Virus record (IMG/VR): IMGVR_UViG_3300031918_000035
Span: 1-52,316 of that record
Direction: 5' to 3' (one strand)
Length of the DNA: 52,316 nt
DNA from: a virus
Made by a program: the position numbers and the translations under genes. Shown here one piece after another: positions 1-52,316 of this stretch (position 1 is its first letter; every line of letters begins with the position of its first letter). Under the pieces are notes generated by a model that was not told the DNA's origin, did no database searches, and was given only the letters and a program-made list of their open reading frames with translations.

Positions 1-138
1 GATTTAATCGACGAGATGGAATCGACCTGCGAAGTTTATAAATCAAAAGTTAAAATGGCTATGGAAGCCAAAGGCTTCAAACTTCACTATACCGGATCCG
101 AATTCATCTGGCTGTTAAAAGAAAGATATAATCAGTAA
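1..138 (+). CDS. C-terminal fragment of a protein upstream of the tape measure gene
   Basis: The frame is already open at base 1 and stops at TAA 136-138, leaving 45 residues that are charged and probably helical (ending LLKERYNQ). It lies directly before the tape measure gene on the same strand, with a terminator between them. In siphophages this slot usually holds the tail assembly chaperone. Only the C-terminus is visible, so no family can be assigned, and the programmed frameshift typical of such chaperones cannot be looked for. Confidence 0.6.
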   Translation, partial: DLIDEMESTCEVYKSKVKMAMEAKGFKLHYTGSEFIWLLKERYNQ

Positions 139-152
139 TTCAATCCTTCAGT
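133..152 (+). repeat. 20-bp leader repeat, copy 1
   Basis: CAGTAATTCAATCCTTCAGT overlaps the stop codon of the partial gene. An exact copy lies just before the gene at 4091, and looser copies lie just before the tape measure start. It may be a duplicated translation leader; the function is unknown. Confidence 0.7.
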
Positions 153-159
153 AATTTAA

Positions 160-184
160 GAAGCGGCAGAAAGCCGCTTTTTTC
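160..184 (+). terminator. Rho-independent terminator
   Basis: The stem AAGCGGC / GCCGCTT with loop AGAAA is followed by a T run. It lies after the partial first gene and before the tape measure gene. Confidence 0.8.
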
Positions 185-225
185 TTGTCCTTTCCATCCG
201 TGTTAGCCTGCATTAGATTTGAATT

Positions 226-261
226 CAGTAAGTAAATCCTTCAGTAATTCAATTCTTCACC
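226..261 (+). repeat. Degenerate leader repeats before the tape measure gene
   Basis: Two overlapping variants of the 20-bp leader repeat (226-245 and 242-261) end at the tape measure start codon. They differ from the copies at 133 and 4070 at a few positions. Confidence 0.6.
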
Positions 262-3200
262 ATGGCACAATCATACGACCGACGAATAAACCTGTACATC
301 AACATTGATGGCAAAGATGTGAAAAACGATGTGGCCAGCATCAAGGCTGAAATGAACAAAATTGTCAACGCACAAGCCCGCATGACAATTGGCTCGAAAG
401 AATACCAGGCACAAGCTGAAAAAATAAAACATCTTAAAGGCATACTCGACCAGCACCGTCAGGATATCACCAGCATCGACAAATCATGGTCGCTGGGCAA
501 AATGGGCGATTCGTTTAACCGCTATTTCTCTTTGATTACGGCGGGTATGGCTTCATTGGTAGGTTTGGCATTGTCTGTTCGCCAGGTTGTTCAGTCATTT
601 AACGACTTCGAAGAACGCCTCGATAACCTATCGGCTTTAACGGGTTTATCAGGCGAAGATCTCGATTGGTTAGGACAGAAAGCAAAAGATCTCTCCACTG
701 CAACGCTCGAAAGTGGAATCCGGGTAACCTATGGAGCGCAGCAAATTGTCGATGCCTTTACCAAAACCGGATCGGCCCGGCCCGAGCTGCTAAAAAATAA
801 AGAAGCATTGGTCGCAGTAACCACCGAAGCCATCATTTTAGCCAGCGCTGCAAAAATAGAGCTTCAGCCAGCCATCGAAGGGTTGACCATGGTAATGAAC
901 CAGTACAACGTTTCGGCCACTGAAGCCCGTCGCATTATCAATACACTGGGAGCTGGATCCAAAGAAGGTGCCGGAGAAATTCCTTACCTTACCGTTGGTT
1001 TTGAGAAAGTAGGTACCGTTGCTTCTCAGGCCGGATTATCCATCGAAACACTTGTTGCTGCTCTCGAAACCCTTGCGCCTCGAATGACTCAGCCCGAAAT
1101 TGCAGGGCGCGGATTAAAAGGCGTATTGCTTGCGCTTCAGGCCGGAGCCGACGATACCAACCCTAAGATTGTTGGTTTTTCGAATGCGATAGAAAATCTG
1201 GCGAAAAAGAACCTGACGGTGACCGAATCAATGGCATTATTTGGTTCCGAAAATATTACCTGCGCCAATACTCTAACGGCCAACGTCAAGGAATTGAAAT
1301 ACTATGAGCAAGCAGTAACCGACACCAATGTAGCCATCGAACAGGCCGCTATTAATACCGACAACAACAATTCGAAACTGGCCCAGGCAAAAAACAGGCT
1401 GAACCTGATGAGCATCGAACTGGGTGAAAAGCTTGCACCGGCGCTTACCATTAGCACCAGTGGCTTATCTTATTTTATTAAGGCAATGAGTATCATGGCC
1501 AATTTTGTAAGTCAGAATAAAGTTTTGCTTGTAACATTACTTGTATCTTTAATTGCTTATGGATCGGCTATAAGAATAGCCACAATAATGGAAGCGGGTT
1601 TAAACCGGGAAAAGGGAATAGGACTGGTTATTACAAAGTTGAGTATTTTCTGGAACAGAGCAGCCAGTAGCGCAATGCTGTTGTATCAGGCTGCGGTTGC
1701 ATTACTAACAGGTAATATTACCAGAGCGACACGTGCAATGCAGCTATTTTGGGCATTCTCTGCATTAAATCCTGTGGGTTTGATTACTGCAGCAGTTGTA
1801 GGATTAGGAGCGGCATTGTATTTTCTTTCCGGAAGGCTCACCGCAGCACAAAAAGCGCAAAAAATGCTCAACGACATGAACGTGGAAGCCCAGAAAAATA
1901 TCGTTGAAGAAAAAATTAAGCTTGAAACATTAATGGATTTGGCCCGCGACGAAAAGCTTTCGAAAATGGATCGGCTGAAAGCCATTATGCAACTCAATGC
2001 CATTTCGCCCAAATATCTCGGAGGCTTAACCCTCGAAAATATTAATACCAAAGCTGCAACCGAATCAACAAAAGCTTATACCGAATCACTTTTACATAAT
2101 GCCCGTGCTCAGGCAGCCAAAGAAAAAATAATAGAGATAGATAAACAACTGCTCGATTTGCAAGCTGGAAATATAGAAAATATATCATTTTTAGATAAAG
2201 CAAGAGTTAGATTGGCAGAAGGGTTTAAGCATGACTATAGTGCAGAAAAGGCTAATACACTAATAGCTGCCAAGGCAATTGAAGATTTAACTAAACAAAA
2301 AGAAAAGTTGGTTGGCATCGCTAAAGAGCAGGCTGTGGCCGATTTATTAACCGGTGGAGGTGGTGGCGATCCTATCAATACCGATTTAATCAGAGCCAAA
2401 GAACTGGAGCTTGAACTGGCAAATAAAATGCCGCGTTCAACTGAAGCCGAAATAGTGGCAAGGAATAAAGCCATCGAAACTATTCAAAAAGAAATCGACC
2501 GGCTCAATGCCCTGGGAACCGTAAAAGAAGGTGCTGCAGGCGAAGAGCAAGCTAAACGTGACGAGAAAGCCATTAAAAAGAAAATGGACTTTGAAGAAGC
2601 CGCGCATAACGACGAGATGAGCCGCATTAACCGCGAACATCTCGATGGTAAAACTACCGACGATCAGTACAAAGCCGATTTGCTTGATGAAGACCTAAAG
2701 TTTCTGGCTAAAAAGTTGACTATTTATAAGGTTGGAAGCAAGGAATATAAAGCCGCTTACAACGAATCACTGCAGAAACAGGTCGATGCGCAGAAAGTAG
2801 TTCAGGATTTACTCCTAAAAGCTCAAAAAGGACTGGCCGATGCCGGTATCGAAAATCTTAAGGATGGAATTAACAAAGAAAAAGCTCTTCAGGAGCAACG
2901 CTTTAAAGAAGAAATTGACGCCCTGAAAAAACAGTTGCTAGAGAAGGCCGTTCTGTCCGATCAGGAGATTGCCCTTAACGATACCATCAACCAAACTATT
3001 GAACAGAAAAAAATAACGCACCTAAAAGCAATGGCCGATCTGGATAAGGCCGGTGCTTTGCAAAAACAGATGGATGCTGCAATTATCGATCAGGCTAAAG
3101 CAGCAACAGACGAGGAAAAATATGCAGCCGAACGCGAGCTGGCACAGGCGCAATACGATCAGGACATTCAGGACGCCAACGGTAATGCCGCAAAAATAGC

Positions 3201-3963
3201 CCAGGCCGAACGTGGTCTTTCTGATCGACTGATACAGATTAAGCTCGACGAACTGGATAGGCGGCAACAAATAGGCGATGCTGTTTTTGGCGCTGCAAAT
3301 ACTTTATTTGGTGCATTGGTCGATTTGGCCGGGAAAGAAACCGCATTGGGCAAAGCGTTATTCCTGTTTCAACAGACCGCCGCCATCGGACAAATCATTT
3401 TTAATACCGGTATCGCTAATGCAAAAGCCCTTGCCGCATCGCCTTTAACGTTTGGCCAACCATGGGTGACAATTAATACAATAACCGGAGCGGCCAGTAT
3501 TGCTGCTGTGGTCGCTCAATCAATTGCCGGTTTTTCTGGTGGTGGTTACACCGGATCTGGAAACAAAAATGAAGTGGCCGGTCAGGTACATAAAGACGAA
3601 TATGTAGTACCGTCGAAAGTTTTAAATTCTCCGCTCGGAGCCGCATTGGTAGCTAACCTCGAAGACATGCGAACCAATCCGGTAATGGTTACCCAGGCAG
3701 CAGTTCAGGCCAGCCGTAGCAACCGGAACTCAGGTTGCGATGCGTCAGCGGCTATGGTGGTCAATCCATCGCCAAATACTCCGATCGATTCTGGAGCCGC
3801 TTCCCACGATTCCGAGCTAACTAACGCCATAAACAACATGTCGCGGGCAGTGGCTATCCTGGTTAAAAATGGCGTTCAGTTTCCGATCGTGCCATTTAAA
3901 AAGCAATTGGACGAAATCTCCGACCTGATCGATCAGACCGGCATGGGAGGATTTAAAAAATAG
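262..3963 (+). CDS. Phage tail tape measure protein
   Basis: A 1233-residue protein that should set tail length and pass through the tail tube at DNA ejection. Residues about 100-350 resemble the TP901-type tape measure core (the ALTGLSGEDL region, then helical repeats). Two hydrophobic stretches lie near residues 420-440 and 495-525. Residues about 540-1050 are long, charged, coiled-coil-like helices. The C-terminal part has a Gly-rich FSGGGYTG segment followed by HKDEYVVP, a common ending in this family. The start at 262 is the first ATG after the leader repeats. The length implies a long non-contractile tail. It heads the tail module, with tip and fibre genes downstream. Confidence 0.95.
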   Translation: MAQSYDRRINLYINIDGKDVKNDVASIKAEMNKIVNAQARMTIGSKEYQAQAEKIKHLKGILDQHRQDITSIDKSWSLGKMGDSFNRYFSLITAGMASLVGLALSVRQVVQSFNDFEERLDNLSALTGLSGEDLDWLGQKAKDLSTATLESGIRVTYGAQQIVDAFTKTGSARPELLKNKEALVAVTTEAIILASAAKIELQPAIEGLTMVMNQYNVSATEARRIINTLGAGSKEGAGEIPYLTVGFEKVGTVASQAGLSIETLVAALETLAPRMTQPEIAGRGLKGVLLALQAGADDTNPKIVGFSNAIENLAKKNLTVTESMALFGSENITCANTLTANVKELKYYEQAVTDTNVAIEQAAINTDNNNSKLAQAKNRLNLMSIELGEKLAPALTISTSGLSYFIKAMSIMANFVSQNKVLLVTLLVSLIAYGSAIRIATIMEAGLNREKGIGLVITKLSIFWNRAASSAMLLYQAAVALLTGNITRATRAMQLFWAFSALNPVGLITAAVVGLGAALYFLSGRLTAAQKAQKMLNDMNVEAQKNIVEEKIKLETLMDLARDEKLSKMDRLKAIMQLNAISPKYLGGLTLENINTKAATESTKAYTESLLHNARAQAAKEKIIEIDKQLLDLQAGNIENISFLDKARVRLAEGFKHDYSAEKANTLIAAKAIEDLTKQKEKLVGIAKEQAVADLLTGGGGGDPINTDLIRAKELELELANKMPRSTEAEIVARNKAIETIQKEIDRLNALGTVKEGAAGEEQAKRDEKAIKKKMDFEEAAHNDEMSRINREHLDGKTTDDQYKADLLDEDLKFLAKKLTIYKVGSKEYKAAYNESLQKQVDAQKVVQDLLLKAQKGLADAGIENLKDGINKEKALQEQRFKEEIDALKKQLLEKAVLSDQEIALNDTINQTIEQKKITHLKAMADLDKAGALQKQMDAAIIDQAKAATDEEKYAAERELAQAQYDQDIQDANGNAAKIAQAERGLSDRLIQIKLDELDRRQQIGDAVFGAANTLFGALVDLAGKETALGKALFLFQQTAAIGQIIFNTGIANAKALAASPLTFGQPWVTINTITGAASIAAVVAQSIAGFSGGGYTGSGNKNEVAGQVHKDEYVVPSKVLNSPLGAALVANLEDMRTNPVMVTQAAVQASRSNRNSGCDASAAMVVNPSPNTPIDSGAASHDSELTNAINNMSRAVAILVKNGVQFPIVPFKKQLDEISDLIDQTGMGGFKK

Positions 3964-3973
3964 AAGTACCCTA

Positions 3974-4009
3974 GTCCGAGCGCGACCATAAGTCGCCACC
4001 GGAGTTTTC
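3974..4009 (+). terminator. Terminator-like hairpin after the tape measure gene
   Basis: An imperfect hairpin pairs TCCG with CGGA and GCGAC with GTCGC, followed by TTTT. It resembles in sequence the stronger terminator at 12786-12828, including the AAGTCGC and CCGGAGTT parts, so the two look like copies. Confidence 0.55.
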
Positions 4010-4069
4010 TTCCATCTTCCGCACTATTTCTGTCCTTTCTCCCGGCTGCGGTCTCCTTTATCTTCGGTT

Positions 4070-4089
4070 CAGTAATTCAATCCTTCAGT
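4070..4089 (+). repeat. 20-bp leader repeat, exact second copy
   Basis: CAGTAATTCAATCCTTCAGT is identical to 133-152 and ends one base before the ATG at 4091. Its position directly at a start codon suggests a translation leader. Confidence 0.75.
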
Positions 4090-4090
4090 C

Positions 4091-5302
4091 ATGATAGATT
4101 TTAGCATATACGGTGGTATCGTTCAGCTTTCGGGCAACAAAGTCGAAATTGAAGTATCCAACGACGACATCAAAGGCGAATCGCCCCGCGCGATGCTTAA
4201 AGCAACCAGTACCGATGGCGCAGTTCCCGGTGGCCCGTTCGAAGATGCAAGAGAATGGCGACCATTAACCCCAACTGTTGAAGGATCCGGGAAAGCCATC
4301 TTCGACTTTCAGGAATACCTCGACGCTCCAACCGATTATAATTTCACCTTTCCTTATGGCGCCACTTATGCCGTGAAACATCCGCTTCGTGCGTTCGATA
4401 TCGATATCCTTGCAGGCGCGAGTTATATCGACAACGATGTTGAAAGCGCAACTTACGGCCAGAAAATTACAGCATGGCAGGAAGCTGCCGAAGCAGTCTC
4501 TATCCGGATACTGAAGGGAGGAATGAGCCAGTACCGTCAGGCACAATACAACGAAGACGCCACCGATTTTTATCACGATTGGATCCTTGCAAACAAATAC
4601 CTGACACACCGGCCAAACAACCAGAAAGTATCGTACAATCAGCCGATAAGGTTGTGGTACTTGCTACCTGGCGAAACGCAGGTAACACGTGCGCTCTATA
4701 TTTTTTACACTTGTGCAGACGGGTCTAACGGCGCTACAATGCGCATGGTTACATTAGATCCAGACGGGCTTTACGAATTCATACTCGACCCTGCATTGTG
4801 GGAACTGCCAGCAAATACAGTACAGTTCGGTTTCTTGCAGATGGAAAACCTGACAATTATTGGCGAAACGCGGGTTTTCATTATCGATCCGCAATTCTAC
4901 TCCGAGAATAACACCTTTCTGTTTTTTGCCAACTCGCTGGCCGGCATCGACGATGTGTGGTTTACCGGAGCAGTTAAGTTACTGGTCAACTCCGAAGCCG
5001 AAACCGGAATTCAGCAGCTCGACCGCAATGCCACTACCCGCGACCGCTCAGTAATAGAAACAAACTCAACCGGATCGCGAAAATGGTCCATATTTCCGGG
5101 CAATCGGTTAAGTGTGGCCGAAATTGAAGACTTGCAGGATTTCATTTATTCGCGGTTTCGTTGGTTGGTTTGGAACGGAAAGATCGTGCCGGTAAACCTT
5201 GAGCGTGGCGAATTTGAACTGACAAATACCATACGCGACCTGGTCATTAACGACGAACTGGAGTTCGTATTTGTAGAAGCCCACTCAAATAATCACTATT
5301 AA
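4091..5302 (+). CDS. Distal tail-like protein
   Basis: A 403-residue protein with no signal peptide or membrane segment, rich in beta-forming residues. It directly follows the tape measure gene, the usual place of the distal tail protein that links tube and tip. The C-terminal 80 residues (KWSIFPGNRLSVAEIEDLQD, then a Trp- and Arg-rich stretch) look like a compact domain. The start is fixed by the leader repeat ending at 4089. The stop is one base before the next gene's ATG, so the two are probably co-translated. The role is inferred from position; I do not recognise a named family. Confidence 0.6.
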   Translation: MIDFSIYGGIVQLSGNKVEIEVSNDDIKGESPRAMLKATSTDGAVPGGPFEDAREWRPLTPTVEGSGKAIFDFQEYLDAPTDYNFTFPYGATYAVKHPLRAFDIDILAGASYIDNDVESATYGQKITAWQEAAEAVSIRILKGGMSQYRQAQYNEDATDFYHDWILANKYLTHRPNNQKVSYNQPIRLWYLLPGETQVTRALYIFYTCADGSNGATMRMVTLDPDGLYEFILDPALWELPANTVQFGFLQMENLTIIGETRVFIIDPQFYSENNTFLFFANSLAGIDDVWFTGAVKLLVNSEAETGIQQLDRNATTRDRSVIETNSTGSRKWSIFPGNRLSVAEIEDLQDFIYSRFRWLVWNGKIVPVNLERGEFELTNTIRDLVINDELEFVFVEAHSNNHY

Positions 5303-5303
5303 A

Positions 5304-6002
5304 ATGAGCGTCATCGATAAGCTTCTAAAGAGCATTCGCGGGGTAGGCAAAGGCAACCCGATTACCTATATGCAGCTTTCCGCTATCATCAGGGCGCTGT
5401 GGAGCGAAACACATGACAACAATGTGATTGAAAATATTGCACAGGTTGCGCATGGTTTTACAGTTGGACAAACGGTAAGGCAAAATGGAGAAGGCGCATG
5501 GGAATTAGCGCAAGCTGATGCTTTTGGCGTAATGGCAATCGTTTGCAGGGTTGTGACAGCAGATATTTTTTGGATTAGAACCGGTGGATTGCTCCCAGGC
5601 GAATACACTATCGCCGCTAAGTATTTTCAGTCAATAGTAACTTCTGGCGCATTAATGATGCAAACCGATCCCGAAGTATGGGAAGCGGGGCAATACTGGC
5701 AATTTATCGGAACCGGATCGGATAAAGGTTTACTGATCGAAATTGCAGAACCAACCATTATAAGTGAAATTGCCATCGGAGAAGTGAAAGAAGTTGATCT
5801 AATTGGGGTTGTAGATGGCGAAAACAAAAATTATTCAACACCAGTTGCTTATCAACCTGGAAGTATATCAGTTTTTTTAAACGGACAAAAATTAAACAAG
5901 GACGATTATACAGAGACAAGCGATACAACGGTAACGCTTGTAGACGCTCCTAAAAATACAATGTTTACAGATGTAGTTTCGGCAATTATAACACTTAAAT
6001 AG
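5304..6002 (+). CDS. Putative tail or baseplate protein
   Basis: 232 residues with a helical N-terminus (about 1-50), then a beta-rich body. The C-terminal part (VFLNGQKLNKDDYTETSDTT then DVVSAIITLK) matches a small repeat-like module also seen at the end of the next protein (LFLNGQLQDANAGVDYTISY). This module is typical of phage tail proteins that mount fibres. The gene begins two bases after the preceding one. Structural role inferred from context and from the shared C-terminal module. Confidence 0.6.
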   Translation: MSVIDKLLKSIRGVGKGNPITYMQLSAIIRALWSETHDNNVIENIAQVAHGFTVGQTVRQNGEGAWELAQADAFGVMAIVCRVVTADIFWIRTGGLLPGEYTIAAKYFQSIVTSGALMMQTDPEVWEAGQYWQFIGTGSDKGLLIEIAEPTIISEIAIGEVKEVDLIGVVDGENKNYSTPVAYQPGSISVFLNGQKLNKDDYTETSDTTVTLVDAPKNTMFTDVVSAIITLK

Positions 6003-6009
6003 TAAAGTC

Positions 6010-6978
6010 ATGACACCATTTAGAAGTAGTACGCAATTAAAGATTGATGAAAATCTGAATTATAACGGGAAAAAGGGAGTTAGTTTGGCTGATGGGGTTG
6101 ATGCTCAGGACGCGGTAACGGTTAACCAGTTGAACAATGCTGTTATGTCAGGATCAACATCAATACATGCACCTGTTGCCGACTTAGCGGCTTCAAAGGC
6201 TGTTGTTGCAGCCGCAAGAGCAGATAGGATGCTGATGCTCATAGAAACAATTGGCTTATATGCATTCGATGCTCAAAGTACGATAGCCAGTAACGATGAC
6301 TCGGTAATAAGACCTACTGATATCGCTTCAGATGCTTCAGCCGGAAGGTGGATTCGACTTTCAAGTAATATTACTGATATTGTGGCAATCTTAAATAATG
6401 CTGCAGCTATCACAGTTATTGCCGATGCCGATAAAATGAACGTACTGGTATCGGGGGTGATCAAAAATGTCACATGGGCTTATATAAAATCAATCCTTAA
6501 AACTTATTTCGACGACCTGTACAACAAGTATGTTCACCCAAATCATTCTGGAGATGTTACTTCGGTTGCTGACGGAGCGCAAACAATTGCAGCCAATGCA
6601 GTCACAAACGCAAAGGCAGCACAGATGGCTACTAAAACATATAAAGGTCGTACAAGTGCCGGAACAGGAAATGCAGAAGATGTTTCGGTTGCTACGTTAA
6701 AAACTGATTTAGGGATGCGTACAAGATACTACAGGCAATCTCTTACTGGTGCTATAACCGGGTCAAATACAGTATTTACAATCATCGCAAATATAGTTTC
6801 AGGCTCAGAAGAACTATTTTTGAACGGTCAACTTCAGGATGCCAATGCCGGGGTCGATTATACGATCAGCTACGGAGCTACTACTACAGTAACGTTTGCA
6901 ACTGCCCCTAAATCAGTGGTTGTCGATGGCGTTACTTATACCGACAAAATATTAATGAGTTATGACGTTTTAAACTAA
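6010..6978 (+). CDS. Tail fibre-like protein
   Basis: 322 residues. The N-terminus (NGKKGVSLADGVDAQDAVTV then NQLN) resembles the repeat units of Bacteroidetes phage fibres. Residues about 55-120 resemble a domain often found at fibre or stalk starts. The C-terminal 60 residues repeat the LFLNGQ-D-DYTISYG module of the upstream protein. Rich in Ala, Thr and Val, no membrane segment. Likely part of the host-recognition apparatus. Confidence 0.6.
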   Translation: MTPFRSSTQLKIDENLNYNGKKGVSLADGVDAQDAVTVNQLNNAVMSGSTSIHAPVADLAASKAVVAAARADRMLMLIETIGLYAFDAQSTIASNDDSVIRPTDIASDASAGRWIRLSSNITDIVAILNNAAAITVIADADKMNVLVSGVIKNVTWAYIKSILKTYFDDLYNKYVHPNHSGDVTSVADGAQTIAANAVTNAKAAQMATKTYKGRTSAGTGNAEDVSVATLKTDLGMRTRYYRQSLTGAITGSNTVFTIIANIVSGSEELFLNGQLQDANAGVDYTISYGATTTVTFATAPKSVVVDGVTYTDKILMSYDVLN

Positions 6979-6982
6979 TCAC

Positions 6983-8371
6983 ATGAAAACAAATATTAAG
7001 ATTTTAGTTGTTGTAGTAATTTTTCTGTTAATGGGTGCAACTGGAACGCTTATCAGGTACGATCAACTTGTTCCGATAAAGGCTATTCAAATTCTAAATA
7101 CACCAGCCGGCACGATAAGTTCAACCAACGTTCAGGCAGCGATTGATGAGTTAAACAGTGAAAAAGAAAGTTCTTTGGGTAATCCTTCAGTAACTGGATA
7201 TGTTCTTTCATCAACAACAGGAGGATCCAGATCGTGGATTGCTCCGTCAGGTGGAGCAGATGGGAATAATTATCCTACATCATTAGGGTTTTCGGGTGGA
7301 ACATTATCATTAGGTAGAAGCGGATTATCTGATTTGACAACTTCGTTGGATGGAAGATACTTGACTTCTTATAATGAAACTGACCCAAACATATCTACAT
7401 GGGCGAGAGCATCAGTTAAACCGAGTTATTCTTATTCTGAAATAGGAAGCCCGCCCACTGCATTGAGTTCGTTCACAAACGATTTAGGAAATTACGGAAG
7501 TTTTGTAACTGGAACTCCGTGGACGTCTATGGGATATTTAACATCTCAAACATCCCATGCAGATGTTGTTGTTGATGGTGATTTCACATCTCAAGGAATA
7601 ATTCTTCGAGGTGCGACATCAGGAACATATTCGATTTTAACAAATAATTCTTCAAATTGGGATGACGCTTACAGTAAGATGGGTAAAGTTAATATAGGTG
7701 GTTCGTATTTAGTTTTATCGTCTGGCGAATTCTTTGATAATACTTTTGGAACTGGAGTAATGATTAAAGATGCTAATCCGACTTCTGGAAGCACAAAACC
7801 AGTTCAGTCAGGAGGGGTTTATACAGCATTATCGGGGAAAGCTGCTTTAGCTGGTTCAGCATCTCAGGCTTTTAGTGCAAGTGAGTTTGATTTACCAAAT
7901 GGGTGGGTGGTGAATGACCATGATGGCATTTTTAGGTTTTATTATAGTGGCCAAGATAGGGCATATATTGACGGAAGCGGGAACATGGCACTTGACGGTT
8001 CTATAACTTCCATTGAGGGATATCGGGGGTCATCAGATATTCGGTTAAAGAAAAATATTAAGCCAATTGAAAGAAATGTTTCTGCGATAAACCTATGCCA
8101 ATTTGAAATGAAAAGCGATAGCACTAAACGGATACACTATGGTGCAATTGCTCAGGAGGTAGAAAAGATTGCCCCGGAATTGGTTTATGAAGATGGAAAT
8201 GGCATGAAATCAGTTGCATATATCGAACTTCTTGTTCTTAAGGTAGCTCAGCTAGAGAAAGAAGTTAAATCGAATAAGCAAATACCTGTTATTCCTTCAT
8301 GGATATGGGCGTGCCTGTTTTCGTTAATAACATTGAATGTTATATTGATAATAAATAATTTAAGGAAATGA
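6983..8371 (+). CDS. Fibre protein with C-terminal S74 chaperone domain
   Basis: 462 residues. An N-terminal hydrophobic segment (residues about 6-22, ILVVVVIFLLMG) looks like a signal or anchor. The middle is a Gly/Ser/Thr-rich fibre region. From Ser351 the sequence SDIRLKKNI then HYGAIAQEVEKIAPELV matches the intramolecular chaperone (peptidase S74) domain, which trimerises fibres and then cleaves itself off before the Asp. An unusual hydrophobic helix follows the S74 coiled coil (WIWACLFSLITLNVILIINN). Hydrophobic segments at both ends are odd for a virion fibre. The stop overlaps the next gene's ATG. Confidence 0.8.
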   Translation: MKTNIKILVVVVIFLLMGATGTLIRYDQLVPIKAIQILNTPAGTISSTNVQAAIDELNSEKESSLGNPSVTGYVLSSTTGGSRSWIAPSGGADGNNYPTSLGFSGGTLSLGRSGLSDLTTSLDGRYLTSYNETDPNISTWARASVKPSYSYSEIGSPPTALSSFTNDLGNYGSFVTGTPWTSMGYLTSQTSHADVVVDGDFTSQGIILRGATSGTYSILTNNSSNWDDAYSKMGKVNIGGSYLVLSSGEFFDNTFGTGVMIKDANPTSGSTKPVQSGGVYTALSGKAALAGSASQAFSASEFDLPNGWVVNDHDGIFRFYYSGQDRAYIDGSGNMALDGSITSIEGYRGSSDIRLKKNIKPIERNVSAINLCQFEMKSDSTKRIHYGAIAQEVEKIAPELVYEDGNGMKSVAYIELLVLKVAQLEKEVKSNKQIPVIPSWIWACLFSLITLNVILIINNLRK

Positions 8372-9969
8372 AAAGACTAATTTTATTAACCGTTTTATTG
8401 ACATTAACAATTTGGTCTTTCGGGCAGACAAACAGCTATGTGACCGAATATTATCTTGCCAATACATTCACTCCCAAATCGGGCATAACTCCCGGCTCAA
8501 ATAATACGCTTTGGATGGATTGCGATCAGATAACTGCACGATATAATGTCACTATTTCAGGGATCACAACAACGGGAAATCGGTTGCCATCACAAAACCA
8601 ATTATCGAATGCGGCAACTGCCCCTACTTATATAGCCGGAGGTCGTAATTATGTTATTGGTTGCGGGTCATCTGGTGCTATAACCGGATCAAATGCAATA
8701 ACTGTTGGTACGCTTTTTCTCAGTTATTCGGGTACTACATCAACCTCATATACGACCTATGCTATTGAGTCAATCAATAATAATTCGGACGGGGACGGCA
8801 ATAACTTTTTAACCCTTAAACTGAACGGAACGATCGTTACCGGTGCAACAAATGTTGCGATTACCGGATTAGCTACAGGCGCAAACTCCGGATTAACACT
8901 CGAATGGAATGATACATCAGGAGCATTGCGTAATGATATTGCGACTCAGAAGTTATCTATTACCTATCATATTGTCGATTCAAACGGATTATCAGGTGCA
9001 ACGCAAACGGATTATATCGGTTTGGTTGGATATTATCAGGCATGGGTTTCATTAACCAATGTTGCAACAACTCATGCTACAATTACCGCTACTGTTTATG
9101 GAACGAATATAACAGACTCCGGTATTTATTGGGGACAGATATCTGGAACGTTGCCAAATAAAGTTTCATCAGGATCAACCACTTCAGGCGCAGCAATAGC
9201 TACAAACATAACTGGCTTATGGAACTCAAGCTTATACTATTATAAACTTTATGTTGTTGTTGATGGTGGTGCGATTGAATATATTGATGGTACGCAAAGA
9301 TCATTTATTACACAAGTTCAGTCAGATCTATACACAACAGCGTCGTCGCCATCATGGGTAGCACAAACAGGAGTTACAAGCATAACTGTTGAAGCATGGG
9401 GCGGTGGTGGTTCTGGTGGTCCTGCAACGGGTACCTCTTCACGTGGTGGCGGTGGTTCTGGTGGTTCGTATTCTAAAAAAATAGTATCAGTAACGCCTGG
9501 CAATACTTATACTGTCTCGATCGGAGCAGGTGCAGTTGCAAACATCACAACAAAAGTAGATGGTGCAGCTACTAATTTTGGGTCTGGACTTGTGATTGCA
9601 AATGGAGGCATAGGGGGTGCATCGACTTCCGGAACTGCCGGAACTGGTGCAACCGGTGTTACAACCGGTTCAGTAGGAACTACAATTTACAAAGGTGGTA
9701 ATGGTGGAAATGGAACGGCTTCCGGATCGTCAGGTGGTGGTGGTTCCGGTGCTGGAAGTACTGGCGCGGGAAATAATGGATCTTCAGGAACTGCCGGTGC
9801 TGCAAAATCAGATAATGGAGGAGCAGGTGGAACAGGAGTAACTACTGCCAATACTTATAACAACGGAGGCTCTTATGGTGGTGGTGGTTCTGGTGGATTA
9901 TCCAACTCATCAACCGATCGCAAAGGTGGAAATGGTGGTGACGGGTATTTAAGAATAACATATCCATAA
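8368..9969 (+). CDS. Glycine-rich fibre or adhesin-like protein with signal peptide
   Basis: 533 residues starting with a clear Sec-type signal (MKRLILLTVLLTLTIWSFGQ). Residues 20-315 form a Thr/Ser/Asn-rich, beta-forming region. From about 330 the protein is a glycine-rich domain with many GGGGSGG runs and a C-terminal GGNGGDGYLRITYP, the form found in phage tip adhesins and in some secreted proteins. It overlaps the preceding fibre gene by 4 bases (ATGA). A signal peptide on a tail protein is unusual and also occurs on its neighbour. Confidence 0.65.
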   Translation: MKRLILLTVLLTLTIWSFGQTNSYVTEYYLANTFTPKSGITPGSNNTLWMDCDQITARYNVTISGITTTGNRLPSQNQLSNAATAPTYIAGGRNYVIGCGSSGAITGSNAITVGTLFLSYSGTTSTSYTTYAIESINNNSDGDGNNFLTLKLNGTIVTGATNVAITGLATGANSGLTLEWNDTSGALRNDIATQKLSITYHIVDSNGLSGATQTDYIGLVGYYQAWVSLTNVATTHATITATVYGTNITDSGIYWGQISGTLPNKVSSGSTTSGAAIATNITGLWNSSLYYYKLYVVVDGGAIEYIDGTQRSFITQVQSDLYTTASSPSWVAQTGVTSITVEAWGGGGSGGPATGTSSRGGGGSGGSYSKKIVSVTPGNTYTVSIGAGAVANITTKVDGAATNFGSGLVIANGGIGGASTSGTAGTGATGVTTGSVGTTIYKGGNGGNGTASGSSGGGGSGAGSTGAGNNGSSGTAGAAKSDNGGAGGTGVTTANTYNNGGSYGGGGSGGLSNSSTDRKGGNGGDGYLRITYP

Positions 9970-9978
9970 ATAATAACC

Positions 9979-12759
9979 ATGTACACACTCACAATTGGTA
10001 ACAACCAGCTAATTCTCGATAGCGATTTTTCGCCATCGTTAACCTATAAAAATCCGGCATGGTGTTTTGGAGAGCTTCCCGGTCCGTTGTGTCTCGATGT
10101 AACTATTCCTGATAACGACATCAACCGAAACTATCTGGGGTTTCCCGGTCGTTTTGCTAAAGTGGCAAAAAAGAACGACCGAAAATTCCCGAAAGCCGAA
10201 CTTCGTTGGAATGGCTACTTATATATTTATGGAACGCTTGTTATCACTAAAACCGACGAAAAAAGATATTCAGGCTATATACAAAGCGAACTTCGTAGCC
10301 TTAGCGATGCACAACAGGAGAAATTAATTGGCAACCACAATCTATTGGGCGAATTGACTTTTGTAAACAAAACAAATTACGATCCTGCGACAGATAATTA
10401 CTGCACCATAAGGCTAAGTAACGATGGGTTCTGGACTGATAAGGGCGAACAGGAAACTGTCGACAATGAAACACGCAGCGTGTTAACCCGCAAATTTCGC
10501 GATACTGTCGAGTCGGTTGTGAATGCCACCACGATCGATGGTGTAAAAGTATCAGCTGCTGATAGTGAGGTGGTGGTGGTAAGCCCCTTCCCGTTTTTGC
10601 ATAAATTAATCGAGCTTCTTCTTCGCGAAAACAAATTATTCGTGCGAAACGATTTTCTCCGGGGCGATGCCGATTTGAAAACACTTTGCCTTTATCACAA
10701 TGTCTCAATATGCGAACCAACATCTGTACTTCTGCCAGTTGAAACATGGTATTATTTTGATTATTTTGATAATGATGGCAATGCGGTAATTAATAATTAT
10801 AAAATCGATTCAGTTATCGAAACCCAAACATGGGAAACAGCCAATTTTAAACTTAAAAAGTTGTTGCCAAAAATGAAGCTTAACGAATTAATACTTTCGA
10901 TACAGAACCTCACAAACAGTTTTTACCATTTTTCAGGCATCGACGACGTGGATAACATTGACCGCGAAAGCCTGTTTGACATGACACCATTCGATCTGTC
11001 GAAATACCGTATTAGCCGCTGGTTACCCGGCACCCGTCAAAACCTTTGCCTAAAGTTTAAATTCTCGCACGACTCCGACGACCAGATATTTAACGAGAAC
11101 TTTACCGATATCAGTTCGCGCGAAGACGACATAAAAGAAGCAGTACAAACCTATCCTGATTTGCTCTTAATTACCGGAATGAAAATTGGCAACATTCGCC
11201 TGGTAATTGCCGAAAAAAAATACTACGAATACCGGCAGGAAACCATCGAAGACGAAGCAGGCAAATCGAAAAATGTAATAATATGGGCCATTCTAACAGT
11301 CGATATTCAGGACTATAAATATAACCCTACCGGCGACGAATCAGAAAATATAGAAACTATGTTTTCGACACTGCTGATGAAATTGGACGGACAGCCAATC
11401 GCTTTACAGAAAGGAAACAACAGCCAGTTTTCACAATATACCGAGAATTTCAGTCCGCGCCTGCTGTTTTACAATGGCAATAATACTGGAGGATCAACAT
11501 CCAGCTCCGGCTTGTCGATCGACTGGAAAAGTCTGGTTGCTACCCGTTACCGGCGTACTGCCCCGTTTTATGCAAATGCTTTACCGATTGAAGCCGATTT
11601 TAGGTTTCCAGGAAATATTTTATATAAAGTGCTGAACGAAATTTATAAACCTTACCTCGATCGTGACGGATCGTTTTTCATTAAGGAATTGCAGATTAGT
11701 TCAGCCACATCGGAGTTTGTGAATGCCACATTAACCGTATTCAAAAACGAAGACAATGTATTTGAGTCCACAGCTGATACAGTTACCGGAGGTGGCGAAC
11801 ATTTCGGTAACTTGTTTACCCCAATGTTTATCGGCGTTACCGAAAACGGCTGGCCAATCCTGATCAATGCGCAGGGAATTCCTCGCCCGATGCCCGATTA
11901 TGGCAACCTGTCTACCGTAACGTTTGCAAACAAAACATGTGTCGAATACAATGCAGCCTACAAACAGCTTTTTGTGGGTGGAAATAATGGCCAGTTGCAT
12001 GTTTGCGACTTAAGTGACATGGAAAACCTGAGATACAAAACTATCCAGGTGTTTGCCGGAACCGACGAAATTTCAGCCGTGGCTATCTGCAATAACATTC
12101 TTTTTATTGGTCGTGCCTGCTCTCCTCCAATTGCGTATGTGGTGCCTATGCATGCAAATTTCGACGACTATGCAAACGGGGCTATCCAGTTGGCGCCGTT
12201 CAATTCATCAAGCGACTTTATCCGTTCGTTTATGTATGCAGATGGATGGTATTATGCCTGCAATACCGGTGGCGAATTGTTCCGAAGCGAAAACGGAACG
12301 GTTGAATGGGCCGAAGTTTTTGATACACATTCAGAATACATCAAAATCGGTCTGACAGCATCTCGAATATGGCTGGTAGAGTTGAACGAGGACCTGATGT
12401 ATTCGCTCCGGAGCGATCCAACGCATTTTAACCGATTTGGAGGACTGGCAGGCGATCCGCTTCAGCATGTCCGCGATTTGCAACCGCTATTGAATGATCA
12501 GATTCTATACCTATGCGACGATGATGCAGCCTGTATATTCAAGATCGATCCGGGTGTGTCGAATGCGAACATCACACCAAACGGAATCAAGAGTGCCGGT
12601 GGCGCTTGTTTCGATGGCACAAAGTATGCCTATATCAGCGTGAAGGATTGGGGAGGCTATACTAAAATTGCTACTTACAACGACAATGTTGTTGGTGCTG
12701 AAGTTATCTGGAGTTACCTGAATGTTCAGGCATTCTTCAGCAAATTGTTTTTGTACTAA
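9979..12759 (+). CDS. Large tail-tip or fibre protein with propeller-like C-terminus
   Basis: 926 residues without a signal or membrane segment. The N-terminus (MYTLTIGNNQLILDSDFSPS) is of the type found in Bacteroidetes phage tail proteins. The C-terminal 300 residues contain repeated beta-strand units with Gly-Gly turns (KQLFVGGNNGQLHVCD, ILFIGRACSPP, YACNTGGELFRSENG) that suggest a beta-propeller, a fold used for receptor or sugar binding. It is the last gene before a strong terminator, closing the tail module. The specific ligand is not predictable. Confidence 0.6.
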   Translation: MYTLTIGNNQLILDSDFSPSLTYKNPAWCFGELPGPLCLDVTIPDNDINRNYLGFPGRFAKVAKKNDRKFPKAELRWNGYLYIYGTLVITKTDEKRYSGYIQSELRSLSDAQQEKLIGNHNLLGELTFVNKTNYDPATDNYCTIRLSNDGFWTDKGEQETVDNETRSVLTRKFRDTVESVVNATTIDGVKVSAADSEVVVVSPFPFLHKLIELLLRENKLFVRNDFLRGDADLKTLCLYHNVSICEPTSVLLPVETWYYFDYFDNDGNAVINNYKIDSVIETQTWETANFKLKKLLPKMKLNELILSIQNLTNSFYHFSGIDDVDNIDRESLFDMTPFDLSKYRISRWLPGTRQNLCLKFKFSHDSDDQIFNENFTDISSREDDIKEAVQTYPDLLLITGMKIGNIRLVIAEKKYYEYRQETIEDEAGKSKNVIIWAILTVDIQDYKYNPTGDESENIETMFSTLLMKLDGQPIALQKGNNSQFSQYTENFSPRLLFYNGNNTGGSTSSSGLSIDWKSLVATRYRRTAPFYANALPIEADFRFPGNILYKVLNEIYKPYLDRDGSFFIKELQISSATSEFVNATLTVFKNEDNVFESTADTVTGGGEHFGNLFTPMFIGVTENGWPILINAQGIPRPMPDYGNLSTVTFANKTCVEYNAAYKQLFVGGNNGQLHVCDLSDMENLRYKTIQVFAGTDEISAVAICNNILFIGRACSPPIAYVVPMHANFDDYANGAIQLAPFNSSSDFIRSFMYADGWYYACNTGGELFRSENGTVEWAEVFDTHSEYIKIGLTASRIWLVELNEDLMYSLRSDPTHFNRFGGLAGDPLQHVRDLQPLLNDQILYLCDDDAACIFKIDPGVSNANITPNGIKSAGGACFDGTKYAYISVKDWGGYTKIATYNDNVVGAEVIWSYLNVQAFFSKLFLY

Positions 12760-12785
12760 AAGTCACCTTCCCTCCATTTTAATAC

Positions 12786-12828
12786 AACTCCGGGTGCGGC
12801 TAAAAGTCGCGCCCGGAGTTCTTTTTTT
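12786..12828 (+). terminator. Strong terminator at the end of the tail module
   Basis: The stem pairs AACTCCGGG with CCCGGAGTT and GCG with CGC, and is followed by a run of seven T. It separates tail and lysis genes. Confidence 0.9.
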
Positions 12829-12856
12829 GTCCTTTCTGTAAGCAGTCTGACGGCTT

Positions 12857-13204
12857 ATGTTTGAAATAAAAAACGCTATGTCGCCAGAACTCTACAAATT
12901 CATCGTGACACTTGCCGGTGCTGCAATCACGATTCTACTCGCTATCGTAGGTTATTTTTTACAAAAACAGGTCACAGTAACCGAAACGCTCATTAAGGCT
13001 GTAAATGCACTGACACTGACAGTTGAGCTGATCCAAAACAATCAGGAAAATTCAACGGCCAACTGCGGAATGAAGCATGCAGTTATCGACACCCGGTTGA
13101 ACAAGCATTCGCAAATATTGAGCGAACACGACAAGGCAATTACGCGCTTGGAAACGCTGAAACCTGTGCGAAATCGAAATTCATCGAAAAAAGAGACAGC
13201 ATGA
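12857..13204 (+). CDS. Small membrane protein with coiled coil, lysis region
   Basis: 115 residues with one strong membrane helix (residues about 14-36, FIVTLAGAAITILLAIVGYF) and then a long helix ending in heptads (LNKHSQILSEHDKAITRLE). This layout resembles XhlA-type haemolysin/holin helper proteins, but I cannot assign the family. Its stop overlaps the next start by 4 bases, so it belongs to the lysis operon. A holin or holin regulator is the most likely role, by position. Confidence 0.5.
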   Translation: MFEIKNAMSPELYKFIVTLAGAAITILLAIVGYFLQKQVTVTETLIKAVNALTLTVELIQNNQENSTANCGMKHAVIDTRLNKHSQILSEHDKAITRLETLKPVRNRNSSKKETA

Positions 13205-13677
13205 AAAATCTGATGCTAATCCTTGCTTTCATTCTTCTTACTTCAGCAGTCCCAACCTACGTTCGCACAGTTGATAAAGCCGAATATGAACTTTACAAAA
13301 AGTGGTGTGCTAAAGTGGTATCAAAAAGAGTCGAACAAACTGGCAAAATAACACTCCTGAAAAAAGACGGCTACTATACCAAGGCAGACGGCACATTTAC
13401 CCGCAGTACAAAAGCACCCTACTGGTATTCATTGTCAACCAAATCGTTTACGATCAACGAAAACGAAAAGATGGTAAGTCGTTTTGTAATCGTTAACGAA
13501 GCCAACGATGCCACGCCCACTATTAAAGAATTTTACACGGTCTGGATGGTGGCGAAATACAATGCCGAAATTAAAAGGCTTCAGGAGGCTATTGCGAATC
13601 CCGACTTTGCCGATCACGTTGTGAACCTTACAAAACAACTCAATTACATTAAATCAGAATTAACCAAAATTCAATAG
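13201..13677 (+). CDS. Secreted protein of unknown function, lysis region
   Basis: 158 residues with an N-terminal signal peptide (MKNLMLILAFILLTSAVPTY), then a mixed beta/alpha domain and a C-terminal helical stretch (about 118-158, many Lys, Glu and Gln). No lipobox. It sits between a membrane protein and the endolysin with 2-4 base junctions, so it should be co-expressed with them. An exported lysis accessory is plausible; no family recognised. Confidence 0.5.
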   Translation: MKNLMLILAFILLTSAVPTYVRTVDKAEYELYKKWCAKVVSKRVEQTGKITLLKKDGYYTKADGTFTRSTKAPYWYSLSTKSFTINENEKMVSRFVIVNEANDATPTIKEFYTVWMVAKYNAEIKRLQEAIANPDFADHVVNLTKQLNYIKSELTKIQ

Positions 13678-13679
13678 CC

Positions 13680-14210
13680 ATGGCAGAATTTATAAAAGGA
13701 TTTCAAAAGACAATTGACGCAGAAGGTGGATATGTCAACGATCCCGATGATCCGGGCGGCGAAACCTATAAAGGAGTTGCCCGAAAAATACACAGCAAAT
13801 GGGAAGGATGGACAAACATCGACATGCTGAAGCGCCAACCTGGTTTTCCTGCTTCCATCGATAAGGATGCTGAAATCCGCGAGTTAGTTGGCGAATTTTA
13901 CCTCGTTAATTACTGGAATAAGCTGAAAGGCGATGAAATAATCAATCAGGAAGTCGCTGAATCTATTTTTGATTTCGGAGTTAACGCCGGAGCTGCTACC
14001 AGTGCTGCACTGGCACAGATGGTGGTGGGCGCCAACGCAGATGGTGTGATAGGTCCTGATTCTTTATCAGCAATAAATGCTTTTAATCCGGAGCATTTTC
14101 AGGCTGCATTTACAGTCGAGAAAATCAGGAGATACATTGCAATTTGCAATAAACGAGAAACCAGCCGGAAGTATTTCTATGGTTGGGTTAATAGAGCAGT
14201 TAATCATTAA
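13680..14210 (+). CDS. Endolysin, GH108-type muramidase
   Basis: 176 residues. The N-terminus contains AEGGYVNDPDDPGGETYKGV (Glu15 in EGGY), the signature of glycoside hydrolase family 108 (N-acetylmuramidase), whose Glu is the proposed catalytic acid. The C-terminal half (VGANADGVIGPDSLSAINA then RRYIAICNK) fits the peptidoglycan-binding domain paired with it. It should cut the glycan strands of the cell wall at lysis. No signal peptide, so a holin should be needed for release. It starts two bases after the preceding stop. Confidence 0.93.
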   Translation: MAEFIKGFQKTIDAEGGYVNDPDDPGGETYKGVARKIHSKWEGWTNIDMLKRQPGFPASIDKDAEIRELVGEFYLVNYWNKLKGDEIINQEVAESIFDFGVNAGAATSAALAQMVVGANADGVIGPDSLSAINAFNPEHFQAAFTVEKIRRYIAICNKRETSRKYFYGWVNRAVNH

Positions 14211-14220
14211 ATTTTCAAAT

Positions 14221-14454
14221 ATGAAAAAGTTTTTTATTTGGATAGCTTCTGCCATTGAAGATCAGAAAGGAAGTATCTCATCAAAGAGGCTTGGTTTTTT
14301 TTGGTGTCTTTGGATGTTGAGTCGGGCAGTTACCCAGCCAACTATTAATGAAATAGTCCTATATACTATAGCTGGACTTGCTTTTGGATTAGCAGGGTTA
14401 ACAATTCCAGAGTGGTTCTCAAATCTTAAAAACAAACCAAATGAAGCAAATTAA
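14221..14454 (+). CDS. Holin-like two-helix membrane protein
   Basis: 77 residues from ATG 14221, ten bases after the endolysin. A longer in-frame start would overlap the endolysin for no reason. Two hydrophobic segments (about 23-36 and 44-62, LYTIAGLAFGLAGLTIPEW) with a charged C-terminus (NLKNKPNEAN) make a small holin-like membrane protein. It overlaps the following gene by 14 bases. The function is inferred from topology and from the position next to the endolysin. Confidence 0.55.
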   Translation: MKKFFIWIASAIEDQKGSISSKRLGFFWCLWMLSRAVTQPTINEIVLYTIAGLAFGLAGLTIPEWFSNLKNKPNEAN

Positions 14455-15004
14455 TTTATTACTCATAATCTTGGTTTTATTGGTTGGTTGCCGGTCAACT
14501 AAAAAAGTGATTAAATCGGATGTTCAAACGAATATCCAAACCGAAACGAAACAAACAACGGCATCGAAAGAGAAGCAAAACATTGATTTTGATAAAAATT
14601 CGAATCAGGAAACCACTAATATCAATATTAAGTTTTCGCCACCTGATAAGAATTTACCACAAACCGATCGCATTAATACCGGCATTCCTGAAGTTGACGA
14701 GCAACTTAAAAATCAGAATTTAGGCGATCACGGTCCGGTTGAATCAATATCGATTACAACGACCAAAAGCAATGAATCGGATAAAAGCAAGGTCACAACA
14801 GAGAAAGAAGATCAATCGACTACAAATACAAAGGCAAAAGATCAGTCGACCGAAAACACAGTAACAAAGGAAAAAACGAAACCCGATCGGCGCTGGATGT
14901 GGTTTCTTATAATTCCTGCAGCAGCTGTCGGATTTTTGATTTATCGAAAATGGGCGTGGATCCAGTCTGTCCTTTCAAAATTTTCAGGAAAAAGCAAAAT
15001 TTGA
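14441..15004 (+). CDS. Lipoprotein with C-terminal membrane helix, candidate u-spanin
   Basis: 187 residues. The N-terminus has a lipoprotein signal with a lipobox (LLVGC, Cys about 17), so the protein should be anchored in the outer membrane. The middle (about 25-145) is low-complexity, rich in Lys, Thr, Ser, Asn and Gln. Near the C-terminus is a membrane helix (about 149-168, WMWFLIIPAAAVGFLIY) for the inner membrane, followed by a basic tail. A lipoyl N-terminus plus a C-terminal membrane helix is the topology of unimolecular spanins, which fuse the two membranes in the last step of lysis. It follows endolysin and holin-like genes, as expected. No sequence-family match was checked. Confidence 0.6.
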   Translation: MKQINLLLIILVLLVGCRSTKKVIKSDVQTNIQTETKQTTASKEKQNIDFDKNSNQETTNINIKFSPPDKNLPQTDRINTGIPEVDEQLKNQNLGDHGPVESISITTTKSNESDKSKVTTEKEDQSTTNTKAKDQSTENTVTKEKTKPDRRWMWFLIIPAAAVGFLIYRKWAWIQSVLSKFSGKSKI

Positions 15005-15037
15005 TTCTCAATTATTTATAAACTTAAATTTTACCAG

Positions 15038-15439
15038 ATGAAAACGATTTTAGCATTTCTATTTTTGGTGATTTGTTTGGTGGTCATGCCACCAGGCTAT
15101 TCGCAGGCTTCGAGTATTGATCACGGAATTACGTTTGTGGCCGATGTTGGTCATGTGGCACCTGTAGCTATGGTTCAGGAGATTGGAGGTATTGCTTATC
15201 GGCAATTTTCCAATGTGATCGTTATCTCTCATTCCGACGCTGTTTTACCGGCAACCTGTTTATATTCGGATGAGAAAATTATGCTTAAATTACCTGTTGT
15301 GGCTTTGTTTTATATCGATCGATTATGCCATCAAACTTATGCGATGAATAAACGACCTCCTAATTTACAAAGCAAGAAAGCATCCACTGAAAATATTACG
15401 ATCAGCCCAATCCAGATCAGGGCCGATATGCAAGGTTAG
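15038..15439 (+). CDS. Secreted protein of unknown function
   Basis: 133 residues with a signal peptide (MKTILAFLFLVICLVVMPPG) and no lipobox. The rest is a short beta-rich domain with three Cys. It is the last gene of the rightward lysis block and is followed by a terminator. Related in position to exported proteins in other Bacteroidetes phages; no function assigned. Confidence 0.5.
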   Translation: MKTILAFLFLVICLVVMPPGYSQASSIDHGITFVADVGHVAPVAMVQEIGGIAYRQFSNVIVISHSDAVLPATCLYSDEKIMLKLPVVALFYIDRLCHQTYAMNKRPPNLQSKKASTENITISPIQIRADMQG

Positions 15440-15467
15440 GTTTTTAGTTAAATAGTTTTATTGGTTT

Positions 15468-15501
15468 ATCCCCGGTTCACGAGCTGATCTGGGGATTTTT
15501 T
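15468..15501 (+). terminator. Terminator ending the lysis block
   Basis: ATCCCC pairs with GGGGAT around a long loop and is followed by six T. It lies between the rightward lysis genes and the leftward integrase. Confidence 0.65.
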
Positions 15502-15528
15502 GTATAATGTGGTAAGTGGTAGGTAAGA

Positions 15529-16788
15529 TTATATACAAAATTCAAATTCTTCCAAAACAATAGTACAGGCAAATCCGGGTGGATCAGGAAACTTAGTTCG
15601 CACATGTTCCGACCGCTCCCCGAAATGCCTGCGGATATACCGGTAGGTTGAAGCAATATCGGTATGACCCAGTTGATTCATTATCTCGACGATAGTAGCG
15701 CCACTCTCAAGTAATTTTCCGGCGCCGGTATGTTTGAATGAATACCACTTGTACAAATCGGTTAATCCAAGCTGCTCCCGATACTTATTAAACCGGGTCC
15801 TCAATGTATTGTACCCGATTGAAAATTTACCCGGACGTCCAAACCGGCTGATTAGGTACATATCCTTTCCATAGTGAATTACGCCCTGTTCAACCAGTAT
15901 TTTGTACATCTGAGCCGGAATATCAACCGTTCGTTCTTTCCGTTTTTTGGCTACGTTTTTAGGTATATGTATCGTTCGTGCCGACATATTTACCTGATTA
16001 AGTTTAAGCTTAAGCAATTCGTCACCTGGCCGGATGAAACAAAAATACTGGAGCATGGCGCCAAGAAACAGTTGGGGATCTTCAGCCCTGATCATTGGAA
16101 GTATCAATTCTAAATCTTCATCCAGAAATGGAATAGCTGAGAAATCCTCACCAGGTTCCGGAATTCCAATTCTACCCACCGGACTCTCATTGATTACTTT
16201 GCGATCGATAAGATAAGCCCAGAAGCCATCGAGCGTAATTTTATATTTTTCAACTGTTGGACCTGCCAGATGACGATCAATAATCAAGTGATCGAAAAAT
16301 CTAAGAATCAGATCATGATTATATGTTGAAAGGTCATTGTCAACCAATTTTTCACGCTCGAGCCATGACACAAACTCCCGGAGTTTACCGCGATAACTTT
16401 CGTAAGTTTTTTTTGCTTTGATGCTTTTCTGAAGGGTGACATATTCGGAGGCATAGAACCTGACGTTCTTATTTGCCTGTCGCTTACGACCGTATACCTG
16501 AGCAGCTGTGTGATACTCCAGATCATCGACATATACCACCTGAACTGAGGAGTCATCTGTAGGATTCCATCCCTTCAGCAGTTTTGCAGTGAGGTTATTG
16601 ATTAACTCTTCACCAAACTTATACCGATCCTTTTTTGTACGGATTTGGGCAAAACCTTCCTGATATCGTTTCCGCACCATTTTATCAGTTCGCGGATCAC
16701 GATAGCCAATCTCAACCCACCAGGGTTTTGAAAGGTCGCCGCCCTGATCAAACAGGCGCGGCGCCCTGAACAATTTCTGTCGTCTCAT
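15529..16788 (-). CDS. Phage tyrosine integrase
   Basis: 419 residues from the ATG at 16788; a longer frame to 16845 exists, but the internal start (MRRQKLFRAP) gives the usual N-terminus. It should catalyse phage integration and excision at attP/attB. A SAM-like core-binding domain lies at about 110-215, the catalytic domain at about 225-395. Visible active-site elements are FIRPGDE (Arg), the Lys-rich NVAKKRKER hairpin, YSFKHTGA in place of HxxRH, QLGHTD (His) and YRYIRRHFG (Tyr). The YSFKHT variant is common in Bacteroidetes integrases. It points away from the immunity genes, and repeat-rich DNA lies upstream. Confidence 0.93.
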   Translation of the reverse strand: MRRQKLFRAPRLFDQGGDLSKPWWVEIGYRDPRTDKMVRKRYQEGFAQIRTKKDRYKFGEELINNLTAKLLKGWNPTDDSSVQVVYVDDLEYHTAAQVYGRKRQANKNVRFYASEYVTLQKSIKAKKTYESYRGKLREFVSWLEREKLVDNDLSTYNHDLILRFFDHLIIDRHLAGPTVEKYKITLDGFWAYLIDRKVINESPVGRIGIPEPGEDFSAIPFLDEDLELILPMIRAEDPQLFLGAMLQYFCFIRPGDELLKLKLNQVNMSARTIHIPKNVAKKRKERTVDIPAQMYKILVEQGVIHYGKDMYLISRFGRPGKFSIGYNTLRTRFNKYREQLGLTDLYKWYSFKHTGAGKLLESGATIVEIMNQLGHTDIASTYRYIRRHFGERSEHVRTKFPDPPGFACTIVLEEFEFCI

Positions 16789-17101
16789 AATGTCTGAATA
16801 AAGTTCGTCCCCACGCCCAAAAAACAAACACATACATAACGACATACATTTTCTTTAACGCTGACATACACTTTTTAAACCTTAAAGCGTTGAAAATCAG
16901 CTATCTTATAAAACATCGTGGAGCTGGCGGGAGATTCAAAAACCCTTTAACCACTTCATCCTGATGTTCTTGAAAATCGTATTATGTGTATGTTGCAAGT
17001 TTTGGTTGTATTCGTGAGTGTAGCTATAATATAATGTGTATGTCGTTTGTCCTTTCCTGCATTTACCAAAACGATTAGCATTGTTGAAAATTTATTCAAT
17101 T
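16789..17101. promoter_or_regulatory. Candidate attP/control region with GTGTATGT repeats
   Basis: This gap between the integrase and the first rightward gene carries TTATGTGTATGT at 16982-16993, TAATGTGTATGTC at 17032-17044, and inverted forms GACATACAC at 16863-16871 and GACATACAT at 16841-16849. A further direct copy lies at 17478-17490. Several direct and inverted copies of one motif next to an integrase gene fit arm-type integrase sites, or operators. A core att site cannot be identified without the host junctions. Confidence 0.45.
16806..16823 (+). repeat. 18-bp direct repeat, copy 1
   Basis: CGTCCCCACGCCCAAAAA is repeated exactly at 19738-19755, and both copies continue with A-rich CAAACACA-like DNA. 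This copy is upstream of the integrase start. Confidence 0.75.
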
Positions 17102-17263
17102 ATGAAAGCACTTAAAAATTTTGTCAACGCTATTTTTGGTAACAAATCCGAAAAAATAAGATTAAGGTCAGTTGATTTGGCTTTAAAATCAAATACGGAT
17201 TCAAGCAATCTTATTAAAGTTGCTGATGGTATTTATAAGTACATCAAAAACGGTACGTTATAA
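17102..17263 (+). CDS. Small basic protein of unknown function
   Basis: 53 residues from the ATG at 17102 (MKALKNFVNAIFGNKSEK). An upstream in-frame ATG at 17036 would place the start inside the repeat-rich control DNA, so the internal start is preferred. Lys- and Asn-rich, probably helical, no domain recognised. Its end overlaps by 6 bases the 3' end of the opposing gene at 17258-17467. The short length makes it uncertain. Confidence 0.35.
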   Translation: MKALKNFVNAIFGNKSEKIRLRSVDLALKSNTDSSNLIKVADGIYKYIKNGTL

Positions 17264-17467
17264 TCCAATCATCGCTTTTATTTCATCAAAACTTGCGGTC
17301 ACATATTCTGTTTGCGGCCATAAGTCTTTTCCTCTCGAAAAATTCAGGGTTATTACCGATCCGTTACCGTCGCTGGATGGTTCTGGTTCAATTTTCCCAA
17401 TGGTTGAAACACCAATAATAATTGGTGTTTTTTCTTTTGTAGTTAAAACAATAAATTCTTTGCTCAT
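17258..17467 (-). CDS. Small protein of unknown function
   Basis: 69 residues (MSKEFIVLTTKEKTPIIIGV), beta-rich and acidic. An unusually clear Shine-Dalgarno (AAAGGAG) stands 0-1 base before the ATG region on the minus strand, which favours this frame over the overlapping plus-strand frame. Just upstream is another copy of the GTGTATGTC repeat (read on this strand as GACATACAC), which may be its operator. No family recognised. Confidence 0.5.
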   Translation of the reverse strand: MSKEFIVLTTKEKTPIIIGVSTIGKIEPEPSSDGNGSVITLNFSRGKDLWPQTEYVTASFDEIKAMIGL

Positions 17468-17620
17468 CTCCTTTATATTATGTGTATGTCAACTTAGGAT
17501 CAATATTTTTTGCTTTTTAAAAAGGTTTAATCCTGTTTTATTTATTCTACTACTTCTATAACACAAACTTCATCACCACCCCACCATACCAACGGAAGCT
17601 CTAATTGGTACTTTTGGAAA

Positions 17621-18007
17621 TTAGACCGCTTGTGCGATACTTGCATCCGGGGTCTCTTTTTTATGCTCTCCCTGCAATGCTGCAATTGTTTGTTTTTGCG
17701 ACTCAACTAATGCGTTGGCTCCATCAAGCTTGGCCTGTAACACTTCACATTTATTACATGGTTCATTAGCCACATTCAATATTTCTTCTCCAACTAATAT
17801 CTTTTGCTGCTTTTCTTCCTTGTCGAAGTAATAAGCTATCGTTCGGCCAAAGTAATCTGCAAGTATTTCAACTTCATCAGGTGTCCAATTTCCATGTTTC
17901 ATGCGATTGATCGCTGTAGTATATGGCAATTTTAAAATATTTGAAACGTCAATTTTGGTTAGACTTTTAAAATTGATATCTGAAGCTATCCTATTGATAT
18001 TTAACAT
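17621..18007 (-). CDS. HTH repressor-like regulator
   Basis: 128 residues. Residues about 10-60 (LTKIDVSNILKLPYTTAINR then WTPDEVEILADYFGRTIAYY) form an Xre/CI-type helix-turn-helix domain. A possible metal pair (CNKC) follows at about 83-86, then a C-terminal coiled coil (LQAKLDGANALVESQKQTIA), likely for dimerisation. It is transcribed divergently from 18124, with a palindrome between them, and lies next to the integrase. This is the usual place of the lysogeny repressor. The true target genes are inferred. Confidence 0.7.
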   Translation of the reverse strand: MLNINRIASDINFKSLTKIDVSNILKLPYTTAINRMKHGNWTPDEVEILADYFGRTIAYYFDKEEKQQKILVGEEILNVANEPCNKCEVLQAKLDGANALVESQKQTIAALQGEHKKETPDASIAQAV

Positions 18008-18052
18008 GTATTATTTAGAATTAAAATAAATAATCATTTTTGGTTATTTTTT

Positions 18053-18066
18053 AACCAATATTGGTT
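18053..18066. promoter_or_regulatory. Palindromic operator candidate
   Basis: AACCAATATTGGTT is a perfect 14-bp palindrome in the divergent intergenic region of the repressor. Half-site-like TTGGTT (about 18041) and AAACCAAA (about 18074) flank it. This is the expected site for autoregulation and control of the rightward genes. Confidence 0.65.
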
Positions 18067-18123
18067 TTTAATCAAACCAAATTTTGTACTATTGTCATAT
18101 AAATATGTAATAATTATACAACT

Positions 18124-18309
18124 ATGGCAACAGCAAATAGGATGAAGTTTTTAACTCAACTGAACGATGCCCGTTCGGCAATTGTACTGCCAAAAGAGTT
18201 AAAGAAAATTGTGAAAGCAAAAGCAAAAGAAGATAACACCAACGAATCGCAGTGGATAAAGGTTGCTATCATAGAGAAGTTGGAACGATCTGAAGTAGAA
18301 GTAGAGTAA
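18124..18309 (+). CDS. Ribbon-helix-helix-like small regulator
   Basis: 61 residues. ARSAIVLPKELKKIVKAKAK then NESQWIKVAIIEKLER fits the strand-helix-helix pattern of Arc/MetJ-type DNA-binding proteins. It is the first gene rightward of the divergent operator region and is followed immediately by a strong terminator. It may act as a Cro-like counterpart of the repressor. The assignment rests on pattern only. Confidence 0.55.
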   Translation: MATANRMKFLTQLNDARSAIVLPKELKKIVKAKAKEDNTNESQWIKVAIIEKLERSEVEVE

Positions 18310-18313
18310 AAAC

Positions 18314-18361
18314 ACAAAAAACCCCGCTTAAATCTTGGCGGACTATTAGCGGGGTTTTTTA
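18314..18361 (+). terminator. Strong terminator after the RHH gene
   Basis: AAAAAACCCCGCT pairs with AGCGGGGTTTTTT. The stem is flanked by A and T runs, so it may act in both directions. Confidence 0.9.
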
Positions 18362-18377
18362 AATAAATCTATTGGTT

Positions 18378-18929
18378 ATGAAAGAACAACAGGTTACATC
18401 GCAAAATGTTCCGGCTGGAATTTTTTCGGGTATCGAAGCTTTTTGGCACGAAAACGAAAAGTGGGTAATTGCCAACGGAACGGTTAAACGTTTCCACGAA
18501 TGCGACTCCCGAATTCAGCAACCTATATGGAAAGCATTTATGGCCGATAAACAATCGTTGGCATACATCGCTAAAATAGGAATCACTAAAGCTTCAGAAG
18601 TATTCGACCGCTGGTATCGCTGCGTTGTTGGCGGATTGGACCATGTTCCAGATTTCGATTTCAAGTTTACTCCCGATGCCTATAATAATATGTGCACCGA
18701 CCACTCCTGCCCCCTTCGTGGTCGCTTATGCTCTCGCGCTGCTGGACTCAAAAACTACGAGGTTGAAACCATCATCGCACTGAAATCGGCCAAAAATATG
18801 GATCAGGTTGCTAATACCGTTCACGTGTCATTGCCAGCTATTAAATCGCGTGTAGCCATTATGCGCGAAAAGATGAATGTAACTACAACAGTTGGAATAA
18901 TTGCCCGTGCTGCCGAATTCGGAATTTAA
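18378..18929 (+). CDS. Regulator with LuxR-type HTH
   Basis: 183 residues from the ATG at 18378. The N-terminal part has a Cys-rich patch (CTDHSCPLRGRLCSRAAGL, about 113-131). The C-terminal 60 residues (LKNYEVETIIALKSAKNMDQ then VSLPAIKSRVAIMREKM) form a LuxR/GerE-type helix-turn-helix. The Cys cluster may bind a metal. Its place at the start of the early block suggests a phage transcription regulator. No autoinducer or receiver domain is seen. Confidence 0.65.
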   Translation: MKEQQVTSQNVPAGIFSGIEAFWHENEKWVIANGTVKRFHECDSRIQQPIWKAFMADKQSLAYIAKIGITKASEVFDRWYRCVVGGLDHVPDFDFKFTPDAYNNMCTDHSCPLRGRLCSRAAGLKNYEVETIIALKSAKNMDQVANTVHVSLPAIKSRVAIMREKMNVTTTVGIIARAAEFGI

Positions 18930-18947
18930 CCAATAAATACCAATACA

Positions 18948-19478
18948 ATGAAAAATTCGATTAAAAAGTTTTTAGAGTTCAACGGCAAAACCATTTATTT
19001 CGTTGCTGTTGATGGCCAGTACTGGATCGCAATTAAACCAATTTGCGAAGCTTTAAATGTGGATTACATCCGCCAGTTTAAGAACCTGAAAGATGACAAA
19101 ATTTTGGGTGCTGCGTTGTCTAATCAGACAATGCACGATGCCTCCGGAAGACTTCAGGAAATGTCTTCTTTGCCTGAATTTTTCATCTACGGATGGATAT
19201 TCCAGATTCAATCTCAATCAACTGAATTGGCTGCCTATAAATGGGAATGTTACCGGGTTTTATACGAACATTTCCACGGCGCAATCACTGGCCGTAAAGA
19301 ATTACTTTCCGAAAAAGCCCGCATCCAAATCGAAATCGATAAATGTTTCAATACACTCGATCCAGAAGTTGCTCTTCGCCTCGATCGTGCCAATACTCAA
19401 ATAAATAAAATTAATAAGCAACTACGAGAACTCGATGCAGATGTAATGGAGGAAGAAAAAACATTGTTCGATTCTTAA
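18948..19478 (+). CDS. Antirepressor-like protein (P22 Ant N-terminal type)
   Basis: 176 residues. The N-terminal 110 residues (FNGKTIYFVAVDGQYWIAIK then CEALNVDYIRQFKNLKDD) match the fold of the phage P22 antirepressor N-terminal domain, with the WIAIKPICEALNV core. The C-terminal 70 residues are a coiled coil ending acidic. Such proteins counter repressors or regulate early genes. It follows the LuxR-type regulator and precedes the tRNA region. Confidence 0.7.
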   Translation: MKNSIKKFLEFNGKTIYFVAVDGQYWIAIKPICEALNVDYIRQFKNLKDDKILGAALSNQTMHDASGRLQEMSSLPEFFIYGWIFQIQSQSTELAAYKWECYRVLYEHFHGAITGRKELLSEKARIQIEIDKCFNTLDPEVALRLDRANTQINKINKQLRELDADVMEEEKTLFDS

Positions 19479-19548
19479 TTGATTGATGCAGTTCTGGGCC
19501 CTGCTAAACAAAACCGCCCTGTGTTACATGTATCAAATTTGCAACAAC

Positions 19549-19579
19549 GCCCCGGTACAGTTAGGTTATTTGCCGGGGC
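19549..19579 (+). other. GC-rich hairpin just upstream of the tRNA
   Basis: GCCCCGG pairs with CCGGGGC around a 17-base loop, ending four bases before the tRNA. It could end transcription from upstream or be a processing signal. Confidence 0.5.
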
Positions 19580-19583
19580 ACAC

Positions 19584-19656
19584 AGCGAAGTAGAGCAGCA
19601 GGCAGCTCGCCGGATTCATAATCCGGAGGTCATGGGTTCGATTCCCGTCTTCGCGA
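19584..19656 (+). tRNA. tRNA with anticodon CAT (Met or Ile2)
   Basis: A 73-base cloverleaf: acceptor AGCGAAG / CTTCGCG (six pairs, first position mismatched A:G), D stem GAGC / GCTC, anticodon stem CCGGA / TCCGG with loop TTCATAA (anticodon CAT), variable loop AGGTC, T stem ATGGG / CCCGT with loop TTCGATT. CCA is not encoded. CAT could mean elongator Met, initiator Met or lysidine-modified Ile; the sequence alone does not decide. It is the only tRNA seen. Confidence 0.88.
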
Positions 19657-19675
19657 CACGGTGGATGAAGCAATT

Positions 19676-19710
19676 CGGGGGTAGATCCTTATCGGTGCCC
19701 CTGTTTTTCA
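19676..19710 (+). terminator. Possible terminator after the tRNA
   Basis: GGGGG pairs with GCCCC in a hairpin starting at about 19677, followed by TGTTTTT. The stem is short with a long loop. Confidence 0.45.
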
Positions 19711-19737
19711 CCTAACAAACAACAAAATTACAAATAG

Positions 19738-19755
19738 CGTCCCCACGCCCAAAAA
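19738..19755 (+). repeat. 18-bp direct repeat, copy 2
   Basis: An exact copy of 16806-16823 (CGTCCCCACGCCCAAAAA), lying 10 bases before the ATG of the DUF4406 gene. Confidence 0.75.
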
Positions 19756-19765
19756 CAACACAGTT

Positions 19766-20140
19766 ATGATTTACATTGCCGGACCAATTACAGAAGTTCA
19801 GCCCGACTTAGCAGAAGCTAAATTTCAACAGGTTGAAAATGACCTTCGCAAACTTGATTTGAAAGTAATCAATCCACTTAAACTTGGTATTCCCTACTCG
19901 TGGAGTCATGCTGAACAGTTGAAAGAATGCAAAAGAGTTATATCCAAAGATGCCACGGCTATTTATTTTATGCGTGGATGGCAAAACTCAAAACGTTGTC
20001 GTGAAGAATTTGAACATGTTCATGAGTTGAACCAATTGCCAACTCGGAGAATTTTAGTTTATCAGGAAACTGATTTCGGACTAAGTTCTGTCCGTCGTGA
20101 CATCCTCAATAACGAACTTACCTGCTTAATCGACGAATAG
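19766..20140 (+). CDS. DUF4406-like, nucleoside 2-deoxyribosyltransferase-related protein
   Basis: 124 residues beginning MIYIAGPITEV, the typical start of DUF4406 and nucleoside 2-deoxyribosyltransferase-like proteins (YIAGPI binds the nucleotide). Later elements SWSHAEQLKECKRVISKDA then YFMRGWQNSKRCREEF fit, with the Met-x-x-Trp-x-x-Ser of DUF4406. Members may act in nucleotide salvage; the phage role is unknown. First gene of a row of small early genes. Confidence 0.75.
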   Translation: MIYIAGPITEVQPDLAEAKFQQVENDLRKLDLKVINPLKLGIPYSWSHAEQLKECKRVISKDATAIYFMRGWQNSKRCREEFEHVHELNQLPTRRILVYQETDFGLSSVRRDILNNELTCLIDE

Positions 20141-20142
20141 CC

Positions 20143-20358
20143 ATGTGTACCATTATCAACATCAAAATTGGATCGTGCCGCACAATTAACTATACCGGCG
20201 ACATTAAATACCTGGGCGACACACTGGCCGAAGAAGCGCAGGATGATCCGGAACTCGAACAGCAGATTTTATTTGCAGCCAACGAAATAGGTATGGCAAT
20301 ACGTTCGAGAGATAAGGGAAAGCAGATGATCGATGTGCTTTTAAATAAAAACTCATAA
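20143..20358 (+). CDS. Small protein of unknown function
   Basis: 71 residues starting two bases after the DUF4406 stop. An N-terminal beta segment (IINIKIGSCRTINYTGDIKY) is followed by an acidic helix (LAEEAQDDPELEQQILFAAN). No domain recognised. The tight spacing supports co-translation and a real gene. Confidence 0.5.
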   Translation: MCTIINIKIGSCRTINYTGDIKYLGDTLAEEAQDDPELEQQILFAANEIGMAIRSRDKGKQMIDVLLNKNS

Positions 20359-20371
20359 CTCCGAAACTGCC

Positions 20372-20686
20372 ATGTTTGCCACCGAAGCCCGAAGTTATAT
20401 CGAAAGCCTGATCCAGATTCAGAAAAAAATCAGGGGAAAGGGTTATAACAGGGTCGACCAGTCGTTGATTAACGAATGCCTCGTAACTCTCGAAACGCTC
20501 CTGAAAGCATGGCATTACTCAACCAACGAATTGATGGCTAAATTCTGGATCAGCCATCGCACCGAAATTCGATTTTTGATACCAACAAACAGCTACAAAG
20601 GTTTTAAGGCACTAATGGTTCACTTCGAATACCTCGATAAAGACAGCAAAACATATAAACCAGTTAACCAATTAATTACTAGCTAA
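20372..20686 (+). CDS. Helical protein of unknown function
   Basis: 104 residues, mostly helical and basic (ARSYIESLIQIQKKIRGKGY then LETLLKAWHYSTNELMAKFW). No membrane segment or catalytic motif. It sits in the early operon with 13- and 11-base gaps on either side. I do not recognise a family. Confidence 0.5.
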   Translation: MFATEARSYIESLIQIQKKIRGKGYNRVDQSLINECLVTLETLLKAWHYSTNELMAKFWISHRTEIRFLIPTNSYKGFKALMVHFEYLDKDSKTYKPVNQLITS

Positions 20687-20697
20687 ATCCTTTACCA

Positions 20698-21066
20698 ATG
20701 AAACACAATATCCAAGTATACAACCACGAGGTAATGTTCACCTGCCTGAAATGTCACGAAGAGTTTGATGGACGTATCCATCGTTTCACGTGCCCTTATT
20801 GCCAAACTGAAATCCCTCACGCCAATCGTATTTCAAAAACAATCGACTATCTGATACTTGCCATTGCTATTTGGGCGGTGCTTTCAATGGTTACAGGCTG
20901 CAGCGTTTCGAAAATGCAATATTCGGTTCGCCAACATAAAAACCGAATTGCACAGGAAAACGCGCAGTACGAGCATTCTATCTCTGCCGGGAACGACTGG
21001 ACCCGCCCCTACCGCCACGGATGGGAACGCCCCAAAGGATCGTGGCCGTTTCAGTTTTTACAGTAA
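20698..21066 (+). CDS. Zinc-ribbon membrane protein
   Basis: 122 residues. Two Cys pairs, CLKCHEEF and CPYCQTEI (residues about 15-18 and 32-35), form a zinc ribbon. A membrane helix follows (about 49-66, YLILAIAIWAVLSMVTGC), then a basic, Trp-rich tail. The small protein could tether a nucleic-acid or protein-binding ribbon to the membrane. Function unknown. Part of the early operon. Confidence 0.55.
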   Translation: MKHNIQVYNHEVMFTCLKCHEEFDGRIHRFTCPYCQTEIPHANRISKTIDYLILAIAIWAVLSMVTGCSVSKMQYSVRQHKNRIAQENAQYEHSISAGNDWTRPYRHGWERPKGSWPFQFLQ

Positions 21067-21071
21067 CCGTA

Positions 21072-21293
21072 ATGTTTGGTGAAATCCATATTCATCGATA
21101 CGGATCGGCGCTGTGTCATGCCAGTGGTGGCCTCTATATTCAGTTCGAAGAAGCTACCGGAATGAACCCCGCAAATTGCTGCAAAGATTGCGAGAGGCGA
21201 TTTACCAACATTGCTAAAATGATGAAACTGGATTGGAATATGATAGGAATAGACAAAGCCGTGTTACGCGGAAAAACTGAAGAATATAAATAA
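21072..21293 (+). CDS. Cys-rich small protein
   Basis: 73 residues from the ATG at 21072, six bases after the preceding stop. A longer frame overlaps that gene and is not preferred. C..H then NCCKDCERRF suggests a metal-binding knuckle. The rest is helical and basic. No family recognised. Confidence 0.5.
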   Translation: MFGEIHIHRYGSALCHASGGLYIQFEEATGMNPANCCKDCERRFTNIAKMMKLDWNMIGIDKAVLRGKTEEYK

Positions 21294-21311
21294 TAACTAA
21301 ACAACAATAAG

Positions 21312-21581
21312 GTGAGCGCAAAAAACCCAACTAAGGCACTGCCGGCAGCATTAATACCAGGTATTAACCGCATTAAACCGGCACACGACCGAGAAATACT
21401 GAAGCACAACCGGGTTAGAAGTCCCGACACATCGAAAATGCCCATACAGATTCATGATACAAAAATGAAATGCACTTATTTTTTCACTTCTGTAGAGCAA
21501 AAAAACAGGTGTATCGAACGACTGGCACAAAAGCCAAACAACGAATCTTTGAAAAAAGGTGGAAGAACCTCAATACTTTAA
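21312..21581 (+). CDS. Basic protein of unknown function, GTG start
   Basis: 89 residues from a GTG start preceded by AATAAG, with no ATG in a better place. Lys, Arg and Pro are frequent (ALIPGINRIKPAHDREILKH). No domain seen. It ends four bases before the next gene's ATG, so the two are probably coupled. Confidence 0.4.
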   Translation: MSAKNPTKALPAALIPGINRIKPAHDREILKHNRVRSPDTSKMPIQIHDTKMKCTYFFTSVEQKNRCIERLAQKPNNESLKKGGRTSIL

Positions 21582-21584
21582 ATC

Positions 21585-21962
21585 ATGACACCACAGGAAG
21601 AAAAAGAAGTATTTCAATTCAGAGTAGTAAAACAATGGGCTGACGATGAATTATGGAAACGCCGGACTCCATTTACCGAAACCGGATATCTGTATACCGA
21701 ATTGATAAACCAGTTGAATGATCGTGAATTGAGCGATGCAAAGTGCCTGGCTCGGATCCTATTAAAAGAATGCGAATCGCATAATGCCAAAATCGCAACA
21801 AAACGAACCATTTTAAAAAACCTGCGATTTTCTAAAAATTGGATGTCAAGCAAAGTATTTTCAGGAATGAACCTTCCGCTACGAGCTATCGACAAACTGA
21901 TTTCAGAAAATCCGGAAATGTCACATTACGAAATTTATAAGCTTTTAAACAACAGAATCTAA
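21585..21962 (+). CDS. Helical protein of unknown function
   Basis: 125 residues, helical throughout (VVKQWADDELWKRRTPFTET then LARILLKECESHNAKIATKR), ending in a MSHYEIYKLLN helix. It could bind nucleic acid, but no motif proves it. The gene is 11 bases upstream of an ASCH-like gene. Confidence 0.5.
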   Translation: MTPQEEKEVFQFRVVKQWADDELWKRRTPFTETGYLYTELINQLNDRELSDAKCLARILLKECESHNAKIATKRTILKNLRFSKNWMSSKVFSGMNLPLRAIDKLISENPEMSHYEIYKLLNNRI

Positions 21963-21973
21963 CCAATAATACC

Positions 21974-22747
21974 ATGAAAGAAATACCAATTTTATTCAGT
22001 ACTCCAATGGTTCAGGCCCTGCTCGATGGCCGCAAAACAATGACTCGAAGAATTGTAAATACCAAACGATCTGGTTGGGATTGCCAAACGATGAAATTTG
22101 CATTGAGCAAAATAATCAGGGCTATTGATACAAAAATCAGTTCTGTTATTGGATTTCACGCCTTTTTTCAAGCAAACGATTCTGACCATAAATTAGGAAC
22201 AATGTGCCACTACGGGCAACCTGGTGATGTGCTTTGGGTAAGAGAAAGTTTTTCCTTTTGGCTTGATGCAATAAAATACAAAGCGGATGGTGAAAGTGTA
22301 TTAAAAGGATTTAAGTATAAGCCATCCATTCACATGCGTAAAGATTATGCCCGCATCTGGTTGCAAGTAGAAGAGATCAGGGTGGAACAGTTGCAGGATA
22401 TTTCAGAAGAAGATGCAAAATCGGAAGGTATTCTACCTGCTATTGAATCGAGTAGTTCATTTCTATACTACGATAAATATTCAATGAAACTACTTGCCGG
22501 GGGTGCAATGAAAACGGAAGTTATAAAGGGTGAAAAAGTACGTATTGGAGCTAGTTATACCGGAGCGAAAAGTTCATTCCGATCTCTTTGGACATACATA
22601 AACGGCCCCCAAAGCTGGGACTCCAACCCATGGGTATGGGTGGTTAAATTCAAAACTCTCTCCACTACTGGAAAACCCCAGATGTGTTACAAAACCAATG
22701 AACTATGCAAATACGACTGTATAGGTCTTTGCCGCGAAAGCATGTAA
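21974..22747 (+). CDS. ASCH/PUA-like phage protein
   Basis: 257 residues. The start ILFSTPMVQALLDGRKTMTR is the opening of a phage family with an ASCH-like fold (RNA- or modified-base-binding), with GQPGDVLWVRESF and ARIWLQVEEIRVEQLQDISE later. The C-terminal part has a Cys-rich end (CYKTNELCKYDCIGLCRE) that may bind metal. The role in the phage is unknown; members are common in early regions of Bacteroidetes phages. Confidence 0.6.
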   Translation: MKEIPILFSTPMVQALLDGRKTMTRRIVNTKRSGWDCQTMKFALSKIIRAIDTKISSVIGFHAFFQANDSDHKLGTMCHYGQPGDVLWVRESFSFWLDAIKYKADGESVLKGFKYKPSIHMRKDYARIWLQVEEIRVEQLQDISEEDAKSEGILPAIESSSSFLYYDKYSMKLLAGGAMKTEVIKGEKVRIGASYTGAKSSFRSLWTYINGPQSWDSNPWVWVVKFKTLSTTGKPQMCYKTNELCKYDCIGLCRESM

Positions 22748-22780
22748 TCTAGTTAATAATCATTCAATAAATACATATCC

Positions 22781-23356
22781 ATGCAAAATCAAACATCAAC
22801 ACCGGAAGAGTTAATTCCGCTCCGTCAGCTCGACGGCTGTATCAATACCATTTCGGGCAAAAAATTCAATCTTTTGGAGCCAACCGTTGAAATGGTCGAC
22901 CTGCTCGACATTGCCAAAGGATTGGCCTACAAACCGCACTTTGGCGGCATGTCGCCCCGCTTTTTTTCGGTGGCCGAACATTGCCTATTGGTTCGTTACC
23001 TGCTTATCAAGAATACCGTTCACGTTTCTCTTGGTATTGAGCTGGCCGCGCTGTTGCACGATGCTGCCGAAGCCTATATTGGCGATATGATTAAGCCACT
23101 TAAAGTTCACCTTCCGTTTTATTGCGAAGTGGAAGACCGGATTATGAAGGTCATTTTCGAGCATTTTGGCCTGAAAGTATATTTACTGAAGCTGGTCAAA
23201 AAATACGATCTGAAAGCACAGGAAATTGAATACAACTGCTTTTTCAAAGGCAGCGAATACCCGCTTCTGTATCACGATCCTGAAAAAGCATTGATGGTTT
23301 ATCATGCAGAACTGCAAAAGGCCATTGCCAAACATCAATCAACCTATCAAGTTTAA
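22781..23356 (+). CDS. HD-domain phosphohydrolase
   Basis: 191 residues. The metal-binding pattern of HD hydrolases is visible: SVAEHCLLV (His67), LLHDAAEAYIGDM (His93-Asp94) and a later acidic residue. The LLHDAAEAYIGD form resembles YfbR-like 5'-nucleotidases, which act on dNMPs. It may adjust nucleotide pools during replication. It lies five bases before the Gp37/Gp68-like gene. Confidence 0.8.
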   Translation: MQNQTSTPEELIPLRQLDGCINTISGKKFNLLEPTVEMVDLLDIAKGLAYKPHFGGMSPRFFSVAEHCLLVRYLLIKNTVHVSLGIELAALLHDAAEAYIGDMIKPLKVHLPFYCEVEDRIMKVIFEHFGLKVYLLKLVKKYDLKAQEIEYNCFFKGSEYPLLYHDPEKALMVYHAELQKAIAKHQSTYQV

Positions 23357-23361
23357 CAGCC

Positions 23362-24432
23362 ATGTCAGCAACAAAAGAACATTTTCATGATCAAATCGAG
23401 GCCGGACAACGCTCGAAACAGCATAAAATTAGCTGGCTCAATATGCCAGGTTACAAGCCTGAAACGTGGAACCCCATTGTTGGATGCTCTAAAGTATCTC
23501 CCGGATGCGATAACTGTTATGCCGAACGAATGGCTAACCGATTAACCGGAATTCAGGCCACAAAAGACAATTATTCGCCGGTAATTTCTAACGGCAAATG
23601 GAATGGTAATACAAGTGCTTGCCTTAATCAGTGGAATTGGCCACTAGTCTGGAAAGCACCGCGAATGGTATTTGTTTGCTCAATGGGCGATCTTTTCCAC
23701 GAATCAGTTTCATTCGAAACTATTGAGCAGATATATGATATGATGCTCGCAAATGATCAGCACATTTTTATCGTCCTTACAAAAAGGCCGGAACGAATGT
23801 ATGAGTTTTGGGACTGGCTTCTTCGTAAAACTGGTGGAGTTGGAATACAAGATGTTTGCCTAAAATCAAAGAATAATATTTGGCAAGGAGTTACTGCAGA
23901 GAACCAGGAGCAAGCCAATAAACGAATCCCGATACTTTTATCAATACCAGCTGCTAAACGGTTTGTAAGCATCGAGCCGATGTTGGGACCGGTTGATTTA
24001 ACCGCAATTAGGCCATTTATCTGCGAAACAATTACCCAAAACGCATTATCCGGATTTGCAACGAACCAAACCAAATCATTCCGCGATGGGCTGCCTGTTT
24101 TAGACTGGGTTATCTGCGGAGGCGAATCTGGTCCCAAGGCCAGACCCATGCACCCCTACTGGGTTAGTTCAATTCGATATCAGTGTAAAGCAGCAAGCGT
24201 ACCATTCTTTTTTAAACAGTGGGGCGAATGGAGACCAGCAATAGATTCAGATAGTGCCAAATCAAATCGATGGAGTTGGATTTGCAAAAATGGCAAAGTA
24301 GAACCAGGTCTGGGTCGAACATGGGAATTCGAAAAGCTACATCACTCATTGATGATCAACGTTGGCCGAAAAGCTGCCGGAGATTTGATCGACGGCGAAC
24401 GCCATCAAAACTGGCCGAAAATTAACCTATAA
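23362..24432 (+). CDS. Gp37/Gp68-family (DUF5131-like) protein
   Basis: 356 residues. ETWNPIVGCSKVSPGCDNCY then AERMANRL (Cys42, Cys49, Cys52) is the hallmark of the phage Gp37/Gp68 family; the Cys pattern suggests an Fe-S or zinc site. Further conserved parts are SMGDLFHESV, VLTKRPERM, and ICGGESGPKARPMHPYW. The family is widespread in phages and mobile elements, with a proposed radical-SAM-related fold; substrate unknown. Full length, in the early operon. Confidence 0.85.
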   Translation: MSATKEHFHDQIEAGQRSKQHKISWLNMPGYKPETWNPIVGCSKVSPGCDNCYAERMANRLTGIQATKDNYSPVISNGKWNGNTSACLNQWNWPLVWKAPRMVFVCSMGDLFHESVSFETIEQIYDMMLANDQHIFIVLTKRPERMYEFWDWLLRKTGGVGIQDVCLKSKNNIWQGVTAENQEQANKRIPILLSIPAAKRFVSIEPMLGPVDLTAIRPFICETITQNALSGFATNQTKSFRDGLPVLDWVICGGESGPKARPMHPYWVSSIRYQCKAASVPFFFKQWGEWRPAIDSDSAKSNRWSWICKNGKVEPGLGRTWEFEKLHHSLMINVGRKAAGDLIDGERHQNWPKINL

Positions 24433-24442
24433 GTTAACTATC

Positions 24443-24715
24443 ATGAATTTTCTGAAATTGAAAAGCGACCAGTATGTTGAGCTCGTTCCGCGGAGTAACT
24501 TTTCGCTGCACGAAATGATTACCGAAGCCATTGAATTCATTAATCAAAATGAGTTGAAAGGCGCGGACTTAATTGTGCAAGGCTTCACAATGGGCATTTA
24601 CCCCGAAGACTACAAAGGCCGAGAATCAGAATTTATTCACGGCTTGCAAACCGAATTCGATAATCATCAAAAGAAACATCCAGAACCTAAAAATCAAAAC
24701 CAATGCAAGAATTAA
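24443..24715 (+). CDS. Small protein of unknown function
   Basis: 90 residues, acidic N-terminal half and Lys/Asn-rich C-terminus (DNHQKKHPEPKNQNQCKN). A QYVELVPRSNFSLHEMITEA helix-rich start. It overlaps the next gene by 13 bases. No family recognised. Confidence 0.45.
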   Translation: MNFLKLKSDQYVELVPRSNFSLHEMITEAIEFINQNELKGADLIVQGFTMGIYPEDYKGRESEFIHGLQTEFDNHQKKHPEPKNQNQCKN

Positions 24716-24942
24716 TCATGCTATCAATTTACGGCATACTTACAGCCATTATCATACTTTCAGTTTTTGCGATCCGTAGAGAGCGAAAATTGATTTACAA
24801 AGTCGAAAATGAAATTGCCGATGATGTCAAAACTGCTTCAGACGTACTCGAAACATTTTACGGCAAACTGGATGAATTTATGAAAGTAATCAGCGAGATA
24901 TCCGATAAAGCCAAAACTGGCTCCGATTCAACCGAACAGTAA
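24703..24942 (+). CDS. Small membrane-anchored coiled-coil protein
   Basis: 79 residues. An N-terminal membrane helix (about 6-22, MLSIYGILTAIIILSVFAIR) is followed by a charged coiled coil (VLETFYGKLDEFMKVISEIS). An internal ATG at 24718 is an alternative start. Function unknown; it overlaps the preceding gene by 13 bases, suggesting translational coupling. Confidence 0.5.
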   Translation: MQELIMLSIYGILTAIIILSVFAIRRERKLIYKVENEIADDVKTASDVLETFYGKLDEFMKVISEISDKAKTGSDSTEQ

Positions 24943-24964
24943 TTTAACATTCATAACTCTCGCC

Positions 24965-25387
24965 ATGCCACGAATCATTGTCCCATCAGCTTTAGTAGCC
25001 AGCATACTTCCGGTACTCGATCGTAAATCTTCGGACATACAGGTCATAACAATTCGGATTCGCAAGCGAAAGCGACCTGTCGTCAAAGGCGAAGTACTTC
25101 AATTGTATTTCAGAAACCTAAATAAACGGCTCGAAAAGCTGGCCGTGGTGAAATGTAAGGCCGCTGAAGATACAGCAAAAGGGCAGCTGGTCACCCTGCG
25201 AAATACTTACGACCGCAAGTATTACCTGAATCGGAAAGTAAAGGCTGCCGGTTATAGACTCGAACTGGAGCAAACCAGCAAAACGATTTTGATTCCTCCG
25301 GAAATGACCGGACATGCAGAATTGAATAAGGCAGTGAAGGAATTAAGTAACAATTACAATTACGGAGTGCAATACACATTGATATAG
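24965..25387 (+). CDS. Basic protein of unknown function upstream of the DGR
   Basis: 140 residues, strongly basic in the middle (IRIRKRKRPVVKGEVLQLYF, then LRNTYDRKYYLNRKVKA). This could bind nucleic acid. It lies just upstream of the DGR target gene, but it does not resemble the helical Avd accessory protein closely enough to be called that. No domain recognised. Confidence 0.45.
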   Translation: MPRIIVPSALVASILPVLDRKSSDIQVITIRIRKRKRPVVKGEVLQLYFRNLNKRLEKLAVVKCKAAEDTAKGQLVTLRNTYDRKYYLNRKVKAAGYRLELEQTSKTILIPPEMTGHAELNKAVKELSNNYNYGVQYTLI

Positions 25388-25421
25388 AACACTTTATTAT
25401 TTATATAAATAAATCAAAATC

Positions 25422-25898
25422 ATGGAATTAACACTTAAAAAAACAACAGCAAAAAAGCTCTATCCTGAAGCTCCAGCGTGGTTTCAGAAAGTATTGATCG
25501 AAACTTTTGGAGAAGATTACTTCAAAAAAAGAGAATTCACCGACATCAAAACCTTTGCGGATGCCTGCGAAGAATGTGGAATTACTGAAGAAGAGTTTGA
25601 TTATCGTTTTGCCGCACTTGGTCTGGATGATGATACAATTAACTATGAAAAGCTAAAGATTGTAGTGAAAGCAATTAACCAGGGCTGGAATCCCGACTGG
25701 AGTAATTCCGATCAATACAAATACTGGCCATATTTCAATCTGTCTTCCGGTTTCGGTTTTTCGCGCTCGGCTTACTGCTGCGCTTACGCGATTACGGCTG
25801 TCGGCTCTCGCCTTTGCACTGATACCTCAGAGAAGGCTGAGTATATAGCCGAACAGTTCCAGGAAGAGTACAAGGAATACTTGCTGTATTCAGAATAA
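25422..25898 (+). CDS. DGR variable (target) protein
   Basis: 158 residues. The N-terminal 100 residues (KTTAKKLYPEAPAWFQKVLI, then an acidic helical part and QGWNPDWSNSDQYK) are constant. WPYFNLSSGFGFS opens the variable segment at residues 106-132, which ends VGSRLC; a constant helical tail follows (SEKAEYIAEQFQEEYKEYLL). The family has this shape in Bacteroidetes elements and fits a small C-type-lectin-like variable fold. The DNA of residues 106-132 is the VR of the DGR. The TR, read in the same frame, encodes mostly Asn, Ser, Tyr and Thr where the target now has Gly, Arg, Ala, Cys and Ile, so the target has already been mutated. No signal peptide and not in a structural module, so its role is not simple adsorption. 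Confidence 0.88.
   Translation: MELTLKKTTAKKLYPEAPAWFQKVLIETFGEDYFKKREFTDIKTFADACEECGITEEEFDYRFAALGLDDDTINYEKLKIVVKAINQGWNPDWSNSDQYKYWPYFNLSSGFGFSRSAYCCAYAITAVGSRLCTDTSEKAEYIAEQFQEEYKEYLLYSE
25739..25817 (+). repeat. DGR variable repeat (VR)
   Basis: 79 bp inside the target gene, from TCTGTCTTCC to CCTTTGC. Aligned without gaps to the TR at 25931-26009, it differs at 18 positions. At all 18 the TR has A and the VR has G, C or T. The remaining 57 non-A TR positions are identical, and 4 TR adenines are unchanged. Confidence 0.95.
25826..25841 (+). other. Hairpin downstream of VR
   Basis: CTCAG-AGAAGG-CTGAG lies 8 bases after the VR. A short hairpin close behind VR is known from the Bordetella DGR, where it stimulates retrohoming. 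This stem is only 5 bp, so the match is tentative. Confidence 0.35.
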
Positions 25899-25930
25899 TA
25901 AAAAAGGTTGTACGCTGCGTTGCTGTTAGT

Positions 25931-26009
25931 TCTGTCTTCCAGTTTCAGTTTTTCGAACTCGAATTACAACTACGATAACACGAATACGAATGTCAGCTCT
26001 CACCTATGC
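25931..26009 (+). repeat. DGR template repeat (TR)
   Basis: The 79-bp donor for mutagenic homing, in the 218-base gap between target gene and reverse transcriptase. It carries 22 adenines, arranged as AAC/AAT-like codon positions in the target's frame (TR-encoded residues rich in Asn, Tyr and Ser). It is expected to be transcribed as part of a longer template RNA that runs toward the reverse transcriptase. The gap has no other gene. Confidence 0.95.
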
Positions 26010-26116
26010 GATTACTGGCAGCATAGACCTTGCCAACAGTGCAAAAAATAACGGATTCTTTAACGGAGCGTTGGTAGTGAAAGCGAAAACGATCCATTAA
26101 AAGCAAAGGCCAAAAT

Positions 26117-27067
26117 ATGAAACGGATCAACAATTTATACGAGAAGATTTACAGCATCGAAAACCTCCAGTTGGCTGATGAGATTGCCCGAAAAGGGAAA
26201 TTAAAACAGCCTGGAGTAATCGGGCACGACCGGAACCGGGAAGCAAACATTCAAAAGCTGCATAAAATGCTGAAGGATAAAACCTATAAAACCTCTGAAT
26301 ATACAACGTTCACCATTTTTGAACCCAAAGAGCGCCTGATATTCCGTTTGCCTTATTATCCTGACCGGATCACCCATCACGCGGTGATGAACGTTCTGGA
26401 GCTAATTTTTGTGTCTGTATTTACTGCAGATACTTACAGCTGCATCAAAGGAAAAGGCATCCATGCTGCGGCCAATGCGGTGAAACATGCGCTGAGAGAT
26501 GTTCCCGGAACTCAATACTGCCTGAAACTCGATATTCGGAAGTTTTACCCGAATGTGGATCACAAAATACTCAAGCAGCTGCTTCGCCGTAAAATCAAGG
26601 ATAATGACCTGCTTTGGCTGCTCGACGAGATTATAGATTCAACCGATGGTCTTCCGATCGGGAACTACCTGAGCCAGTACTTTGCTAATTTCTACTTGAC
26701 ATACTTTGATCACTGGATGAAAGAAACCCTGCAGGTGAAGTACTATTTCCGTTACGCTGATGACCTGGTGATCCTCTCAAGCAGCAAGCCTTATTTGCAC
26801 CAATTGCTTGCCGAAATTAGGACTTATCTGAAAGACCGGCTTAAACTAACAGTAAAAGGAAACTATCAGGTATTTCCTGTCGATGTCCGAGGAATTGATT
26901 TTGTTGGATATGTCTTCCGTCACACACATACGCTGCTCCGGAAGAGCATCAAACAGAACTTTGCCCGAATGCTTAAAACCAGAAGAAATGCTCAATCAAT
27001 TGCATCATACAACGGATGGGCAGCGCACTGCAATTCCAAAAATTTAATGAAAAAACTACTTGCATGA
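26117..27067 (+). CDS. DGR reverse transcriptase
   Basis: 316 residues with the RT domains in order: an N-terminal part to about 90, CLKLDIRKFYPNVDH (first catalytic Asp), LPIGNYLSQYFANF (residues about 180-192), and YFRYADDLVILS (YADD at about 213-216). The IGxxxSQ motif in place of QGxxxSP is the distinguishing mark of DGR reverse transcriptases, linked to loose selection at template A. The C-terminus (SIASYNGWAAHCNSKNLMKK) is the usual end of this family. Together with adjacent TR and VR it makes a complete DGR. The stop overlaps the next gene's start by 4 bases. Confidence 0.96.
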   Translation: MKRINNLYEKIYSIENLQLADEIARKGKLKQPGVIGHDRNREANIQKLHKMLKDKTYKTSEYTTFTIFEPKERLIFRLPYYPDRITHHAVMNVLELIFVSVFTADTYSCIKGKGIHAAANAVKHALRDVPGTQYCLKLDIRKFYPNVDHKILKQLLRRKIKDNDLLWLLDEIIDSTDGLPIGNYLSQYFANFYLTYFDHWMKETLQVKYYFRYADDLVILSSSKPYLHQLLAEIRTYLKDRLKLTVKGNYQVFPVDVRGIDFVGYVFRHTHTLLRKSIKQNFARMLKTRRNAQSIASYNGWAAHCNSKNLMKKLLA

Positions 27068-27369
27068 ACACATTTAGCCAATTCAACATCAGGGTAGAAA
27101 GCCAGGCTTTTGAAGGTGATAAAATCAAGATGTCGAGAATATTGAATCGTGAGATTGTGGTCCATCATTTCAAAGTTGAAGACTCTAAAGTATTTAAAGA
27201 GCGAGGATCCGGTAAGTGTTTGTGTTTGCAAATATCATTTGATCAGCGAAAACATATCGTTTTTACCGGATCTACCGGATTGATTGAAGTGATCCAGAAG
27301 ATTCCTGAATCCGGATTTCCCTTTACCACTACCATTATTGAAGAAAATGACAGATACTTATTTACCTAA
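27064..27369 (+). CDS. Small protein coupled to the DGR reverse transcriptase
   Basis: 101 residues, overlapping the RT stop by ATGA, so it is probably translated with it. A single alpha/beta domain (FNIRVESQAFEGDKIKMSRI, then SGKCLCLQISFDQRKHIVFT, GSTGLIEVIQKIP) with no membrane segment. It is not the four-helix Avd type. It may be a DGR accessory or merely the next early gene. It overlaps the following gene by 23 bases. Confidence 0.55.
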   Translation: MNTFSQFNIRVESQAFEGDKIKMSRILNREIVVHHFKVEDSKVFKERGSGKCLCLQISFDQRKHIVFTGSTGLIEVIQKIPESGFPFTTTIIEENDRYLFT

Positions 27370-27718
27370 AAAAGCCATGACCGAACCAAAACGCATTGAA
27401 GCACACATTCCTGAGACAGGCACATTCTTTTTAGCATTCCCATCACCGCAAAAAGACCTGATTGATATTGCCGAAACGCCGGTTGAAATGATTTTGGTTG
27501 ATGAAGGCAGGGAAATAAAGGTAGTACGCGGCGACTTCTTCAGATTTCCACTGGACACAATGAGCAACCTGATTTGTGAGATTACTTACGGGCACGATGC
27601 CGCATGGACCAGCCGCCATCTGAAACAAAAATACCCTTACCTGAAGGAGGATAGTAAGATCGCTTTCTTCCTGTTTAAAAAGGTAAAAACCACCGACAAC
27701 GCAATTAAAAACCGATAA
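27347..27718 (+). CDS. Small protein of unknown function
   Basis: 123 residues from ATG 27347; the frame opens earlier with TTG, but the ATG is preferred. Beta-rich centre (KRIEAHIPETGTFFLAFPSP then VEMILVDEGREIKVVRGDFF). The overlap with the preceding gene and a 1-base gap to the next suggest one transcript. No family recognised. Confidence 0.45.
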   Translation: MTDTYLPKKAMTEPKRIEAHIPETGTFFLAFPSPQKDLIDIAETPVEMILVDEGREIKVVRGDFFRFPLDTMSNLICEITYGHDAAWTSRHLKQKYPYLKEDSKIAFFLFKKVKTTDNAIKNR

Positions 27719-27719
27719 A

Positions 27720-28172
27720 ATGCAAGTTAATAAATCATCAAATGAAAATAGAGATATTCAACTGGCAAAGCATTTATCATTGCATACCAATGAATTTCTT
27801 TCAAAATATAAATTGTTTGATCTAAACAATTTGAGACTTTATCTTCAAAAAAGCAATTGCTGTTATTATACAAGGGTAGCTTCATTTTTAAAAGAGAACG
27901 ATAAAATTAAATTCTCAAAAAAAGGCGGTAATGGAATAGACAATAGATATTCTGATTTATACATGAAAATTGATGCTGAGCCAATTCATTACAGAGTTTT
28001 TCTTGAATTAATTTTTCAATACAGAAAAAGTGTTTCCAATTATAAAAAGAACAAGTTTTTGCCAGTAGAAATTGAACCTCTAGAATTACAAGATATATCA
28101 GATAAGCAGATTGCAGATGAATTAAGGCGCAGAGGATATATAGTCACCGCATCAAAAACCATTGAACTTTAA
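27720..28172 (+). CDS. AT-rich accessory protein of unknown function
   Basis: 150 residues. Visibly richer in A/T, and with Lys/Asn/Tyr/Ile-rich composition unlike its neighbours, so it is probably a later acquisition (moron). Helical C-terminal half with DISDKQIADELRRRGYIVTA, which resembles small DNA-binding or regulatory helices. One base from the preceding gene. No family recognised. Confidence 0.45.
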   Translation: MQVNKSSNENRDIQLAKHLSLHTNEFLSKYKLFDLNNLRLYLQKSNCCYYTRVASFLKENDKIKFSKKGGNGIDNRYSDLYMKIDAEPIHYRVFLELIFQYRKSVSNYKKNKFLPVEIEPLELQDISDKQIADELRRRGYIVTASKTIEL

Positions 28173-28226
28173 TCAACGCCTTGTAACGCGAAACCCGTAA
28201 CTCATAATCAACAATAATCAACACTA

Positions 28227-31200
28227 ATGATCCCACAAGATACTATCCAGAAAGTACTGTCAGCCGCCAATATTACCGAAGTGGTTTCCGAATTTGTGAA
28301 CCTGAAGAAGAAAGGCGTGAATTACCTGGGCGTTTGCCCTTTTCATAACGAGAAAACCCCCTCGATGATCGTCAGCCCGGCCAAGGGTATTTTTAAATGT
28401 TTTGGCTGCGGAAAGGCAGGTAATGCCATCAGCTTTGTGATGGAGCACGAAGCAATGACTTATCCTGAAGCCATTGAATACGTGGCTAAAAAATATCATG
28501 TCGAAATTCCGAAGGTTGAAATGACCGCAGATGAACTCCAGAAGCGGAGTGAGCGCGATACGATGTTTACAATGAACCGTGTAGCAGCTACCTTTTATGC
28601 TGACAACCTGAAGAACCACGGACAGGCTATTAATTATCTGAAAGACCGTGATTTTGATCTGGTGGATCTGGCGAAATTCGAATTGGGAAGTATTGCCACT
28701 GCCTGGGGCGGCTTGCTGGAATACATGAGTTCGCTGGGATATAATCCGCAGCAATTGCATAAGGCCGGTCTGCTTAGCAAGGCAGAAAGCGGTAAGTACT
28801 TCGACCGGTTCCGCGACCGGGTGATGTTCCCGTATTTCGATCTGATGGGGCATGTAGTTGGCTTTACCGGACGTATACTCGACCCGAACCCGGGTAAAAA
28901 CGACTCCAAATACCTCAATTCTCCGGAAACTGAATTGTTCCATAAGGGCCGGTTATTGTATGGTTTATTTCAGGCCAAAGCGGCCATTGTGAAAGAGGGA
29001 AAAGCTTACCTGGTTGAAGGCAATACCGATGTAATCCGTTTCCACAAACAAGGACTTACCAATACCATTTGTACTTCAGGAACCGCTTTAACGGTTGAAC
29101 ATGCCCGATTGATCCGCCGATTTACAAGCAACCTAACCATTCTATTCGATGGCGATGGCGCAGGCTTGAAAGCAGCTGTTAAAGGCATCGATATTTGTAT
29201 TGCCGAAGGCCTGAATGTGTATGTGGCCTTGCTTCCAACAGGCGAAGATCCGGATACGTTTGCCAAAGGTAAAAGCCGCGACGAGCTGTATCGATGGATT
29301 GAAGATAACGAGAAAGATTTCATTTTGCTGATGTGCGATTTGGCTGCAAAAGACATTGAGCAAAAACCTGCCGAAAAAGGAAAGCTGATCAACGAACTGC
29401 TTGACATTGTAAAGAAAGTTCCGGATCTGATTACCCGCGAAACTTATTTTTCTGAAGTGGCCAACAAATTCAGCCTCGACCGCAAAAAAGTTGAAGCCGG
29501 AGTATTCAAGGAAGAGAAGGCTGACGAGCTGTTTGGAATGATCGTGAACGAAACGGCCATTCGCGAAAAGGACCAGGTATTTATTTACACCTCAAAAGAA
29601 ACGGCATTTGCCAATACCGGCTCGGATCTTGAAACAAATTCGATAGTTATCTCCGGATTATTGACCGCCGTACAGATCGGAAAGCTTTCAGGTATAACTA
29701 AGAATTTAGTTTTTGCCGAAGAGTTTGACTACGAACATTCTGCATCATGCCGGGCAGGGATGGAAGTATCTCCTGAAGAACTTATTAAAATTCAGCGTCA
29801 GGTCAAGCAAATGAAATTTCTGGCCGAGAACGGATTTGCAGTTTCGTTAAATTGTGGTGACCGATATGGAAATGATCAGGAATATGTATCGTTTTCGACC
29901 TTTTATTTTGACTATCTGGCCGAAAGTATCAAACCATATGATCCGGATTCGAAGAAAGAAGCGGTAGAAGCAGCTGCCGAATTCCTGAGTAAGCTCGACA
30001 ACACGACTATATCAATTAAAACAGCAGAGATTGCCAAGCGTTTTGGCCTGTCGAAAGCCGATTTTGCGCAGGTGCTGAAACCCTTCCTGAGTAAGGTAAA
30101 AAATAAGGTGCAGCAGCGTAACGAGGAAATAATGATCGATGATGAGCATTATGTTTTTTCGATCGAGAAACTTCCCGAGTATGTCGATCAGAAGTTCTTT
30201 AATAAGTACAACCATTTTGCAGCCCAGAATAAAGACGGCAAAAAGATCTTTTATGTGTTTGCCACCGAACATGGCACCCTGACCAAGGTCGGTAACTTCT
30301 ACATGGAACCCCAGTTTCAGGTATTCTCAGACGATCCGCTTAAGAATAAACGAATCTGCAAGCTGAACCATGCCGATTTGCGATCGTCGAAATACGTGGA
30401 GATCCCGAGTAACGAAATGATTGAGTTTGGAGCATTTAAAAAGTTCCTGTTTCGTCAGGGTCCTTACCTGCTCCGGAATGCCAAAGTATTTCATCTGGAT
30501 ACCATTCTCGACTCCATCGCGCTTCAGTTCCCTGTAGCCTACGAACTAACCATTTTCGGTCAGCAGAACGAAGACTTTTATACATTTAGCAATGCCGCGC
30601 TGATCGATGGGAATATTAAGTACATGGACGAGCTGGGACTGATCGAGCATGAGAACACCACCTTTTATTCGCCCTCGATATCAATTATTTATAAGGACGT
30701 CAGGAAAGATGAAGATCAGTTTGCCCTCGACCGTTTCTTTATTTACCGCGAAAACAAAAACGTACATTTCAAGGAATGGGCTGCCCTGGTACGCGAAGTG
30801 TATAAATACAACGATAACGGCTGCTGGACGGTACTCATGGCCATTATGTGCGCCTTCCGGAGCGACATATTTAAGATTGACAGGCTATTCACCACCTTGT
30901 TTTTTATCGGCCCTACAGAGTGCGGAAAATCGCAATTGGCACAATCGATACGAGCATTATACATTCATCCTGATGCGCCAATGTTTAACCTGAATTCCGG
31001 AACTGATGCCGCATTTTTCACCATGCTCCAGCGTTACCGCGATGCACCGGTAGTGATGGAAGAGTATAACGATCAGCAGATATCGGATATTAAATTTCAG
31101 GGTTTGAAAGCCAGTATCTATGATGGTGAAGGTAAAACCAAGCGGCAAGGCGCACAGGGAACAGCGCTCGACGTTAGCCAGGTGAATGCGGTGCCGATAT

Positions 31201-32162
31201 TGTTGGGACAGGAAGCTCCTGAACGTGATGATGCTTCGCTGGCCAACCGTTGCGTATTATGCCCGGTACCTAAAAAGGAACTGTGGAGCGACAACGAAGT
31301 CGCAAATTTCCAACTCCTTAAACGATGGGAGAAAGAAGGACTTACAGAGATACTGGTTGAAGTATTGAAATGCAGGCCAATTGTAAGAGATCACTACCAA
31401 AACAAGCTGCGCATCGTGCAAAAGGAACTCCGTAAAGATTTGACCGACGACCATTCAGTATTTCAAACCCGTGTATTAAATACGGTATCATTGTTTCTGG
31501 CCATGGTGAAGTTGTTCGAAGAGCATGTTCCCGGATTGGAATTGCCATTCACTTACAAGGAGTTTTATCAGATTGCCCGGAAGAAGCTGATCCACCAGAG
31601 CGAAAGCATTACCAGCTCCAACCGTCTGGCCGTGTTCTTCGATACGTTTGTGCAACTCACCGAAGATACCCGTAACGGACTGATACGTGGTAAGGAATTT
31701 AAAATTGAATTGCTCGATGAAATTACCGTACGCGAAGGGCAGAAGAACAGCAGCCTGAAGACTTTCGACGATGGGCCAAAGAAAGTATTGTTTGTAAGGC
31801 TCGAAGTGATTCACCCGAAATACCGCGACCGTGTGGGTATTCAGGAACATTTGAAAATGAACAACCTCCAAAACTATCTGAAAGATCATCCGGCCTATAT
31901 CGGAGCAGTAAAGCATAGCACATTCACCTGGCAGAACGAACACCGCGAACTGGCTGACGATAGCAGCGGCAGGGTAATATCTACCATGTTCGAAGAATCG
32001 AAACGCACCAGCGCCATTGCATTGGACTACGAGAAGTTGGGTATTGATTTGGGTAGTTCAAGTCAGATGGAGGGAGGAAAGCCAGCATCGCCGGAACAAC
32101 AGGCCGTCAGTTTGCAACTGCAGATGTATCCGAATGGAAAAGGCGATGGATTGCCATACTGA
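28227..32162 (+). CDS. Primase-helicase fusion for phage replication
   Basis: 1311 residues. Residues 37-61 form a CHC2 zinc finger (Cys37, His40, Cys58, Cys61) as in DnaG primases. A primase core with TOPRIM follows: YLVEGNTDVIRFHKQG (about 258-275) and LFDGDGAGLKA (about 303-313). The middle is long and without motif. A second ATPase part has Walker A GPTECGKS (about 895-902) and VVMEEYND (about 945), the acidic Walker B-like box, in the style of SF3 or DUF927-type helicases. One protein would both prime and unwind during replication. Largest gene of the window, directly before an iteron-like region. Confidence 0.92.
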   Translation: MIPQDTIQKVLSAANITEVVSEFVNLKKKGVNYLGVCPFHNEKTPSMIVSPAKGIFKCFGCGKAGNAISFVMEHEAMTYPEAIEYVAKKYHVEIPKVEMTADELQKRSERDTMFTMNRVAATFYADNLKNHGQAINYLKDRDFDLVDLAKFELGSIATAWGGLLEYMSSLGYNPQQLHKAGLLSKAESGKYFDRFRDRVMFPYFDLMGHVVGFTGRILDPNPGKNDSKYLNSPETELFHKGRLLYGLFQAKAAIVKEGKAYLVEGNTDVIRFHKQGLTNTICTSGTALTVEHARLIRRFTSNLTILFDGDGAGLKAAVKGIDICIAEGLNVYVALLPTGEDPDTFAKGKSRDELYRWIEDNEKDFILLMCDLAAKDIEQKPAEKGKLINELLDIVKKVPDLITRETYFSEVANKFSLDRKKVEAGVFKEEKADELFGMIVNETAIREKDQVFIYTSKETAFANTGSDLETNSIVISGLLTAVQIGKLSGITKNLVFAEEFDYEHSASCRAGMEVSPEELIKIQRQVKQMKFLAENGFAVSLNCGDRYGNDQEYVSFSTFYFDYLAESIKPYDPDSKKEAVEAAAEFLSKLDNTTISIKTAEIAKRFGLSKADFAQVLKPFLSKVKNKVQQRNEEIMIDDEHYVFSIEKLPEYVDQKFFNKYNHFAAQNKDGKKIFYVFATEHGTLTKVGNFYMEPQFQVFSDDPLKNKRICKLNHADLRSSKYVEIPSNEMIEFGAFKKFLFRQGPYLLRNAKVFHLDTILDSIALQFPVAYELTIFGQQNEDFYTFSNAALIDGNIKYMDELGLIEHENTTFYSPSISIIYKDVRKDEDQFALDRFFIYRENKNVHFKEWAALVREVYKYNDNGCWTVLMAIMCAFRSDIFKIDRLFTTLFFIGPTECGKSQLAQSIRALYIHPDAPMFNLNSGTDAAFFTMLQRYRDAPVVMEEYNDQQISDIKFQGLKASIYDGEGKTKRQGAQGTALDVSQVNAVPILLGQEAPERDDASLANRCVLCPVPKKELWSDNEVANFQLLKRWEKEGLTEILVEVLKCRPIVRDHYQNKLRIVQKELRKDLTDDHSVFQTRVLNTVSLFLAMVKLFEEHVPGLELPFTYKEFYQIARKKLIHQSESITSSNRLAVFFDTFVQLTEDTRNGLIRGKEFKIELLDEITVREGQKNSSLKTFDDGPKKVLFVRLEVIHPKYRDRVGIQEHLKMNNLQNYLKDHPAYIGAVKHSTFTWQNEHRELADDSSGRVISTMFEESKRTSAIALDYEKLGIDLGSSSQMEGGKPASPEQQAVSLQLQMYPNGKGDGLPY

Positions 32163-32769
32163 AGCCGGACATTTTCATAATCAGACCGAAGGAAAACTAA
32201 AGGAGAAAAAAATAATAAAAAAAGCAACTGACAGGCAAAAGGGTGTTCCCGCGTTCCCGCGTTCCCGCACCCCGCGCCCCACGCTCTCAAAAAACCAGAG
32301 TAAAACGATTTTGCAAAACTCATGCCATTGAAAACCAAGCCGATAAAGTATGATAATAATGATAAAAAAAGTAATAATCTCTCTCTGTAAGTTGCGGGAA
32401 CGATGGGTCACGCTGGGTCACGCTCTAAAAATTACTAATTTTTGGGTCACGCTGGGTCACGGTGGGACGGACGTTTTTAGCCGTGCCCCAACTTTTAATA
32501 AAAATAAGGTATTGAAAATTAATGTGTTAATCCGTAGCGGTTAGTCGTGGGAACGCGGGACGGAGAAATGGCAAAAAAAGGCCTTCTGAAAAAATAATTA
32601 ATTTTTTTGCTCCAAAAACACCAAAAAACCGCCTACATATCTATTAAATTTTAATAATCAATCAATTTTTTGAATCGAACAATATTAAAAAATGTTCAAA
32701 AAATTAGAAAAGTGATAAAAAGTAAACTAAAAAACTATTTAACAATTTTTAAAAACCAATAAATAACCC
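32163..32769. other. Non-coding, repeat-rich region, possible replication origin
   Basis: About 600 bases without a convincing gene. It holds three tandem GTTCCCGC units at 32245-32268, an inverted GCGGGAAC at 32394-32401, and four GGGTCACG(C/G)T units (32405-32424 and 32444-32463) around a perfect AT hairpin. The last 200 bases are very A/T-rich and could melt easily. The position right after the primase-helicase gene fits an origin, but no binding protein is known. Confidence 0.4.
32405..32463 (+). repeat. Iteron-like 10-bp repeats around a hairpin
   Basis: Two tandem copies of GGGTCACGCT, then the hairpin AAAAATT-ACT-AATTTTT, then GGGTCACGCT and GGGTCACGGT. The direct repeats with a central stem are ordered and not random. 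Confidence 0.8.
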
Positions 32770-32889
32770 ATGGGAAAAGAAATAAATTATGATTTTTTGG
32801 TAGATGAAATTATGGCTTACCAATTATCGAAGGAGTACAAACTTTTAAATTCATTAACACAATCGATATGGAAAAAGAAATCAAAATAG
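32770..32889 (+). CDS. Very small protein of unknown function
   Basis: 39 residues (MGKEINYDFLVDEIMAYQLS), acidic N-terminus and Lys-rich end. It starts after an A/T-rich leader and overlaps the next gene by 22 bases in another frame. The overlap and in-frame codons suggest a leader or coupled gene; too short to be sure. Confidence 0.35.
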   Translation: MGKEINYDFLVDEIMAYQLSKEYKLLNSLTQSIWKKKSK

Positions 32890-33146
32890 CAGCCAAACTC
32901 TACGAATGCAGAGATACTGCCAAACGTTTTTTCCGCGAAGAATATGCCGAAAGATTGAAGCCTTACATCCACATCATTAAAGAAGTAATGAAAGCCAATC
33001 AATTAGATGAACTGGAGGCTATTCTCAGGATCAGTAAAACCGAAACATACCAAGAAGACGGAATGGTGCAACTATTGTTTATGGCTGCTGCAGTGGAAAT
33101 GATGGAACCATCTGAAGAATTTTTAAACCAAACTAAAGATCAATAA
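32868..33146 (+). CDS. Helical protein of unknown function
   Basis: 92 residues, almost all helical and charged (YECRDTAKRFFREEYAERLK, then an acidic C-terminus). One base separates it from the next gene. No domain recognised; typical of small early phage proteins. Confidence 0.5.
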   Translation: MEKEIKIAAKLYECRDTAKRFFREEYAERLKPYIHIIKEVMKANQLDELEAILRISKTETYQEDGMVQLLFMAAAVEMMEPSEEFLNQTKDQ

Positions 33147-33147
33147 A

Positions 33148-33528
33148 ATGAACACACAATTTGGAGAATCATTAACAGGCGATTTCGAGGAAAGAACCTG
33201 GACGTTCGAAATGCCTGAAGACTTTACCGTTAAATCCGGAGAGTTTGCGATCGTACCAAAAGCTGAATATGAAGCATTGATTGAAAAACCAAGCTTTAAC
33301 GGCGAATTGATTTTAACGCTGGAGAGCAAACGAGATTGGGTCCGTAAGGTTCCTAATTATCTTCCGGAAAAAACAAGGGCTGAACGACTGATTTGGCTCG
33401 ATGCAAATAATAATAGCCTCACCATTGGCGAAGACTTTACATCTGCCGAAGAAATGAAATCATATCCTGTAAGGGTTTATCGGGTTACCAGAGTTACTGA
33501 AGCCGCGGAGAAAGTTAGAAATAAATAA
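33148..33528 (+). CDS. Protein of unknown function
   Basis: 126 residues, acidic with mixed beta and helical parts (FEMPEDFTVKSGEFAIVPKA, then ERLIWLDANNNSLTIGEDFT). No signal or membrane segment. A Tyr/Val-rich end. It lies one base after the previous gene; a gap of 58 bases follows. Confidence 0.5.
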   Translation: MNTQFGESLTGDFEERTWTFEMPEDFTVKSGEFAIVPKAEYEALIEKPSFNGELILTLESKRDWVRKVPNYLPEKTRAERLIWLDANNNSLTIGEDFTSAEEMKSYPVRVYRVTRVTEAAEKVRNK

Positions 33529-33586
33529 CGTTAATTTTTAGACCGACAATAGACCTATTTGAAACAAACCTTTTTAAATAAATGAT

Positions 33587-33952
33587 ATGATTAATATTCA
33601 AAATGAAGTTCAAAAAATTCATTCACAATTCGGAATGAGCGAAATGGCACTGTATAAAATACAGTTGTTATGTTATCAGTATGCCAAAGAATCAAAACAA
33701 TTTAAACCAATTACGGATGAACTTCCACCTTTAGGAGTTGAATGTTTATTACAGAACGATAAGTGGATACACTTGGATTTCAACCCAAAAGGTATTCGTA
33801 TAGGTTATAGATGTGATTTAAGCGGATGGGTATCAGCATATTTTTGCAGTCAGCATGATTGTTATATGACAAGACAGGCCGATGAAGACAATGATAACTT
33901 CGAACTATCGAAAGCCGAAGATCAAATTCCGACACATTGGCGACATTATTAA
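33587..33952 (+). CDS. DUF551-like protein at the left edge of the array
   Basis: 121 residues. ITDELPPLGVECLLQNDKWI and the ending IPTHWRHY have the DUF551 pattern (P-G-V-L then PTHW), found in phages and Bacteroidetes elements; function unknown. It is the last gene before att-like site A. A short TTAAC...GTTAA hairpin (33949-33970) overlaps its stop. It may be either backbone or the last gene of an older cassette. Confidence 0.5.
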   Translation: MINIQNEVQKIHSQFGMSEMALYKIQLLCYQYAKESKQFKPITDELPPLGVECLLQNDKWIHLDFNPKGIRIGYRCDLSGWVSAYFCSQHDCYMTRQADEDNDNFELSKAEDQIPTHWRHY

Positions 33953-33985
33953 CGTAATTAAAAGGTTAAACTATAGGAAGATAAA

Positions 33986-34115
33986 AAATAACATCCAAAG
34001 CTATACGCAGGGCAGGTTACGAAGCGATTCACTTTCCTGTCCGCCAAGTAGCTGATACGGGCTGCAAAGCTCGAAACCCGATGCTACCTGACTTGCCGGA
34101 TAGCTGAAGTTAACT
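33986..34115 (+). repeat. attC-like site A (130 bp)
   Basis: The site is bounded by AATAAC on the left and GTTAACT on the right. Its arms pair TAAC with GTTA, AGCTAT with ATAGCT, and CGCAGGGCAGG with CCTGACTTGCCGG, with mismatches and extra bases on one side, as in attC. The central 60 bases are a variable loop. It is very similar to site C throughout. The gene module at 34256 begins after it. Confidence 0.8.
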
Positions 34116-34192
34116 GCCAGGGCTTCATTTTGTATCAATTGTTACAAACAAGTAAAATAATTACGAAATATCGAAAAATAATTGTAAAAAAG

Positions 34193-34224
34193 CTTGCATG
34201 ATATTACTATATATCGTATCTTTA
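34193..34224 (+). promoter_or_regulatory. Promoter of the first a-b-c module
   Basis: TTG at 34194, 20 bases, then TATCTTTAC, close to the Bacteroidetes -33/-7 pattern (TTTG, TAnnTTTG). The same promoter and leader occur at 38623-38654, almost unchanged, before the second module. Confidence 0.65.
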
Positions 34225-34255
34225 CTTCATCAAACAATCACAAATACAAAACATC

Positions 34256-34549
34256 ATGGCAACTTTAGAAATCGGACAAACAGGAAAATTAGGAAATGAA
34301 ATTTTAACAGTAGTTTCTATTTCTGAACCAACTTTTAAGTGTGACAACGGCAAAATGTACATGATTGCAACTGCAAAATGGATGACTGAAGGAATTGAAA
34401 TAGCAGCTCCAAAGGCAAAGAAAGCAAGAAAATACAACGCAGCCCCCGAAGATTATTTAACAGATATGACAAGAGAAGAAGCTGACAGAGCTGAAGCATA
34501 CATGGCAAATGCAAAATTCAGACAAGCAGGTAGCTCATTAAGAAAATAA
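34256..34549 (+). CDS. Module gene a1, unknown function
   Basis: 97 residues, closely related to the protein of 38686-38979 (about 90 percent the same by eye). The N-terminal beta part (MATLEIGQ-GKLGNE-LTVVS) is followed by a Lys/Ala-rich helical middle and a conserved end (AYMANAKFRQAGSSLRK). The ATG follows a 30-base leader that is conserved between copies. First gene of a cassette; function unknown. The differences are concentrated around residues 20-30. Confidence 0.6.
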   Translation: MATLEIGQTGKLGNEILTVVSISEPTFKCDNGKMYMIATAKWMTEGIEIAAPKAKKARKYNAAPEDYLTDMTREEADRAEAYMANAKFRQAGSSLRK

Positions 34550-34556
34550 TAAAAAT

Positions 34557-35672
34557 ATGAATATAGCTTTAATTGACAATGATCTACTAATGAGAGATAA
34601 TCATAATTTCCCCAACTTGGCAATTATGAAACTATCTGCATTTCATAAAAACAAAGGAGATGTCGTAGAAATAGCTACTTTTAATGAAATAAACCCTTTA
34701 GCGCTCTTTAAAAAAGAATACGATAAGATTTATATTTCAAAAGCTTTTACCGAAACACCAACGCCTTCATTTGTTTATAATTTACCAAATGTAAAGATTG
34801 GTGGCACTGGATTTTATTTTGATAAAGCAGAACCGTTGCCTTATGAAATAGAACACACAAAACCTGATTACGATGCTTATAATTCAGCTTATAGAATTAT
34901 AAAAGACACAATGTTTTATACTGATTATTCAATTGGCTATACTACTAGAGGATGCTTTAGACATTGCTTATTTTGTGTAAACATTAATAGTAATAAAGTT
35001 AAAGTACACAGTCATATTGATGAGTTTTATGATTCTTCAAGAAAAAAAATAGTTTTACTGGATGATAATGTTTTAGGATTACCAAACAATGAGCTTTTTA
35101 AAATATTTGATAAGTTTCAGGAAATAAATAAACCAATTAATTACAAACAAGGACTCGATATCCGCTTGCTTTCAAAAGAACGAATTGATAGGTTATTTAG
35201 GTTAAAATATGATGGAGGAAAAGGCGGGTTTACTTATTATTTTGCATTTGATTTATGGGAAAATAAATCCAAAATTGAAGAAAATTTAAAAATGTTTTCA
35301 GAAATGTATTTTGAAAGAAAGCCTGATGTAAAATGGTAAGAACGAAATTGTATTGTTTTTGCGGGTTTAACCCAAATAATGAAAAATCTGAAAACTACTG
35401 GTTAACCGATTTGGAAATACTTTTTAAACGATTTGAAATAATATTTAGATATAAGGCCGCCCCTTATGTAATGAAGCATAAAGATTATAAAGAAAGTCCC
35501 TTTTTTTTACGTTTATGATGAAGTTGCAAACTATATTAATTCAATAAATGGAACTTGTTTATCTATGAGCTTTAATGAATATTTGGATACAGCTTATAAA
35601 AACACAGTCAAAACACGTCAATTTAGAGATAAATACCCACAATTTAAAATATTATTTAACACTAAATTATAA
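34557..35672 (+). pseudogene. Radical-SAM-like phage protein broken by two frameshifts
   Basis: The first part (34557-35339, 260 residues) has CFRHCLFC (Cys133, Cys137, Cys140; CxxxCxxC), the Fe-S site of radical SAM enzymes, and an N-terminal cobalamin-binding-like region. It stops at TAA 35337-35339. A second frame (35333-35518) continues with LYCFCGFNPNNEKSENYWLT, which belongs to the same family. A third frame continues after the 8-T run near 35508 to TAA at 35670-35672 (ending KYPQFKILFNTKL). Both breaks are in homopolymers (AAAA and T8), so this is either real decay or sequencing error. The gene is inserted between a1 and b1; copy 2 of the module lacks it. Confidence 0.75.
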
Positions 35673-35677
35673 AAGAA

Positions 35678-35923
35678 ATGAAAACTTACTCATTGATCAA
35701 AACAAAGGCTGGCGAACGCAAAGGAACTGAAAATTCAAATTTTATTGGTGAAAATGAGAATGATCCTAAAATGTTGGCTGAAGTGAAAACTTACCTAACT
35801 GAATGGCTGAATAGTTATACAAGCATTTCGGATGAAGAAATTGCCGATTTGTTTTCTGCCTTCGCTGGCAGTTTTTCTTATGACGTTTGGAGCTTTGAAT
35901 TAATCGAAGAAAATGAAAATTAA
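35678..35923 (+). CDS. Module gene b1, variable member
   Basis: 81 residues. The ends (KTY-LIKTKAGERKGTE and GSFSYDVW-FELIEENEN) are conserved with b2 at 39010; the middle (residues about 33-62) differs strongly. The stop overlaps the Xre gene by 11 bases, so the two are probably translated together. The combination resembles a toxin-antitoxin or a regulated pair, but no toxin fold is recognised. Confidence 0.55.
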   Translation: MKTYSLIKTKAGERKGTENSNFIGENENDPKMLAEVKTYLTEWLNSYTSISDEEIADLFSAFAGSFSYDVWSFELIEENEN

Positions 35924-36110
35924 CGAAGCTATCAAGGCTGCAAGAATTGAGCAAAATATAACTCAAAAAGAACTTGCCGAAAAAATTGAAGTTCGCAAAG
36001 CCACAATTTCAGAGTTCGAGAGCGGTAAACATGCTCTCGGCTCTGACAAACTCGAAGCGATAATGAACGCTTTAAATCTGACATTTTCAAAATACACGGA
36101 CGCAGATTAG
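35913..36110 (+). CDS. Module gene c1, Xre-type HTH regulator
   Basis: 65 residues that are a single Xre/HTH_3 domain (ITQKELAEKIEVRKATISEF then ESGKHALGSDKLEAIMNALN). Almost identical to the second copy at 39248 (two substitutions near the C-terminus). It could bind the promoter of its own cassette, or act as an antitoxin to b1. The gene ends 7 bases before the left core of site B. Confidence 0.85.
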   Translation: MKINEAIKAARIEQNITQKELAEKIEVRKATISEFESGKHALGSDKLEAIMNALNLTFSKYTDAD

Positions 36111-36116
36111 CCTTGC

Positions 36117-36248
36117 AGTTAACGCTCCCGCCAATACACGCAGTTGGGGATTTGAAAGATAATTTGTCAAACATAAATAAAACTTAAAAAATGAATGAAC
36201 AAACGAAAACCACCGAAACCCCAATTGACGGGTATTTGGCTGTTATAA
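36117..36248 (+). repeat. attC-like site B (132 bp), with embedded start codon
   Basis: Left core AGTTAAC, right core GTTATAA. Arms pair AAC with GTT, GCCAATAC with GTATTTGGC, and GTTGGGG with CCCCAAT. The homology between the two a-b-c modules ends exactly at the left core GTTAAC. The ATG of the next gene (36191) lies inside the site. Confidence 0.75.
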
Positions 36249-36448
36249 CCAGTTTTTCAGCCTGTCCACATTGCGGAAGCACGTATGGTTATTATAGCCG
36301 AGTCAAAATATCTGGCACGGTTGATTATCAATGTGATTTTAACGGCAATGGCGAAAATACCAATATCGCAGATGGTTTTAATTACACAACAATCAGCAAA
36401 ACTTACAGATGTATCGAGTGTCGAAAGATAATCTGTCAGATACATTAA
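36191..36448 (+). CDS. Cassette zinc-ribbon protein, start inside site B
   Basis: 85 residues. CPHCGSTYGYY (about 24-34) and CIECRKIIC (about 76-84) give a zinc ribbon with the metal-binding Cys far apart. The first 17 residues (MNEQTKTTETPIDGYLA) are encoded by the att-like site B and resemble the start of the methyltransferase at 37622, which is encoded by site D. No other ATG occurs in this frame, so the gene uses the att-derived start. Function unknown; a nucleic-acid-binding role is possible. Confidence 0.55.
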   Translation: MNEQTKTTETPIDGYLAVITSFSACPHCGSTYGYYSRVKISGTVDYQCDFNGNGENTNIADGFNYTTISKTYRCIECRKIICQIH

Positions 36449-36454
36449 AATTGG

Positions 36455-36584
36455 TTATAACGGTGGAAGCTATACGCAGGGCAGGATGCGAAGCGATTCA
36501 CTTTCCTGTCCGAGAACTGGCTGATACGGGCTGCAACGCTCGAAAACTACGGCTGCCTGACTTGCCGGATAGCTGAAGTTAGCA
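36455..36584 (+). repeat. attC-like site C (130 bp)
   Basis: Left core TTATAAC, right core GTTAGCA. Arms pair TAAC/GTTA, AGCTAT/ATAGCT and CGCAGGGCAGG against CCTGACTTGCCGG. The same length as A and nearly the same sequence. Where the arms differ from A (TTAC against ATGC near 36485), the other arm also differs, so pairing is partly kept. Confidence 0.8.
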
Positions 36585-36619
36585 ACTAGGCGTTCATTCA
36601 TCAACTTAAATCTAAAAAT

Positions 36620-37201
36620 ATGCCTTGGTACGATTTAAACGAAAAAGTAGAAACGAAAAAGGATTATTTGCAAAGAGTCAAATATGATGAGATTATTTGC
36701 AAGAAAACTAAAAATTTCATTGACATTATTGGAGATGATTTATCCCCAAATGTTCAATATCGAATGGTAACGGAACAATCTTTTAATGCAATAGTCGTAA
36801 TTGAATATTTGCTTAAAAGATATGAGTTAGTTGAGATTTATATTGCTGTTTACCGAATGAATCAATTGTCAGTCAACAAACTAAAATCAATCATTGATGC
36901 CGGAAATATTAAATGTTCGATTTTGATTTCTTCGTTTTTTCGTGAAAACAAACGATATGAACGCTGGGCCGAAGAACTGATTATGTATGCCGAAAAAAGA
37001 GAAAATGTAGAAGTTTCTTTTGCTGTAAATCACGCGAAAGTTTTTATTGCAAAAACAAAGGATTTGAAATTTATAGTTTTTGAAGGGAGCGGAAATTTAT
37101 CCGATAATGCCAGGATAGAGCAATATTTGATTGAGGATAATGAAACAACATACAATTTTCATAAAGAATGGATTACTAACACTTTAAATTTAAAAAAATG
37201 A
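36620..37201 (+). CDS. Cassette PLD-like protein
   Basis: 193 residues. FAVNHAKVFIAKTKDLKFIV then EGSGNLSDNARIEQYLIEDN holds a phospholipase-D-type half site (His138, Lys140, Asn159). It is clearly related to the PLD-like protein at 48748-49344, next to the terminase genes (HAKV, S-N-DN-E). One HxK motif means it would need to dimerise for catalysis. It could be a nuclease, but the active-site completeness is uncertain. It overlaps the next gene by 4 bases, and the pair forms one cassette cargo. Confidence 0.65.
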   Translation: MPWYDLNEKVETKKDYLQRVKYDEIICKKTKNFIDIIGDDLSPNVQYRMVTEQSFNAIVVIEYLLKRYELVEIYIAVYRMNQLSVNKLKSIIDAGNIKCSILISSFFRENKRYERWAEELIMYAEKRENVEVSFAVNHAKVFIAKTKDLKFIVFEGSGNLSDNARIEQYLIEDNETTYNFHKEWITNTLNLKK

Positions 37202-37512
37202 AAATCGAAAAAGAAAACGAAGAGCAGATTATCAATTTCGGAGTATTTACATATGATGCTTTGAAAATGGCCAATATTCTAAATCTTGAAGAAGCTGAAA
37301 TTGCAAATGAAATGAGAGATAAAACATCTGATTTTTATAAGCTATATCAAAAAGGCTGCGATATGGCAGACTATGTAATTGATTTAAAATTATTCGAAAT
37401 GGCAAAGTCTGGCGATATAAAAGCTCTTGACAAATTAGATGATCGAAAAGAGATTCGAAATGCAGAAACAAGAGAAAGATTTAAAGAAATAGCAAGACAG
37501 AAAAGAGAATAA
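37198..37512 (+). CDS. Cassette small-terminase-like helical protein
   Basis: 104 residues, helical. TYDALKMANILNLEEAEIAN then YQKGCDMADYVIDLKLFEMA and KSGDIKALDKL has the layout of phage small-terminase-like proteins (YxKG then an (A/S)-G-D helix). The protein at 49319-49603 has the same pattern and also follows a PLD-like gene, so the two pairs are paralogous. ATGA overlap with the PLD-like gene. Role: perhaps DNA recognition for packaging or interference with it; inferred only. Confidence 0.5.
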   Translation: MKIEKENEEQIINFGVFTYDALKMANILNLEEAEIANEMRDKTSDFYKLYQKGCDMADYVIDLKLFEMAKSGDIKALDKLDDRKEIRNAETRERFKEIARQKRE

Positions 37513-37558
37513 AATTCAAGAAGATAAAGATCACCATCAACGAAGCACTTACGCTTGT

Positions 37559-37689
37559 TGCTAACGGTGTAGCATACACGAAGTTGGGGAATAGAAAGTA
37601 ATAACCTGTCAAATTTAACGAATGAAAATAGATACAGATACAGTAACAACCTGCACCGATACCCCAATTGCGGGTATGCGAAGTTATGC
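37559..37689 (+). repeat. attC-like site D (131 bp), with embedded start codon
   Basis: Left core TGCTAAC, right core GTTATGC. Arms pair TAAC/GTTA, GCATAC/GTATGC and AGTTGGGG/CCCCAATT, with CG pairs between. The ATGs of the methyltransferase frame at 37622 and 37676 both lie inside the site. Confidence 0.75.
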
Positions 37690-38419
37690 ACAGCTTTCAC
37701 ATGGATCTCTGTTCAGCGGGATTGAAGGTTTTGGATTAGGTGCTGCAATGGCTGGAATCAAAACGGTTTTTAGTTGCGAATTTGAAGATTTTCAAACAAG
37801 TATTATTAAAAAGAATTTTGGAGATGAACACGAAATCAATAGAGATATTAGAACGTATAAAAACCCGCCATTTGTTGACATCATTAGCGGTGGATTCCCT
37901 TGCCAGGACATCAGTATTGCTGGAAAAGGTATCGGAATTGGAGGTGAAAGAAGCGGCTTATGGTCTGAAATGTACCGTATTTGTGGGATCGTTAGACCAA
38001 AGTACATTATCATTGAAAACAGCCCAATGCTCCTTGTTCGAGGATTTGAGCAAGTCCTTTGCGACCTTTCCAAAATCGGGTATTATGCAGAATGGCAATG
38101 TTTATCTGGCACCGACTTTGGAATACAACAGGGTAGAGAGCGATTATATTGTATTGCCTACACCAACGAAATCGACAGCAAAAGGAGCTGCACGGAATCG
38201 GTATTTCGGAAGCCCTACTTACAGGGGAAATATACACGAGTATATCCGGGATGGAGAACAAGACAGTCTTTACCCTCACCCCGATTTGCTGGAAAATCTA
38301 ATGTCATTCCCGATAGGATGGACAGAACTCAGTCAATAGGTAATGCGGTTCAACCGATAATTTCTCATTATCTTTTTGAATGTATCAAAATGCACTACGC
38401 CAAATTAAGTTGTGCATAA
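37622..38419 (+). CDS. C5 cytosine DNA methyltransferase (cassette)
   Basis: 265 residues with the conserved motifs in order: SLFSGIEGFGLG (I, SAM binding, about 29-40), GGFPCQDIS (IV, catalytic Cys94), ENS (VI, 132-134), QGRERLYCIA (VIII) and SIGNAVQP (X, about 238-245). The target recognition region (about 180-235) is very short, so this is a compact enzyme. A second possible start, ATG 37676 (MRSYAQLSHGSL), is the more normal start for the family, and the extra 18 residues come from site D. The stop TAA (38417-38419) is part of the left core of site E. No restriction enzyme gene is beside it, so it is probably protective against host restriction. Confidence 0.9.
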   Translation: MKIDTDTVTTCTDTPIAGMRSYAQLSHGSLFSGIEGFGLGAAMAGIKTVFSCEFEDFQTSIIKKNFGDEHEINRDIRTYKNPPFVDIISGGFPCQDISIAGKGIGIGGERSGLWSEMYRICGIVRPKYIIIENSPMLLVRGFEQVLCDLSKIGYYAEWQCLSGTDFGIQQGRERLYCIAYTNEIDSKRSCTESVFRKPYLQGKYTRVYPGWRTRQSLPSPRFAGKSNVIPDRMDRTQSIGNAVQPIISHYLFECIKMHYAKLSCA

Positions 38420-38546
38420 CGGTCTGCAAGTACACGTCAGGGCTGGACTACGGGCTGAAACCTTTCTTGTCAGAGCAAAAGACCGGGCGAATAAATGCAG
38501 ACCGCACCGCACTGCTGCCAGACTTGCGGGTACTTTGCTGTTAACT
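38414..38546 (+). repeat. attC-like site E (133 bp)
   Basis: Left core GCATAAC, right core GTTAACT. Arms pair TAAC/GTTA, GCAAGTAC/GTACTTTGC and CAGGGCTGG/CCAGACTTG. Its stem box differs from A, C, B and D but is self-complementary. The homology of the two a-b-c modules begins exactly at the right core GTTAACTGC. Confidence 0.78.
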
Positions 38547-38622
38547 GCTGGGCTTCGTTTTGTATCAATTGTTACAAACAAGTAAAATAATTACGAAATA
38601 TCGAAAAATAATTGCAAAAAAG

Positions 38623-38654
38623 CTTGCATGATATTACTATATATCGTATCTTTA
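38623..38654 (+). promoter_or_regulatory. Promoter of the second a-b-c module
   Basis: TTG at 38624, 20 bases, then TATCTTTAC, identical to the promoter at 34193-34224. The cassette therefore brings its own promoter. Confidence 0.65.
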
Positions 38655-38685
38655 CTTCATCAAACAATCACAAATACAAAACATC

Positions 38686-38979
38686 ATGGCAACTTTAGAA
38701 ATCGGACAAAAAGGAAAATTAGGAAATGAAGTTTTAACAGTAGTTTCTTTTGATAACATGACTTTCAAATGCGACAACGGCAAAATGTACATGATTGCAA
38801 CTGCAAAATGGATGACTGAAGGAATTGAAACAGCAGCCCCAAAAGCAAAGAAAGTAAGAAAATACAACGCAGCTCCCGAAAATTATTTATCAGAAATGAC
38901 AAGAGAAGAATCAGATAGAGCTGAAGCATACATGGCAAATGCAAAATTCAGACAAGCAGGTAGCTCATTAAGAAAATAA
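38686..38979 (+). CDS. Module gene a2, unknown function
   Basis: 97 residues, a paralogue of the gene at 34256, with most differences around residues 19-30 (SFDNM replaces SISEPT). The leader DNA before it is almost identical to that of copy 1, more so than the coding part. The middle is Lys/Ala-rich and the end AYMANAKFRQAGSSLRK is the same. Function unknown. First gene of the right-hand copy of the module. Confidence 0.6.
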   Translation: MATLEIGQKGKLGNEVLTVVSFDNMTFKCDNGKMYMIATAKWMTEGIETAAPKAKKVRKYNAAPENYLSEMTREESDRAEAYMANAKFRQAGSSLRK

Positions 38980-39009
38980 TAACCATTATAACCATTAAAA
39001 CCATTTAAA

Positions 39010-39258
39010 ATGAAAACTTACTTATTGATCAAAACAAAAGCTGGCGAACGCAAAGGAACTGAAATTTCAAATTTCATTGGTGAAAATGAAAATGATCCTA
39101 AAATGTTGAAGGAAACTGAAACCTACCTTCGCGCCTGGTTGGATAGTTACAACAACAGCCTGACACTTGAAGAGATTGACAGACTGTTTGAAAATTTTGA
39201 AGGTAGTTTCTCTTATGACGTTTGGAATTTTGAATTAATCGAAGAAAATGAAAATTAA
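39010..39258 (+). CDS. Module gene b2, variable member
   Basis: 82 residues, paralogous to b1 at 35678. The N-terminal 30 and C-terminal 20 residues match, but the middle (LKETETYLRAWLDSYNNSLT against b1's LAEVKTYLTEWLNSYTSIS) differs, with one extra residue. It overlaps the Xre gene by 11 bases as in copy 1. A faster-changing gene between two conserved ones suggests a specificity or effector role. Confidence 0.55.
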   Translation: MKTYLLIKTKAGERKGTEISNFIGENENDPKMLKETETYLRAWLDSYNNSLTLEEIDRLFENFEGSFSYDVWNFELIEENEN

Positions 39259-39445
39259 CGAAGCCATCAAGGCTGCAAGAATTGAGCAAAATATAACTCA
39301 AAAAGAACTTGCCGAAAAAATTGAAGTTCGCAAAGCCACAATTTCAGAGTTCGAGAGCGGAAAACATGCTCTCGGCTCTGACAAGCTCGAAGCGATAATG
39401 AACGCTTTAAATCTGACTTTTTCAAAATGCACGGACGCAAATTAG
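39248..39445 (+). CDS. Module gene c2, Xre-type HTH regulator
   Basis: 65 residues, identical to c1 except two substitutions near the C-terminus (Tyr to Cys, Asp to Asn). A single HTH_3 domain. The stop is followed by CCTTGCAGTTAAC, the same string as after c1, which ends exactly where the two copies stop matching (39458). May repress the promoter of either copy. Confidence 0.85.
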   Translation: MKINEAIKAARIEQNITQKELAEKIEVRKATISEFESGKHALGSDKLEAIMNALNLTFSKCTDAN

Positions 39446-39452
39446 CCTTGCA

Positions 39453-39458
39453 GTTAAC
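39453..39458 (+). repeat. GTTAAC core F at the array end
   Basis: GTTAAC behind the second module. No right half of an att-like site was found in the next 130 bases, so it is only a core. It lies 51 bases before the recombinase start and is a candidate for the attI-like or end site. Confidence 0.5.
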
Positions 39459-39509
39459 TACTATATGTATTTTATTCTCACAACAAACTAACATTTAAAA
39501 CTTTACAGC

Positions 39510-40343
39510 ATGAACATCGGAAACTATCAACGGCAACTTTCCGACTGGATGAAGTACAAAAAATACTCTCCGGAAAGCATAAGCAATTACGTTTCTTGTA
39601 TCGGTAAGTTTCTCAAATATTTTGAAGATGAAGCAACAAAACCGAGTGAGATTTCTGCTGTTCAGATTAAAAAGTTTCTATCAACAAAACAGCAAGTAAA
39701 TACTCATAAGGCTTATTTGTGTGCAATAAAGTTGTTTTACGAAAAGGTTGGACATCAACCGAGAAAGCTCGATAATGTTGAATATCCACGATCTGAAAAG
39801 AAATTGCCAATTGTTTTGAGTCAGGATGAAATACAAAAAATGTTTGATGTTTGCGAAAACCTTAAACACCGCACTATTTTAGCATTGATTTACTCCTGTG
39901 GGTTGCGTGTTTCTGAAGTAATAAATCTGCAATGGAGTCACATCGACTGCAGCCGAATGATAATCAACATTATTTGCGCAAAAGGGCGCAAAGACCGACA
40001 AATTGCATTACCCGAAACCATAATACCACTACTGAAAAGTTATTACAAAGAATATCACACTGAAAAATATGTTTTGAATGGTCAGTTTGGATTAAAATAT
40101 TCAGACAGAAGCGTACTAGAGGTAATGAAGCAATTAGCCGCAAAATCAAAAATTAAAAAGCGAGTTTACACTCATCTTATCAGGCATAGCACATTTACGC
40201 ACATGGTTGAGCAGGGCACAGACATAAACCTCATTCAGCGAATTGCAGGCCACAACAATGTTAAAACAACGATGCTCTATTGTCATCTTTCTGATAATCT
40301 TATCAGCAGAATACAATCACCAATTTCTAACATTAGAATTTGA
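39510..40343 (+). CDS. Xer-like tyrosine recombinase at the array end
   Basis: 277 residues. A SAM-like N-terminal domain (about 5-85) and a catalytic domain with Arg133 (CGLRVSE), Lys158 (AKGRKDR), His222 and Arg225 (HLIRHS), His248 (AGHNN) and Tyr257 (TTMLYCHLSD): all six residues are present. It is 40-60 residues shorter than integron integrases. Between Lys158 and His222 it lacks the stretch that carries the IntI-specific insertion of IntI1. It ends RIQSPISNI, similar to the ends of Xer/IntI proteins. It should cut and rejoin the att-like sites upstream, inferred from position. It is read in the same direction as the cassette genes. Confidence 0.85.
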   Translation: MNIGNYQRQLSDWMKYKKYSPESISNYVSCIGKFLKYFEDEATKPSEISAVQIKKFLSTKQQVNTHKAYLCAIKLFYEKVGHQPRKLDNVEYPRSEKKLPIVLSQDEIQKMFDVCENLKHRTILALIYSCGLRVSEVINLQWSHIDCSRMIINIICAKGRKDRQIALPETIIPLLKSYYKEYHTEKYVLNGQFGLKYSDRSVLEVMKQLAAKSKIKKRVYTHLIRHSTFTHMVEQGTDINLIQRIAGHNNVKTTMLYCHLSDNLISRIQSPISNIRI

Positions 40344-40381
40344 TTCAAGTATTGGAGTTGTTGAACTAAAATCGTTATTAA

Positions 40382-40414
40382 CAAAAGCCTGTTCGTAGTT
40401 GAGCAGGCTTTTTA
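40382..40414 (+). terminator. Terminator after the recombinase
   Basis: AAAGCCTGTTC pairs with GAGCAGGCTTT, followed by T residues. It separates the array from the head genes. Confidence 0.85.
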
Positions 40415-40499
40415 TGTTTTTCGAACCATACATATTAAAATTAATTTCTATATTGTAACCGCTTCATTCACCGTGTTAATCCTATAACGCGATGTAAAA

Positions 40500-41069
40500 A
40501 TGACTTCACCCGATAAATTTGTAGTTTCCATACCAGTTAAGCCTTACGTAAAGCGCTTTATCGAATTGAACTACGGTTTACCTGCAGATTTCACCAATCA
40601 CCCCGAAATTCACAAGGTTGTATGCCGCTCGTTAAAGAAACCGCGCACTCAGTATGATAAACAATTTGAAAATAAATTGTGTACTTACACTGAAACAATT
40701 GAAATTGTAATATCACAGCGAGATTTCTACCGTTACGGTTGGGAGTTCTCGCGCACTGATGTGGTTGAATTTGGAAAGTCATTTGAATCAATCATTAAAT
40801 GTAACATGCACAATGTGGTGAATATTTACCGGGGTGTTGGACTATCGATTAAAGACAGCATCCAGAAATACCAGGTGCATTATAAAATGGAAGAAGAATA
40901 CTGGCCTTATGAGTCGATCAAGAAAGAATATTACCGCCGTAGGCCGGTAAACCAGATTGATTTTTTTGTTGAGATTATTGGTAAAATAGACGAATTATTT
41001 ATGCTCACATTGTCCCGCAAAAAGGACAATGTGACACCAAAAAAAATAGAATATGAAACAGTTGAATAA
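40500..41069 (+). CDS. Protein of unknown function at the start of the head module
   Basis: 189 residues, basic, mixed alpha/beta (FVVSIPVKPYVKRFIELNYG then a Tyr/Arg-rich helical part). No recognised catalytic motif. It overlaps the next gene by 17 bases, linking it to the structural operon. Possibly a regulator or DNA-binding protein of the late genes; not assigned. Confidence 0.5.
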   Translation: MTSPDKFVVSIPVKPYVKRFIELNYGLPADFTNHPEIHKVVCRSLKKPRTQYDKQFENKLCTYTETIEIVISQRDFYRYGWEFSRTDVVEFGKSFESIIKCNMHNVVNIYRGVGLSIKDSIQKYQVHYKMEEEYWPYESIKKEYYRRRPVNQIDFFVEIIGKIDELFMLTLSRKKDNVTPKKIEYETVE

Positions 41070-41511
41070 GCCTTCAGACAACATGGGTGGACTCCTGAAA
41101 ATTTGGGCGGTTCCACCAACCGATATCATCATCGGAATCGACTCCGTCAGTTTTTCATCTCAGGATGATATCGTCGAAATGTATTGCTCACCAGGGAGCA
41201 TGTCGTTTACCGAAAAAGAAAACAACACCCAATCGGGATTGAGCTACAAAACCGAATTGAACGCTTTTGTACCGAAGGACTCACCCGAAGCCCAAATCAT
41301 TATTGAAGGTATGTCTGGCCGGAAATGGATCGTGGTTTATCTCGATCAGAATGAACAGTATAAAGTGGCCGGAACAGTTGATATCCCCTTGCGTGTTGCT
41401 TTCGATCTGAACACCGGTTCTGATACTCCCGAACGCAACGGGCATAGCGTTTCGTTTTACGGCACCCAGCTGTCGAAGGCGAAGTTTATCAGTAATCCAT
41501 TTGCTGAATAA
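41053..41511 (+). CDS. Putative structural protein
   Basis: 152 residues, beta-rich, acidic, no signal. Sequence such as WAVPPTDIIIGIDSVSFSSQ and GMSGRKWIVVYLDQNEQYKV is typical of small phage tail or head completion proteins in Bacteroidetes. It is followed by a terminator and the protease-scaffold gene. Role inferred from position. Confidence 0.45.
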   Translation: MKQLNKPSDNMGGLLKIWAVPPTDIIIGIDSVSFSSQDDIVEMYCSPGSMSFTEKENNTQSGLSYKTELNAFVPKDSPEAQIIIEGMSGRKWIVVYLDQNEQYKVAGTVDIPLRVAFDLNTGSDTPERNGHSVSFYGTQLSKAKFISNPFAE

Positions 41512-41540
41512 GCCGAAAACCTCGTGTTTTCTGCTTTTAC

Positions 41541-41572
41541 AGGCGGTCGATGTCCTTTCGACCGCCTTTTTT
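41541..41572 (+). terminator. Terminator before the protease-scaffold gene
   Basis: AGGCGGTCG pairs with CGACCGCCT, then TTTT. The loop contains TGTCCTTT. Confidence 0.9.
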
Positions 41573-41580
41573 GTGCCCTA

Positions 41581-41604
41581 AACTTGCTGAAAATACAGCA
41601 AGTT
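41581..41604 (+). promoter_or_regulatory. Hairpin abutting the protease-scaffold start codon
   Basis: AACTTGCTG-AAAATA-CAGCAAGTT is a perfect 9-bp stem that ends on the base just before the ATG at 41605. It could block or time translation of the gene. Confidence 0.6.
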
Positions 41605-43002
41605 ATGAACTATTTATTCTTAAAAGATATAGTAAGCAGCCCCTGGCAGGTCGATGCAAACACGTTCAGGTCGTTGCTTCCCATCTTCAGGGGATTCATG
41701 GCAGGAGCCAGCATCGAGAAAGCCGAAGAGCCCGAATACTATAAACCTTATTCCATTTCAGCAGCTGATAAGTCAACGGTTATGGGTTACTATGCCGACG
41801 ATCAGCCCGAGTTAATGGATCAGGAGCCAGAGAAAGAAAAGGTAGTGAATGTTTTGCCAATCCGCTCGGTATTGACAAAACATGATCAGGAATGCGGACC
41901 GCGAGGAACCCGCACCTATGCTAATCGCTTGTTTCGTGCCGATGCCGAAGAAAACGTAATCGGTCACATTATAGTTATGGAATCAGGCGGCGGTCAGGCT
42001 ATTGCTGTTCCTGAATTAACCGATGCTATCCTGAAATGTAAAAAGCCAATTATTACCTGGGTCGACGGTATGGCCTGTTCGGCCGCTTATTACATTGCCA
42101 GCTATACCAAAGAAATTATTGCCAGTCGCGCTAATGATATCATTGGCTGTATTGGTACTATGGCCGTTTACGAAGGTCGTAAAAGCAAGTCTGAAGAAAA
42201 TGAAGATGGTGAAATTCAAGTAACGATTTACGCCGATGGCTCAGAGGAGAAAAACGAAGAGTATACCAGAGCAATCGATGAATTTGATTTTACCCTCGTT
42301 AAAGTCCGTTTTTTAAATCCATTGAATGACAAATTTAAAACAGACGTTACCGGCAATCGATCAGCAGTAAAACCTGAACAGTTGAAAGGCCGCAGTTATT
42401 TCGCTTCTGACTGTGTTGGAACGCTCGTTGATTCGATTGGCGAATTCAGTGTAGCCATGGATCGCATTATTGCACTGGCCGACTTCAAACCCACCAAAAA
42501 AACAAGTAATCAAAATAATAAAGTAACACTTAATTCATTTATTCCCATGAAGAAACAATTCGTGAATGTGAATAAAGTGTTGAATGTGGAAACTTTGGAA
42601 GCTACCGAAGAAGGCGTATTCCTCAATGAGGACCAGCTGGAGTTGGTAGATAGCCAAATTGCACAGATTGACACTTTAACCAGCGAACACGCAACGGCTA
42701 TTAACGCTGTTACTGCTGAACTTGCTACGGCAACCGAAAGCATAACTGCAGTAACTGCCGAACGCGATACCGCCCGTAACGAACTTACCAATGCTTTGAA
42801 TCCGTTCAACGCCATTGATCCTACCATTGCCAGCGCTGAAACTCCTGAAGCAAAAGTTCAGGCTATCCGCACACTGTTGGCTGCTAAACCGGGAGCTGCT
42901 CCTGCTCAAAATTTGGGCAGTACCGATCCGATTACTGAAGAAGTTGATTGGGAAGCCATCGACAATCTTCCGCACAACAAAGCTGTTGACGCAAACATTT
43001 AA
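41605..43002 (+). CDS. S49 prohead protease fused to scaffold
   Basis: 465 residues from ATG 41605; an upstream start at 41524 would read through the terminator and is rejected. The N-terminal 280 residues are an S49/ClpP-like serine protease: VMESGGGQAIAVPELTDAIL, GMACSAAYYIAS (nucleophile Ser159) and DIIGCIGTMAVYEG. The C-terminal 150 residues, after an internal Met-Lys-Lys, form a coiled coil (TLTSEHATAINAVTAELATA) with a Pro/Ala-rich link, the scaffold part. Such fusions mature the prohead and are followed by the capsid gene, as here. Confidence 0.9.
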   Translation: MNYLFLKDIVSSPWQVDANTFRSLLPIFRGFMAGASIEKAEEPEYYKPYSISAADKSTVMGYYADDQPELMDQEPEKEKVVNVLPIRSVLTKHDQECGPRGTRTYANRLFRADAEENVIGHIIVMESGGGQAIAVPELTDAILKCKKPIITWVDGMACSAAYYIASYTKEIIASRANDIIGCIGTMAVYEGRKSKSEENEDGEIQVTIYADGSEEKNEEYTRAIDEFDFTLVKVRFLNPLNDKFKTDVTGNRSAVKPEQLKGRSYFASDCVGTLVDSIGEFSVAMDRIIALADFKPTKKTSNQNNKVTLNSFIPMKKQFVNVNKVLNVETLEATEEGVFLNEDQLELVDSQIAQIDTLTSEHATAINAVTAELATATESITAVTAERDTARNELTNALNPFNAIDPTIASAETPEAKVQAIRTLLAAKPGAAPAQNLGSTDPITEEVDWEAIDNLPHNKAVDANI

Positions 43003-43014
43003 TCCTTAATAGCC

Positions 43015-43980
43015 ATGACAATCACTACTTCTGCTATCGTATCAGAGTATGGCGCTTATTATCAGGATGCCGGACAAAACAAGAAACGCATTCTTACCAT
43101 GCTCTCTCAGGGCCGCGAAATCGTCGATCTCGCCACCCCAATCAAAACGGATGACACTATCTTCCGTTTAGCCAATGCAAGCTTTCGCTCGCTGGTGCAA
43201 CCCTTCCAAAAAGCATTCACTCCAAAAGGTGGTGTTGAAATCGTTCCAAACGAAATCCGCGTATTCCGTTTCAAAATCGACGATGAATTCATGCCCGACG
43301 AATTGTACGGTACCTGGTTGGGTTTCCTTGCAAAAGGTGGTCTCGACCGCAAAGAATGGCCATTTGTAAAATGGTTGATCGAAGTGTACTACAATCGCCA
43401 GATTGATCAGGACATGGAACTGAAAGAGTACTACAAAGGCGTTTATGCTGCTCCTGCCAATGGTGTTGCCGGTATCGACGGAACAGGTATGGATGGTTTG
43501 AAAAAACAACTTCAGGCTGGAGTTGATGCTGAAACCATAAATTCAATCAATATCGGTCCATTAGACGAAGCCAACATCTTCGATCAGGTGGAAGAATTCA
43601 CCGATAAAATTTCTGAAATCTATCAGGGTGTGCAAATGGATGTTTGCATGAGCAAATATTGGGTAAAGAAATACCTTCAGGACAAACGTTCACAAGGTTT
43701 CTACATCAAGAAAGGCGACAACGAAATCACTACCGGTGTCGACTTTACTCCGATGAATGTAAAAGGTTTGGCCTCTATGGTTGGAACCAACGACATTTTC
43801 TGTACTCCAACTGAAAACTTCCTACACCTCTCTCCAATCACTTCCACCAAAAACAGCTGGAAAATTGAAGAAGCCAAACGTGCCGTAGCCGTTATGGGCG
43901 ACTGGGCCGAAGGTTTAGGTTTTGGTATCAACCAAGCTGTATGGACTAACATCCGACCAACCGGATCGGGTTCAAACTAA
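43015..43980 (+). CDS. Major capsid protein
   Basis: 321 residues, right after the protease-scaffold gene. N-terminal helix (VSEYGAYYQDAGQNKKRILT), then beta-rich parts with a conserved FMPDELYGTWLGFLA and an end GFGINQAVWTNIRP typical of HK97-type coats in Bacteroidetes phages. Strong codon-level regularity (many ACC, GTT, TTC) suggests high expression. No signal or membrane segment. The HK97 fold is inferred from the genomic context. Confidence 0.85.
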   Translation: MTITTSAIVSEYGAYYQDAGQNKKRILTMLSQGREIVDLATPIKTDDTIFRLANASFRSLVQPFQKAFTPKGGVEIVPNEIRVFRFKIDDEFMPDELYGTWLGFLAKGGLDRKEWPFVKWLIEVYYNRQIDQDMELKEYYKGVYAAPANGVAGIDGTGMDGLKKQLQAGVDAETINSINIGPLDEANIFDQVEEFTDKISEIYQGVQMDVCMSKYWVKKYLQDKRSQGFYIKKGDNEITTGVDFTPMNVKGLASMVGTNDIFCTPTENFLHLSPITSTKNSWKIEEAKRAVAVMGDWAEGLGFGINQAVWTNIRPTGSGSN

Positions 43981-43989
43981 GATAATTTT

Positions 43990-44032
43990 CTATCAGCCGT
44001 TGCCTGAGTATGTCGAAGGCATAGGCTGGTAG
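43990..44032 (+). terminator. Hairpin after the capsid gene carrying a REP-like sequence
   Basis: CTATCAGCC pairs with GGCTGGTAG. Inside is GTTGCCTGAG and TGTCGAAGGCA, both also present in the element at 47562-47640. It may end or attenuate transcription after the capsid gene. Confidence 0.55.
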
Positions 44033-44068
44033 AAATAATCACTCACCTTCAATAAAAAAGGAAATATC

Positions 44069-44623
44069 ATGTCAATCGAATTTACTGATATCAATAAGAA
44101 CCTTCCCAATGGCGAGAACATGGGCGGGATCAATCAGAAAGTGTATTTTGGATTTCATGCTGATGTAGCCTCATGGCCAACTAAGCCAGTTAATCCACTT
44201 ACGCTCGAAGCTAACGCAACTCTTACAGGCGATTTGACCATGAAAACAGGCAAACGCATGTTCGAATTGTACATTACCGACGACACCGGCGAATTCAACA
44301 TTGAAACGGTTGGTGAAGTTGATGCTAAATCGTTCGTTCAGCACCTGAACTTCTTCCATCCAGGACTGCAAAAGAAAATCCTCGGATTTATGAACGCAGC
44401 TAAAAACGATAACCTGGTGTTTATCGTGGTCGATGCTGAAGGTCAAAAATACCTGATGGGCGATTCGATGCGTCCGGCAACTTATCAGGGGGCTCCTGAT
44501 GGTAACGGAACCGGTAAAGAAACTGCTGCCCGTAAGGGTATGAGTGCTGAATTCACCTACAAAACTGCAAACAACCATGTTTACGGTGGAAGTATTCCTC
44601 TGACTGAATCCGTAAGTGGGTAA
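44069..44623 (+). CDS. Major tail tube-like protein
   Basis: 184 residues, beta-rich with a central helix (DAKSFVQHLNFFHPGLQKKI). The start (FTDINKNLPNGENMGGINQK then VYFGF) and end (TYKTANNHVYGGSIPLTE) are regular strands, in keeping with a tail tube or capsid-decoration protein. It follows the capsid gene and looks highly expressed. Tail tube is favoured, but an exact assignment needs structure prediction. Confidence 0.6.
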   Translation: MSIEFTDINKNLPNGENMGGINQKVYFGFHADVASWPTKPVNPLTLEANATLTGDLTMKTGKRMFELYITDDTGEFNIETVGEVDAKSFVQHLNFFHPGLQKKILGFMNAAKNDNLVFIVVDAEGQKYLMGDSMRPATYQGAPDGNGTGKETAARKGMSAEFTYKTANNHVYGGSIPLTESVSG

Positions 44624-44627
44624 CACC

Positions 44628-44924
44628 ATGTGGACCAAATATTTTAAAATGATCGGAATTCGCCGTGGCAGGGTAATCACTCCCCGCCATGGCGAAATCG
44701 ATTTTAGCAGGGATGACATTTCAATTGAAATATGTCAACAGCTCTACGAAGAAGATTTTCCCTATCTGGCAATCACCGAAGAAGGTAAAAAAGAATTGTA
44801 CGGTGCTGAACCCGATTTAGTAGTTTCAGAATCGGATCCCGTTTTTGAACATTTGCCACCGGCCGAAGAAAATCCCGATGAATTGAAAACCTCAATTCCC
44901 ATTAAAAGAAAATACAAAAAGTAA
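44628..44924 (+). CDS. Small structural-module protein of unknown function
   Basis: 98 residues from ATG 44628; a GTG at 44616 overlapping the previous gene is possible but not preferred. Basic N-terminus, acidic and Pro-rich middle (LVVSESDPVFEHLPPAEENP), and a Lys-rich tail (PIKRKYKK). Possibly a head or tail accessory protein. A terminator follows. Confidence 0.5.
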   Translation: MWTKYFKMIGIRRGRVITPRHGEIDFSRDDISIEICQQLYEEDFPYLAITEEGKKELYGAEPDLVVSESDPVFEHLPPAEENPDELKTSIPIKRKYKK

Positions 44925-44951
44925 AGCTCCGAATAATCGGGGCTTTTTTTA
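44921..44951 (+). terminator. Terminator after the head/tail-tube genes
   Basis: AAAGCTCCGA pairs with TCGGGGCTTT and a run of T. The loop is ATAA. Confidence 0.9.
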
Positions 44952-45017
44952 TGACCGTTTGTCCTTTCTGCTCGTTTTTCTGCGCCTTTTCTTTACCTGA
45001 AATTAAACAAGCATAGC

Positions 45018-45206
45018 ATGAATAGTGATAAAAGAGAATTCAACATGTTTAAAGGCGATGGATTTCCCCTAATCGCGATTACTCCTGAACGCAATTCGAA
45101 ATGCAAGTGTGGAAGCGGCAAAAAAACAAAAAATTGCTGTGGAGTTAAAACACAGGTTTTCTCTACGAAGACCGAAAGGGTAACCAAGCGTAAAAAGAAA
45201 CCATGA
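45018..45206 (+). CDS. SEC-C motif protein
   Basis: 62 residues with KCKCGSGKKTKNCCG (about 28-42), the zinc-binding SEC-C motif best known from SecA. The rest is short and basic. The stop overlaps the glycosyltransferase start by 4 bases, so the two may be translated as a unit. Function unknown; metal binding and protein contact likely. Confidence 0.7.
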   Translation: MNSDKREFNMFKGDGFPLIAITPERNSKCKCGSGKKTKNCCGVKTQVFSTKTERVTKRKKKP

Positions 45207-47338
45207 AAATCATATTTCTGATAGGTGTAAATAATGTGGGCGGTGCAGAATATGTTTCGTTTCAGCACGTAATGATGGCCAGTCGTAACGAAATGGATGT
45301 TACCGTACTGAGTGGAACTAAGGGGATGTTCTTTGACTTTATAAAGTCATCAGGAATAAAAATTGAAGTAATTGGAATGAATCCAAAATCATCTGTTATT
45401 GAATCCTACCTAAAAGATTGCGATGTGGTTTTTAACTGTAACTCGTTTGGTATTACCCAAACTGTGATCTCTCTCAAACAAAAATACGGATTCCGTTATC
45501 TGACTATTATACATAGCAACATCAACTGGGTGTATGATCAGATGCTTAAATATTACCAACACACCGACGGATTTTATGCAATACACCAAAAGATTGTCGA
45601 TTCGTTTGTGGCTAAGGGCGTGATGCATATCCGAAAGTTTACAGTTATACCCAATTGTGTGGATGCCAAACTGGTCGGTAAAAATTTGGAACGTAGAGAG
45701 GCCGTTCGCGAAAAGTTTGGATTTGATAAAGACGATTTTGTGATTGGCATGATTACCCGAATCGCCCAGGATAAAAATACAATGGATGCACTTAAAATAC
45801 TGAAAGGATTGCCCGCGAGTATTCAATCTAAACTATTCATTATAGGTGGTGCTGCCGATAATGCCTCAAGCATTGACTATGAGCGCCGAATTGTAAAACA
45901 AATTAAAGAACTTGGTTTGACAGGCCGGGTGATCATCACGGGCAACGTAATTTCTGAACAGGTATATGAGCTGATGCAAGCTTTTGATATCGGTTTAAAT
46001 TGTTCGCCATCTGAAGGGTTACCCATTGCCTTGCTTGAAATGATGGGCGCAGAAATACCTTGTATAATGCCCTCGCTCGGTGAAATTACAGAGGTTTTGG
46101 ATTCAAGCCGCGGACTTATCGTGTGGATAAGGCAACGACTGGATATAGGTGAAATTTTGGCTGAACCGTGTTACGATGATTACGAGATTCAAAACTTCAG
46201 ATATGGTATTTCGCTGCTTCACAGCCATAAATCGCTTCGTGAAAATATGGGCGTCAATGCAGGTAAATACATTTTGGAACATCGCAACCTGGTCATTCAG
46301 GAAAAAATGTTTTTGAAATTTATAGGCACCAGTCAGCCGGTTCTGGTACCAAAAGTAAAACCAACAATAGAACAGCGCAAAATCAGTATGGCAGGAAGTG
46401 GATATACTGCGGAAACCGATGTTGTTTATGTGTTGGGCACCGGATCGCACTGGAACGACAACGAGCTCCGTTTTAGTTTGCGCAGTCTGGCCAGTAACCT
46501 TAATGGAATTAGAAATGTGTTTGTGGTTGGAGCAAAACCCAAATTTTTACAGAATATAATTCACATCCAAGCTAACGATGAATTTGAGCCCGCCAAAAAT
46601 GCCGATGGAAACATTATTCTAAAAGTATTAAAGGCTTGCGCCGACGAACGGCTATCAGATAATTTTCTGTTTATTAACGACGATCACCTGATACTGGATC
46701 CAATTGAAATTTTGGAAGTTCCGCAATTCCACAAAGGTGATATGAAAGATTATGATCGTGATTTTTGGAAATTGAATTTTTGGAGGGAAAGACTAAAACG
46801 AACCATGCATATACTGTATGATCGGGGGTTGACGACATTCAATTTTGACTGTCATACACCCATGTTAATTAATAAAATACGGTTCGTTGAAATAATGAAT
46901 AGCTTCAACTATGGCGCCGATATTGGCCTAACCATGAAAAGTCTGTACGGAAATTCAGAAAATTCAAACTCAATAGTACAGCTTACCAACGAAAAGCAAA
47001 CCATTTTTAAGAATTATACCCTTCAAGAATTGAACGAACGATTAAGTGCCTGTCGGTTCATGTCGTTCAACGACCAGGGATTGAATAACTCGCTAATTTA
47101 TTGGTTATGGAGCAAATTTCCGAATCAGACAGAATACGAATCAGACGACATTCAGGAAAAAATAATTGACGTTTACAGTTGGCTCGAAAGTTCGCGTGAC
47201 TTTAAAGCAGGAATAGATCTGTTTAAAAAATACATGAAAGGCAATAACCTGCTCGATTTATTCGAAGATGGTGAAACCCCACGATTACGGAAAAAATTGG
47301 AATATAAATTAGAAAGGATATTCGATGGCATCAAATGA
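45203..47338 (+). CDS. Two-domain glycosyltransferase (GT4 plus Stealth-like)
   Basis: 711 residues. Residues 1-370 form a GT-B, family-4-like glycosyltransferase: N-terminal FLIGVNNVGGAEYVSF, central DFVIGMITRIAQDKNTMDAL, and SPSEGLPIALLEMMGAEIPC near 270-290 for the nucleotide-sugar site. Residues about 400-640 resemble Stealth-type hexose-phosphate transferases (ELRFSLRSLASNLNGIRNVF, then LFINDDHLI). No membrane segment. It could modify a virion protein, host surface sugar or nucleic acid. Placing such an enzyme in the packaging region is unusual. The start overlaps the SEC-C gene. Confidence 0.75.
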   Translation: MKIIFLIGVNNVGGAEYVSFQHVMMASRNEMDVTVLSGTKGMFFDFIKSSGIKIEVIGMNPKSSVIESYLKDCDVVFNCNSFGITQTVISLKQKYGFRYLTIIHSNINWVYDQMLKYYQHTDGFYAIHQKIVDSFVAKGVMHIRKFTVIPNCVDAKLVGKNLERREAVREKFGFDKDDFVIGMITRIAQDKNTMDALKILKGLPASIQSKLFIIGGAADNASSIDYERRIVKQIKELGLTGRVIITGNVISEQVYELMQAFDIGLNCSPSEGLPIALLEMMGAEIPCIMPSLGEITEVLDSSRGLIVWIRQRLDIGEILAEPCYDDYEIQNFRYGISLLHSHKSLRENMGVNAGKYILEHRNLVIQEKMFLKFIGTSQPVLVPKVKPTIEQRKISMAGSGYTAETDVVYVLGTGSHWNDNELRFSLRSLASNLNGIRNVFVVGAKPKFLQNIIHIQANDEFEPAKNADGNIILKVLKACADERLSDNFLFINDDHLILDPIEILEVPQFHKGDMKDYDRDFWKLNFWRERLKRTMHILYDRGLTTFNFDCHTPMLINKIRFVEIMNSFNYGADIGLTMKSLYGNSENSNSIVQLTNEKQTIFKNYTLQELNERLSACRFMSFNDQGLNNSLIYWLWSKFPNQTEYESDDIQEKIIDVYSWLESSRDFKAGIDLFKKYMKGNNLLDLFEDGETPRLRKKLEYKLERIFDGIK

Positions 47339-48170
47339 AGTGAAACAGGAAGTATTGCAATGGATTTCCGATGGTTGCAATTACCAGGTTGGCGTAGCGC
47401 TCTACACGCAATATGGTAAGAATGTATTTCTGAAGCGTGATTTTCCGGCGCATCAGAACCGGTACTCCATCAAAATTATTTACGAACTGTGTAAATCGGT
47501 AGGACTCGATTACCAGCAGTTGAAAAGCACGAAGCAAATTCCTGAAGTAAAAACATCGCTCCCTTCGACACGCTCAGTGGGCGGAGCAATATTCAACGCA
47601 TCGTTGCCTGAGCAGTCCCGAGTACTCGGGATGTCGAAGGCAGAACCACCGGAAGGCATGCCTGAAACGATTGAAATACCCCGGATCGAAGAATACCCGC
47701 CTGTTGTTCGCCGTGTGATTGCTGAATATGCTGAAACGTTTCAGGAACGCAGTAAAACGCACCGCATTATGAGCGAAATGCCCGATGGCAATAGTCAGGC
47801 ATTAAAAACCAAACGCGCCCAGTTATTTGATATCGTTAAATCGCTTTCAGATCGCTTGCAGCTCTTATTCGATGTTCAGGAGGTTTATAAAAATACCGGA
47901 TTCGTACCTACTGAAGCCGAGATTTGGCCAGCGCCCAAAGAAAACCCAAAAACTGAATTGCCCGATGATGTCGAGCAACTGAAGAAGATGAAAAAGAATC
48001 AGCAATCAGCCAATACGAAAGACCAAAGTCTGTTGGACTATCAGAACGAAAAGCAGGGAGCTGTGAAACGCCCGATGCCCAACGGTCCTAAACGGATGAA
48101 GATTGAAAACCGGATTAAGGCCCGCCTGAAAATGATTGAAGAGATTGATTATAAACTTTTAAAACTTTAA
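47325..48170 (+). CDS. Packaging-region protein of unknown function
   Basis: 281 residues, overlapping the glycosyltransferase by 14 bases. The N-terminal 60 residues (QWISDGCNYQVGVALYTQYG) are of a type common in Bacteroidetes phages. The C-terminus (residues about 215-281) is a basic helix (PNGPKRMKIENRIKARLKMI). Residues about 80-105 (SLPSTRSVGGAIFN then ASLPEQSRVLGMSK) are encoded by an inserted REP-like element. Role unknown; perhaps a DNA-binding or head-related protein. Confidence 0.5.
   Translation: MASNEVKQEVLQWISDGCNYQVGVALYTQYGKNVFLKRDFPAHQNRYSIKIIYELCKSVGLDYQQLKSTKQIPEVKTSLPSTRSVGGAIFNASLPEQSRVLGMSKAEPPEGMPETIEIPRIEEYPPVVRRVIAEYAETFQERSKTHRIMSEMPDGNSQALKTKRAQLFDIVKSLSDRLQLLFDVQEVYKNTGFVPTEAEIWPAPKENPKTELPDDVEQLKKMKKNQQSANTKDQSLLDYQNEKQGAVKRPMPNGPKRMKIENRIKARLKMIEEIDYKLLKL
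47562..47640. repeat. REP-like palindromic element in a coding region
   Basis: CCTTCGACA pairs with TGTCGAAGG, CTCAG with CTGAG, and TCCCGAGTACTCGGGA (47616-47631) is a perfect palindrome. The 79 bp keep the frame open. Parts also occur in the hairpin at 43990-44032. Bacteroidetes genomes carry many CCTTCGAC...CTCAG type repeats, and this looks like one. Confidence 0.7.
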
Positions 48171-48173
48171 GCT

Positions 48174-48353
48174 ATGTGGCCACAAATTACATTATTGGTA
48201 ATTTACTTGATAAAATTGATTATTAATATTATCAACGAAGGTGAACCAAGAAATGAACATTTCGATACTATGAATCAAATTATAAGGACAGCATTCGTTC
48301 TTTTTGTTTTGTATTGGGGTGGATTTTTTGATTGCTTCTTTAATAAGGTATAA
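48174..48353 (+). CDS. Small two-helix membrane protein
   Basis: 59 residues (MWPQITLLVIYLIKLIINII, then VLFVLYWGGFFDCFF): two hydrophobic helices with a short polar link. It starts 3 bases after the preceding gene. A/T-rich compared with its surroundings. Similar small membrane proteins occur beside terminase genes in Bacteroidetes phages. Function unknown. Confidence 0.55.
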   Translation: MWPQITLLVIYLIKLIINIINEGEPRNEHFDTMNQIIRTAFVLFVLYWGGFFDCFFNKV

Positions 48354-48412
48354 ATTAAATGGTTAATCAGTTCCACCGAAAGAGAACTGAAATATATATA
48401 AATACACATAGA

Positions 48413-48703
48413 ATGATTTACTTAAGAATTATTGAGAAATGTCGAAAAGACGAAGGTTCAAAATTTGACAAAGTAACGGAAGATTTTGAACTTGGAAGTT
48501 GTCATTCATTGCTTGTAAAAGGTGAGACAAGCGAGTTTGAAGATGAAATGGAAAATCATTTTCCAGAAACATCCCACGAAGGAATAAGAGCACTACTATG
48601 CGCTGAAAACGGTTCTCATTTTTTCATTCGAGAAGTAACGCCTTTTGAGCAGCAGGAGTATTATCTTATGGGAGAAACTGGGAAAACGTATGGAAGATTG
48701 TAA
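48413..48703 (+). CDS. Small protein of unknown function
   Basis: 96 residues from ATG 48413 (MIYLRIIEKCRKDEGSKFDK); an in-frame ATG at 48359 would add 18 residues of low quality. Acidic, mixed structure (ETSHEGIRALLCAENGSHFF). A/T-rich like the preceding gene, so both may be a later gain. No family recognised. Confidence 0.45.
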   Translation: MIYLRIIEKCRKDEGSKFDKVTEDFELGSCHSLLVKGETSEFEDEMENHFPETSHEGIRALLCAENGSHFFIREVTPFEQQEYYLMGETGKTYGRL

Positions 48704-48747
48704 ATTAAATCTGGGCAGGGGCAAAACCCTGCCATTTTAGAACTTAT

Positions 48748-49344
48748 ATGCTAACTAATACATATTTACATCAGCCGGATCGAGATAATACCACTTATCC
48801 GCCTCTAGGAGCAAAACCCGATTCAGTTGGATTAGTTTGCCTAAATGGAGCATCAGTATTTGTGGCCGATGATGAACGAAACCTAAGCAAAGCCATTGGG
48901 CAGCTTGCCCCCGGGGAAACAACCCATTTTTACAGCTGGGGAAACTTTAACCTGGTGCGGCTAATTGTGTTCATTCTGAAACAAACCGGTCCGGCTCATT
49001 GCTTCATGACTTCATACAGCTTCAGCCAGAAAAGCATTGAGCAGCTGCAGCACCGAATAGAGAAAAAGGAATTGTTGTCGTTCAGGGTAATCATCGATAA
49101 CCGGGTACGGAGCATGAGCCCAAAACCCTTCCAGATGCTCACGGAGAGCTTTAATTACCGTTGTACTTCGGTACATGCCAAAGTAGCACTGATATGGAAC
49201 GAAAACTGGAAGATTTGCATCACTACCAGCCAGAATGCAACCGATAACCCCAAACTGGAACGGGGCACGATTTTTACCGATGCTGAAGTTTTTGAATTTG
49301 ACTTAAAAGTACTTGAAAATGAATTTGAACGAGGAACAACTTAG
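48748..49344 (+). CDS. PLD-like protein beside the terminase genes
   Basis: 198 residues. CTSVHAKVALIWNENWKICI then TTSQNATDNPKLERG has a single phospholipase-D-type motif (His143, Lys145, Asn163). It may be a nuclease or DNA-processing protein working at packaging. It is paralogous to the cassette gene at 36620. It overlaps the following gene by 26 bases. Confidence 0.65.
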   Translation: MLTNTYLHQPDRDNTTYPPLGAKPDSVGLVCLNGASVFVADDERNLSKAIGQLAPGETTHFYSWGNFNLVRLIVFILKQTGPAHCFMTSYSFSQKSIEQLQHRIEKKELLSFRVIIDNRVRSMSPKPFQMLTESFNYRCTSVHAKVALIWNENWKICITTSQNATDNPKLERGTIFTDAEVFEFDLKVLENEFERGTT

Positions 49345-49603
49345 CATGGTGGAGGAAATGGCAGGACTGTTTTTTCCTCCGGAAATGATAGCTATAAATC
49401 TGGAACTCGATGAAGATGATACCGCCAGATTCATTATAAATGTGCAAATCAATACCACATCAATGCCAATTGTAGCTGCATATTACAAAGGCAGGCTCCA
49501 GTCTGAAATTGAACTTCGAAAATCGATTAAGCAATCGGCTAATAATGGATCCAGTCCGAGCCAGCAAATGATGTTAAACTTTAAACGGGAAAGTACAAGA
49601 TGA
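49319..49603 (+). CDS. Small-terminase-like protein
   Basis: 94 residues from ATG 49319 (a TTG in the same frame at 49313 is not preferred). Helical, with YYKGRLQSEIELRKSIKQSA and an NGSSPSQQMML end. This YxKG-L-Lys-Ala pattern is typical of small-terminase-like helices and matches 37198-37512. It could be the DNA-recognition subunit, or its partner. Overlaps the next gene by 4 bases. Confidence 0.5.
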   Translation: MNLNEEQLSMVEEMAGLFFPPEMIAINLELDEDDTARFIINVQINTTSMPIVAAYYKGRLQSEIELRKSIKQSANNGSSPSQQMMLNFKRESTR

Positions 49604-49794
49604 GTAAAAAACAGATTTTTATCAATTGGCTTATTTTAGTTGCATTATCCTTAATTGAGGACATGATCAGAAATAGAGTAAGCCTATATTGGCTCTTAAC
49701 TCATTTGATAAATTGTTTCCTTGCAGTTCAAATAGTTAGATTATTGAAATTTACATATTCTAAAATTAAAGAAAGATGTCACGCACAGCGTTAG
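49600..49794 (+). CDS. Small membrane protein in the packaging operon
   Basis: 64 residues with one or two hydrophobic helices (about 8-20 and 28-48, WLLTHLINCFLAVQIVRLLK) and a basic end. ATGA overlap with the previous gene and 19-base overlap with the next. Function unknown. Confidence 0.5.
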   Translation: MSKKQIFINWLILVALSLIEDMIRNRVSLYWLLTHLINCFLAVQIVRLLKFTYSKIKERCHAQR

Positions 49795-50369
49795 AAGATA
49801 CTAACTACGAACTGATCAAAGCGCATGTCCTTGATCCGGATACTTCTCCACTTTCACCCGAAAAGAAGGAAATGCTGGAGCGTGTAGTTTCGGCTTCAAA
49901 AATTCTGGATAAAAACCCCATCCAAAAGCAGGCAGTTGCCATCCATCAGCAGAAATACCCGCACATTAGCAGGGCACAGGCTTACGAAGATCTTCGCTTT
50001 GCTGTTCGTTTATTCAATACCCTGCATACCTTCGATTACGATTTATGGCGAAACTGGATATTGAGCGATATTGTAAAAAACATCGATAAATGTCGCAATG
50101 CAGAATCTGAAAAAGATCGGCGTGTAATTGCCATGGAGCATGCCAACCTGATTAAAATACTTGGTGAAAAGCCAACAGAACTTCCAGATCCAAAACGCAC
50201 CGAAAAACATCAGTTCTATATTTTGATCCAAAACGATAACCGAAAGGTAAAAATTGACATCAATAATCTGAAGGACTTACCCGAATCGGCACTTCGCGAA
50301 CTTAACCGGGCAATTTACGGCGGTAACGAAATCACCGAAGCCGATGCCGAAGAAATATTGAACACATGA
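49776..50369 (+). CDS. Terminase-associated protein
   Basis: 197 residues. The N-terminal two-thirds are helical (EKKEMLERVVSASKILDKNP, then YEDLRFAVRLFNTLHTFDYD), and a short acidic beta-rich tail ends ADAEEILNT. It overlaps the large-terminase start by 4 bases, as small subunits often do. It may be the small terminase or an adaptor; the candidate at 49319 competes for that role. Confidence 0.55.
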   Translation: MSRTALEDTNYELIKAHVLDPDTSPLSPEKKEMLERVVSASKILDKNPIQKQAVAIHQQKYPHISRAQAYEDLRFAVRLFNTLHTFDYDLWRNWILSDIVKNIDKCRNAESEKDRRVIAMEHANLIKILGEKPTELPDPKRTEKHQFYILIQNDNRKVKIDINNLKDLPESALRELNRAIYGGNEITEADAEEILNT

Positions 50370-52084
50370 TAACCGAACTGATTGAACTAAACGGTCCACA
50401 ACAATTATCGGTTATCAACGATGCCAAAAACGAAGTTGATATAGAGGGTCGTGGTACCGGGAAATCGTATAAAATTGGATGGGAGATTAACCAGATCGTT
50501 CGAAATATGCCACGATCAATCTCTTCCATCACTGGCCGTACTTATGGTCAGATTTATACTCGAACCTTACCATCAACACTTAAGTTTCTTGAAAAATTGG
50601 GTTATGAGAAGGATAAAGACTTCAAAATTGGCGGACAACCCGATAAAAGGCTTGGTTTTGCTGAACCTTATGAGAAAGTAACCAAAAAAGGCTTCGAAAA
50701 CTTTATTTCCTTTTCGAATGGTACCGGGTTCATGATGTTATCGCAGGAACGCTCCGGATCTTCCCGTGGTCCCAATCTCGACCGTGAAATTGTTGATGAA
50801 GCCCTTACCTTGAATAAAGAACGCTACGACGAAGAAGTATCGCCAGCCAACCGTGGAAACGAAGAACATTTTGGCTTCAAAGCTCCAAAACGCATCAAAC
50901 AGCATCACGGATTCAGGTATGTTTCGTCAATGCCTTATACCCGCGAACAAATGTGGTTGCTCCGATACGGCGATTATTACATGGCTGAAGCTGGAATCCC
51001 TATTTTCGACATCTGGAACCGTATCGTAAAGCTCCAGTTACAAGTGATCGAAGCTGCTATTGCTGAAGATAAACGTTTGTTTAAAGATATCTGGAACGAA
51101 ACAGTCAGGCTGAAAAAGCAGATTGCGCCATTCGTTTCGAAAGATGGGTTACTGTTTACCTTGGCTAATGCATTCGACAACGTGCAGAACCTGGGCATGT
51201 CGTATATCATCCGGGAATACAAAAAACAAAGCCTGCTCACCTTCATGATCGAGATCCTGAACTGGATCATCGATAAAGTAGAAGACTGCTATTATCCACT
51301 CGATAGCCAAAGGCACATCTATTACGATGCGTATAATGATGATTTCATTCGTGGAGTTGCTGAGAATAGCAATTGGGATGCTGATCAACTATCAACATCT
51401 GATTGCCGCTTTGATTTGGACTGCGATCCTAATCGTCCACTGGAGATAGTTCCCGACTGGGGAGCAAAGATCAATCTATTCAGTATTGGTCAGGAGCGAA
51501 ACTATAATTTTGCCACAAAGATGGTTGAGCCAGTTGATTGTGTGATAAATGAATTCAGCATAAAGCCTCAGGATGCAAGGAGCGTACCCGTTGACGATCT
51601 GGTCGATATGTTCTGCGATTACTACAAGGAACATCCATGCAGAGACTTAATGTACTTCAGGGATAGATACGGAGATCATCGCCAGCCTAACGTAAAGAAC
51701 TCAAAGCCATATAACGAGCAAGCAATTGAACGACTGGAGAAGCGCGGATGGAGAGTAACAGCAAGAGTACACAGAGGAATGGAACCACCACAGCACGATA
51801 AGTATCTGTTGTGGTCAAACATCTTAAAAGGAAATGATCCACGCTATCCAAAGGTGATCATCAATGGTCGTAACTGTAAGTACACTATCATATCAATGAA
51901 CAATACTCGTGTAATCGAGAGAGATGGTAAGTTTGACAAGGATAAATCATCAGAGCGTAAGGACACGATCCTGCCCGAAGAAGCTACACACTTCGGCGAT
52001 GCTGTCGATAAACGCATCTGGACAAAGTATGGTGAAATACTTTATCGTTCAGGTAACTCCACATTCGTAAGCCCAAGACTTTAA
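50366..52084 (+). CDS. Large terminase subunit
   Basis: 572 residues. The ATPase domain has Walker A GRGTGKS (about 28-34) and LDREIVDEAL (Walker B, about 137-146). The C-terminal part (about 370-570), containing DWGAKINLFSIG, FRDRYGDHRQP and EATHFGDAVDKR, holds the acidic residues of the nuclease domain. It cuts and packages the concatemeric DNA into the prohead. From about 51400 the codon usage changes: AGA for Arg appears and Lys switches to AAG, suggesting a mosaic junction within the gene. Complete, last gene of the window. Confidence 0.95.
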   Translation: MITELIELNGPQQLSVINDAKNEVDIEGRGTGKSYKIGWEINQIVRNMPRSISSITGRTYGQIYTRTLPSTLKFLEKLGYEKDKDFKIGGQPDKRLGFAEPYEKVTKKGFENFISFSNGTGFMMLSQERSGSSRGPNLDREIVDEALTLNKERYDEEVSPANRGNEEHFGFKAPKRIKQHHGFRYVSSMPYTREQMWLLRYGDYYMAEAGIPIFDIWNRIVKLQLQVIEAAIAEDKRLFKDIWNETVRLKKQIAPFVSKDGLLFTLANAFDNVQNLGMSYIIREYKKQSLLTFMIEILNWIIDKVEDCYYPLDSQRHIYYDAYNDDFIRGVAENSNWDADQLSTSDCRFDLDCDPNRPLEIVPDWGAKINLFSIGQERNYNFATKMVEPVDCVINEFSIKPQDARSVPVDDLVDMFCDYYKEHPCRDLMYFRDRYGDHRQPNVKNSKPYNEQAIERLEKRGWRVTARVHRGMEPPQHDKYLLWSNILKGNDPRYPKVIINGRNCKYTIISMNNTRVIERDGKFDKDKSSERKDTILPEEATHFGDAVDKRIWTKYGEILYRSGNSTFVSPRL

Positions 52085-52090
52085 TCTCAT

Positions 52091-52122
52091 GCAGCACATC
52101 CGTTAACCAACGGATAAGCTGC
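52091..52122 (+). other. Hairpin after the terminase gene
   Basis: GCAGC-AC-ATCCGTT and AACGGAT-AA-GCTGC form a long imperfect stem with a small loop. No T run follows, so it may be a processing or binding element instead of a terminator. Confidence 0.5.
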
Positions 52123-52316
52123 TTCATGCTAGGTATCAACCCATCATCCTTATAAGTTGATGTATACAGGACTGCCCTTGCCTGTAATTCATAGAATAGG
52201 ACTAACCCATCACACATAGGACTGCGCGTGAGATTCACCACAGCGCGTATTACCACGCACCACCCAGCGCCTCATATTTGCTTGAAATCTGGCCTCTTTT
52301 CTGCTCGAAAGGTTAG
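52123..52316. other. Right-edge region without a recognised gene
   Basis: 194 bases without a convincing gene. They hold several ACCACGCACCACC-like C/A-rich strings and ACTGC-ATAGGACT repeats (AGGACTGC, AGGACTAA, AGGACTGCG). A portal gene would be expected to follow but does not begin here. Confidence 0.35.

Follow-up and report, generated by a model that had tools for sequence, protein, structure and literature searches.

Can a virus own a machine for capturing genes? Integrons are regarded as bacterial, and lately also archaeal, gene-capture platforms, defined by the integrase IntI and its extra domain. The phage DNA considered here (the window: IMGVR_UViG_3300031918_000035, positions 1-52,316, 52,316 nucleotides in all) raises the question in one region, 33,986-40,343, which an earlier sequence-only reading had taken for a phage-borne, integron-like cassette array. 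We agree, at a probability of roughly 0.87, that the array is a cassette platform resembling an integron, carried by a phage that probably infects Bacteroidota, although the earlier reading needed correction as to an attI-like site, the direction of the ORFs, the type of recombinase and the prior literature. Bacteroidota are the probable hosts because relatives occur in Bacteroidota MAGs, and the phage is probably temperate, since the window encodes a second, separate integrase of phage type (15529-16845, phrog_1). The array is, as had been noticed, more A/T-rich than the backbone, with a G+C content of 34.7% against 41.8% on the left flank and 41.7% on the right.

Our case is built from the sequence itself: the anatomy of the sites, the complementarity that integron workers call R'/R'', an attI-like motif, co-occurrence with one recombinase family and the core-bounded exchange of whole arrays and shared cassettes.

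The sites and the cassettes between them

What do the sites look like? We searched the two strands for TAAC...GTTA pairs whose arms are complementary, using an arm-pairing score of our own. The detector is tuned to these cores and does not cover all attC types, as we know because Polaribacter phage P12002L, which carries a published CALIN, gave four scattered weak pairs only. All five of the repeats described earlier are present on the plus strand, their previous limits (130-133 bp) being about 3 nt too wide on each side; from TAAC to GTTA they measure 124-127 nt. Site A (33989-34112, score 15.1) is the leftmost and forms the left boundary of the array; B (36120-36245, 17.4) encloses the ATG (36191) of the next gene; C (36458-36581, 14.7) is 86-89% like A; D (37562-37686, 16.9) encloses a methyltransferase ATG (37622); and E (38417-38543, 14.1) shares shorter motifs with B and D. 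The imperfectly complementary arms with unpaired bases on one side are real, the left spacer being 3-4 nt longer than the right in five sites of five, and by our score the architecture of an attC site (paired outer cores, complementary arms with spacers, a variable loop) is there.

Scores of 14.1-17.4 compare with a maximum of 12.8 in the 45.8 kb outside 33.9-40.4 kb. One additional pair lies within the region, at 36768-36829 (score 14.3, inside an ORF and without the motif), and dinucleotide shuffles of the 6.5-kb region gave a pair of at least 14 in 7 of 100 cases (mean 0.11 per shuffle; at most four, unmerged, in one shuffle; best single score 16.4). Freely folded, single sites do hardly better than shuffles (z +0.3 to -2.0). 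An Rfam scan of the whole window at gathering thresholds returned tRNA alone, 166 bases around site B, compared as DNA with GenBank phages, had no match, and the site core written as a loose regular expression, an approach that we abandoned, returned mostly noise. Arms pair better with their own partners (17.8) than with swapped ones (8.5), a comparison that is partly circular, the sites having been picked by arm pairing. Across 53 sites, the strand coding for the integrase pairs better in 44, the other strand in 3, and the two are equal in 6.

The pairing of cassette ends is, to our minds, more telling. The first bases of every cassette (GTTA plus 9 nt) are complementary to the end of that cassette rather than to the opposite side of the site they belong to. 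Averaged over 40 cassettes from 16 loci, 6.1 of 9 nt match; shuffled partners give 2.87 (sd 0.23; the highest of 10,000 shuffles reached 3.75), the end of the next cassette in the same locus 3.6 (n=24) and the two sides of one site 2.60 (n=42). A second set of 33 cassettes from 10 loci, which includes a doubtful 25-nt "cassette" of locus L158, gave 6.09 of 9 against 2.89 both for shuffled partners and within one site. Read from the letters, this is the R'/R'' rule of integrons. In the window, cassette 1 starts with GTTA-ACTGC and ends with the complementary GCAGT-TAAC; cassettes 2, 3 and 4 match at 8, 7 and 8 of 9 positions; and cassette 5, whose start is again GTTA-ACTGC, matches the GCAGT-TAAC at the attI-like site at 7 of 9. 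In locus L140 the two cassettes tested are complementary at just 4 and 3 of 9 positions; by eye, attI is preceded there by a short cassette without a score (GTTATGGCA...TGCCATAAC), so the scan missed sites.

The cassette bodies, all on the plus strand, carry the accessory material that had been described. Body 1 (34113-36119) holds a 97-aa gene (34256-34549), a radical-SAM-like gene (34557-35339), an 81-aa gene (35678-35923) and an Xre gene (35913-36110) that a profile scan confirmed as Xre/HTH_3. Body 2 (36246-36457) belongs to an 85-aa gene (36191-36448), zinc-ribbon-like by sub-threshold matches, and body 3 (36582-37561) to a PLD-like gene of 193 aa (36620-37201) and one of 104 aa (37198-37512). 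Body 4 (37687-38416) is filled by a gene for a C5-cytosine methyltransferase (37622-38419; PF00145, 131 bits), whose stop is the TAA of the next TAAC. Body 5 (38544-39454), which adjoins attI, is a diverged copy of cassette 1 minus the radical-SAM-like gene, with genes of 97 aa (38686-38979) and 82 aa (39010-39258) and a second Xre (39248-39445), which by translation differs from the first at 2 of 65 residues. The radical-SAM-like and PLD-like labels hold as motifs read by eye (CxxxCxxC and HxK...GSxNLSDN, respectively), whereas their profile matches stayed below threshold. PADLOC found HTH and methyltransferase matches and one borderline SspH (E 0.01) in the cargo, and nothing else. The PLD-like gene also occurs on three contigs without detected sites (L070, L072 and L073).

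Which gene does a site travel with? We argue, from sequence comparison, that on the plus strand it moves together with the gene that follows, a rule that attC-only similarities fit incompletely. Assignment of each site to the preceding gene was rejected: site E and the body that follows it have a homologous cassette in L078 (78.8%, with TAAC as the starting point in both), and breaks fall on the TAAC side. A sixth cassette to the left of site A, starting near 33529, was also dropped, since the GATAAAAAA just left of A resembles the AGATAAA/AGATAGA left boundary in loci L140 and L144. On the minus strand one reads integrase gene, attI, then GTTA, cassette and attC repeated, which is the layout of an integron. 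The longest ORF points toward the integrase in 38 of 40 cassettes; those of integrons read away from attI. ORFs whose start lies within attC and which cover 89% or more of the cassette number 13 of 40 toward the integrase and 0 of 26 in the mirrored test.

The recombinase and its attI-like site

Directly beyond the array lies the enzyme that we propose as its integrase, a tyrosine recombinase of 277 aa (39510-40343, plus strand). It is the complete Xer-like ORF of the sequence-only reading, intact, and closest to XerA. Residues R133, K158, H222, R225, H248 and Y257, which we take to be catalytic, are invariant in 21 aligned sequences. All 21 match XerA_Arch and XerC/D, and also TIGR02249 at 1e-10, with cut-offs given for the first only; the window's own recombinase reaches 162.6 bits with TIGR02249, whose cut-off is 265, in two stretches. 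The XerA equivalog model NF040815 gave 183.2 bits, below its curated cut-off of 220. XerA (5hxy) aligns to the recombinase in one piece, and in a phmmer alignment with IntI4 (2a3v) there are 23 query residues where IntI4 has 65. By alignment, then, the enzyme has no IntI-specific insertion, so that the platform would work like an integron and yet fall outside integrons as the IntI domain delimits them.

An attI-like site sits at 39455-39469 (plus strand, TAACTACTATATGTA; on the minus strand TACATATAGTA-GTTA), 55 bp ahead of the recombinase ATG. Most relatives have the motif TAAC..TATATGTA ahead of the recombinase gene at a similar distance, about 55 bp. Written as TAACN0-8TATAT, it turns up in 16 of 24 loci; in 14 of the 16 it stands 53-57 bp from the ATG, and by eye a near variant appears in six further loci of the 24. 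Relatives with identical recombinases diverge exactly at the TAAC of attI. A putative attI thus stands beside the integrase gene, as in integrons, and new cassettes would enter there.

The array and the recombinase keep company. We counted those loci whose recombinase is 40-100% identical and whose upstream sequence runs to 1 kb or more (n=27), excluding L001, which is the sole close kin of the window, identical to it with the same array along 14 kb, and is the same phage. A site scoring at least 15.5 occurs in 23 of the 27 (only one in L122), and none in L011, L012, L038 and L135. Another nine loci have less than 1 kb upstream, and two of these have sites. At a score of at least 16, 24 of the loci hold 53 sites in 126,750 bp upstream and 0 in 127,633 bp downstream. 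Seven backbone relatives (L044-L049 and L054) showed, in the stretches examined, no recombinase of the XerA-like family and no array, apart from a single isolated pair in L044-L046 (17.1, opposite strand, without the motif). No array accompanies the three plasmid-borne relatives of the recombinase (35-42% identity), a single isolated attC-like site being present in one of the three, and tblastn found no relative of the recombinase in P12002L. A distant control, L022, has one strong canonical-looking attC and a recombinase ORF (417-aa frame) that by eye is not IntI-like.

How might such a platform work? The recombinase would bind the attI-like site upstream of its own gene together with attC-like hairpins, the folded integrase-coding strand serving as the probable substrate, and would insert or excise circular cassettes at the common TAAC/GTTA core. 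The cassette genes bring start signals of their own, and several of these genes begin within attC and end in the core TAA. The cargo (methyltransferase, Xre regulators, small proteins) may aid the phage against its host or its rivals.

Relation to known integrons

Classical integrons (IntI; chromosomal, class 1 and archaeal) share with this array an attI beside the integrase gene with cassettes on its 5' side, a folded attC per cassette, R'/R'' complementarity, exchangeable content, and a cargo of small genes and methyltransferases. They differ in that the phage recombinase is without the IntI-specific insertion and some 40 aa shorter than IntI4, the phage core is GTTA plus a variable stretch, and the cassette ORFs face attI, several of them starting inside attC and stopping in the core. 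The usual task of Xer enzymes is the resolution of chromosome dimers at dif, and they typically have no cassette array beside them. The integrase of the "reverse" integron of Treponema denticola is an IntI. The XerA type (PDB 5hxy, 4a8e; NCBIfam NF040815) is the nearest to our enzyme in sequence match, colinear length and Foldseek E-value; the phage enzyme scores below the NF040815 cut-off and is accompanied by a cassette array. The Treponema system (PMC4909258) likewise has its integrase gene and its cassettes oriented alike; in the phage, by contrast, the array sits on the 5' side of the integrase gene, and it is the cassette ORFs that are inverted.

Phages have been here before. Using IntegronFinder and HattCI, Qi et al. 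2023 (PMC9892861) found phage integrons and attC clusters, with attC cassettes and methyltransferase cargo, including one Polaribacter phage, and the phrase "phage integron" occurs in an editorial (PMC10556736). In the literature that we searched, theirs is the sole research paper with integrons in phages as its title subject. Qi et al. present integrons, fragments and integrase-less clusters; what we have here is a platform without IntI that recurs and brings an attI-like site of its own. The earlier statement that nothing of the kind was classically described for a Bacteroidetes phage accordingly stands for a dedicated non-IntI platform, within the literature that we searched (integrons in phages, in viromes, in Bacteroidota, with Xer enzymes, and reverse integrons; subscription papers and preprints lay outside its scope), and falls for attC sites as such, which are not new in a Bacteroidota phage (PMC9892861). 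The additional domain around patch III defines integron integrases (Messier and Roy 2001, as cited in PMC9668308), and IntegronFinder, according to the accessible part of the same source, needs it; a Xer-type system would therefore be reported at most as an integrase-less attC cluster.

If all this is confirmed, viruses own a cassette-capture machine and phage accessory genes circulate between different phages as cassettes. We would go further only at even odds: Bacteroidota phages may own a separate integron class with a XerA-type recombinase, either invented independently from a Xer enzyme or surviving from a domain-less ancestor of IntI. Either way, the IntI-specific domain would be unneeded for attC-type recombination, and attC loops would double as translation-start modules, so that captured genes would be expressed without a platform promoter. 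Whether the domain was needed or was a later addition becomes, on confirmation, a testable matter, with a 277-aa enzyme and naturally paired sites.

Exchange among related phages

The sequence-only reading had named in advance what to look for, namely variation of cassettes at the cores in related phages, and we found it, in relatives by recombinase (57% identical) rather than in the window's close kin. In L140, L144 and L145, phage contigs from different metagenomes that we regard as decisive, the recombinase and 4.4-6.9 kb downstream are 99.7-99.99% identical: rightward from the TAAC of attI, L140 differs from L144 at 1 of 6,856 positions and from L145 at 13 of 4,405. Directly to the left, the numbers of identical bases are 0 and 1, and different cassettes begin. 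The variable DNA of L140 and L144 ends on its left at TAAC too, with a shared flank 97% identical over 383 nt. L081, with the same recombinase and a first mismatch 986 nt past TAAC, has yet another cassette.

Single cassettes are also common to different phages, with homology that stops at the core (L005/L078, 94.8%; L081/L144, 100% over 90 nt), and L033 and L145 share a cassette end (92.9% over 85 nt) followed by attC in one and by attI in the other. Elsewhere, attC bodies are alike and the genes after them differ (window A/C 89%, L009/L144 91%, L036/L078 91%, L005/L036 84%), so that breaks fall on the GTTA side too. On these comparisons, cassettes are gained, lost and shared as units, like those of integrons, and such phages seem to reshuffle their accessory genes in the way that bacteria do through integrons.

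Could something more ordinary explain the locus? The cassettes might be a CALIN, come from bacterial integrons and moved by the host's IntI, next to an unrelated phage enzyme. Seventeen such clusters are on record in phages, and of six attC sites tested from virulent phages, five were recombined by IntI1 (PMC9892861). We nevertheless find this decidedly improbable: the attI-like motif and the array lie 5' of one recombinase family across different phages, arrays are exchanged exactly at that motif, and the accessible text of PMC9024848 reports just one complete classical integron from a Bacteroidetes genome. Harder still to credit is that the recombinase simply integrates the phage for lysogeny and that TAAC..TATATGTA is its attP, with the repeats as terminators or some other repeat family and the variable DNA beside attP as bacterial flank or mosaicism. 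Phage attP sites do often adjoin int, and XerA-like enzymes are able to integrate elements. Against this, the window has its separate phage-type integrase, the variable DNA of L140 and L144 has TAAC on both sides and common sequence on the left, R'/R'' complementarity is not expected of attP, and neither is a cassette end that lies beside attI in one phage and before attC in another (L145/L033).

A relict, an integron-like array that no longer recombines in the window phage, strikes us as unlikely. It would suit the unchanged arrays of the window and L001, and the DNA after the radical-SAM-like gene looks decayed by eye; the intact recombinase ORF, its invariant residues and the recent exchange in relatives speak for a working platform. 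One contig may even have caught a cassette array on the move. L071, possibly circular, carries a relative of cassette 3 (85% aa) among its two cassettes; it is 2,049 bp long, with an exact 141-nt terminal repeat and a 1,908-bp repeat unit, and may be an excised circle, or else a tandem repeat within an array.

Paired cassette ends and the sites between them

Comparative genomics strongly supports the view that the array upstream of the XerA-like recombinase gene works as a platform on which phages exchange cassettes. Five TAAC-to-GTTA sites of 124-127 nt each lie between window positions 33989 and 38543, and in all five the left spacer exceeds the right one by 3-4 nt, while the arms pair directly inside the cores; the repeats with unpaired bases on one side that the sequence-only reading had described are real. 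By our own arm-pairing score they reach 14.1-17.4 in a scan of both strands, against no pair above 12.8 outside 33.9-40.4 kb. A further pair within the array region (36768-36829, score 14.3) lies inside an ORF and lacks the motif, and when the 6.5-kb region was shuffled 100 times with dinucleotides preserved, 7 of the shuffles held any pair of at least 14. Words kept among the sites are TAAC and TA.ACG..AG in the left arm and TTG..GG and GTTA in the right; free folding of single sites gave nothing remarkable for any of the five. The array is also, as had been said, the more A/T-rich part (34.7% G+C vs about 41.8% in its surroundings). After the radical-SAM-like gene, at 35340-35660, ORF pieces in differing frames look like a remnant.

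What, then, ties a cassette to its own site? In integrons, the outer core R'' on one side of attC pairs with the start (R') of its own cassette, because both ends meet in the circular cassette. Here, cassettes 1 and 5 each start GTTA-ACTGC and end GCAGT-TAAC, and the others run from GTTA-TAACCA to TGGTTA-TAAC (cassette 2), from GTTA-GCAAC to GTTGC-TAAC (cassette 3) and from GTTA-TGCACA to TGTGCA-TAAC (cassette 4). Over 40 cassettes from 16 loci, start and own end match at a mean of 6.1 of 9 nt, vs 2.87 for shuffled partners of the same cassettes (sd 0.23; maximum 3.75 among 10,000 shuffles), 3.6 for a start and the next cassette's end in the same locus (n=24) and 2.60 for the two sides of a single site (n=42). 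A second set, 33 cassettes from 10 other loci (a doubtful 25-nt interval of L158 retained), gave 6.09/9 vs 2.89 (sd 0.24) shuffled. The intervals that score low are mostly long ones, where a site may have been overlooked; they include the two scored in viral contig L140, at 4/9 and 3/9, and by eye this contig has a short cassette before attI that the scan left unscored. PMC4909258 seems to report 7-bp complementarity of the R'/R'' kind.

The attI-like site and the cassette genes

The final cassette closes with R''-TAAC and no attC behind it; instead there is a conserved word, TAAC-(N)-TATATGTA, about 55 bp upstream of the recombinase start. As the regular expression TAACN0-8TATAT it is present in 16 of 24 loci, 53-57 bp away in 14 of them, at 70 bp in L011 and at 66 bp in L012 (start codon assigned otherwise). 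Near variants were seen by eye in L030, L031, L032, L034 and L040, and in L035 minus the first T; the word has diverged in L029, and in L036 the recombinase start had been misassigned. At 14 testable loci the last cassette's start matches the attI R'' at 6.14/9, vs 6.08/9 for inner cassettes.

Of 40 cassettes, 38 have their longest ORF pointing toward the integrase. In 22 of the 40, an ATG within attC reads on through GTTA; in 13 of these the ORF covers 89% or more of its cassette, and in 7 it stops, like the window's methyltransferase gene, at the TAA of the following TAAC. The mirrored test, with ORFs exiting attC on the opposite strand, gave 6, 0 and 0 of 26 for the same three counts. We infer that attC may serve as a start module for cassette genes. 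On the minus strand the parts follow one another as in an integron (integrase gene, attI, cassette, attC), with the cassette ORFs inverted. Of 53 sites, 44 pair better on the integrase-coding strand (their would-be "bottom" strand), 3 on the other and 6 equally well on both, a bias that would fit bottom-strand recombination.

Exchange between phages

The sequence-only reading looked to cassette variation at the cores in related phages, and it is found among relatives of the recombinase. A scan of viral contigs for TAACTAYTATATGTA listed among its matches L140, L144, L145 and L081, which carry an identical recombinase sequence under four different metagenome numbers and, with one recombinase in common, are not independent. 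To the right of TAAC, L140 differs from L144 at 1 of 6,856 positions and from L145 at 13 of 4,405, and its first mismatch with L081 comes at 986; to the left, 0, 1 and 0 bases agree, respectively, before divergence. At their left ends, L140 and L144 share 383 nt at 97% identity, and the similarity stops at a TAAC. Because the flanks agree on both sides and the interior differs, the entire array varies between two fixed points.

Homology stops at the core in cassettes common to L033/L145 (92.9%, 85 nt), L005/L078 (94.8%, 193 nt) and L081/L144 (100%, 90 nt), and likewise where window site E and the genes after it resemble L078 (78.8%, 864 nt). Some attC bodies are 84-91% alike with differing genes behind (window A/C, L009/L144, L036/L078, L005/L036), which speaks against a simple exchange rule; Vibrio repeats, too, are said to be alike with different genes behind. 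Longer arrays, with 7 and 8 sites detected, occur in L098 and L078, in whose fetched stretches no recombinase of this family was found.

One virus record, L071 (IMGVR_UViG_3300033562_001473; 2,049 bp), may be an excised cassette circle. It begins and ends with exactly the same 141 nt, which gives a repeat unit of 1,908 bp with two cassettes, one bearing a gene 85% identical in amino acids to the window's PLD-like gene. With a largest k-mer of 141, the habit of one assembler, an assembled circle would be expected to overlap itself by 141 nt; tandem duplication inside an array would produce the same picture.

The recombinase, its relatives and known integrons

The Xer-like tyrosine recombinase at 39510-40343 (plus strand) is complete, as had been claimed: 277 aa, with PF00589 at 121.6 bits and PDB matches in the order XerA 5hxy, 4a8e and IntI4 2a3v. 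XerA_Arch (NCBIfam) scores 183 bits, below its cut-off of 220, and the integron integrase model TIGR02249 163 bits in two stretches, below its cut-off of 265; both also match all 21 aligned sequences. In these 21, R133, K158, H222, R225, H248 and Y257 are unchanged. The predicted structure (pLDDT 83.6, pTM 0.60) resembles XerA, IntI4 and XerH at TM-scores of merely 0.53-0.69. The enzyme shares a C-terminal SP(I/L) motif with IntI4, of which a 65-residue region is replaced by 23 residues. Since the defining IntI domain is absent, we do not class it as an integron integrase; Ghaly et al. 2022 (PMC9668308) again take the IntI-specific domain as the defining one. Because a separate phage-type tyrosine integrase (phrog_1) lies at 15529-16845, the phage has two tyrosine recombinases.

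Relatives 52-100% identical occur on 20 viral contigs, including L001 (the same phage as the window, or almost a copy), and four at 54-60% on MAG contigs, three labelled as Bacteroidota groups; the attI-word scan of viral contigs added others. Among the matches listed from 395 Bacteroidota genomes, with at most six candidates scored per genome, the single genome to reach E<=1e-95 was the one already known. Of 27 family loci whose upstream sequence is 1 kb or longer, 23 have a site scoring at least 15.5 (9 further loci, with shorter upstream sequence, fall outside this count), and across 24 loci 53 sites lie upstream in 126.8 kb vs 0 downstream in 127.6 kb. Position and co-occurrence thus point to the recombinase as the platform's probable enzyme. 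No such array accompanies the more distant recombinases (L013-L018, L019-L027, L060-L065; the flanks of several are short) or three plasmid-borne relatives 35-42% identical.

The platform works like an integron, but with an enzyme that lacks the defining IntI feature, and there is a fair chance that it forms a separate class. When Qi et al. 2023 (PMC9892861) screened 10,705 phage genomes by IntegronFinder and HattCI, 21 phages proved to have integrons or components, a Polaribacter phage cluster included, and IntI1 was shown to recombine such phage-borne sites; the IntegronFinder 2 paper (PMC9024848) lists one complete integron from a Bacteroidetes genome. Our literature search met no title or abstract opening about a phage platform built on a non-IntI recombinase.

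Isolated sites occur elsewhere. A Thiorhodococcus drewsii contig (L022, 12725-12823) has one strong, canonical-looking attC with a GTTAGG-type core and, by eye, no integron integrase nearby. On IncC plasmid NZ_CP084417.1 (L066, 6001-6750), an ISAs1-type transposase and blaVEB-3 flank a tyrosine recombinase that shares about 42% identity with the phage enzyme, with no attC-like site of at least 15.5 within 12.7 kb. Chryseobacterium plasmid NZ_CP041688.1 (L067; recombinase 37% identical), one of the three plasmids with a relative, has no array and one attC-like site (10165-10290), 1.4 kb beyond the recombinase gene, whose minus-strand reading, TAACGTTCTGCGGCTTGGCG..., is in the style of the phage sites; a second pair there, scoring 19.4, looks like chance A/T-rich sequence.

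In the window there are tail genes, a tape measure among them, as well as a primase and a head maturation protease. Many relatives have phage genes close by: a scan of 20 neighbouring proteins at 17 loci (four without match) found portal (L002, L007, weakly L011), tail sheath (L028), major head (L032, L031), tail (L034), head maturation protease (L012), helicase (L004, L039, L040) and primase (L035) genes. The window's reverse-transcriptase-like gene (26117-27067; phrog_1423, E 6e-128) encodes a protein 91% identical in L044-L046, where head-region genes are 58-81% identical. The fetched stretches of these, of L047-L049 and of L054 have related head-region genes without recombinase or array; L044-L046 hold one isolated pair (17.1) on the opposite strand without the motif. 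In L012, the recombinase lies about 1.3 kb ahead of relatives (25-34%) of the window's head genes.
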